Shown in pieces: positions 1-36,826 of a stretch of DNA of 36,826 bases. The notes under the pieces were generated by a model. It was not told the origin of the DNA. It worked only from the letters and a program-made list of their open reading frames with translations, and made no database searches. The DNA comes from Gammaproteobacteria bacterium (lineage in GTDB: Bacteria; Pseudomonadota; Gammaproteobacteria; Chromatiales; Chromatiaceae), in contig QNZQ01000157.1 of the NCBI GenBank assembly GCA_003972985.1, positions 1 to 36,826 of the forward strand. The letters are read 5' to 3'. The position numbers and the translations under genes are program-made. Each line of letters starts with the position of its first letter. The stretch's first letter is position 1.

Positions 1-57
1 CTGCCTGTTCACCACCTGCTGAATCACGCTCAGGCGATCTATCGCTTTTTGGGTCAT
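1..57 (-). CDS. N-terminal fragment of a transposase (ISNCY-like), truncated by window edge
   Basis: Minus strand reads ATGACCCAAAAAGCGATAGATCGCCTGAGCGTGATTCAGCAGGTGGTGAACAGGCAG = MTQKAIDRLSVIQQVVNRQ, similar to remembered ISNCY-type transposase N-termini (M-x-x-K-x-x-x-R-L-x-V-I-Q-x-V). Only 19 aa are visible. Confidence 0.5.
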   Translation of the reverse strand, partial: MTQKAIDRLSVIQQVVNRQ

Positions 58-148
58 CGCAATGGTCTCCTCTGTCACCGCCCCTCCCGAAATCAAAAGG
101 GGTCATTTTAGAATTGGACAAAGGGGACATTACAGCTTTGGGCTAACA
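1..148 (-). mobile_element. IS element terminus (probable ISNCY-like)
   Basis: Transposase start is preceded by GGGGTCATTTTAGAATTGGACAAAGGGGACATTACAGCTTTGGGCTAACA, with the repeated motif pair ggggtcatt/ggggacatt typical of IS ends. The outer boundary is estimated. Confidence 0.5.
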
Positions 149-194
149 TCCCGCTCTAGATCGAGTTGCACTTACGAGTTGAATCCAAGTAGTA

Positions 195-223
195 TTGACC
201 CATAAGCGGCGGGCAACTATATT
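195..223 (+). promoter_or_regulatory. sigma70-type promoter for zapB-like/zapA
   Basis: TTGACC (195-200) - 17 bp - TATATT (218-223), immediately upstream of the ATG at 232. Confidence 0.6.
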
Positions 224-231
224 CCCATGCC

Positions 232-462
232 ATGAGCAGTAAAGACACTTCTCCGCCGCTTCAGGCGCTGGGCGCCCTCGAGCAGCAGGTTTCCGCGCTC
301 CTCGAGACCTGTGCCTACCTGAAGGAGGAGAACCGCCTACTGCGCGCCCAGCAGGAGCGGCTGCAGGAGGAACAGGCTGCACTCATGGAGAAGAACCAGA
401 CGGCACGCTCGCGCGTGGACGCCATCATCAGCCGGCTCAAGTCGCTCGAGGCCAACACATGA
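232..462 (+). CDS. TIGR02449/ZapB-like coiled-coil cell division protein
   Basis: 76-aa coiled-coil ORF overlapping zapA by ATGA; synteny with zapA-6S RNA. Confidence 0.75.
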   Translation: MSSKDTSPPLQALGALEQQVSALLETCAYLKEENRLLRAQQERLQEEQAALMEKNQTARSRVDAIISRLKSLEANT

Positions 463-773
463 GCCGCGCGCCCAAGACGGTAACCGTCACCATCCTCGAC
501 AAGGAGTACCGCATCGCCTGCCAGCCGGGCGAAGAGGAAGCGGTGCTCGCCTCTGCTCTGCACCTGGACGAGCGCATGCGCGAGATCCGCCAGACGGGCA
601 AGATCATCGGCACTGAACGCATCGCCGTCATGGTGGCGCTGAACATGGCCCATGAACTGCTAACCCTGCAGGAGGACCACAGTGAAACCGACGCTACGCT
701 GGAGCGTCGCATGCGGCAACTGCAGGAGCAGGTGGAAGTTGCCCTGAGTCAATTCAATCAGCTGGAACTTTGA
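459..773 (+). CDS. zapA: Cell division protein ZapA
   Basis: MSRAPKTVTVTILDKEYRIACQPGEEEAVLASALHLDERMREIR, characteristic ZapA; followed by 6S RNA. Confidence 0.92.
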   Translation: MSRAPKTVTVTILDKEYRIACQPGEEEAVLASALHLDERMREIRQTGKIIGTERIAVMVALNMAHELLTLQEDHSETDATLERRMRQLQEQVEVALSQFNQLEL

Positions 774-799
774 AAGGAATCGGAGTAGCCTTTGTTTCG

Positions 800-992
800 A
801 AGGCATCCTCTGCGGTGTTCGTGAACCGGCTTCGTTATCCCTTGAGCCTATGTATTATCGACAGGGATCCGAAACCACTGTAGTGGTGTGCATGTCCGCC
901 CCGAGCGGAAAGCCTGATCTGCAGTCACGGTTCCCACTTGAACCTCACGGTTCAAGGTCACAAACCGGAAACGGCACAGGCGGAGGATGTCT
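800..992 (+). ncRNA. ssrS: 6S RNA
   Basis: Located between zapA and the 5-formyl-THF cyclo-ligase gene (canonical ssrS site). Closing stem GCATCCTC(TGC)...GCGGAGGATG; conserved CCTTGAGCC and CACTTGAACC..GGTTCAAGG blocks as in E. coli 6S. Confidence 0.88.
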
Positions 993-1013
993 TCCTTCAT
1001 TCCCGTTTCCTCC

Positions 1014-1607
1014 ATGAATCCTTCCCTTCCTTCCCGCGCCGAGCTGCGCCGGCAACGTCGCAGGCTGTCCGATGCCGAGCGCCGCGGAGCTGCGGAGAAA
1101 GCCGCATCACTTGCGGCTTCCCTGCACCGCTTTCGTTACGGTGAGCGCATCGCCTTCTACCTGGCAGCCGATGGAGAGCTCGACCCGATGCCCCTGATGC
1201 AGCGAGCCATCGACATGGGGAAACAGTGCTACCTGCCGGTGTTGCATCCCCTTGGGCACAAGCGCCTCTGGTTCGCGCGCTGGCAGCCGGGCGCGGCCAT
1301 GCAGCCCAACCGCTACGGTATTCCCGAGCCGCTCTGGGATCGCTCGACACTCATCGATTCGCGGGCGCTCGATCTCATCTTCATGCCGCTGGTCGCCTTC
1401 GATGAACGGTGCAACCGCATGGGCATGGGCGCCGGTTACTACGACCGGACACTGGCCTGGCGCCTGCAGCACCGCTACTGGAAGGGACCAGGGCTCGCCG
1501 GTTATGCCTATGCGCTGCAACAGGTGACCTCATTGAAGACACAGCCATGGGATGTGCCCATGGACATGGTGATCACCGAAAAGGGGTGCCACCTCTGCCG
1601 CAGGTGA
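1014..1607 (+). CDS. 5-formyltetrahydrofolate cyclo-ligase
   Basis: GMGAGYYDRTLAW motif; position after 6S RNA. The start at 1014 (MNPSLPSRAELRRQRR) is preferred over 987, which overlaps the 6S RNA end. Confidence 0.9.
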   Translation: MNPSLPSRAELRRQRRRLSDAERRGAAEKAASLAASLHRFRYGERIAFYLAADGELDPMPLMQRAIDMGKQCYLPVLHPLGHKRLWFARWQPGAAMQPNRYGIPEPLWDRSTLIDSRALDLIFMPLVAFDERCNRMGMGAGYYDRTLAWRLQHRYWKGPGLAGYAYALQQVTSLKTQPWDVPMDMVITEKGCHLCRR

Positions 1608-1726
1608 ACGAAGAAGCAAGGGGCGCACAGGCCTTTAACCTTGTATTTACTGGTATTTCATGGACAGTTGTTTATACTCTTGACAACAGCTTCAATGGCT
1701 TACCGTTCCAGTCAAAGGGGGATCCA

Positions 1727-2074
1727 ATGGTAAAGAAGACCACCAAGAAGAAAGCAGCAAAACCAAGCAAGAAGGTTGCGAAGAAGGCGGCCAAGAAGAA
1801 AGTGGCAAAGAAGATTGCCAAGAAGAAGGTAGTGAAAAAAGCGGCCAAGAAAAAGGTTGCAAAGAAGAAAGTCGCAAAGAAAGCAGTAAAGAAGAAGGTG
1901 GCGAAGAAGAAGGTTACAAAGAAAAAGGCCGCCAAGAAGGCAGTGAAAAAGAAGGTGGCGAAGAAGACCTCAAAGAAGAAGCCGGCAAAGAAAGCGGTAA
2001 AGAAGAAGACAGCGAAAAAGAAGACAGCGAAGAAAAAAGTAGCCAGAAAAAAGACGATAAAGAAAAAGAAGTGA
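1727..2074 (+). CDS. Lys/Ala/Val-rich histone H1-like (AlgP-like) protein
   Basis: MVKKTTKKKAAKPSKKVAKKAAKKKVAKK..., almost entirely (A/V)(A)KKK repeats; ORF begins inside the longer 1409 ORF. Confidence 0.75.
   Translation: MVKKTTKKKAAKPSKKVAKKAAKKKVAKKIAKKKVVKKAAKKKVAKKKVAKKAVKKKVAKKKVTKKKAAKKAVKKKVAKKTSKKKPAKKAVKKKTAKKKTAKKKVARKKTIKKKK
1738..2070 (+). repeat. Imperfect tandem aag/aaa-rich coding repeats
   Basis: Repeated gcNaagaagaaNgt(n)gc(n)aagaa units across the lysine-rich ORF. Confidence 0.75.
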
Positions 2075-2194
2075 TTTCCCGAACTGCCTGACAGGGAGCG
2101 TTAGGCACTCCATTCCAGGCAGGCGCCAGCGACCTGTTGTGCCTGCCTTTCATGATCCTTCCTGCAGAAGCGTGGTAAAAACCGCACGCTGCAA

Positions 2195-3715
2195 TCATCC
2201 GGCTCCGGCAAAGAGCCTGTAGGCCGGGTTGTCCGTTTCCTCGTGGTAGCGATAGCCCAGTTCCTTGAGGTAGGCACGAAACTCGCCGAGCTCTCCGTGT
2301 TCCAGCTGAATACCCACCAGCACACGTCCATAGGCAGAGCCGTGGTTCCGGTAGTGGAACAGGCTGATGTTCCAGCCACGGCTGAGTCCTGACAGGAAGT
2401 TCAGCAATGCACCGGGGCGTTCCGGAAAGACGAAGCGGAACAGCTGTTCGTTGTGCACCTGGGGGGCATGTCCGCCCACCATGTACCGGATGTGCAGCTT
2501 GGCCGTCTCGTTGTCCGTCAGGTCCACCACGGGGAATCCCTTCTGTTCCAGCTTCTGCTTCAGGCTCTCCTTCTCCTCGTTGCCGCCCGAGAGCTCGACA
2601 CCGCAGAAGACGTGGGCCCTGCTGGGGTCGGCGTAGCGGTAGTTGAACTCGGTGATGTTGCGCTTGCCGAGCACCTTGCAGAAGGCGAGAAAACTGCCGG
2701 GCCGTTCGGGGATTTCAACGGCGAACAGGGCTTCGCGCTGCTCGCCCAACTCGGCGCGTTCCGCCACGTGGCGCAAGCGGTCGAAGTTGATGTTTGCACC
2801 GCTGAGGACGGCCACCAGGTTCTGTTCTTCCAGTGAGTGCTCCTGCGCGTGTTTCTTGATGCCGGCAACGGCCAGGGCCCCAGCCGGTTCGGCAACGCTG
2901 CGGGTGTCGTCGTAGATGTCCTTGATGGCGGCGCAGATCTCATCCGTGCTCACCAGCACGGTGTCGTCCACGTACTTGCGCGCCAGCTTGAAGGTTTCCT
3001 TGCCGATCTGTTTCACCGCCACGCCGTCGGCGAAGAGGCCGATCTGCTTCAGGGTTACCCGGCGCCCGGATTCGAGCGCCCGGTGCAGCGTAGGGGTATC
3101 CTCGGGTTCCACCGAGATCACCCTGATCTCCGGGCGCACCCGCTTGATGTAGGCGGCCATTCCGGCAATGAGCCCGCCACCGCCCACGGGAACGTAGATG
3201 GCATCGATGGGGTCCTCGTGCTGGCGCAGCACCTCCATGGCAATGGTGCCCTGCCCTGCGATGACATCCGGATCGTCGAAGGGGTGAACGAAGGTGAGCT
3301 CTTTCTCCCTGGCCAGTTCCAGCGCGTGCTCGTATGCATCGTCATAGGAGTCGCCGTGGAGCGCGATGCGCGCCCCCAGGCTGCGCACGGTCTGTACCTT
3401 GATGGGCGGCGTGGTGGTGGGCATGACGATGAGCGCAGCCACGCCGAGCCGTTTTCCGGCCAGCGCCACGCCCTGGGCATGGTTCCCCGCCGAGGCAGCA
3501 ATGACCCCTCTTTCGCGAGCTTCTGCCGAAAGGTTGTAGATCTTGTTGTAGGCGCCGCGCAGCTTGAAAGAGAAGACGCTCTGCATGTCCTCGCGCTTGA
3601 GCCAGATGGCGGCCTTGTAGCGCTTCGACAGCCGCTCGGCCCGTTCCAGCGGCGTTTCGCTGGCCACGTCATAGACGCGGGCGCGCAGTATTCTTTCCAG
3701 GTAATCGTTGGCCAT
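2195..3715 (-). CDS. ilvA: Threonine ammonia-lyase, biosynthetic (two C-terminal ACT-like domains)
   Basis: SFKLRGAYNKIYNL PLP motif, SAGNHAQGVA, PVGGGGLIAG; two C-terminal regulatory repeats. Confidence 0.95.
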   Translation of the reverse strand: MANDYLERILRARVYDVASETPLERAERLSKRYKAAIWLKREDMQSVFSFKLRGAYNKIYNLSAEARERGVIAASAGNHAQGVALAGKRLGVAALIVMPTTTPPIKVQTVRSLGARIALHGDSYDDAYEHALELAREKELTFVHPFDDPDVIAGQGTIAMEVLRQHEDPIDAIYVPVGGGGLIAGMAAYIKRVRPEIRVISVEPEDTPTLHRALESGRRVTLKQIGLFADGVAVKQIGKETFKLARKYVDDTVLVSTDEICAAIKDIYDDTRSVAEPAGALAVAGIKKHAQEHSLEEQNLVAVLSGANINFDRLRHVAERAELGEQREALFAVEIPERPGSFLAFCKVLGKRNITEFNYRYADPSRAHVFCGVELSGGNEEKESLKQKLEQKGFPVVDLTDNETAKLHIRYMVGGHAPQVHNEQLFRFVFPERPGALLNFLSGLSRGWNISLFHYRNHGSAYGRVLVGIQLEHGELGEFRAYLKELGYRYHEETDNPAYRLFAGAG

Positions 3716-3861
3716 GCGGGTATTCAGTAGGTGATTGTATGCCGATTAAGAACCAGCGGCCCTACCCTGTCAATGCGCTTTCATAAAAGGGGTCAGCCTG
3801 CTTGTGTCGCCGACAGGGCAGGTGGTAACTTAGCGCCATCGAACAACATGGAGAAACGAAG

Positions 3862-4521
3862 ATGAACGCGGATGAACTCAAGCGACAGGCAGCGGAAGCG
3901 GCGCTGGAATACCTTCCTGACAGCGGCGTGCTGGGCATCGGTACCGGTTCCACGGTGAACCATTTCATCGATCTGCTGGCCGATGTGAAGGGACGCTACG
4001 AGGGTGCCGTTTCGAGTTCCGAGGCATCCACCGAAAGGCTGAAAAAGATCGGCATGCCCGTGTTCGACCTGAACTCGGTGGGCGACCTGGAGATCTATGT
4101 CGATGGTGCCGACGAATCCAACCACTACCTGCACCTGATCAAGGGTGGCGGCGGTGCCCTCACCCGGGAGAAGATCATTGCCGCCGCGAGCAAGAAGTTC
4201 GTCTGCATCGCCGATGAATCCAAGCTGGTGGATATCCTCGGCGCCTTCCCGCTGCCGGTGGAAGTGATTCCCATGGCGCGCAGCTACGTGGCGCGCCAGC
4301 TGGTCAAGCTCGGCGGCACGCCGGTGTGGCGGGAAAACTTCATCACCGACAACGGCAACATCATTCTAGATGTTCACAACATGGAGATCGCCGAGCCGGT
4401 GAAGCTCGAAACCGAGATCAATCAGATCGCCGGCGTGGTGACCGTGGGCATCTTCGGCTATCGTCCCGCCGACGTGCTGATCCTGGGTACGGAATCAGGC
4501 CCGCGTACCATCGTTCCCTGA
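3862..4521 (+). CDS. rpiA: Ribose-5-phosphate isomerase A
   Basis: [37 protein letters not shown] motifs. Confidence 0.96.
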
Positions 4522-6408
4522 AGGCCGGGACAGCTTCATCGAAATCTGTTCCCGCAACTTGCGCAGCTCCGGTTTCCCCGGAGCCTGTTCAATGGCCTTG
4601 TCGATCCAGTTCATGGCCAACTGCGGTTCACCGAGTTGCAGATGGATTCTCGCCAGGTGCATGCGGCTGAAGGGGTTGTCGGGAGCGCGTTGCAGTGCTT
4701 CCCGTGCAGCACCCCTCGCCTCTTCCAGCCTGCCCGCCCGGAACAGGTACCAGGTCAATCGTGGCCAGAGATTCTTGCGCTCCGGTGATTCGGCCAGCAG
4801 CTCGCCCAGGATATCGGCTGCGGCCTCGAACTGTTCCTGTTTTGCCAATATCTCGGCGAGCTTGATGCGGGCGGCAAGAAAGGCCGGGTAGGCTGTGACA
4901 AGTTCTTCGAGCAGTGGCAATGCAGTGCCGGCACCCCTTGTCAGCAGGGAGAGTTCTGCATGGAACAGCGCCAGGGGCGGGTTGCCTGGATCGAGTGCAA
5001 GCGCTTCTGTGGCAAAGCTCAGGGCTTCTTCGTGCATTTCCGCAGCCTTGAGAATCTCCGCGTAACGATGCAGAAATGCCGGATTGTTGCGGTATCCTGG
5101 GAGCAGCTTCTCCAGTATCCCCAGGGCCTTTCGGGGTTTGCCTTCGGACAGGTAGCATTCGGCGAGCAGAAAGGAGATGAGCTCGCTTTCCCGGTGCTCT
5201 TCCCTGCAGTCGGGTGATTCCTGGTGTCCTGCTTCGGCCACTAGGTTCTCGAACAGGCAGGCCTCGTCGGGCCTCAACTTCAGCTGCCGAAGGACCCTGC
5301 CAGCTGATCCGGGGGCTTTTCCCGCGACCCGGGCAGAGAGCTGTGATACCCAGTTGAACCTGTCGTAAGGCGTAAGCGGAACCCTGCCCTCCAGGATCTG
5401 GCTGTCGATGACAAAGGGTGTGAGCTGGGATGGTATGCAGTCCGCCTGGGGCACCTGTTGCAGGATCAGCGTGGTGTGACACTGGCGCCATTCGTTGATT
5501 TGAACCTGGGTTATGGCGTCCGCCAGCCGGTTTTCGGCGCCGAGTAGCCACATGCTTTCAGGTTCTTCGGAAAACAGCACGTTGTGGAGCCCGCTGCCAT
5601 CCAGCCCCGCGAATTGACGGGCTCCGTAATAGAGTGACAGCTGCTGCTGGATGCTTAGGTACTGGGGATGGACGACCCTGTACCCTTTTTCCCGGAAACG
5701 ACTTTCGAGGGCCATCTCGTTGGCCGCTTTCCGCATCGAATCGGGTAGCAGCCTCCGGGACAGGTAGAGCTTCCGGTGCCCGGAAGTCGCTGGCATGAGC
5801 GTCCTGGCGCGGTGGGCCATCCGTGGGTAGAGTTCGAGGACCTCCGGGCTCATGCCGCGCGCAAGGACCGCCTGTTGGGAAGGCACCAGGAGTTCGTCGA
5901 CACTGACCGGCTCCATAACGAAGTGCAGCCTGTGCAGGGGTAGCCCCAGCAAGGAAAAAAAGCCCAGATAATCGCGCCTTGCTTCAGGACGGGGGGCGTG
6001 CAGATGAAACAGGTACCCATCGACGCTGCCGCTTTCCTCCAGGGCCCAGCAGCGGGAGAAGCTTTCCAGGATGAAGTGCCCGTAGTGGTTGAAGAACCAG
6101 CCGAGATAGAGATAACGGCCCCTCAGTCTCGGAAGAGTTGATGAGGGATTTAGCTGTTGTGGGGTCGGTGCCGTGAGGTTCCTTCTGCGGCGCAGGTGGC
6201 GGGCGCTTTCGATGTAGCGGCCTTGTGCGTCGTAGATGCCGCCTTCCGCTTCCTCGGGGCCGAGATGGCGACCGGGTGTGAGAATCGCGTTTGGTACTGC
6301 AAGCAGTTCCTTCTCCGGCAAACGAAAGTCAGCGATTTCCGAATGCCACTCGTGGGTTTGCCAGGCATTGGCTGCGGATTCAGGGAGTATCCTGAGGAGG
6401 GGAGTCAT
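4495..6408 (-). CDS. Glycosyltransferase family 61 (DUF563-like) fused to C-terminal TPR repeats
   Basis: [37 protein letters not shown]..., [29 protein letters not shown]-like A-L-x-P-x-N-x-x-A repeats at the C-terminus. Start [11 protein letters not shown] at 6408 preferred. Confidence 0.8.
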
Positions 6409-6434
6409 GAATGGAACATAGCATGCGGCATAAA

Positions 6435-6466
6435 AAATGGGGAGGTGCGAAAGCACCTCCCCATTT
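6435..6466 (-). terminator. Intrinsic terminator of the porin gene
   Basis: aaatggggaggtgc-gaaa-gcacctccccattt perfect stem followed on the minus strand by a T-run (ATTTTTTA). Confidence 0.85.
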
Positions 6467-6518
6467 CAGTATGGCTCTGACCCTGAACCAGGGTTTCAAA
6501 CCATGGGATCAGCTCAAA

Positions 6519-7604
6519 TCAGAACTTGTGGACCATGCCCATAGAGAAAGCGTCCTGCTCGCGAGCAAAAGCGCCAACCGTATTGAAGTTGCTGCCATTG
6601 AGCGCCATGTCACTGTTTGCGTAGATGACATAGGCCTTGGTACGCTTGCTGAAGTTGTGGTCCAGGCCGATAGCCCAGGTGCTGGTGGAATCATCCGAAC
6701 CCGGCAGTCCATTGTCCTTGTATACGGGAATATCCTCATCCCAATCGGTGTTCATCCACATGGCCTTCAGGACGTTGTTGCCGAAGGTCCAGGAGCCGTT
6801 GATGGTGTAGACCTTGTAGTCGTTGGACTTGCCATTGGCCTTGGTGAAACCACCCAGGGTGCCGTCGACATCCGAGTAGACACCGCCGATGTGGAAGGCG
6901 CCGAAATCGAAGCCGGCACCGATACGCCAGTGGGATGCATCCGCACCACCAAACAGGTCGTCCAGGCTCTCATAGGCGCCGGACAGGAACAGGCCACCGT
7001 TGCTGTACATGGCTGCCAGAGAGTAGGCGCCGGCAAAATCACCCTGCTCTTTAACGACTTCATCATGGTCTGCGTCGGGGACGATGGCGCCGACCAGGGT
7101 CAGGCCGGCAAAAGAGGGAGAGACGTAGGCGATGGCATCGCTGGCACGGATATCGACGAAACCACCGGTGCCAAGGCCGCTACCTTGCAGGTTGTAGTCA
7201 GCGATGGTATCGACAAAGATATCCAGTTTGCCGGTGGACATCTTCATGGGAGTGTCGTGGCGACCGTAGAGGAAGGTACCCCAGCCGCCGGCCAGGCCGA
7301 TGTAGGCATTACGGGTTGCGAAACCACCACCACCTTCGGCGATGTTGACACCGCTTTCAATTTTCCAGATAGCCTTCAGGCCGTTGCCCAGGTCCTCGGA
7401 ACCCTTGAAGCCGATACGGGAAGCACGGCTGGTGACGTCCCACAGGCTGTCGTTGCTGCCGCTGAGATCGCGGTCGGCTTGGTCGGCGCTCAGGTAGTCG
7501 ATGGAGGCGTGGATCTTGCCGTAGATGGTGACTTCGGCATTGGCTGCCTGGGCAGCCATGGGCAGCGCTGCGGCGACTGCCAGGGTAAGAAGCTTCTTCT
7601 TCAT
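6519..7604 (-). CDS. Gram-negative outer membrane porin
   Basis: Signal peptide MKKKLLTLAVAAALPMAAQA, EVTIYGKIHASIDY, RNAYIGLAGGWGTFLYGRHDTPMK, C-terminal GMVHKF. Confidence 0.93.
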   Translation of the reverse strand: MKKKLLTLAVAAALPMAAQAANAEVTIYGKIHASIDYLSADQADRDLSGSNDSLWDVTSRASRIGFKGSEDLGNGLKAIWKIESGVNIAEGGGGFATRNAYIGLAGGWGTFLYGRHDTPMKMSTGKLDIFVDTIADYNLQGSGLGTGGFVDIRASDAIAYVSPSFAGLTLVGAIVPDADHDEVVKEQGDFAGAYSLAAMYSNGGLFLSGAYESLDDLFGGADASHWRIGAGFDFGAFHIGGVYSDVDGTLGGFTKANGKSNDYKVYTINGSWTFGNNVLKAMWMNTDWDEDIPVYKDNGLPGSDDSTSTWAIGLDHNFSKRTKAYVIYANSDMALNGSNFNTVGAFAREQDAFSMGMVHKF

Positions 7605-7656
7605 TTGAATACTCCGCTAAATCAATTCAGGTTAAAAACGTGTCTAAGCAGGAGCA

Positions 7657-7685
7657 ATGATAGTGGTTTATTTACAATAAAGCAA
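7657..7685 (-). promoter_or_regulatory. Putative porin promoter
   Basis: Minus strand TTGCTT-17 bp-TATCAT about 50 bp upstream of the porin ATG. Confidence 0.55.
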
Positions 7686-7844
7686 CAGCTTTTTGTAAAA
7701 AAATCACAACGTGAGGCGATGGTTGTAAAAATGATACAGTTTTTCGGGTGAAACGGGGGGTTGGCCGTGGTTTTGACGCCTGATAGGGTATTGAGGAGCA
7801 GGTGGTCTTGTGGTGAAAGACGCGAGGGGGGACGAAATGCAGCG

Positions 7845-7882
7845 AAAAAACCGCCGGGAAACAGGCTTCCCAGCGGTTTCGA
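7845..7882 (-). terminator. Intrinsic terminator of rplM-rpsI
   Basis: Minus strand AAACCGCTGGGAAGCCTGTTTCCCGGCGGTTTTTT just after the rpsI stop. Confidence 0.8.
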
Positions 7883-7893
7883 CAGAAGGCGAA

Positions 7894-8286
7894 TCAGCGC
7901 TTGGAGTACTGGGGGCGCTTGCGGGCCTTGTGCAGGCCGACCTTCTTGCGTTCGACCATGCGGGCGTCGCGGGTGAGGAAACCGGCCTGGCGCAGTACGC
8001 CCCTGAGGGATTCGTCGTATTCGAGGAGGGCGCGGGCGATGCCGTGGCGGATGGCGCCGGCCTGGCCCGTGGTGCCGCCGCCGGCGACGGTAACGGTGGC
8101 GCTCACCTTGTCCAGCATCTCGGTGGTCTCAAGGGGCTGACGCACGATCATGCGTGCGGTCTCGCGACCGAAGAACTTGTCCAGCGGGCGGCCATTGACC
8201 GTGATGCTGCCATCACCGGGAGCCAGGAATACCCGGGCAGTGGAGGTCTTGCGCCGCCCGGTACCGTAATTTTGTTGCTGTGCCAT
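7894..8286 (-). CDS. rpsI: 30S ribosomal protein S9
   Basis: [14 protein letters not shown] ... [17 protein letters not shown]. Confidence 0.98.
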
Positions 8287-8312
8287 TTGATAAGGATTCC
8301 GTTTCAGCGATT

Positions 8313-8741
8313 TCAGATGTCGAGGGGCTTGGGCTGCTGTGCCTGGTGGGGATGCTCCGGTCCTGCATAGACCTTGAGCTTGCGGAACATGGCGCGTCCC
8401 AGCGGATTGCGCGGCAGCATGCCCTTGACGGCATTCTGCAGCACCCGCTCGGGTGCCTTTTCCAGCAGTTTTCCGAGGCTGATGGACTTGAGGTTACCCA
8501 CGTAACCGGTATGGTGGTGGTACATCTTGTCCTGCAGCTTGTTGCCGGTGACGCGGAGCTTTTCCGCGTTGACCACCACGATGTAGTCGCCGGTGTCCAC
8601 GTGGGGCGTATAGATGGGCTTGTGCTTGCCCTTGAGGCGACGTGCAATCTCGCTGGCCATGCGGCCCAGCGTCTTGCCTTCTGCATCGATGATGTACCAG
8701 TCCCGGCGTACTTCAGCCGGCTTTGCGCTTACCGTTGTCAT
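8313..8741 (-). CDS. rplM: 50S ribosomal protein L13
   Basis: [49 protein letters not shown]; start [14 protein letters not shown] at 8741. Confidence 0.98.
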
Positions 8742-8795
8742 GAGTCTCGTTCCCACAGATAGCGAAGCTTCGCCATGTTCCACGAAAGGGCGCGA

Positions 8796-8824
8796 ATATT
8801 ACCCAACTCGCGGACGACTTACAA
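8796..8824 (-). promoter_or_regulatory. Putative rplM-rpsI promoter
   Basis: Minus strand TTGTAA-17 bp-TAATAT upstream of rplM. Confidence 0.5.
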
Positions 8825-8845
8825 CCCCTGGAATATACAAAGGGC

Positions 8846-8875
8846 AAAAAAAAGCGCGGCAGGGGGTGCCGCGCT
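8846..8875 (-). terminator. Rho-independent terminator of the candidate sRNA
   Basis: AGCGCGGCA-CCCCC-TGCCGCGCT followed by TTTTTTT on the minus strand. Confidence 0.85.
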
Positions 8876-8950
8876 CAATAATAACCACCAAAGGAGGATG
8901 GTGTGTACTGATTTTCCAGAGTAGGGGGAGGAGGAGAGGAAAATCAGTAC
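8846..8950 (-). ncRNA. Candidate orphan sRNA with three C-rich-loop hairpins (anti-SD-like)
   Basis: Minus strand 5'-GTACTGATTTTCC-tctcctcctccccctactct-GGAAAATCAGTAC-acaCACCA-tcctcctt-TGGTG-gttattattg-AGCGCGGCA-ccccc-TGCCGCGCT-TTTTTTT. Stem 1 is 13 bp perfect, stem 2 is 5 bp, and stem 3 is a 9-bp terminator with an 8-U tract. Promoter TTGACA-17-GAGAAT sits just upstream. Confidence 0.75.
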
Positions 8951-8956
8951 ATGAGC

Positions 8957-8985
8957 ATTCTCTAATATTAGCCCTTCCTTGTCAA
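8957..8985 (-). promoter_or_regulatory. sigma70-type promoter of the candidate sRNA
   Basis: Minus strand TTGACA (8985-8980), 17-bp spacer, GAGAAT (8962-8957); predicted start about 8950, the first base of hairpin 1. Confidence 0.65.
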
Positions 8986-9203
8986 CTTTTTTATTGATCA
9001 TATGGGCCAGGCCCTCAGCAAGACGTCATCTTAAACTGCATGTTATTGATAAAGTGGGGCGGGCACCGCCCAAGTTGGACGGCGGCGGCTTGTTCTGCCC
9101 CTGCCGCATAATCCCGGTTCATCCACTATATATAATCTAAGGTGATCGGGTACGAGACTCAGCTGATCGTCGGGCCTGCTGAGCTTTGTAACCAATCACC
9201 TAT

Positions 9204-9908
9204 TTACAAGGCAAACAGGGGTGTGCCGAACAACCAGCCGATACCGTCCACCACCAGCACGAACCCCAGTCCGATGAGCACGGTGACCAGCGCCCGGCTT
9301 CCCCAGCGGGTGACGAAGTCGTTCAGGGAATTGAACAGCCGGGCCGCCCGGTCCCCGAGCGTCAGATGAAGGACCAGGAAGCTGGCCAGCGGCAGGAGAA
9401 ACACCAGGTTGTAGAAGAGGAGGGCGCCGAGCATGCCGCCCGGTGACAGGTCGACCTTTAGGATCTGGGTGATGGCGGCGAAGTAGGGCAGGGCGCCCCA
9501 CATGCCCGACAGGTTGATGAGCGCGGCCAGCAGGAAGGCCTGGGATGGCGTCATGCCTTTCTTCTCCTGCTTGCGGGCTGGATTTTGGCGTCGGCTGCAA
9601 AGCCGGTGGCCGAAGACGATCATGACCAGGCCGATAAGAATCTCCAGTAGCACTTCGCCGAGGTCCGGCTGTTGGTTCCACCATGCGGAGAAATGGGCGG
9701 CCATCCGGTCGAAGAGGGCGTCCAGCCCGAACAGCAGGAGCACGCCGAAGGGAAGATAGGTGGCAAGGATGCCGGCCAGGAAAGACAGCGAACCTGCCAC
9801 CGGTCGCGAACCGCCCAGCAGCAGCACCAGCGGTACCATGGCCAGCGGCACCACCGACAGGCTGTCGACCAGTGCGATGGGGGCGAGGATGGTAAGAAGT
9901 TCAATCAC
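9204..9908 (-). CDS. Multi-spanning membrane protein, GAP-like/LysE-type family
   Basis: IELLTILAPIALVDSLSVVPLAMVPLVLLLGGSRP... with several hydrophobic helices; GTG start at 9908 preferred over upstream ATG. Confidence 0.55.
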   Translation of the reverse strand: MIELLTILAPIALVDSLSVVPLAMVPLVLLLGGSRPVAGSLSFLAGILATYLPFGVLLLFGLDALFDRMAAHFSAWWNQQPDLGEVLLEILIGLVMIVFGHRLCSRRQNPARKQEKKGMTPSQAFLLAALINLSGMWGALPYFAAITQILKVDLSPGGMLGALLFYNLVFLLPLASFLVLHLTLGDRAARLFNSLNDFVTRWGSRALVTVLIGLGFVLVVDGIGWLFGTPLFAL

Positions 9909-10021
9909 GGTGTTTCCGCGGAGCCTGCTGGTAGGCAGTTGGATGGTGGGTGGCCAAGAAGCGGTGGGTACGGAAAACAGTACGACAAACGAAGGTATTT
10001 CGCTATCCGCATAATGACGGT

Positions 10022-10354
10022 TCAAGTTCCGTCCGGCCGGATCAGCAGCCGTTCCACCGTCTCTCCACGCAGAAGGTGACGTGTTAAGATCTCTTCCAGG
10101 TCTTCCCTGTCCACGTAGGTGTACCAGGTCTCTTCAGGGTAGATGACCAGCACCGGCCCTTCCCGGCAGCGGTCGAGGCAGCCGGCATTGTTGATCCGTA
10201 CCTGTCCCTTGCCGTGGATGCCCAGTTCCTTGCAGCGTTGCTTCAGGTAGGTGCGTGCCTTCTCCGCGCCGAAATCGGCGCAGCAGGCTTTGCCGTCCTT
10301 GCGCTGGTTGGTGCAGACGAACAGGTGATAGCGGTACCAGCCCGGAAAGTTCAT
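10022..10354 (-). CDS. (2Fe-2S) thioredoxin-like ferredoxin
   Basis: HLFVCTNQRKDGKACCADFGA...INNAGCLDRCREGPVLVIYPEETWY, typical thioredoxin-like 2Fe-2S Cys pattern. Confidence 0.88.
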   Translation of the reverse strand: MNFPGWYRYHLFVCTNQRKDGKACCADFGAEKARTYLKQRCKELGIHGKGQVRINNAGCLDRCREGPVLVIYPEETWYTYVDREDLEEILTRHLLRGETVERLLIRPDGT

Positions 10355-10380
10355 GAATTACACGCGCCCTCGCTTGTCCC

Positions 10381-10459
10381 TTGTTTCCACAAGGAATTTT
10401 CTTCAGTTGCCCGTAATCGCGGATACGGGGCGCCATCAGAAAATCCCTTGTGAAACCAA
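10381..10459. repeat. Nested imperfect palindrome (22-bp arms) in intergenic region
   Basis: TTGTTTCCACAAGGAATTTTCT (10381-10402) and AGAAAATCCCTTGTGAAACCAA (10438-10459), 19/22 complementary; inner CCCGTA...TACGGG stem. Confidence 0.7.
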
Positions 10460-10562
10460 TATACTGCGCGATCATTACGCGAATTCATGAAATTTCCGGG
10501 CCAGGACATTGGGCAATGGCAGTTCAGGGCAATAAATGCATTATAGGCAGGGGCGGGCAGCG

Positions 10563-11705
10563 ATGACCACCGGGGCCAGCCTCTGCGTGAAATGCGGGCT
10601 CTGCCTGGCTGAATGTCCCACCTACCTGGCCAGTTCCAACGAGGCAAATTCACCCCGGGGGCGCATCGCCCTGATCCGGGCCCTCGAAGCTAAAACCATC
10701 GGGCCATCTGCGCACCTGAACGAACTGCTGGGAAGCTGCCTGCTGTGCCGTCGCTGCGAGCGCATCTGTCCTTCCGGCGTTCCTTTTGGCTCGATCATGG
10801 ACGCGGGCCGCGAGCGCCTGGGACGGTACCGGCCGCTCCGGGAGCGGCTGGCGGCAGCCCTGATAACCCGGCCCAGAGCGATGCACAAGGCCATGGCCGC
10901 TGCGGGCCTCCTGCAGCGCCTGCTGCCGGGGGAGTCCCTGGCGCGGCAGGTGCTCGCGCGACGCGATCGGGACGCCGGGCCACTGCGCCGGCTTTACCCT
11001 GCCCGCGGAAGCAAAAGGGGAAAAGTGGGGCTGTTCACCGGTTGCAGTGGCCGCCTGCTGGATGCCGAAGCACTGCAGGGTGCGGTGAAGCTGCTGACCC
11101 GGGCCGGTTACGATGTGCATGTGCCAGAAGCGCAGGTGTGCTGCGGTGCGCTGGATGCCCATGGCGGCAATCTCCGGCGGGCGCACGCCCTGCGGCAGAA
11201 GAACGAGGCTGTCTTCGGTGCAATCGAAGGGCTGGATGCGCTGGTCAGCGTGGCGAGCGGTTGTGGCGCCCACCTGGCGGGGTACCCGGGAATGGGTGCG
11301 CTGCACAAGGATATCAGCGAGTTTCTTCTCGATGCGTCGGTCCCGCAGCGCTTGCGGTTCAGGCCGCTGGAGGAGCGGGTGCTGGCGCATGTTCCCTGCA
11401 CGCTGGAAAACGTTCTGCGGGCTGGCGATGCGCCGCTCGAGCTGCTTGGGGCCATCCCCGGCCTCGAGATCGAAGAACTGGGTACCCGTGGAGGCTGCTG
11501 CGGGGCAGGGGGGCTCACCTTTCTCTCCCACCCCCGGTTGAGCCGCGCGCTGCGCCGGCCGCTGGTCGGGCAGATCGAGCAGTTGGCTCCCCGGTTTGTT
11601 CTCACCAGCAATGCCGGATGTGGTCTGCATCTGCAACAGGGGGCCGACAGCCCCGAGTACCTGCATCCGGTGACGCTGTTGGCGCGGCAACTGATGACGG
11701 ACTAG
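10563..11705 (+). CDS. Fe-S oxidoreductase, GlcF-like (glycolate oxidase iron-sulfur subunit family)
   Basis: CVKCGLCLAECPTY, CLLCRRCERICPSGVPFG; CCG-domain motifs VCCGALDAHGG and GGCCGAGG. Confidence 0.85.
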   Translation: MTTGASLCVKCGLCLAECPTYLASSNEANSPRGRIALIRALEAKTIGPSAHLNELLGSCLLCRRCERICPSGVPFGSIMDAGRERLGRYRPLRERLAAALITRPRAMHKAMAAAGLLQRLLPGESLARQVLARRDRDAGPLRRLYPARGSKRGKVGLFTGCSGRLLDAEALQGAVKLLTRAGYDVHVPEAQVCCGALDAHGGNLRRAHALRQKNEAVFGAIEGLDALVSVASGCGAHLAGYPGMGALHKDISEFLLDASVPQRLRFRPLEERVLAHVPCTLENVLRAGDAPLELLGAIPGLEIEELGTRGGCCGAGGLTFLSHPRLSRALRRPLVGQIEQLAPRFVLTSNAGCGLHLQQGADSPEYLHPVTLLARQLMTD

Positions 11706-11714
11706 AATGGTTTC

Positions 11715-12368
11715 ATGAAGAACGAGACCCCGAGAAATCTTACCGCCGCGGACCGGCTGGTCATCAACTTCGACCAGGCGTTGCGCACGCTCTTTGGCCG
11801 CCCGCTGGTAACCGAGCGCAGCAATCCAGCGGAAAAATGCGACCACTCCGAGCTGCCCGAAGGCCAGCGGGACCACGTGGCGCGCCTGATGCGCATCAAC
11901 CATACCGGCGAGGTCTGCGCCCAGGCGCTCTACCAGGGGCAGGCGCTCACCGCGCGCAAGCCCGAGGTGCGGCGCAGCATGGAGCGCTCGGCCGCAGAGG
12001 AGAACGACCACCTGGCCTGGTGCGAAGAGCGGGTGGAAGAGCTCGGCGGACGGCTCAGCCTGCTCAATCCCTTCTGGTATGCCGGTTCCTTTGCGCTGGG
12101 TGCGGCAGCGGGGCTGGCCGGCGACAAGTGGAGCCTAGGGTTCGTGGCCGAGACCGAGAAACAGGTGGAAGGGCACCTGGACGAGCACCTGGCCCAGGTG
12201 CCGGAATCGGACTGCCGCACCCGCGCCATCCTGGAGCAGATGAAAGAGGACGAGATCCGCCACGGCAAGAAGGCGAAGGCGCACGGTGGCGTGGAGCTTC
12301 CGGGGCCGGTGAAGCTGGCCATGAAGCTCACTTCAAAGCTCATGACCACCTCGGTCTACCGCCTGTAG
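11715..12368 (+). CDS. coq7: 2-polyprenyl-3-methyl-6-methoxy-1,4-benzoquinone monooxygenase (Coq7)
   Basis: RINHTGEVCAQALYQGQAL, EENDHLAWCEERVEELGGR diiron motifs. Confidence 0.94.
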   Translation: MKNETPRNLTAADRLVINFDQALRTLFGRPLVTERSNPAEKCDHSELPEGQRDHVARLMRINHTGEVCAQALYQGQALTARKPEVRRSMERSAAEENDHLAWCEERVEELGGRLSLLNPFWYAGSFALGAAAGLAGDKWSLGFVAETEKQVEGHLDEHLAQVPESDCRTRAILEQMKEDEIRHGKKAKAHGGVELPGPVKLAMKLTSKLMTTSVYRL

Positions 12369-12390
12369 GAGGCGCGTCCCCGCGCCGAAG
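12365..12390. repeat. REP-like element (single hairpin)
   Basis: GTAGGAGGCGCGTCCCCGCGCCGAAG: GTAG head plus GGCGCG/CGCGCC hairpin. Confidence 0.75.
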
Positions 12391-12414
12391 GCGCAGTTTT
12401 AGCAGGTTTGAGGT

Positions 12415-12466
12415 GTAGGAGGCGCGTCTTCGCGCCGAATGTTCGCGGCGGGGGCGCCGCTCCTAC
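12415..12466. repeat. REP pair (BIME-like), GTAGGAG...CTCCTAC
   Basis: GTAGGAGGCGCGTCTTCGCGCCGAATGTTCGCGGCGGGGGCGCCGCTCCTAC: two inverted REP hairpins with GTAG ends. Confidence 0.8.
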
Positions 12467-12492
12467 CGTGGTGTTGCACAAGGAGGTGCAAT

Positions 12493-12946
12493 GTGAACCA
12501 AAAAAGAAGATGCCATGCCGGTGATATGCGCAGGGGAAGGGTTTCCATCCCCGGACAGGTTTATCTGATCACCACGGTAACATAGCAGCGCAGGCCGCTC
12601 TTCAAACGCTTCGAGCATGCCCGTGTGCTCGTCGATGTTCTGCGGCAATGTGAACGGGATCATCTGGCTTTTACCCTGGCATTCGTGATCATGCCGAATC
12701 ATCTGCATTGGCTGATGCGCCTGGAAGAGTCTCGCCCTCTCTCTTCGGTGGTGAGGTCAGTCAAGTCCATTTCGGCCCGCCGGCTTGGAGGGGGGGCGAT
12801 GCTGGCAACCGGGATTTCACGACCATGCGGTGAGAAAAGAGGAAGACCTGTTGTCATTGGCCCGCTATGTGGTGGCCAACCCATTGCGGGCAGGGTTGGT
12901 ATCCCGGCCGGGGGATTATCCTCACTGGGACGCAGTCTGGCTGTAG
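12493..12946 (+). pseudogene. REP-associated tyrosine transposase (RAYT, Y1_Tnp), decayed
   Basis: SD AGGAGG at 12481; GTG start; VNQKRRCHAGDMRRGRVSIPGQVYLITTVT*QRRPLFKRFEHARVLVDVLRQCERDHLAFTLAFVIMPNHLHWLMRLE. In-frame TAG at 12583-12585 and a frameshift near the G-run (about 12787-12795), then WQPGFHDHAVRKEEDLLSLARYVVANPLRAGLVSRPGDYPHWDAVWL*. HLHW motif present. Confidence 0.88.
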
Positions 12947-12993
12947 GAGGCGCGTCCCCGCGCCAAAGGTTCGTGGCGGGGCGCCGCTGCTAC
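12943..12993. repeat. REP pair downstream of RAYT
   Basis: GTAGGAGGCGCGTCCCCGCGCCAAAGGTTCGTGGCGGGGCGCCGCTGCTAC. Confidence 0.8.
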
Positions 12994-14054
12994 GCGTGGT
13001 AGGGTTTGCTCAGCTCGTGCACGGCCTCGATCATGGCGGCTGCGTGTTCGGGGTCGATGGTGGGGTGGATGCCGTGCCCCAGGTTGAAGACGTGACCGCT
13101 CCCCTTGCCGTAGCTCTCCAGGATCTTGGCCACCGAGCGGCGGATTGCCTTGGGTGAGGCGTAGAGGGTGCAGGGGTCCATGTTGCCCTGGAGCGCCACC
13201 TTGTGGCCCACCCGCTGGCGGGCGTCGCCGATGTCGGTGGTCCAGTCCAGCCCCAGGGCGTCACAGCCGGTATCGGCCATTGTCTCCAGCCACTGTCCGC
13301 CGCCCTTGGTGAAGAGAATTACCGGTACCTTGCGCCCTTCGGCCTCGCGGGTGAGGCCTTCCACGATGCGCTGCATGTAGGCCAGGGAGAACTCACGGTA
13401 GTCGTCCGGCGTGAGGGTGCCGCCCCAGGTGTCGAAGATCATCACCGCCTGGGCGCCGGCGGCGATCTGGGCGTTGAGGTAGAGGGTCACCGCCTGGGCC
13501 AGCTTGTCCAGCAGGGCATGCATCTGTTCCGGACGGTCGAACATCATTCCCTTGGCGAGCGCGAAGTTCTTGGTGCTGCCGCCCTCCACCATGTAGGTGG
13601 CCAGGGTCCAGGGGCTGCCGGAGAAGCCGATGAGGGGAACGCGGCCGTTCAGCGCCGCGCGGATGGTGCGCACCGCGTCCATCACGTAGCGCAGCTCCTC
13701 CTCGGGATCGGGAACGGGGAGGGCCTCGATGGCAGCCATGTCCCGCACGGGACGCTCGAAGCGCGGGCCTTCCCCTTCCTCGAAGTAGAGGCCCAGGCCC
13801 ATGGCATCGGGCACCGTGAGGATATCGGAGAAAAGGATGGCGGCATCCAGAGGAAAGCGCTCCAGGGGCTGCAGGGTCACCTCGCAGGCCAGTTCCGGGT
13901 TCTTGCAGAGGGAGAGGAAATCGCCCGCCTTTTCCCGGGTGGCGCGGTATTCCGGCAGGTAGCGGCCCGCCTGGCGCATCATCCATACCGGTGTGACATC
14001 CACGGGTTCGCGCAGCAGGGCACGCAGGAATCGGTCGTTTTGCAAGGAGCTCAT
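12990..14054 (-). CDS. hemE: Uroporphyrinogen decarboxylase
   Basis: [57 protein letters not shown]. Confidence 0.97.
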
Positions 14055-14112
14055 GAGCGGTCCGATGGGGTTGAAAGCTGGCGGGATTCTACCGTTTTTT
14101 CCGCCGGCTGGC

Positions 14113-14739
14113 TCAGCGGATGTAGGGATTGGCCTTTCCCTGGATGCGTTCCACGGCCTGGTTGTGGCGGCGCTCCTCCGCGTCCGGGGGGTACTGGCGG
14201 TTCCATTGCTCCATCAGCCGGCGCTGCCGCTGGTACAGGTCGAGGTCGTATTCGTCGGCCATGTAGAGCATGGCGCGGGCGATGCGGCCCCTTGCCTCGG
14301 GGCGGGGTTCCACCCGGCGGGTGCGGAAATCCACCTCGAAATCACAGCCCTTGCGGTAATGCTTCTCGCCCTTGATCTCGGCAAAGGGCATGGAACCGCG
14401 AGCCTGGTTGATGTCCTTCAGTGCCGGGTAGAGGTTGTGCATGTCCGATTCGATCAGGTTGAAACGGCTGCTGTTGTGCCGGCACTGCTCCCGCTTGCCG
14501 CATCCGAGTTTGCGCGTCACCCAGCTCATGGGATAGACGTGCTCCACGTTGACCCGGCGATCGAAAGGGTGGAACTCGCGGCCGCAGTAGAGGGTCTTGC
14601 CCCCATCGGGGTAGATCTCCTGCCAGAAGGTGCGCAGGCTGTCGAGGTAGTTGCGTCCGGGCGGGCCGGACTTCACGGAGAGCCAGGCCGCCAGCAGGGC
14701 AGGCGCAAGCAGCAGGATGAGTCCCTTTTTCAGTTTCAC
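14113..14739 (-). CDS. Endonuclease I / extracellular deoxyribonuclease family
   Basis: [23 protein letters not shown]..., [28 protein letters not shown]-terminal signal-like helix. Confidence 0.88.
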
Positions 14740-14773
14740 GCGGATCCCGGGTCGTTACAGTTGCAATCAAAGT

Positions 14774-14786
14774 GCGATAATATCGC
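14774..14786. promoter_or_regulatory. Perfect palindrome GCGATAATATCGC (candidate operator)
   Basis: 13-bp palindrome between divergent endonuclease and vWA operon, overlapping a TATAAT-like GATAAT. Confidence 0.4.
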
Positions 14787-14828
14787 TCCTCCCCGCGATT
14801 TTCAGCGGGGCTCGAACATTTTCCGGTC

Positions 14829-15494
14829 ATGGATCACTACGAACATTCTCACTCGGAAGGTAATTCCCGCCTCTGGTTCTCCATCGCCATCGTCGTTGTC
14901 CTGACCGCCGTGGCGATCCTGTTGGTGCCGGATGAAGAGTCGGAGAAGGTGGAGGCGATCCCCCGGCCGGCACAGGTCTCACCCTCGCTGGCCCAACCTG
15001 TAGCCGGGAAAAAGCCGGAGGCTGAAACCGGGAATGTACCGGCGGTAGCGGATGAGCAGGCCCCCGCGGAAGGGGCTGAGACGCCACCGAAAGAGCCCAA
15101 GGGGCCCGAGGGTTCGGCGGCGCGTGCCTTCCTGGCGAGCGCGGAAAATGCCGGAATCGGCCCCGGGGAACTGGTCGCCAAGGCGCGCGAGTTTCAGCAG
15201 CAGGGTCTTGCCGGGGATGCCTGGCTGCTCTATTTCAAGGCGGCCCGGGAGGGTGACGCCAGTGCGGCCATGGCCCTGGCAGAGCAGGCCGATCCCGATT
15301 TCTTCGACCCCGGAAGCAGCGCGCTGAGCGCGCCGGACCCGGTGCAGGCGCACAAGTGGTATCGGGTTGCGGAAAAGGCCGGCAGTGACGAGGCCACGCA
15401 GCGGCTCGAGAAACTCTTTCAGTACCTGCAGCGGGCTGCGGAGAAGGGCGACGAGCGGGCAGGACTGCTGTTGCAGGAATGGAAGGCAAAGTGA
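14829..15494 (+). CDS. Membrane-anchored Sel1/TPR-like repeat protein
   Basis: N-terminal TM helix (WFSIAIVVVLTAVAILLV), Pro/Glu-rich linker, AHKWYRVAEKAGSDEATQRLEKL...AAEKGDERAGLLL Sel1-like repeats. Confidence 0.65.
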   Translation: MDHYEHSHSEGNSRLWFSIAIVVVLTAVAILLVPDEESEKVEAIPRPAQVSPSLAQPVAGKKPEAETGNVPAVADEQAPAEGAETPPKEPKGPEGSAARAFLASAENAGIGPGELVAKAREFQQQGLAGDAWLLYFKAAREGDASAAMALAEQADPDFFDPGSSALSAPDPVQAHKWYRVAEKAGSDEATQRLEKLFQYLQRAAEKGDERAGLLLQEWKAK

Positions 15495-17494
15495 TGATCT
15501 ACAGAAAGCTGTTCGTACTGGCGTCCTTGCTCACACTGCTTGCCGGCGCCATGGCCGCTCCCGACAAGCCGCTGCTCATGGAGGGCAAGCGTTCGCTCTA
15601 CCAGCGGGTGCTGGCGGTGCTCGGTGCCAGCCTGGTGGATCAGCCCGGCGATAGCCAGGCGGCGGTGGCCGTGACGCCCTTCAGCGTCTATTACGTCTAC
15701 GAGCGCAGGCAGCACGATGGACGTGAATGGCTGCTGGTGGGTGGTGATCGCCATGGCGGCGTCAGCGGCTGGCTCCCCACGGAGGATGCCCTGGCCTGGA
15801 ACCAGGGGCTCACGGTGGTCTTCCGTGATCCTGCCGGCCATGACCGGGTGCTGCTGTTCCGTGACGAGGCGTCGCTCAAGTCGTTGATGCAGGAGCAGGA
15901 TCCGGCTGTCTACGAGCGGCTCTATGCAGAGGCGGTCGAGGGTGAACTGCCCGAGGACTCCCCGGTGGTCGCCATCCAGCCTCCCGGACACATCGACATC
16001 CGCAAGGATTTCTACCTGGTGCCCATTCTCGATTACGAGGAAGCCTGGCTGGGCAGCGAGAAGGCACGCCTGCTGGAGATCGCCAGCGTGCCCCTGGCAG
16101 CGGACAAACCACCGGTGCTGACACCGAAAAAGCAAGAAGAGGAGAAAATGCCTGCGCCGCAGCAGGAGTACAGCGCCGGCATCGTCTTCGTCATCGATGC
16201 AAGTCTCTCCATGGACGAGTACATCAGCCGCACCCGCGAGGCGGTGATGAAGATCTACGACCAGCTGGGTGACCGTGGCCAGCTCGGCAAGGTGAGCTTC
16301 GGCCTGGTGGCCTACCGCGACAACACAGGCGCCGTGCCCGGGCTGGATTACGTTGCGCGGACCTATGTCTCGCTGGAGGAAGGGCAGAACCCCGGAGTCT
16401 TCTTGCAGAAGGTCGAATCCCTGAAGGCAGCCCAGGTCAGCAGCAAGGATTTTCGCGAGGACGCCTACGCCGGCCTGCGCGAGGCCATCGAGAACATGGA
16501 CTGGGGAGAGCACGAGGCTCGTTACGTGGTGCTCATCACCGACGCCGGGGCCCGCGAGGGTGACGATCCGCTCTCCAGCACTCACCTGAGTACCGATTCG
16601 GTGCGCCAGCTGGCGCTGGACAACGGTGTCGCCATCTTCGTCCTGCACCTGCTCACCCCTTCGGAGATGGCCGATCACGAAGCGGCTGCCGCGCAGTACC
16701 GCAGGCTGTCGGATTTTCCCGGCATCGGCAGCCTCTACTACGGCGTTCCTACGGGTGACCTGAAGGAGTTCGGCCTGGTGGTGGACAGCCTCTCCCAGCA
16801 GATCACCGACCAGGTGGCGCAGGGTGCCGACACGCAGGAGACGCCAGCGCAGACGGCGACCGGGGAACCGGCAGAGGCGCCACAGCCGCAGGTGCCAGGG
16901 CAACTGGCCGAGCTGCAGGGCAAGGTGGCGAAGCTTGGTTATGCACTGCGCATGCAGTACCTGCAGCGGCGCGAAGGGAAGGTGCCGCGGGTGTTCAACG
17001 CCTGGATGGTGGACCGCGACCTGCGCGATCCCCGGCGCAGAACGGTGGACGTGCGGGTACTGCTCACGCGGGACCAGCTCTCCGACCTGCAGGGGATCCT
17101 CAAGCAGGTGTTGGAGCGGGCCGAGGAGGGGCTGCTCTCGCCGCAGAATTTCCTCGACGAACTCAAGAGCCTCGCGGCTACGGTATCGCGCAATCCCGAG
17201 GCGCTGGGCACCACCACCGCCACCACGGCAGGAGAGGGGAGCAGCCTGGCGGACATGGGGCTCATCGGCGACTACATCGAGGGACTTCCCTACCGGGGCG
17301 AGGTGATGGAACTCTCCCTCGAGGACTGGCAGAACTGGCCGGCGCGCAGGCAGATCGAGTTCCTGCGTGGGCTGGAAGAGAAGATCACCTATTACCAGGC
17401 ACTGCACGACAACACCGATCTCTGGATAAGCCTCGACGGCGGCCCCGTGGATGGCGACTCGGTGTTTCCGCTGGCGCTGGACATGCTTCCCTGA
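15494..17494 (+). CDS. Secreted vWA-domain protein (PpkA C-terminal/SH3-like + vWA)
   Basis: Signal peptide MIYRKLFVLASLLTLLAGAMAA; MIDAS-type IVFVIDASLSMDEYISRTREAV and VVLITDAGAREGDD. Start at 15494 gives a TGATG overlap with the previous gene. Confidence 0.8.
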   Translation: MIYRKLFVLASLLTLLAGAMAAPDKPLLMEGKRSLYQRVLAVLGASLVDQPGDSQAAVAVTPFSVYYVYERRQHDGREWLLVGGDRHGGVSGWLPTEDALAWNQGLTVVFRDPAGHDRVLLFRDEASLKSLMQEQDPAVYERLYAEAVEGELPEDSPVVAIQPPGHIDIRKDFYLVPILDYEEAWLGSEKARLLEIASVPLAADKPPVLTPKKQEEEKMPAPQQEYSAGIVFVIDASLSMDEYISRTREAVMKIYDQLGDRGQLGKVSFGLVAYRDNTGAVPGLDYVARTYVSLEEGQNPGVFLQKVESLKAAQVSSKDFREDAYAGLREAIENMDWGEHEARYVVLITDAGAREGDDPLSSTHLSTDSVRQLALDNGVAIFVLHLLTPSEMADHEAAAAQYRRLSDFPGIGSLYYGVPTGDLKEFGLVVDSLSQQITDQVAQGADTQETPAQTATGEPAEAPQPQVPGQLAELQGKVAKLGYALRMQYLQRREGKVPRVFNAWMVDRDLRDPRRRTVDVRVLLTRDQLSDLQGILKQVLERAEEGLLSPQNFLDELKSLAATVSRNPEALGTTTATTAGEGSSLADMGLIGDYIEGLPYRGEVMELSLEDWQNWPARRQIEFLRGLEEKITYYQALHDNTDLWISLDGGPVDGDSVFPLALDMLP

Positions 17495-18234
17495 TGGCAG
17501 AGCAGGAAGAGAGGAAGCCGATCTACGAACTCAGGGACGTGGTGAAGAAACGCGCCAGCGACAGCTACAGCTTCAGCCTGCGCGTGCCCTCGCTGCGTAT
17601 TTTCCCGGGTGAGAAGATTGCGCTCATCGGCGAGAGCGGCTGCGGCAAGTCCACCCTGCTGGATATGCTCGCCTTCGTGCTCCAGCCCACTTCCTGCGAA
17701 GAGTTCGTGTTCGCCGCCGGTGACGAGCCCGAGGACATCAGCGCGGCCTGGCGGCGCAGTCGGCGCAATCGCCTTGCCCGACTGCGCCGGCACCACCTGG
17801 GCTACGTGATGCAGACCGGTGGCCTGCTGCCCTATCTCACCGTGCGCGAGAACATGAACCTGTCGCGGCGTATTCTCGGCATGAAGAAGGACGACACCGT
17901 GGACGAGCTGGCCGAAGAGCTGGGGCTGTCCCGTCACCTGGGTAAGCTCCCCTCGGAACTCTCCACCGGCGAGCGGCAGCGGGTGGCCATCGGCCGTGCC
18001 CTCGCGCACCGCCCCTCCATCGTCATCGCCGACGAACCCACCGCCTCCGTGGACCCCTTTGCTGCAGAGAAGATCATGGCGCTCTTCATCGAGATGGTGG
18101 AGCAGCGCAACATCACCGTCATCGTGGCCAGCCACGCCTGGCGGCACATCAAGCAGCTGGGGCTGCGCCGGCTGGCGCACCACACCCGCCGTTCCAAGGA
18201 CGGTCACGCCGCTGAAACCGTGGTGAGCGGCTGA
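17494..18234 (+). CDS. ABC transporter ATP-binding protein (MacB/LolD/TagT-like)
   Basis: Walker A IGESGCGKSTLLD, signature LSTGERQRVAIGRALAHRP, Walker B IVIADEPTASVD. Confidence 0.92.
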   Translation: MAEQEERKPIYELRDVVKKRASDSYSFSLRVPSLRIFPGEKIALIGESGCGKSTLLDMLAFVLQPTSCEEFVFAAGDEPEDISAAWRRSRRNRLARLRRHHLGYVMQTGGLLPYLTVRENMNLSRRILGMKKDDTVDELAEELGLSRHLGKLPSELSTGERQRVAIGRALAHRPSIVIADEPTASVDPFAAEKIMALFIEMVEQRNITVIVASHAWRHIKQLGLRRLAHHTRRSKDGHAAETVVSG

Positions 18235-19439
18235 TGGCGCTGCGGCAGAGCCTGGGGCTGGCGACCCGCGACTATTTCCACGAGTGGCAGATCTCGGTCT
18301 GTTTCGTGCTGGCCCTGGCGGCGGTGCTGGGGCCCATGATGGTGCTCTTCGGTCTCAAGTTCGGCATCGTCGGCAGCATGATCGAGGAGTTGCGCGAGGA
18401 TCCGGCGAAGCGGGAGATCCGGCCCGTGGGCAGCGGCCGGTACGACCGCGCGTGGATCGAATCCCTGCGCAAGCGGGACGACGTGATCTTCATCGTGCCG
18501 CGCGTGCGCAGCATCGCCGCCACCCTCGAGGTGCAGAGCGACCGTGCCAACCGCATCCTGCCGCTGGAGGTGATTCCCTCGGCGCAGGGGGATCCGTTGC
18601 TGCCGCCGGGCAGCGCGGCGCCGAAAGGGCTGGGCGAGGTGGTGCTCTCGGCCAGTGCGGCGCGCAAGCTGCAGGTGTCCGTGGGTGACGGCGTGGACGG
18701 CAGTCTCAGCCGCCGCTTCCAGGGGCGCAAGGAGCGCGTGCACCTGCCCCTCACCGTGGTGGGGGTGGCGCCGCCACGCTCCTTCTCCCGCGACGGGCTC
18801 TTCGCCTCCGTGGCGCTGAGTGAGGCGCTGGAGGATTTCCGCGACGGCCGGGCGGTGCCCGCGCTCGAATGGGAGGGCGAGGCCGCCGAAGGGGAGCGGC
18901 ACTACACCGGCTTCCGTCTCTATGCGCGCTCCATCTACGATGTGGCCGGCCTCGAGGAAGGTTTCGAGCGCAGCGGCATCGAGGTGCGTACCAAGGCGGC
19001 CGATATCGAAACGGTGCGACGCATGGACCGCACCCTCTCGGCCATCTACTGGTCCATCGCGGTCATCGGCCTAGCGGGTTTTTCGCTGTCGCTGGGGGCG
19101 AGTCTCTGGGCCAACGTGGACCGCAAGCGCAAGGAGCTGTCGGTGCTGCGGCTGGTGGGATTCCGCACCGGTGACATAGTCTGGTTCCCGGTGGTGCAGA
19201 GTCTCTACACCGCGGTGCTGGGCTGGGCGCTGGCCTGTGCCATCTACCTGGCGGCAGCCTGGAGCATCAACCTGATGCTGGCGCCCCAGCTGGAGGCGGC
19301 ACAGGAGGTATGTCGTCTTCTGCCCAGGCACTACCTCATCGCGCTGGGCCTGACCCTGGGGGCCTCGGTGCTGGCGGCGGTGCTGGCCGGAATCCGCGCG
19401 GCCCGGGTGGAGCCTTCGGAGGGGCTGAGAGAGATATGA
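18234..19439 (+). CDS. FtsX-like ABC transporter permease
   Basis: N-terminal TM, large extracytoplasmic domain, C-terminal block IYWSIAVIGLAGFSLSLGASLWANVDRKRKELSVLRLVGFRTGDIVWFPVVQSL. Confidence 0.85.
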   Translation: MALRQSLGLATRDYFHEWQISVCFVLALAAVLGPMMVLFGLKFGIVGSMIEELREDPAKREIRPVGSGRYDRAWIESLRKRDDVIFIVPRVRSIAATLEVQSDRANRILPLEVIPSAQGDPLLPPGSAAPKGLGEVVLSASAARKLQVSVGDGVDGSLSRRFQGRKERVHLPLTVVGVAPPRSFSRDGLFASVALSEALEDFRDGRAVPALEWEGEAAEGERHYTGFRLYARSIYDVAGLEEGFERSGIEVRTKAADIETVRRMDRTLSAIYWSIAVIGLAGFSLSLGASLWANVDRKRKELSVLRLVGFRTGDIVWFPVVQSLYTAVLGWALACAIYLAAAWSINLMLAPQLEAAQEVCRLLPRHYLIALGLTLGASVLAAVLAGIRAARVEPSEGLREI

Positions 19440-20023
19440 TGAAACTGGCACGGGAAAACCTGCTCTACCTGGTGCTCACCGCCATCGTGGTGGTAGGCGG
19501 CTACCTCTACCTGCGTTACGCCTACCGGGTCATGGACGAGGCGCCCTTCACCCAGGAGATTGTGCTCATCATTCTGGGCACCATCGCCACGGTGCTCATC
19601 ACCGCCATGCTCCTCAACAAGCAGACCGCGGTGGAGCTGAAGAAGGAGCAGAGCATCAAGTTCATCGAGCTCAAGTCCGAGATCTACATGGATTTCATCG
19701 GTTACATGGAGCGGCTCATTCTCGAAAGAGAGGTGACCAAGGAGGATCACGTGCGGCTGCAGTTTCTCACCCACAAGCTGGCCATGGTGGCCAGCCCGGC
19801 AGTGCTGCGCCAGTATCACCAGTTCCTGGAGGTGTTCAACCGCTCCACGCGGGACGAGTCGCTGGACAAGCAGGAGGGGGATGCCATCTCGGTGGCGCTG
19901 GCGCAGCTCACGGTGAAGATCCGCCAGGACCTGGTGGGCGAGCTGGACGAAGAGGGGCTCTACGATATCGCAGCCATCAACCGGCAGGTGATCAGCAATG
20001 CCGAGACCTCGCTCAACGGCTGA
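19436..20023 (+). CDS. Membrane protein of unknown function, two TM helices plus helical cytoplasmic domain
   Basis: MMKLARENLLYLVLTAIVVVGGYLYLRYAY...EIVLIILGTIATVLITAMLLNKQTAVELKKEQ; ATGATGA overlap with permease stop. Confidence 0.7.
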   Translation: MMKLARENLLYLVLTAIVVVGGYLYLRYAYRVMDEAPFTQEIVLIILGTIATVLITAMLLNKQTAVELKKEQSIKFIELKSEIYMDFIGYMERLILEREVTKEDHVRLQFLTHKLAMVASPAVLRQYHQFLEVFNRSTRDESLDKQEGDAISVALAQLTVKIRQDLVGELDEEGLYDIAAINRQVISNAETSLNG

Positions 20024-20024
20024 G

Positions 20025-20672
20025 ATGGTGCAACAGGACAGCAGAATCCGGGGGGCTGAGCGCTGGCAGCATCAGCTCGGCGGCGGCCTGGGGGAGATGG
20101 GCATCGCCCTGGAAGAGGCGCAGCAGGAGTTGTTGCTGGCCTACCTGGCGCTGCTCTTCAAGTGGAACCGTGCCTTCAATCTCACCGCGGTGCGCGATCC
20201 GGCCCTGGCCGTCTCCCGCCAGCTGCTCGACAGCCTGGCCATCCTGCCGCTCGTGCGGGGCGCGCGGCTGCTGGACGTGGGCAGCGGCGCCGGCCTGCCG
20301 GGGGTCCCTCTGGCCATCGCCCGGCCCGGGTGGCAGGTGACGCTCCTCGACAGCAACAGCAAGAAGACCCGTTTTCTCAGGCAGGTGAAGCTGGAGCTGG
20401 GGCTGGAAAACCTGGAGGTGGTACAGCAGCGCGTGGAGCAGTACAGGGCCGATGCCCCTTTCGACACCATCACCGCCCGGGCCTTTTCCTCGCTGCCCCG
20501 GCTGATCGAGTCCAGCCGCCACCTGCTCGCGCCGGGAGGGCGCTGGGTGGCGATGAAGGGAAAGTTCCCGCAGGAAGAACTCGAGGACATCCCCGAAGGG
20601 CTCTCCGCCCAGGTGGTTCCCCTGGAGGTGCCCGGAGAAGAGGGCGAACGGCACGCCGTGATCGTGGAGTAG
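20025..20672 (+). CDS. rsmG: 16S rRNA (guanine(527)-N(7))-methyltransferase
   Basis: KWNRAFNLTAVRDP, LLDVGSGAGLPGVPLAIARP, DTITARAFSSL. Confidence 0.95.
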   Translation: MVQQDSRIRGAERWQHQLGGGLGEMGIALEEAQQELLLAYLALLFKWNRAFNLTAVRDPALAVSRQLLDSLAILPLVRGARLLDVGSGAGLPGVPLAIARPGWQVTLLDSNSKKTRFLRQVKLELGLENLEVVQQRVEQYRADAPFDTITARAFSSLPRLIESSRHLLAPGGRWVAMKGKFPQEELEDIPEGLSAQVVPLEVPGEEGERHAVIVE

Positions 20673-20849
20673 CCGGGCCAGGGGCTCGCTGGGCCACATC
20701 ATCTAGCATGGGGCAGGGCGGGCACCTGCTCGGAAAACCGCTGTGAATACGTCCATGGCCGCTCCCGGCATCCTGCCTCCCGCGGCACTCGCACGTCCTT
20801 GTGCATCGTACGCTCTGCGTCGGCATGACCTCCAGGGATGGAGGAAATG

Positions 20850-20874
20850 CTGGAAATGTCGGGAACATTTCCAG
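20850..20874. repeat. Perfect 10-bp inverted repeat CTGGAAATGT-cggga-ACATTTCCAG
   Basis: Read directly; in rsmG-parA intergenic region. Confidence 0.7.
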
Positions 20875-21011
20875 TGCCCTGCCTCCGAAGTTTTCCGATC
20901 AGGCACCCGCCCCGCTTTTCAACCACTTGAAGTTTCAGATGACGTCGTCCTGCAGGGGCTCGCGGTCTGCCTGTCCCCTCCGGGGCGGGGCTGTTAAACT
21001 AGCTTCCTTGA

Positions 21012-21045
21012 CAGGATATTGGAAAGACGTTTTTTCAATATCCTG
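21012..21045. promoter_or_regulatory. Inverted repeat CAGGATATTG...CAATATCCTG upstream of parA
   Basis: 10 bp perfect arms extended by A/T pairing; overlaps a TTGACA (21008-21013) and lies 27 bp upstream of parA. Confidence 0.5.
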
Positions 21046-21071
21046 TTGCTAATCTTGGCAAGAGGATTTTC

Positions 21072-21869
21072 ATGGCGCGCACCATCTGTATCGCCAACCA
21101 GAAGGGGGGCGTGGGCAAGACCACCACCGCGGTCAACCTCGCCTCGGCGCTGGCGCGGACCGGGAAGAAGATACTGCTGGTGGACCTGGATCCCCAGGGC
21201 AACGCCACCACCGGTTGCGGCGTAGACAAGCACGATCTCGAGCGCTCGGCCTATGAGGTGCTGCTCGAGAACCAGCCCATGCGTACCGCGCTGCAGCGCA
21301 GCACCGAGGACGAGTTCGACGTGCTGCCCTCCAATACCGACCTGACCGCCGCCGAAGTGAGCCTCATGACGCATCCGATGAAGGAGCGGCGCCTGGCACT
21401 GGCGCTGAGGCCGCTGTTGCCGGACTACGACTATATCCTCATCGACTGTCCGCCCTCCCTGAGCATGCTCACCATCAACGCACTGGTGGCTAGCCAGGGT
21501 GTGCTGGTGCCGCTGCAGACCGAGTACTATGCGCTGGAAGGGCTCACCGGTCTGCTCAACACCATCGAGCAGATCCGCAACCTCTACAACCCAGGGCTGG
21601 CGCTCGAGGGCATTCTGCGTACCATGCACGACATCCGTAACCGGCTCTCTGCAGAGGTGTCGCGCCAGCTCATCGTCCATTTCGGGGACCAGGTCTTTCG
21701 TACCGTCATTCCACGCAACGTGCGGGTTGCCGAGGCGCCGAGCCACGGGCAGTCGGTGCTCCTGTATGACAGGTATTCCCGGGGTGCGGTAAGCTACATG
21801 GCCCTTGCCAGCGAGCTCATCCGGCGGCACGAGGGCCGGCAGGCGCCGCGCATGCCTTCGGCCTCATGA
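21072..21869 (+). CDS. parA: Chromosome partitioning ATPase ParA/Soj
   Basis: IANQKGGVGKTTTAVNLASALA, LLVDLDPQGNATTGCG. Confidence 0.96.
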   Translation: MARTICIANQKGGVGKTTTAVNLASALARTGKKILLVDLDPQGNATTGCGVDKHDLERSAYEVLLENQPMRTALQRSTEDEFDVLPSNTDLTAAEVSLMTHPMKERRLALALRPLLPDYDYILIDCPPSLSMLTINALVASQGVLVPLQTEYYALEGLTGLLNTIEQIRNLYNPGLALEGILRTMHDIRNRLSAEVSRQLIVHFGDQVFRTVIPRNVRVAEAPSHGQSVLLYDRYSRGAVSYMALASELIRRHEGRQAPRMPSAS

Positions 21870-21938
21870 CCGCACCGGGTACGGGCGTTTCGGTGATGCT
21901 TCGCTGGTCAATTCATGTTCACTTGGTTCGAAATCATT

Positions 21939-22823
21939 ATGGCTAAACGAGGATTGGGTCGCGGGCTCGATGCCCTTCTAGGTACTGCCCAAGCGACGAC
22001 GCGGGAGAGAATGGAAGAGGGAGGGGCGGTTGCGGGAGCGCCGGCCATGCTGGCCATCGAGCTGGTGCAGCGCGGGCGTTTTCAGCCGCGGCGCCACTTC
22101 GACGAGGACCGGCTGCGCGAGCTGGCCGATTCCATCGCCGCCCAGGGCGTGGTGCAGCCGGTGGTGGTGCGGCCTGCCGCCGAGGCGGGCCACTACGAAC
22201 TGATCGCCGGGGAGCGCCGCTGGAGGGCCGCCCAGCTGGCAGGCCTGGCGGAGATCCCGGCGGTGATCCGCGAGGTGGACGACCAGTCCGCCATGGCCAT
22301 GGGCCTCATCGAGAACATCCAGCGCGACGATCTCAACCCGCTCGAGGAGGCGCAGGCACTGCACCGCCTGCTCGAGGAGTTCGAGCTCACCCACCAGCAG
22401 ATCGCCCAGGCGGTGGGCAAGTCCCGTACCACGGTGACCAACCTGATGCGGCTCCTGGAACTCAACCCTGACGTGAAGGAGTTCGTGGAACAGGGGCAGC
22501 TGGAGATGGGCCATGCCCGCGCCCTGCTGGCCCTCGAGGGGGACCTGCAGAGCGAGGCGGCGGCCCGGGTGGTCAGGAAGGGGCTCTCGGTGAGGGAGAC
22601 CGAGGCGCTGGTACGACGCTACAAGGAGCAGGGCGGCGCGGTGGAAAAGAAGAAGGCGCCACCGCCCGAGCTGGATCCCGACGTGCGCCGCCTGCTGCGC
22701 GACCTTACGGACCGCCTGGGGGCGCCGGTGCAGCTCAGGCAGTCGGAAGGGGGCAAGGGCAAGCTGATCATCAGCTACAACAGCCTGGACGAGCTCGAAG
22801 GGATCATGTCCCACATCCAGTAA
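21939..22823 (+). CDS. parB: Chromosome partitioning protein ParB/Spo0J
   Basis: MAKRGLGRGLDALLG, GERRWRAAQLAGL, ENIQRDDLNPLEEAQAL. Confidence 0.96.
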   Translation: MAKRGLGRGLDALLGTAQATTRERMEEGGAVAGAPAMLAIELVQRGRFQPRRHFDEDRLRELADSIAAQGVVQPVVVRPAAEAGHYELIAGERRWRAAQLAGLAEIPAVIREVDDQSAMAMGLIENIQRDDLNPLEEAQALHRLLEEFELTHQQIAQAVGKSRTTVTNLMRLLELNPDVKEFVEQGQLEMGHARALLALEGDLQSEAAARVVRKGLSVRETEALVRRYKEQGGAVEKKKAPPPELDPDVRRLLRDLTDRLGAPVQLRQSEGGKGKLIISYNSLDELEGIMSHIQ

Positions 22824-22867
22824 CCGGCTGCGGGCGGCATCATTTTACGGGTTAATTGCGCCATCTG

Positions 22868-22896
22868 TTGACCTTATATTCGGGAGTGCTTACAAT
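22868..22896 (+). promoter_or_regulatory. Putative atp operon promoter
   Basis: TTGACC-17 bp-TACAAT upstream of atpI. Confidence 0.6.
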
Positions 22897-22939
22897 TGAC
22901 GGGCTTTGTGGCAGTTGTATGCGTGCAGGGTATGCCCGG

Positions 22940-23317
22940 ATGAGGCATACTCCGGATCGAAAGAAGGTCCTGCGGCTGCTGCGCTATCAGGTTTTCATGC
23001 TGCTGCCGGTTTCCTTGGGGGCTCTGGTCTTCGGCGAGTTGGCAGCATGGTCCGCGTTGATTGGTGGTATGGTTGCACTGGCGGCCAACGTGTTGTTCGC
23101 CGTCGTGGTGTTCGGCAACTACCAGGCAGCGCAGGCGGGGAGCCTGGTGGTCCGTTTCTATGCGGCGGAGGTGCTCAAGCTGGTGGTTGTCGGCCTGGCC
23201 TTCGCGGCACTGTTCATATGGATGAAGCAGCTGAACGTTGCGGCTCTTTTTGTGGCTTTTTTCGTGGTCCAGGTTGTATCGCCGCTGCTGGCGCACCTGT
23301 CGGCAGGGGATACCTGA
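22940..23317 (+). CDS. atpI: F0F1 ATP synthase subunit I
   Basis: Four-TM small protein preceding atpB, VLRLLRYQVFMLLPVSLGALVFGELAAWSALIGG; start choice uncertain (22919 or 22940). Confidence 0.85.
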   Translation: MRHTPDRKKVLRLLRYQVFMLLPVSLGALVFGELAAWSALIGGMVALAANVLFAVVVFGNYQAAQAGSLVVRFYAAEVLKLVVVGLAFAALFIWMKQLNVAALFVAFFVVQVVSPLLAHLSAGDT

Positions 23318-23333
23318 GAGAGATTTGGGATAG

Positions 23334-24212
<879 letters not shown>

Positions 24213-24229
24213 ATCCGATTCTTGAATAA

Positions 24230-24496
<267 letters not shown>

Positions 24497-24542
24497 GGTC
24501 GGACAACCACTTTTCAACATCTCGCTTTGACGAGGTACCGGG

Positions 24543-25013
24543 ATGAATATCAATCTGACTCTCATTGCCCAGCTGGCATCTTTTGCGGTGTTCGTCTGGT
24601 TCACCATGAAATTTGTCTGGCCGCCCCTGGTCAGGGCGCTGGAAGAGCGCAAGGTACAGATCGCCGATGGTCTGGTGGCTGCCGAGCGTGGCGCTCACGT
24701 GAAGGAGCTGGCGGAGCAGGCGGCCAAGGAGAAGCTGCACGAGGCCAAGCTGCAGTCCGCGGAGATCGTGGCCCGCGCCGAAAAGCGCGCCGCCGAGATC
24801 GTGGACGAGGCCAAGGAGCAGGCGCGCGTGGAGGGTGACCGCATCGTCACCGCCGCCCGGGCAGAGATCGAGCAGGAGATCAACAAGGCGCGCGAGGTGC
24901 TGCGTACGCGGGTGGGCGAGCTGGCCGTGGCCGGTGCGGAGAAGATCCTGCGCAGGGAGATCAACGCCGACGCGCACAAGGAGATCGTCGACGAACTGGC
25001 GAAGCAGATCTAA
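24543..25013 (+). CDS. atpF: F0F1 ATP synthase subunit b
   Basis: [44 protein letters not shown]. Confidence 0.97.
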
Positions 25014-25016
25014 GCC

Positions 25017-25556
25017 ATGGCAGCGGATGCAATCACCATAGCCAGACCCTATGCCGAAGCGGTCTTCGGGCGGGCGCTCGAATCCGGCCGTCTCGCCGAG
25101 TGGGGCGAGGTGCTGGAGTTTCTCGCGGCCGTGGTCTCGGATCCCGCGGCACGGGATTTCGTGACCAATCCCGCCGTGGACCAGCAGCAGAAGATCGAGC
25201 TGATCCTGGACGTGGCTGGCGAGCGTCTCGACGAGGAGGGAAAGAACCTGGTGCGGCTGCTGGTGGCAAACGGCCGCCTGGTGCTGCTGCCGGAAATAAC
25301 CCGCCTCTATGCCCACCTGCAGAGCGAGCACGAAGGACTGCTGGACGTGCAGGTGACCACGGCCTATGCGCTGGGTGAGGAACTGGAAAAGGAGATCGCG
25401 GCCATTCTCAAGGAGAAGCTCGGCCGCGAGGTGAAGATCAGCAGCGAAGAGGACCCCGGACTCATCGGCGGCGTGAAGATACGCGCGGGTGATCTCGTCA
25501 TAGACGGTTCAGTAGCCGGGCAGCTGTCACGGCTGGCCAACGAATTAGGAATTTAA
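25017..25556 (+). CDS. atpH: F0F1 ATP synthase subunit delta
   Basis: [16 protein letters not shown]... [35 protein letters not shown]. Confidence 0.97.
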
Positions 25557-25569
25557 GCGGGTAAGCGAC

Positions 25570-27111
25570 ATGCAACTCAATCCCTCTGAAATCAGTGATC
25601 TGATCAAGAGCAAGATCGAAAAGTTCGAAGTCCGGACTGAAGCTCACAACGAAGGCACGGTGACCTCGGTCTCCGACGGTATCGTGCGTATCCACGGCCT
25701 CGAGGACGCCATGTCCTACGAGATGCTGGAGTTTCCCGGCAATACCTATGGCCTGGCCCTGAACCTGGAACGCGATTCCGTGGGCGCCGTGGTGCTGGGC
25801 GACTACAAGCACATCACCGAGGGTGACCCGGTGAAGTGTACCGGCCGCGTGCTGGAGGTGCCCATCGGCCCCGAACTGCTGGGCCGGGTGGTGGATGCCC
25901 TGGGCAACCCCATGGACGGCAAGGGTCCCATCGACGCCAAGCTGTCGGCTCCCGTGGAGCAGATCGCCCCGGGCGTCATCGCGCGGAAGTCGGTGGACCA
26001 GCCGGTGCAGACCGGCATCAAGGCCATCGATTCCATGGTGCCCATCGGCCGCGGCCAGCGGGAGCTGATCATCGGCGACCGCCAGACCGGCAAGACCGCC
26101 ATCGCCGTGGACACCATCATCAACCAGAAGGGCACCGGTATAAAGTGCATCTACGTGGCGGTGGGCCAGAAGAACTCCACCATCGCGCAGATCATCCGCA
26201 AGCTGGAAGAGCACGGTGCCATGGAGCACACCATCATCGTGGCGGCGCCCGCGGCTGAATCGGCGGCGATGCAGTTCCTGGCGCCCTATGCCGGCTGCAC
26301 CATCGGCGAATATTTTCGTGACCGGGGCGAAGATGCCCTGATCATCTACGACGATCTCACCAAGCAGGCCTGGGCCTACCGCCAGGTCTCCCTGCTGCTG
26401 CGCCGTCCGCCGGGTCGCGAAGCCTATCCCGGTGACGTCTTCTATCTCCACTCCCGCCTGCTGGAGCGCGCCGCGCGCATCAACGAGCACGAGGTAGAGA
26501 AGCGCACCAACGGGGAGGTGAAGGGCAAGACCGGTTCCCTCACCGCCCTGCCCATCATCGAGACACAGGCGGGTGACGTGTCGGCCTTCGTGCCCACCAA
26601 CGTCATCTCCATCACCGACGGCCAGATCTTCCTCGAGTCGGACCTGTTCAACGCCGGTGTGCGTCCCGCTATCAACGCGGGCCTCTCGGTCTCCCGGGTA
26701 GGTGGCGCGGCACAGACCAAGATCATCAAGAAGCTGGGTGGCGGCGTGCGCCTGGCACTGGCTCAGTATCGCGAGCTGGCGGCCTTCTCCCAGTTCGCTT
26801 CCGACCTGGACGAGGCCACCCGCAAGCAGCTCGAGCGCGGCGAGCGCGTCACCGAGCTGATGAAGCAGCCCCAGTATTCGCCGCTTTCCATCGCCGAGAT
26901 GGCCGTTTCCCTGTTCGCCGCCAACGAAGGCTACCTGGACGACGTGGAGCCGAACAAGGTGGTGGATTTCGAGGCGGCACTGCTCTCCTACATGAACAGC
27001 TCCCATGCCGACCTCGTCGCCAGGGTCAACGAGGAAGCGGACTGGAACGACGAGATCGAGGCGGCCTTCCACGAGGCGCTCAAGGATTTCAAGGCCAACA
27101 GCACTTGGTAA
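25570..27111 (+). CDS. atpA: F0F1 ATP synthase subunit alpha
   Basis: [20 protein letters not shown]; operon position. Confidence 0.98.
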
Positions 27112-27142
27112 AGGTGGAAGGAACTACTGAAGAGGTTTCAGC

Positions 27143-28012
27143 ATGGCAGGTGGCAAAGAGATACGGACCCAGATCGGCTCCATCAAGAACACGCAGAAGA
27201 TCACGCGTGCCATGGAGATGGTGGCCGCGGCCAAGATGCGCAAGGCCCAGGACCGCATGCTCGCTTCCCGTCCCTACGCCGAGAAGATGCGTGATGTGAT
27301 CGGCCACCTGGCACTGGCGCATCCCGAGCAGAAGCATCCCTTCATGCAGAAGCGCGAGGTGAAGTCGGTGGGCTATATCATCGTCTCCTCGGATCGCGGT
27401 CTCTGCGGCGGTCTCAACAACAACCTCTTCCGCAGGCTGGTGAAGGACGTCAAGCGGCTCCAGGAAGAGGACAAGGAGGTAAAGTACTGCCTCATCGGCA
27501 ACAAGGCGGTGGCCTTCTTCAGCCGTGTGGGCGGTGCGGTGATGGCGCAGGCCTCCCAGCTGGGCGAATCGGCCCACATGGAAGACCTGGTGGGCACGGT
27601 GAAGGTGATGCTCGACGCCTATCTCGACGGCGAGGTGGACGAGGTGCGGGTGGCCTACAACCGGTTCATCAATACCATGACCCAGGATCCCACGGTGGAC
27701 AAGCTGGTGCCCCTTCCCGAACCGGACGAGGAAGAGAAGGAGAAGCTCCAGCACCACTGGGACTACATCTACGAGCCGGATGCGCGCGAGGTGCTGGAAG
27801 ACCTCCTGGCGCGCTACGTGGAATCGCTGGTCTACCAGTCCGTGGTGGAGAACGGGGCCTGCGAGCAGTCGGCGCGCATGGTGGCCATGAAGGCGGCTAC
27901 CGACAATGCCGGCAGCCTCATCGACGAGCTGGAACTGATCTACAACAAGGCACGCCAGGCGGCCATCACCCAGGAGATCTCGGAGATCGTCAGTGGTGCC
28001 GCGGCGGTGTAA
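27143..28012 (+). CDS. atpG: F0F1 ATP synthase subunit gamma
   Basis: [38 protein letters not shown]. Confidence 0.98.
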
Positions 28013-28013
28013 T

Positions 28014-28066
28014 GCAGGTCGGGCTGAAGCCTGGCCTACGGAGGGAGAAGGATTCGCCTCCCGGGA
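28014..28066. repeat. Degenerate REP-like hairpins between atpG and atpD
   Basis: CAGGTCGGGCTGAAGCCTGGCCTACG imperfect palindrome followed by GGAGG...CCTCC. Confidence 0.4.
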
Positions 28067-28112
28067 TAACGAATTCGCAAGCATTGTAACGGCTGCTCAC
28101 AAGGCGGCGTGA

Positions 28113-29513
<1,401 letters not shown>

Positions 29514-29531
29514 GCCACGGAGGTATGAACC

Positions 29532-29957
29532 ATGGCCATGACAGTACACGTGGACATCGTCAGCGCCGAGGGTGAACTCTACTCCGGCCAGGGCGAAATG
29601 ATCTATGCCCCGGCGGTGATGGGGGAGATCGGTATCGCGCCGCGCCACGCCCCGCTGGTCACCCGCCTGAAGCCGGGTGACGTGCGTGTCGATCCCGGTC
29701 AGAACAAGCCCATGGAGCACTTCTACGTATCCGGCGGCATCATCGAGGTGCAGCCCTTCAAGGTCACCATCATGGCGGACACGGGCATACGTGCCGCGGA
29801 TCTCGACGAAATGGCGGCACAGGAAGCCAAGCGGCGTGCCGAAGAGGCGCTGGCCAACAAGACCGGTCAGATGGAGATCGCCCGCGCCCAGGCCGAACTG
29901 GCCGAAGCGGTGGCCCAGCTCCAGACCATCGAAAAACTGCGCAAGCTGAAGAAGTAA
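29532..29957 (+). CDS. atpC: F0F1 ATP synthase subunit epsilon
   Basis: MTVHVDIVSAEGELYSGQGEMIYAPAVMGEIGIAPRHAPLVTRLKPGDVRV. Confidence 0.97.
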   Translation: MAMTVHVDIVSAEGELYSGQGEMIYAPAVMGEIGIAPRHAPLVTRLKPGDVRVDPGQNKPMEHFYVSGGIIEVQPFKVTIMADTGIRAADLDEMAAQEAKRRAEEALANKTGQMEIARAQAELAEAVAQLQTIEKLRKLKK

Positions 29958-30009
29958 CTGCGACACATTTTCGGCTTGATCCACCGGAAAAATCTGAACC
30001 CTTTCTCGG

Positions 30010-30048
30010 CCCTGACAGTACCCACTGGCAGGGCCATTCGTTTTTTGT
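30010..30048 (+). terminator. Intrinsic terminator of atp operon
   Basis: GGCCCTGacagtacccactggCAGGGCC followed by attcgTTTTTT. Confidence 0.75.
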
Positions 30049-30062
30049 AGAATCGGAAAATC

Positions 30063-30563
30063 ATGAACAGAGAAACCGTAGAACCCGGAAAATACGTGGC
30101 CATCAGCTACACCATCGCCGACGAGCAGGGGAATGTCGTGGAACAGCACGACCTGCCCATCGGCTTCGTCTATGGCTCCGACACCGAGCTCATCGGCGGC
30201 ATGGACAGGGCCATCGCCGGCAAGTCTGTCGGCGATACCGTGGAAGTGAGCCTGGCGCCCAAGGATGCCTTCGGCGAGCACGATCCCGAGCTCACCTTCA
30301 CCGACGATCTCGAGAATGTCCCACCCCAGTTCCGCCACGTGGGCGCCGAAGTGCAGATGCAGAACGAGACCGGCGAGACCAAGACCTTCTACATCTCGCG
30401 CATCGAGGATGGCAAGGTCACGGTGGACGGCAACCACCCGCTGGCCGGAAAGACCCTCACCGTGCGGGTGAAGATCATCAAGGTGCGCGACGCGCAACCG
30501 GGTGAGGAGCGCACCAGCGGCATCCATGCCGCCCATGCACCGGGATCACCAACAATAAACTGA
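30063..30563 (+). CDS. FKBP-type peptidyl-prolyl isomerase (SlyD-like)
   Basis: YVAISYTIADEQGNVVEQHDLPIGFVYGSDTELIGGMDRAIAGKSVGDTVEVSLAPKDAFGEHDP; lacks a long His-rich tail. Confidence 0.88.
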   Translation: MNRETVEPGKYVAISYTIADEQGNVVEQHDLPIGFVYGSDTELIGGMDRAIAGKSVGDTVEVSLAPKDAFGEHDPELTFTDDLENVPPQFRHVGAEVQMQNETGETKTFYISRIEDGKVTVDGNHPLAGKTLTVRVKIIKVRDAQPGEERTSGIHAAHAPGSPTIN

Positions 30564-30570
30564 AAAGCCT

Positions 30571-31932
30571 ATGAAACTGGGAATCGTCATCCTGGCAGCA
30601 GGCCAGGGTTCAAGGATGAAATCGAGGCTGCCCAAGGTGCTTCATCCCCTTGCCGGCCGGCCACTTCTCGCGCACGTGCTGGATACGGCGCGCGCGCTTT
30701 CACCCGAACGCATCGTGATAGTCTATGGCCACGGTGGCGAGCAGGTGCGGTCGTCCTTCGAAGACGCCGACCTTCGCTGGGTGGAACAGCGTGAACAGCT
30801 GGGCACCGGCCATGCCGTGCAGCAGGCGCTGCCGAAACTGGAAGGGCTGGACCACGTGCTGGTGCTCTACGGCGACGTGCCGCTGATCCGCGCCGGGAGC
30901 CTGCGCCACTTCATCGACACCACCGAATCGGCGCTGGGCCTGATGACGGTGACCCTGGACGACCCTTCCGGCTACGGCCGCATCGTGCGGGACGAGGCGG
31001 GCAACGTGCTGCGCATCGTGGAGGAGAAGGATGCCAGTGATGCGGAGAAGGCCATTGCCGAGATCAATACCGGCATCATGCTGCTGGGCGTCGAACGGCT
31101 CAGGGCATGGCTGCAACAGCTCAGCCTGGAGAACGCTCAGGGTGAATACTATCTCACCGATGTCATCGCCATGGCGGTCCACGAAGGCGTGGCCATCCAC
31201 GTGGCCCAGCCGACCGACCCGGTGGAGGCGCAGGGCATCAACGACCGGCAGCAGCTCGCCTGGCTGGAGCGGGTGCTGCAGCGCTGGCAGGCCGAGGAGT
31301 TGATGGAGCGCGGCGTCACCCTGCTCGATCCCGAGCGCTTCGATCTGCGCGGGAGCCTCACCACGGGCACGGACGTGACCCTGGACGTCAACGTGCTCAT
31401 CGAGGGCGAGGTGATCCTTGGCGACAACGTGCGTGTCGGCGCCAATAGCGTGCTGCGCAACGTGAAGATCGACGACGACGTGATCATCCTCGAGAACTGC
31501 GTGATCGAGGAGTCCCATGTCGGCCCCGGCAGCCGGCTCGGGCCCTTCAGCCGTCTGCGACCCGGAACCCGGCTCATCGGCGCTGCCCACGTGGGCAACT
31601 TCGTGGAGATCAAGAACTCCACCATCGGCCAGGGCTCCAAGGTCAACCACCTCAGTTACATCGGTGACACCCGCATGGGCGCCGGGGTCAACATCGGCGC
31701 GGGCACCATCACCTGCAACTACGACGGTGCCTACAAGCACCAGACGCTCATCGGCGACGATGCCTTCATCGGCTCCAACGCTGCGCTGGTGGCACCGGTG
31801 AGCATCGGTGACGGCGCCACCATCGGTGCCGGGTCGGTGATTGCGAAAGATGCCCCTGAACAGAAACTCACCCTGGCGCGTCCGCGGCAGGTGACCGTGG
31901 AAGGCTGGCAAAGGCCGCGAAAGGAGTCCTGA
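30571..31932 (+). CDS. glmU: Bifunctional UDP-N-acetylglucosamine pyrophosphorylase / glucosamine-1-P acetyltransferase
   Basis: ILAAGQGSRMKSRLPKVLHPLAGRPLLAHVL; left-handed beta-helix hexapeptides. Confidence 0.97.
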   Translation: MKLGIVILAAGQGSRMKSRLPKVLHPLAGRPLLAHVLDTARALSPERIVIVYGHGGEQVRSSFEDADLRWVEQREQLGTGHAVQQALPKLEGLDHVLVLYGDVPLIRAGSLRHFIDTTESALGLMTVTLDDPSGYGRIVRDEAGNVLRIVEEKDASDAEKAIAEINTGIMLLGVERLRAWLQQLSLENAQGEYYLTDVIAMAVHEGVAIHVAQPTDPVEAQGINDRQQLAWLERVLQRWQAEELMERGVTLLDPERFDLRGSLTTGTDVTLDVNVLIEGEVILGDNVRVGANSVLRNVKIDDDVIILENCVIEESHVGPGSRLGPFSRLRPGTRLIGAAHVGNFVEIKNSTIGQGSKVNHLSYIGDTRMGAGVNIGAGTITCNYDGAYKHQTLIGDDAFIGSNAALVAPVSIGDGATIGAGSVIAKDAPEQKLTLARPRQVTVEGWQRPRKES

Positions 31933-31934
31933 AG

Positions 31935-33761
31935 ATGTGTGGAATCGTTGGCGCCATCGGCTGCAGAAACATCACCCCGGTGCTGATGGAAGGGTTGCGC
32001 CGCCTCGAGTACCGTGGCTACGACTCGGCAGGCATCGCCATCTGTGACCAGAGTGGGCGGCTGCAGCGCATCCGCTCCGTGGGCAAGGTGGCCTCGCTGC
32101 AGGAGCGGCTCGATGCCCGTCCCATCCACGGCGAGCTGGGTATCGCCCACACCCGCTGGGCCACCCACGGCATCCCCGCCGAGCGCAACGCCCACCCGCA
32201 CATGAGTGGCGAGCGGGTGGCGGTGGTGCACAACGGCATCATCGAGAACCACGCCGAGCTGCGTGCCGAGCTGGAGAAAAAGGGCTACCGCTTCGTCTCC
32301 GAGACCGACACCGAGGTCATTGCTCACCTGCTGGCTTCCGAGCTCGAGGCCGAAGGCGACCTTGAGCGCGCCTTCCGCAAGGCTGTCTCCCGCTTGGTGG
32401 GCGCCTACGCCCTGGCCGTCTCCAGCCCGGAGGATCCCGACCGCATCCTCGTCGCCCGTGCCGGCAGCCCGCTGGTCATCGGCGTGGGAAAGGGCGAGCA
32501 CTTCATCGCCTCCGATGTCTTCGCCCTGCTGCCGGAGACCCAGGACTTCATCTTTCTCGAGGAGGGGGACTGGGCCGAGATCCGGCGCGATTCGATCACC
32601 ATCTACGACCGGCACGACAACCCGGTGGAGCGTCCCGTCACCTCTTCCAAGCTCAGTGCCAGCGCCGTGGACAAGGGTCCCTACAAGCACTACATGCTCA
32701 AGGAGATCTTCGAGCAGCCCGGCGTCATCGCCGAGACCCTGGAGGGGCGCATCTACAAGGGCAAGTTGCTCGAAGAGAGCTTCGGCCACGTGGCCCGCGA
32801 GCTGCTGGACAGGACCCGCAACGTGCACATCATCGCCTGTGGCACCAGCTACCATGCCGGGCTGGTGGCCCGTTACTGGTTCGAGGAGGTGGGCATCCCC
32901 TGCATGGTGGAAGTGGCCAGCGAGTTCCGTTACCGCAAGGTGGTGGTGCCCGAGGAGACGCTCTTCGTCACCATCTCCCAGTCGGGCGAGACGGCCGATA
33001 CCCTCGCCGCCCTGCGCGGCAACAGGGACCTGGGCTATCTCGGCAGCCTGGTGGTGTGCAACGTGCCCGAGAGCTCCCTGGTGCGCGAATCCGACGTGGC
33101 ACTCATGACCCGCGCCGGTGCCGAGATCGGTGTCGCCTCCACCAAGGCTTTCACCACCCAGCTGGTGGCGCTGCGGTTGCTCGTCCTGGCGCTGGCCAAG
33201 CGCAGGGGCAAGGACGCCTCCTGGATCAGGGAGCAGGTGGACGAGCTCGAGGCGCTGCCGCGGCAGGTGGAGCAGGCGCTGCAGCTCAGCGATCCCATCA
33301 AGGAGATGGCCGAAGCCTTCGCCGACAAGGAGAATGCCCTGTTCCTGGGGCGCGGCCCCTTCTATCCCATCGCGCTGGAAGGTGCACTGAAGCTCAAGGA
33401 GATCTCCTACATCCACGCCGAGGCCTACCCGGCCGGAGAACTCAAGCACGGCCCCTTGGCGCTGGTGGACGAAAAGATGCCGGTGGTCTGCGCCCTGCCC
33501 GACGACCCCCTGCTGGAGAAGGTGCTCTCGAACCTGCAGGAAGTGCGCGCCCGCGGCGGCGAACTGTTTCTCTTCAGCGACAAGCGGGTGAACATCGAGC
33601 TGGACCGTTTCCAGAGCCTCACCCTCGACGACATCTTCCCCGGCACCGCGCCCATTGTCTACACCATTCCCCTGCAACTGCTCGCCTACCACGTGGCCGT
33701 GCTCAAGGGCACCGACGTCGATCAGCCCAGGAACCTGGCGAAATCAGTCACCGTGGAATGA
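31935..33761 (+). CDS. glmS: Glutamine-fructose-6-phosphate aminotransferase (isomerizing)
   Basis: MCGIVGAIGCRNITPVLMEGLRRLEYRGYDSAGIA; DQPRNLAKSVTVE C-terminus. Confidence 0.98.
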   Translation: MCGIVGAIGCRNITPVLMEGLRRLEYRGYDSAGIAICDQSGRLQRIRSVGKVASLQERLDARPIHGELGIAHTRWATHGIPAERNAHPHMSGERVAVVHNGIIENHAELRAELEKKGYRFVSETDTEVIAHLLASELEAEGDLERAFRKAVSRLVGAYALAVSSPEDPDRILVARAGSPLVIGVGKGEHFIASDVFALLPETQDFIFLEEGDWAEIRRDSITIYDRHDNPVERPVTSSKLSASAVDKGPYKHYMLKEIFEQPGVIAETLEGRIYKGKLLEESFGHVARELLDRTRNVHIIACGTSYHAGLVARYWFEEVGIPCMVEVASEFRYRKVVVPEETLFVTISQSGETADTLAALRGNRDLGYLGSLVVCNVPESSLVRESDVALMTRAGAEIGVASTKAFTTQLVALRLLVLALAKRRGKDASWIREQVDELEALPRQVEQALQLSDPIKEMAEAFADKENALFLGRGPFYPIALEGALKLKEISYIHAEAYPAGELKHGPLALVDEKMPVVCALPDDPLLEKVLSNLQEVRARGGELFLFSDKRVNIELDRFQSLTLDDIFPGTAPIVYTIPLQLLAYHVAVLKGTDVDQPRNLAKSVTVE

Positions 33762-33975
33762 CTTCGTCACTCCATCTGCGCAAATACCCAAGCTGCATCT
33801 TTAATCCAAAGTGCCACCCTGAAGCACACCTTCTTCCGCGTGCAAGAGAGGAGACAAGGCGAGCTTTTCTCCGAGTTTAAAAGAATCGCCACGGTGAGTC
33901 CTGAAATCAGGAAGATGCGGTATTCTTCTGGGGCATTGCCTGTTTTTAGCCAATGATCGAGGCCGGTAACACACC

Positions 33976-36420
33976 ATGGCATTGAAGAAGTCTGCGCTCT
34001 ACTCCTCCCTCTGGCAGTCCTGCGACGAGCTGCGCGGCGGCATGGACGCCTCGCAGTACAAGGACTATGTCCTCACCCTGCTGTTCGTCAAGTATGTCTC
34101 CGACCGCTACGCTGGCGATCCCCATGCGCTGATCCTGGTGCCCGAGGGCGGCTCCTTCGACGACATGGTCAAACTCAAGGGCGACAAGGAGATCGGCGAC
34201 CGGATCAACAAGATCATCGGCCGCCTGGCCGAGGAGAACGACCTCAAAGGCGTGATCGACGTCGCCGACTTCAACGACGAGGACAAGCTCGGCAAGGGCA
34301 AGGAGATGGTGGACCGGCTGTCGCGGCTGATCGCCATCTTCGCGGATCTCGACCTCTCCGCCAACCGCGCCGACGGCGACGACCTGTTGGGCGACGCCTA
34401 CGAATACCTGATGCGCCATTTCGCCACCGAGTCGGGCAAGAGCAAGGGCCAGTTCTACACCCCGGCCGAGGTTTCGCGCATTCTGGCGAAGGTCATCGGC
34501 ATCGGCGGGGACACCCGCCAGACCAGTCGGTCTATGACCCGGCCTGCGGCTCCGGCTCGCTGCTGCTCAAGGTCGCCCACGAGGCGCCCCGCGGTCTGTC
34601 CATCTTCGGCCAGGAGATGGACAATGCCACCAGCCGCGCTGGCGCGCATGAACATGATCCTGCACGACGCGCCCACCGCCGAGATCTGGCAGGGCAACAC
34701 CCTGGCCGCGCCGCACTGGAAGAACCCGGACGGCAGTCTCAAGACCTTCGACTTCGCCGTGGCCAATCCGCCCTTCTCCTACAAGGCCTGGAGCAACGGC
34801 CTGGATCCGGAGCACGACGAATACGGGCGCTTCGAATACGGCATCCCGCCGGCCAAGAACGGCGACTACGCCTGGCTGCTGCACATCCTCAAGTCGCTCA
34901 AGAGCACCGGCAAGGGCGCGGTCATCCTGCCCCACGGCGTGCTGTTCCGCGGCGGCGCCGAAGGCCACATCCGCCGCAATCTGGTTCGGCGCGGCTTCAT
35001 CAAGGGCATCATCGGCCTGCCCGCCAACCTGTTCTACGGCACCGGCATCCCCGCCTGCATCCTGGTCATCGACAAGGAACAGGCCGCAAACCGCGATGCC
35101 ATCTTCATGATCGACGCCAGCCGCGGCTTCATCAAGGATGGCAACAAGAACCGCCTGCGCGAGCGCGACATCCACCGGATCGTCGATGTCTTCACCAGCG
35201 GCGCCGAACGGCCGCGCTACTCGCGCCGCGTGCCGCTCTCCGAGATCGCCGCCAACGACTACAACCTCAACATCCCGCGCTATATCGACAGCTCGGAGCC
35301 GGAAGACCTGCACGACCTCGACGCCCACCTCAACGGCGGCATCCCCGAGCGTGACATCGACGCCCTGCAAGACTACTGGCAAGTCTTCCCGACCCTGCGC
35401 CAGAGTCTGTTCGAGCCCCTGCGGCAAGGCTATGAGCAGGCCACCGTGGAGTCGGCCCAGGTCAAGCCCACCATCCTCGACCACCCCGAGTTCGCCGCTT
35501 TCCGCGAGCGCATCCTCGAACGCTTCCACGCCTGGCACGACCCGCGCCGGGCGCAGCTCCACGGCCTGAACAGCGTCACCGAGCCCAAGGCCCTGATCGA
35601 GAACCTGGCCGAGGCCCTGCTCGACCGGTTCGACGGCGCCCCGCTCATCGACCCCTACGCCATCTATCAGCACCTGATGGATTACTGGGGCGAAGCGATG
35701 CAGGACGATGTGTACGCCATCGTTCAGGACGGCTGGCTCCAGGCCGTCAAGCCCCGCGAACTGGTGGCCGAGAAAGGCAAGAAGCAAAAGGAAACCCCGG
35801 ACCTCACCATCGGCCGCAAGAAATACAAGACCGACCTCATTCCGCCGGATCTGATCGTCGCCCGCTACTTTGCCGACGAACAGGCCCACATCGACCGGCT
35901 CCAGGCCAAGGCCGACGCCGCCGCGCAGGCGCTGGAGCACTTCATCGAGGAACAGTCGGGCGAGGAAGGCCCGCTGGAAGAGGCCAGGACCGACAAGGGC
36001 AAGATCACCAGGGCCAGCCTCAAGGCCCGCCTGGCCGAGATCAAGGGCAACAAGGACTTCGACGACGAGCGCAACGCGCTGCAGCAGTGCCAGAAACTCA
36101 TCGACGCCGAGAGCGCCGCCAGCAGGAAGCTGAAAGAGGCCATCAAGGCCCGCGACGAGGCGGTGTTCAAGCACTACACCCAACTCACCGAGGCCGAGGT
36201 CAAGGAACTGGTGGTGGACGACAAATGGCTCGCCGCCATCGAGCAGGACGTGCAGGCCGAGATCGAGCGCGTCACCCAGACCCTCGCCAACCGCATCAGG
36301 GAATTGGAGGAACGCTACGCCGAGCCGCTGCCGGAGATCATGCAAACGGTCGAACAGCTCCAGCACAAGGTGGACGAGCACCTGCACCAGATGGGGCTGC
36401 AATGGGAGGCCGGGGCGTGA
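33976..36420 (+). CDS. hsdM: Type I restriction-modification system methyltransferase subunit HsdM (catalytic motif frame-scrambled)
   Basis: SLWQSCDELRGGMDASQYKDYVLTLLFVKYVSDRY, GQFYTPAEVSRILAKVI, FAVANPPFSYKAW (NPPF motif IV). Motif I is encoded in another frame between about 34519 and 34634. Confidence 0.85.
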   Translation: MALKKSALYSSLWQSCDELRGGMDASQYKDYVLTLLFVKYVSDRYAGDPHALILVPEGGSFDDMVKLKGDKEIGDRINKIIGRLAEENDLKGVIDVADFNDEDKLGKGKEMVDRLSRLIAIFADLDLSANRADGDDLLGDAYEYLMRHFATESGKSKGQFYTPAEVSRILAKVIGIGGDTRQTSRSMTRPAAPARCCSRSPTRRPAVCPSSARRWTMPPAALARMNMILHDAPTAEIWQGNTLAAPHWKNPDGSLKTFDFAVANPPFSYKAWSNGLDPEHDEYGRFEYGIPPAKNGDYAWLLHILKSLKSTGKGAVILPHGVLFRGGAEGHIRRNLVRRGFIKGIIGLPANLFYGTGIPACILVIDKEQAANRDAIFMIDASRGFIKDGNKNRLRERDIHRIVDVFTSGAERPRYSRRVPLSEIAANDYNLNIPRYIDSSEPEDLHDLDAHLNGGIPERDIDALQDYWQVFPTLRQSLFEPLRQGYEQATVESAQVKPTILDHPEFAAFRERILERFHAWHDPRRAQLHGLNSVTEPKALIENLAEALLDRFDGAPLIDPYAIYQHLMDYWGEAMQDDVYAIVQDGWLQAVKPRELVAEKGKKQKETPDLTIGRKKYKTDLIPPDLIVARYFADEQAHIDRLQAKADAAAQALEHFIEEQSGEEGPLEEARTDKGKITRASLKARLAEIKGNKDFDDERNALQQCQKLIDAESAASRKLKEAIKARDEAVFKHYTQLTEAEVKELVVDDKWLAAIEQDVQAEIERVTQTLANRIRELEERYAEPLPEIMQTVEQLQHKVDEHLHQMGLQWEAGA

Positions 36421-36698
36421 GCGGCGACGTGATGGAGGTCAGGGATGCGGTTGCCGGTTACAAGGTGCCGGTGGTGGAGCCGGAGGTTCCGGCGGGATAC
36501 AAGCGGACCGAGGTGGGAGTGATTCCGGAGGATTGGCTAGTTGGCCGACTCGGGGATTCTATTGCTGCTCTTGAGGCTGGCGTGAGCGTTAATTCTACTG
36601 ATGATGAGTTTGACGGTGATTCTCCAGCGATCTTGAAAACTTCGTGTGTCCAGTCAGGAAGATTTTTGCCACATGAAGCTAACCCGAATGTTTCATGA
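36417..36698 (+). pseudogene. hsdS: Truncated HsdS specificity subunit N-terminus
   Basis: VPAGYKRTEVGVIPEDWLVGRLGDSIAALEAGVSVNSTDDE...ILKTSCVQSGRFLPHEANPNVS*; typical HsdS start then abrupt stop at an IS-like junction. Confidence 0.72.
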
Positions 36699-36826
36699 AG
36701 CCGATCCAGAGGTGGCTGATCCTGCTTTCAGTCCATTCTGAGCGGCCAGAGGGGTACCGGTGGGGTGTTTCGGAACCGGATTTCCGAACGCCGGGCACAC
36801 CTCCCCCTTACCCCCATTGTTTGTCA
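36689..36826. mobile_element. Putative IS terminus (IS21-like?) interrupting hsdS, continues past window
   Basis: HsdS homology ends at TGTTTCATGAAGCC; followed by non-coding sequence with a second TGTTTCGGAACCGGATTTCCGAACG block. Confidence 0.4.

Follow-up and report, generated by a model that had tools for sequence, protein, structure and literature searches.

A candidate anti-Shine-Dalgarno small RNA upstream of rplM in Gammaproteobacteria, homologous to the RF02278 RNAs and built like Neisseria NmsR

In the window (the whole stretch of 36,826 nt that was analysed), a predicted small RNA (sRNA) gene lies upstream of rplM on the minus strand. From sequence comparison we conclude that its family is homologous to the Rfam family RF02278, 'Betaproteobacteria toxic small RNA', while staying outside membership at the curated threshold. 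So the window sRNA would be a gammaproteobacterial branch of the RF02278 group, built like Neisseria NmsR. The reading we favour, with a probability of roughly 70%, is that this NmsR-like RF02278 homologue acts in trans, pairing its anti-Shine-Dalgarno (anti-SD) segments with the strong Shine-Dalgarno (SD) sequences of a subset of mRNAs and lowering protein synthesis. A riboregulator targeting ribosome-binding sites had been proposed in the original prediction, and it is the best-supported reading, though neither as an orphan nor as an RNA outside the known kinds. The features are listed below; the neighbours, recognised from sequence knowledge, we take to be rplM and rpsI.

8985-8957, minus strand: putative sigma-70-type promoter of the sRNA, TTGACA (8985-8980), 17-nt spacer, GAGAAT (8962-8957); consensus scan, 10/12 matches
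8846..8951, minus strand: predicted sRNA transcript, ~106 nt; fold z = -9.9, genus conservation, covariance model match of 63.8 bits
8951-8938 with 8917-8904, minus strand: hairpin 1, perfect 14-bp stem; pyrimidine-rich loop of 20 nt at 8937-8918 (UCUCCUCCUCCCCCUACUCU)
8903-8899 with 8890-8886, minus strand: hairpin 2, 5 bp, CACCA/UGGUG; loop UCCUCCUU (8898-8891)
8852..8876, minus strand: intrinsic terminator stem-loop, 10 bp; loop CCCCC, U run to 8846
8796..8824, minus strand: probable separate rplM promoter, TTGTAA (8824-8819), 17 nt, TAATAT (8801-8796)
8313..8741, minus strand: rplM (ribosomal protein L13), downstream neighbour; open reading frame (ORF), translation and synteny
8286-7894, minus strand: rpsI, after rplM; ORF

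The predicted RNA folds far more stably than its dinucleotide shuffles, with a minimum free energy of -44.2 kcal/mol against -16.3 +/- 2.8 (z = -9.9; 0/200 shuffles as low). Folding confirmed hairpin 2 with its anti-SD loop and the perfect stem of hairpin 1, which came out at 14 bp and not at the 13 bp described originally. A U/A-rich spacer separates hairpin 2 from the GC-rich terminator. The CCCCC loop and U tract of the latter were found as described, but the alignments did not bear out a C-rich terminator loop as a conserved feature of the family. The hairpin 1 loop, which holds CUCCUCCUCCCCC, the first anti-SD of the window subtype, is predicted to be 95% unpaired; for the hairpin 2 loop region the figure is 78%. 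The window sRNA shows what marks base-pairing sRNAs of the anti-SD kind, namely accessible anti-SD segments (by computation) in a discrete, conserved RNA gene. Consensus scanning also recovered the terminator and the TTGACA-17-GAGAAT promoter proposed earlier, the latter in a region with two promoter-like sites against 0.3 expected from shuffles, and the position of its -10 element places the probable start near 8951. Its conservation shows the element to be more than a product of chance.

Within the genus, the element was present by DNA search in 13/14 genomes, one copy being truncated at a contig end (L014); in one genome (G012) the search found the second copy only. The genus alignment consisted of the 12 uncut orthologues and the window. 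All 13 sequences retain the C-rich hairpin 1 loop, which the original prediction expected homologues to keep, together with the ACCAUCCUCCUUUGGUGG core. Since MAFFT misplaced gaps within hairpin 1 of L008-L011, this hairpin was assessed in 21 relatives on an alignment that had been fitted to the structure. In it, 10/12 pairs of the main hairpin 1 helix showed two-sided changes and 99.1% of cells were paired, counts that lean towards the structure as a result of the fitting. The whole-structure signal in this alignment was above that of shuffled and slid controls. All pair counts are alignment-dependent. Compensatory changes among homologues, on which the original prediction had staked itself, were thus present in hairpin 1 and in the terminator, but the core hairpin showed no covariation.

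The window sRNA is one of two copies in its own genome; a DNA search located the paralogue at G000:C44:8196-8266, between queA and tgt. For the wider family, an initial scan with a 28-nt pattern gave zero matches in total, and a 21-base core pattern gave at least 119 stretches in genome contigs among the matches listed. These belonged mostly to sulfur-oxidising lineages (Thiocapsa, Thiothrix, Thioalkalivibrio, Sedimenticola, Beggiatoa, Thiomargarita), with Arenicella and a Gallionellaceae MAG also among the matches listed. As these copies were chosen by the exact core, the invariance of the core among them is partly built in. The matches of a covariance model of the core hairpin and terminator (R1, 44 sequences) were selected without the exact core. 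The model showed two-sided changes in 9/9 terminator pairs and matched 115 of the 275 sampled genomes of Gammaproteobacteria (in the GTDB sense) at E <= 0.001. The weakest matches were unsafe, one of them (L242) being PrrF, so it was set aside and 40 bits was taken as the working floor. Having a second copy in its own genome and related copies in about 40% of the sampled Gammaproteobacteria, the sRNA is not the orphan it was first called, and this spread, in an sRNA belonging to no Rfam family at the curated score, makes it of interest. Adjoining copies, two or three in tandem, were seen at L112:5783-6024, L225, L238, L233, G300:C3 and G202:C27.

The conserved part of the family is CUCCUCCA-UCCUCC-UUUGGUGG, i.e. 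a linear and a looped anti-SD. Most members have a hairpin 1 of variable sequence, a linker with ACUCCU, the core and then the terminator, and those with a promoter match mostly carry the type TTGAC-17-GAxAxT. Hairpin 2 is the near-invariant core of the family. In most members the core reads CCAUCCUCCUUUGGUGG, with two paired arms flanking a U-U mismatch. Among the R1 matches of at least 40 bits, nearly all keep CCUCC in the hairpin 2 loop, with varying flanks and loop length. In three loci of the rplM niche (L234, L236 and L237) hairpin 2 was rebuilt with a different stem, and the CCUCC loop was altered or lost, the upstream UCC(UCC) stretch being kept. According to the genus alignment, the window subtype has lost the linear anti-SD of the linker and carries CUCCUCCUCCCC in the hairpin 1 loop instead, which we read as a probable move of the first anti-SD from the linker to this loop. 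An A directly precedes the core in 13/153 copies, equalling the number of aligned genus sequences. The original picture of three hairpins with C-rich loops is true of the window subtype only; one conserved anti-SD is the hairpin 2 loop, and members other than this subtype have a second one in the linker before it. C-rich hairpin 1 loops with runs of C also occurred in copies from beyond the genus (L119, L139, L147, L151, L049), in which the linker anti-SD is intact.

At gathering scores, the only Rfam match in the whole window was 6S RNA (RF00013; 804-990, plus strand, 101.9 bits), and no family reached its cut-off at the sRNA locus. Sixty loci were fetched for context, of which 40 were scanned with Rfam at gathering scores and 20 were outside the scan. 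By our own count, R1 matches of at least 40 bits are present in 33 of the 40, and at the gathering score not one of these 33 copies matched an sRNA family. Literature searches for the core sequence (in U or T form) and for an sRNA 'upstream of rplM' found no paper. The earlier statement that no recognised sRNA matches thus stands at the gathering score, but below it the RNA is a homologue of RF02278 and so of a known kind. The window copy and its own second copy scored 24.4 and 33.1 bits with the RF02278 model, both below its gathering score of 50, as were all 33 scanned copies of at least 40 R1 bits. Across the 275 genomes this model matched 81, mostly at R1 places; only two matches were over the cut-off, neither of them in the window's family. 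One family member (L015) aligns to RF02278 end to end with 37.5 bits (E 1.5e-6, 141-base search), and a copy in genome G160, just under the cut-off at 48.7 bits, sits upstream of rplM. By contrast, L241 scored 33.7 bits with R1 and 54.5 bits with RF02278 and is a true RF02278 member. The end-to-end alignment and the mostly shared places argue for homology, at scores under the cut-off.

The likeness to the Burkholderia double-hairpin RNAs of RF02278 (ncS03/ncS05/ncS27/ncS62) extends to the linear CUCCUCCA, an anti-SD hairpin ending in UGG, the terminator and the presence of several copies per genome. Linear CUCCUCCA, anti-SD hairpin and terminator occur together in most family members and in the own second copy; the window copy is without the linear anti-SD. 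The window family differs by an added 5' hairpin and by its places near rplM or between queA and tgt, niches that neither of the two over-cut-off members shows. The likeness of the Burkholderia RNAs to NmsR has already been pointed out (PMC5688073). Neisseria NmsRA/NmsRB (NgncR_162/163; RF02877 for NmsRb) share the plan of three stem-loops with the third as terminator, and they also come as two sibling copies, in their case in tandem (PMC5362039). Their pyrimidine-rich anti-SDs, one in the linker that joins stem-loop 1 to stem-loop 2 and one in the loop of stem-loop 2 (PMC5362039), are shared with most family members, whereas the window subtype has its first anti-SD in the hairpin 1 loop and none in the linker. 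With the RF02877 model, L015 reached 22.9 bits (gathering score 52) and the window copy gave no match at E <= 1.

Two further kinds of sRNA were compared. Of the Rfam models, alphaproteobacterial ar14 ('cuckoo' type, RF02344) scored the window copy highest, with 36.4 bits under a cut-off of 58.8. The two share a hairpin 1 loop with CUCCUCCUCCC, but such a loop is confined to the window subtype and is absent from the other copy in the same genome. Xanthomonas sX13, compared by description and not by sequence, is likewise a structured sRNA, and with its C-rich loops it represses mRNAs that have G-rich motifs close to the start codon (PMC3771888); its loop motifs are 4C/5C and not the UCCUCC core.

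In the reading we favour, the sRNA would be transcribed from its own promoter as an RNA of about 106 nt and would act in trans. Its CUCCUCCUCCCCC in the hairpin 1 loop and UCCUCCUU in the hairpin 2 loop would pair with the strong SDs of some mRNAs, and this pairing would block 30S binding, so that synthesis of the target proteins would fall and metabolism might be retuned or growth slowed. Computed duplexes with ideal SDs ranged from -8 to -18 kcal/mol. In Burkholderia cenocepacia, the CU-rich stretches of the RF02278 RNAs match ribosome-binding sites; overexpression of ncS27 attenuates growth and its silencing has the opposite effect, and growth inhibition on overexpression of the family is also reported for E. 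coli (PMC5688073). NmsR and NgncR_162/163 repress their targets through the linker and the stem-loop 2 loop, as backed by reporters, and the growth impairment of E. coli by NmsRA is abolished by mutation of its anti-SDs (PMC5362039, PMC9973317). We infer transcription, base pairing, targets and growth effect for the window sRNA; given the homology to RF02278 and the NmsR-like plan, the same mode is the most likely here. A search of 15 genus genomes for near-complete complements of the core returned mainly the sRNA genes themselves. Complementarity at start regions, scored by run length over about 20% of the genome with crude ORF calls, was not above that of shuffled cores. No target is therefore claimed.

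The toxicity of the relatives in E. coli (PMC5362039; PMC5688073) would also be expected of a general titrator, i.e. an RNA that imitates the 3' end of 16S rRNA, competes for many SDs and acts as a broad brake instead of a selective regulator. The loop UCCUCCUU does match the 16S anti-SD, and for some ideal SDs the computed duplex is similar in strength to that of the 16S tail. However, the canonical UAAGGAGGUGA pairs far better with the 16S tail than with the hairpin 2 loop (computed, -17.3 vs -10.7), and the NmsR targets form a defined set (PMC5362039, PMC9973317). We regard a general titrator as unlikely.

The genomic niches bear on a different explanation, in which the element would act in cis, as the leader or attenuator of rplM-rpsI, with the terminator governing read-through and the short RNA as a by-product. 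Niche genes were assigned by tblastn with the window ORFs and with cluster representatives that had been named from sequence knowledge. Among 52 inspected R1 loci of at least 40 bits, a non-random sample spread over the score range, 40 were followed by rplM at 91-485 nt on the same strand, which speaks for an attenuator, and 21 of these 40 had a 2Fe-2S ferredoxin-like gene upstream. The site beside rplM-rpsI, remarked on in the original prediction, is thus conserved across relatives, so the placement is not incidental; the shared orientation may nevertheless be mere inheritance. The consensus scan revealed no strong rplM promoter in the window: the TTGTAA-17-TAATAT element is absent from its list and agrees with the consensus in only 8/12 positions by hand count. 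Most genus orthologues, on the other hand, have CTTG(A/T)A-17-TATTAT and a separate conserved leader between the sRNA terminator and rplM, which argues against a simple attenuator. Moreover, same-core copies occupy the queA-tgt interval on the strand opposite to that of the two genes (29 of the named set, 20 of loci L001-L050), where a leader role is impossible, and some genomes hold copies in tandem. An attenuator was demoted in view of the queA-tgt copies and of the promoter-like element with its leader, and we consider it distinctly improbable. The rplM leader itself (8824-8742, minus strand) and its genus orthologues share CGCGCCCTTTCGTGGA...TATGGCGA...GGGAACGAGAC, with a GC-rich stretch after the -10 element.

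The core hairpin is nearly fixed in both sequence and pairing, beyond the needs of pairing alone, and in lacking covariation it would also fit a protein-binding site. The RNA could then act by decoying an RNA-binding protein specific for pyrimidine-rich loops, and not by base pairing. A fixed core is equally expected, however, if its 5' arm is itself an anti-SD, and the known relatives work by base pairing (PMC5362039, PMC9973317, PMC5688073). The protein sponge of the original prediction found no support in the analysis, and we judge a decoy very unlikely. Intergenic regions often hold intrinsic terminators, but the idea that the element is no functional RNA gene, only a strong terminator beside a hairpin formed by chance, is hardly credible against the compensatory changes in hairpin 1, the conserved promoter, the near-invariant 21-nt core and the second conserved place.

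The second copies carry a feature of their own. In all 14 fetched from the genus (L016, L031-L042, L044; own genome L031:1533), TTGA-N6-TCAA stands at -71 to -75 from the core, and within 150 nt none of the remaining copies of the 153 has it. By hand count, the centre of this box precedes the predicted start by about 41.5 nt (42.5 in some), which is the position of a class II activator as far as sequence can tell. The own genome encodes Crp/FNR-type HTH proteins (six matches, five over the cut-off), and the second copy is probably controlled by an activator, presumably of the FNR/CRP type. One could further speculate, as a rather doubtful extension, that the rplM-anchored sRNA is a class-wide initiation brake at strong SDs, balancing ribosome supply and translation, to which its FNR-linked sisters would add anaerobic input.

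Through this family, the toxic sRNAs of Burkholderia and, in terms of structure, the Neisseria NmsRs become part of a broader group that has two conserved niches in the genome. Selective and global control of translation by anti-SD RNAs could be tested against each other in this concrete family, and cultivated sulfur bacteria among the carriers of the core sequence (Thiocapsa, Thiothrix) could be used for such tests. As a minor observation, many copies (L189, L196, L201, L206, L208, L211, L215, L217, L218, L220 and others) are followed by a tRNA gene at a distance of roughly 1-1.5 kb.

Follow-up and report, generated by a model that had tools for sequence, protein, structure and literature searches.

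A headless vWA/ABC-transporter operon as a probable T6SS-independent branch of the PpkA-TagST envelope-sensing arm

We describe a four-gene operon, A-B-C-D, that is probably a branch of the PpkA-TagST envelope-sensing arm independent of T6SS, a mechanosensor that would act mostly without a cytoplasmic head of its own. The homology of its products to PpkA-type proteins and its standing as a module can be stated with high confidence. Many sulphur oxidisers and marine bacteria related to them carry it, and what it encodes is the sensing half of the known 'retaliation' switch, minus the kinase and the type VI weapon under the control of that switch; this points to a reusable sensor whose output is swapped or absent.

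Operon layout and conserved unit

On the + strand of the window, i.e. the whole stretch of DNA that was analysed (36,826 nt, contig QNZQ01000157.1), we confirmed five ORFs (A to E), which are given here together with their main features:

14829..15494, + strand: gene A, 221 aa, single-TM protein with C-terminal Sel1-like domain
14871..14927, + strand: TM helix of A, residues 15-33 (hydropathy survey of homologues)
15111..15485, + strand: conserved Sel1-like C-terminal region of A, residues 95-219 (alignment of homologues)
15494..17494, + strand: gene B, 666 aa, secreted vWA protein
16196..16210, + strand: MIDAS motif DASLS of B, residues 235-239 (homologue alignment)
16541-16543, + strand: invariant D350 of B (homologue alignment)
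17494..18234, + strand: gene C, 246 aa ABC ATPase, TagT homologue
17629..17652, + strand: Walker A of C, GESGCGKS (invariant alignment columns)
17959-17973, + strand: signature LSTGE of C (invariant alignment columns)
18234..19439, + strand: gene D, 401 aa FtsX/MacB-type permease with periplasmic domain, TagS homologue
19436..20023, + strand: gene E, 195 aa two-TM protein, lineage-specific neighbour

The overlapping junctions claimed in the initial annotation (TGATG three times, then ATGATGA at D/E) were all seen; for B we prefer the start at 15494, where TGATG includes the stop of A, to the listed ORF start at 15479. The same annotation had proposed a five-gene operon. All five ORFs are present, but the conserved unit comprises the four genes A-B-C-D, because E is confined to close relatives. 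E has no family match in Pfam, and its homologues occur in only 7 of the best 80 of at least 548 loci, all of them in Sedimenticola or Thiolapillus; it is missing even from L060, among the closest loci, where rsmG directly follows D. A five-gene operon was thus rejected. In three Sedimenticola loci (L061, L062 and L134) a gene for an alpha/beta-hydrolase-like protein of ~470 aa lies between D and E; it was considered as a possible TagR and discarded on account of this likeness. Divergent from A, an HNH-type endonuclease-like gene (named from its sequence) occupies 14113-14739 on the - strand, and homologues of it adjoin the operon in L032 and L033, both in the family of the window.

Within the class, B was present in 22 of 274 genomes, and 19 of these carriers are stand-alone. 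Among the named genomes scanned, at least 548 loci encode a relative of B, the best 80 of which formed our neighbourhood set; they derive from Sedimenticola, Thiolapillus, Thiodiazotropha, Chromatiales, an Olavius symbiont and others. For each of A, C and D, a homologue adjoins B in the same orientation in 70 of these best 80 loci, and most of the exceptions reflect contig ends, ORF-calling gaps or three methanotroph fusions. A survey for co-occurrence of all five genes had been suggested initially; it revealed wide linkage of A, B, C and D and none of this kind for E. The genes around the operon vary by clade (their names were mostly read from sequence and not from a family search): in one clade its neighbours are leuS and an lptE-like gene at one end and a holA-like gene at the other end, and in Sedimenticola coq7 is found nearby and rsmG after the operon. 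Since linkage is kept amid these different flanks, and since pairwise dN/dS is 0.02-0.38 across all four genes (ten pairs), A-B-C-D is a maintained module under purifying selection.

Kinship with PpkA-TagST

The initial annotation had likened the operon to a PpkA-TagST-like arm without T6SS, and our comparisons bear this out, as B, C and D match the PpkA-type half, TagT and TagS over their full length. Over 646 residues, B shares 34% identity with part (residues 378-992) of a PpkA-type Pkinase-TM protein whose locus contains TssM, C is 44% identical over 234 residues to TagT and D 45% identical over 395 residues to TagS of the PpkA-type locus, the comparison sequences being from six genomes of one family and not from P. 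aeruginosa. With the profiles of the stand-alone family, PpkA-type proteins score 631 to 616 bits (B), 289 to 275 bits (C) and 439 to 406 bits (D). The likeness is further backed by the order B-C-D, which is the same in the T6SS locus of Tistrella.

A search of the class with the B profile yielded no kinase-fused relatives. Using a broader profile on the phylum, we found open frames of 1017-1189 aa that end in B in six genomes of one family. The protein of one such locus, L168 (992 aa), consists of Pkinase (8-249) and the B region (364-992), and beside it lie C, D and genes for an FGE-domain protein (TagR-like), a glycine-zipper protein (TagQ-like) and IcmF/TssM; in L169 a PP2C gene is located upstream. 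This gene set is the one published for P. aeruginosa (PMC6657622), and the tagQRST-ppkA-tssM order of these loci also agrees with the published one. Glycine-zipper lipoproteins of the TagQ type are common.

In the unrooted tree of B, a single branch (SH-aLRT 100) unites the 25 stand-alone rows with the 3 AAA-fused ones, the other groups being a seven-row Srf group, PpkA and a deep third branch. The tree of D, likewise unrooted, recovers these groups, the stand-alone branch being weakly supported in it (93/49). In the third deep branch of B-C-D (L050, L143 and L175), the permease is enlarged by an insert of ~200 residues.

Full-length homologues of B were found in 125 plasmid records, and a search with a D homologue also returned 125 records with identical organism counts; Klebsiella accounts for 114 of the 125 records with B. 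On the plasmid loci L140, L141 and L145, A-B-C-D stands beside srfB-srfC. On pTs485 of Candidatus Thiodictyon syntrophicum (L144, L146), B and C are together, and D and SUMF1 are found 270 kb off, near vgrG/PAAR.

The vWA protein, ABC ATPase and permease

Pfam confirms a vWA domain in B (1.5e-8). The MIDAS motif noticed initially was recovered as DASLS: D235, S239 and also D350 show no change across 46 sequences, S or T occupies position 237, and the mean column identity of B in the same set is 54%. The SH3-like part that had been assigned to B was not upheld; it has no family match, and the model (pLDDT 77.2, pTM 0.52) gives a beta-rich N-terminal part only. Structure comparison matched the vWA part alone to integrin and von Willebrand A domains and assigned no fold to the N- and C-terminal parts of the model, and a sequence search found no solved relatives of B. 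The C-terminal domain of B is conserved with PpkA.

For C and D, Pfam found ABC_tran (8.5e-29) and FtsX (5.5e-13), in agreement with the ABC ATPase and FtsX-like permease proposed earlier. Across 17 homologues, C shows no variation at its Walker A, signature, Walker B and H-loop residues. The model of D (pLDDT 86.5) resembles LolC/E, MacB, YtrF and FtsX, with YbbP also listed; LolC/E chains are its best structural neighbours (E 2e-16), and a sequence search of solved structures gave weak MacB/LolC matches. An FtsX-type permease fold with a periplasmic domain and a separate ATPase fits the type VII ABC superfamily, a class in which ATP powers mechanical change.

The initial annotation had named assignment to LolCDE or FtsEX, with no vWA conservation in neighbours, as one outcome that would speak against it. 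NCBIfam places both proteins far under its cut-offs: C reaches 132 of the required 308 bits for LolD, its best match, and 129 of 265 for FtsE, and D only 22 of 362 for LolC/E. A separate lolC/E is found elsewhere in the window's genome (506 bits), and orthology to LolCDE or FtsEX was rejected on these grounds. A defence system was also dismissed, PADLOC having matched only C, as a general ATPase.

A headless Sel1-like protein and the apparently exchangeable heads of its relatives

A consists of a short N-terminal tail, one TM helix, a proline/alanine-rich linker and a C-terminal Sel1-like domain. In the window, 14 residues precede the TM helix. As regards the Sel1-like anchored protein described initially, the TM helix and the Sel1-like character hold; the Sel1 match of A itself lies below the Pfam threshold (E 0.015), and the protein at the same position in L147 passes the cut-off (1.4e-11). 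A had appeared to be an incidental member of the operon, which is not the case, as it corresponds, without the head, to the TM/Sel1 part of a kinase. In the kinase of the Tistrella T6SS locus, Pkinase (50-297) is accompanied by a TM stretch and, at the C-terminal end, by a region hit by the A profile (378-467, 46 bits), and the conserved Sel1-like region of A is matched in this kinase as well as in Srf-type proteins.

The part ahead of the TM helix differs between systems. In 66 of 67 measurable stand-alone loci, 112 residues at most fit before the TM helix of A (median 38), which is too short for a kinase domain. The lone exception, L109 (6191-7954), encodes an AAA_22-TM-Sel1 form of A with a separate B. 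In the methanotroph loci L108, L118 and L137, sister to L109 in the trees, AAA_22-TM is fused directly to B, A has been lost and C-D are divergent; A of L109 is intermediate to these fusions. In srfB-srfC loci on plasmids of Klebsiella, Lelliottia and Gluconobacter, an A-like gene precedes B and encodes ~160 residues before the TM helix; the Gluconobacter protein is annotated as a Sel1 repeat protein. With a kinase, a ~160-residue, an AAA_22 or no head on its relatives, A looks like an adaptor with an exchangeable cytoplasmic head, which is missing in the window.

T6SS, SrfB, kinase and TagR genes in operon carriers

The assembly of the window's genome, 92% complete and split into 232 contigs, yielded neither TssC nor TssB. 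The suggested check of the genome for a T6SS therefore returned no sheath gene, and 17 of the 19 stand-alone carriers are likewise without one. TssB is present in 3 of the 22 carriers of B; the comparison of 2 of 19 stand-alone carriers with 45 of 229 genomes in the class indicates no association of the operon with T6SS. In G203 (C19:30263-35217) two TssB matches with identical scores lie 4.5 kb apart, a duplication or an assembly effect. SrfB was found neither in the window's genome nor in the 19 stand-alone carriers; among carriers it is restricted to G013, G136 and G162, all of the Srf-type group.

The proposal that the system occurs without a kinase holds for the operon, but not for the genome, which has two Pkinase genes elsewhere, outside the contig. 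No kinase motif occurs in the best 80 of at least 548 loci. All 19 stand-alone carriers have at least one Pkinase gene, their number varying from 1 to 28.

A search with three FGE query proteins revealed no TagR-like FGE genes in the best 80 of at least 548 loci; the matches obtained there are to A, picked up via the Sel1-like tail of the L052 protein, and were discarded. L052 itself, in genome G093, has an FGE gene and lies outside this FGE-searched set of 80. Its protein (L052:7521-9137) joins a TagR-like FGE part to an A-like Sel1 domain at the C-terminus; the operon beside it is otherwise of the stand-alone kind, and G093 is without TssB and SrfB. A TagR-like FGE is essential in P. aeruginosa (PMC6657622), so its absence from the 80 loci means that the stimulus pathway may differ from that of P. 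aeruginosa.

Proposed mechanism and alternative explanations

In P. aeruginosa, the TagQRST-PpkA pathway responds to mechanical indentation and outer-membrane damage (PMC11881912), and TagR targets the C-terminal domain of PpkA (PMC3224232). TssK assembly persists at a lower incidence in P. aeruginosa tagS and tagT mutants (PMC6657622), which makes the ABC part modulatory in that organism. Given the homology to PpkA-TagST, the stand-alone core should read the envelope state via B and A, coupled to C-D, and by this analogy we slightly favour envelope sensing as the task of the operon. We infer a physical complex and a direction of signalling as follows. C and D would form a type VII (MacB/LolCDE/FtsEX-like) ABC complex that, by analogy, might turn ATP into mechanical change and not into bulk transport. 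B would be the periplasmic vWA sensor that is fused to a kinase in PpkA, and A a single-TM periplasmic Sel1-like adaptor, carrying an exchangeable head in other systems and none in the window. Envelope damage or strain, the presumed stimulus, would be read in the periplasm by B and A, with C-D linking it to ATP turnover. The output might be a periplasmic action of the complex or pass through a cytoplasmic partner encoded separately; that it is periplasmic, as opposed to a kinase acting in trans, is a tentative reading towards which we do not quite lean.

Signalling through a kinase or another cytoplasmic protein encoded elsewhere, so that the system is headless in the operon only, seems unlikely to us. 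The two Pkinase genes off this contig and the presence of at least one in all 19 stand-alone carriers would allow it, and recruitment of a partner by the short tail of A is conceivable; nevertheless, a kinase motif is found in none of the 80 operon neighbourhoods (best 80 of at least 548), and with Pkinase gene numbers ranging from 1 to 28 a dedicated partner is not apparent. We regard as similarly improbable that C-D is a lipoprotein-release or lipid-extraction transporter (LolCDE/YbbAP-like) with A and B as its periplasmic acceptors. This would suit the LolC/E chains at the top of the structural neighbours of D (E 2e-16), with MacB and YbbP listed too, LolD as the best NCBIfam match of C (132 bits), and YbbAP-TesA, which exemplifies a type VII system able to extract hydrophobic compounds (PMC12646458). 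However, C attains only 132 of 308 bits for LolD and D 22 of 362 for LolC/E, the true lolC/E lies elsewhere in the window's genome (506 bits), and the nearest full-length homologues of C and D are TagT and TagS (44-45%).

An efflux or export pump formed by C-D and B, the latter as a MacA-like adaptor, could be read from the likeness of the D model to MacB; it is very improbable, as the ATPase and permease are unfused, unlike in MacB, neither MacA nor TolC genes recur in the surroundings of the operon, and B is a vWA protein whose terminal domain is conserved with PpkA. Finally, the operon might be a decaying, functionless remnant of a lost T6SS or SrfABC locus, given that the other deep branches, unresolved ones excepted, are tied to T6SS or SrfABC and that kinase, TagR and SrfB are missing from stand-alone operons. 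The dN/dS values of 0.02-0.38 in all four genes (ten pairs), the 54% mean column identity of B (46 sequences) with invariant Walker and MIDAS residues, the at least 548 loci with a relative of B in named genomes and the four-gene linkage maintained at different genomic places leave this explanation with hardly any probability. A T6SS-independent sensing arm is our preferred reading of the operon.

Implications of a T6SS-free branch

TagQRST-PpkA has been studied as a T6SS regulator, and TagQRST was called restricted to Pseudomonas in one paper (PMC6082577). Given a large T6SS-free branch, the sensing arm becomes open to study without the weapon, and what it senses would thereby be told apart from what it triggers. 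A T6SS-free tagQRST/ppkA set beside srfABC is known in host-associated Deltaproteobacteria (PMC3608642); the absence of T6SS as such is therefore not new. In the literature searched, largely that outside subscription journals, neither the stand-alone branch nor a headless A nor AAA_22 heads were described, which is weak evidence for the novelty of the branch. The swapping of heads gives a testable rule, by which the periplasmic core would report the envelope state and the head would set the response. In its widest form, PpkA-TagST might be one case of a general envelope-damage sensor with an A-B-C-D core and a swappable head (a kinase, a domain linked to SrfABC or an AAA_22 ATPase) that may also be missing, as in sulphur oxidisers and their relatives, where the core would act T6SS-free within the envelope; we see the prospects of this generalisation as nearly balanced, with doubt slightly ahead.

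Comparison with known systems

LolCDE, MacB and FtsEX resemble the window's proteins in the fold of D and the ATPase class of C, but C and D lie far below the cut-offs of these families and their partners differ. With PpkA-TagQRST of the P. aeruginosa H1-T6SS type, the operon has in common the vWA half, TagT, TagS and the order B-C-D; it is without kinase, phosphatase, TagR-like FGE and T6SS, and it has a separate Sel1-like A, for which PpkA-type proteins gave no profile match. The T6SS locus on pTM1 of Tistrella mobilis (tssH, tagH, tssJ, tssK, icmH, tssM, tagF, PP2C, kinase, B, C, D, SUMF1, vgrG) likewise keeps B, C and D as separate genes in the order seen here, and its kinase has an A-like C-terminal domain; unlike the window, it possesses the kinase head, PP2C, a SUMF1 gene and complete T6SS neighbours. 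In the SrfABC-associated module, found in host-associated Deltaproteobacteria (PMC3608642) and on plasmids of Klebsiella, Lelliottia, Enterobacter and Gluconobacter, A-like, B, C and D follow each other in the same order with no T6SS genes in the stretch shown, whereas srfB-srfC lie ahead, the A-like protein bears a head of ~160 residues, and SUMF1/FGE usually comes after. The AAA_22-TM-vWA fusion of Methylomonas/Methylococcaceae is nested in the stand-alone branch and has C and D adjacent, but differs from the window in that the head is fused to B, A is lost and C-D are divergent.
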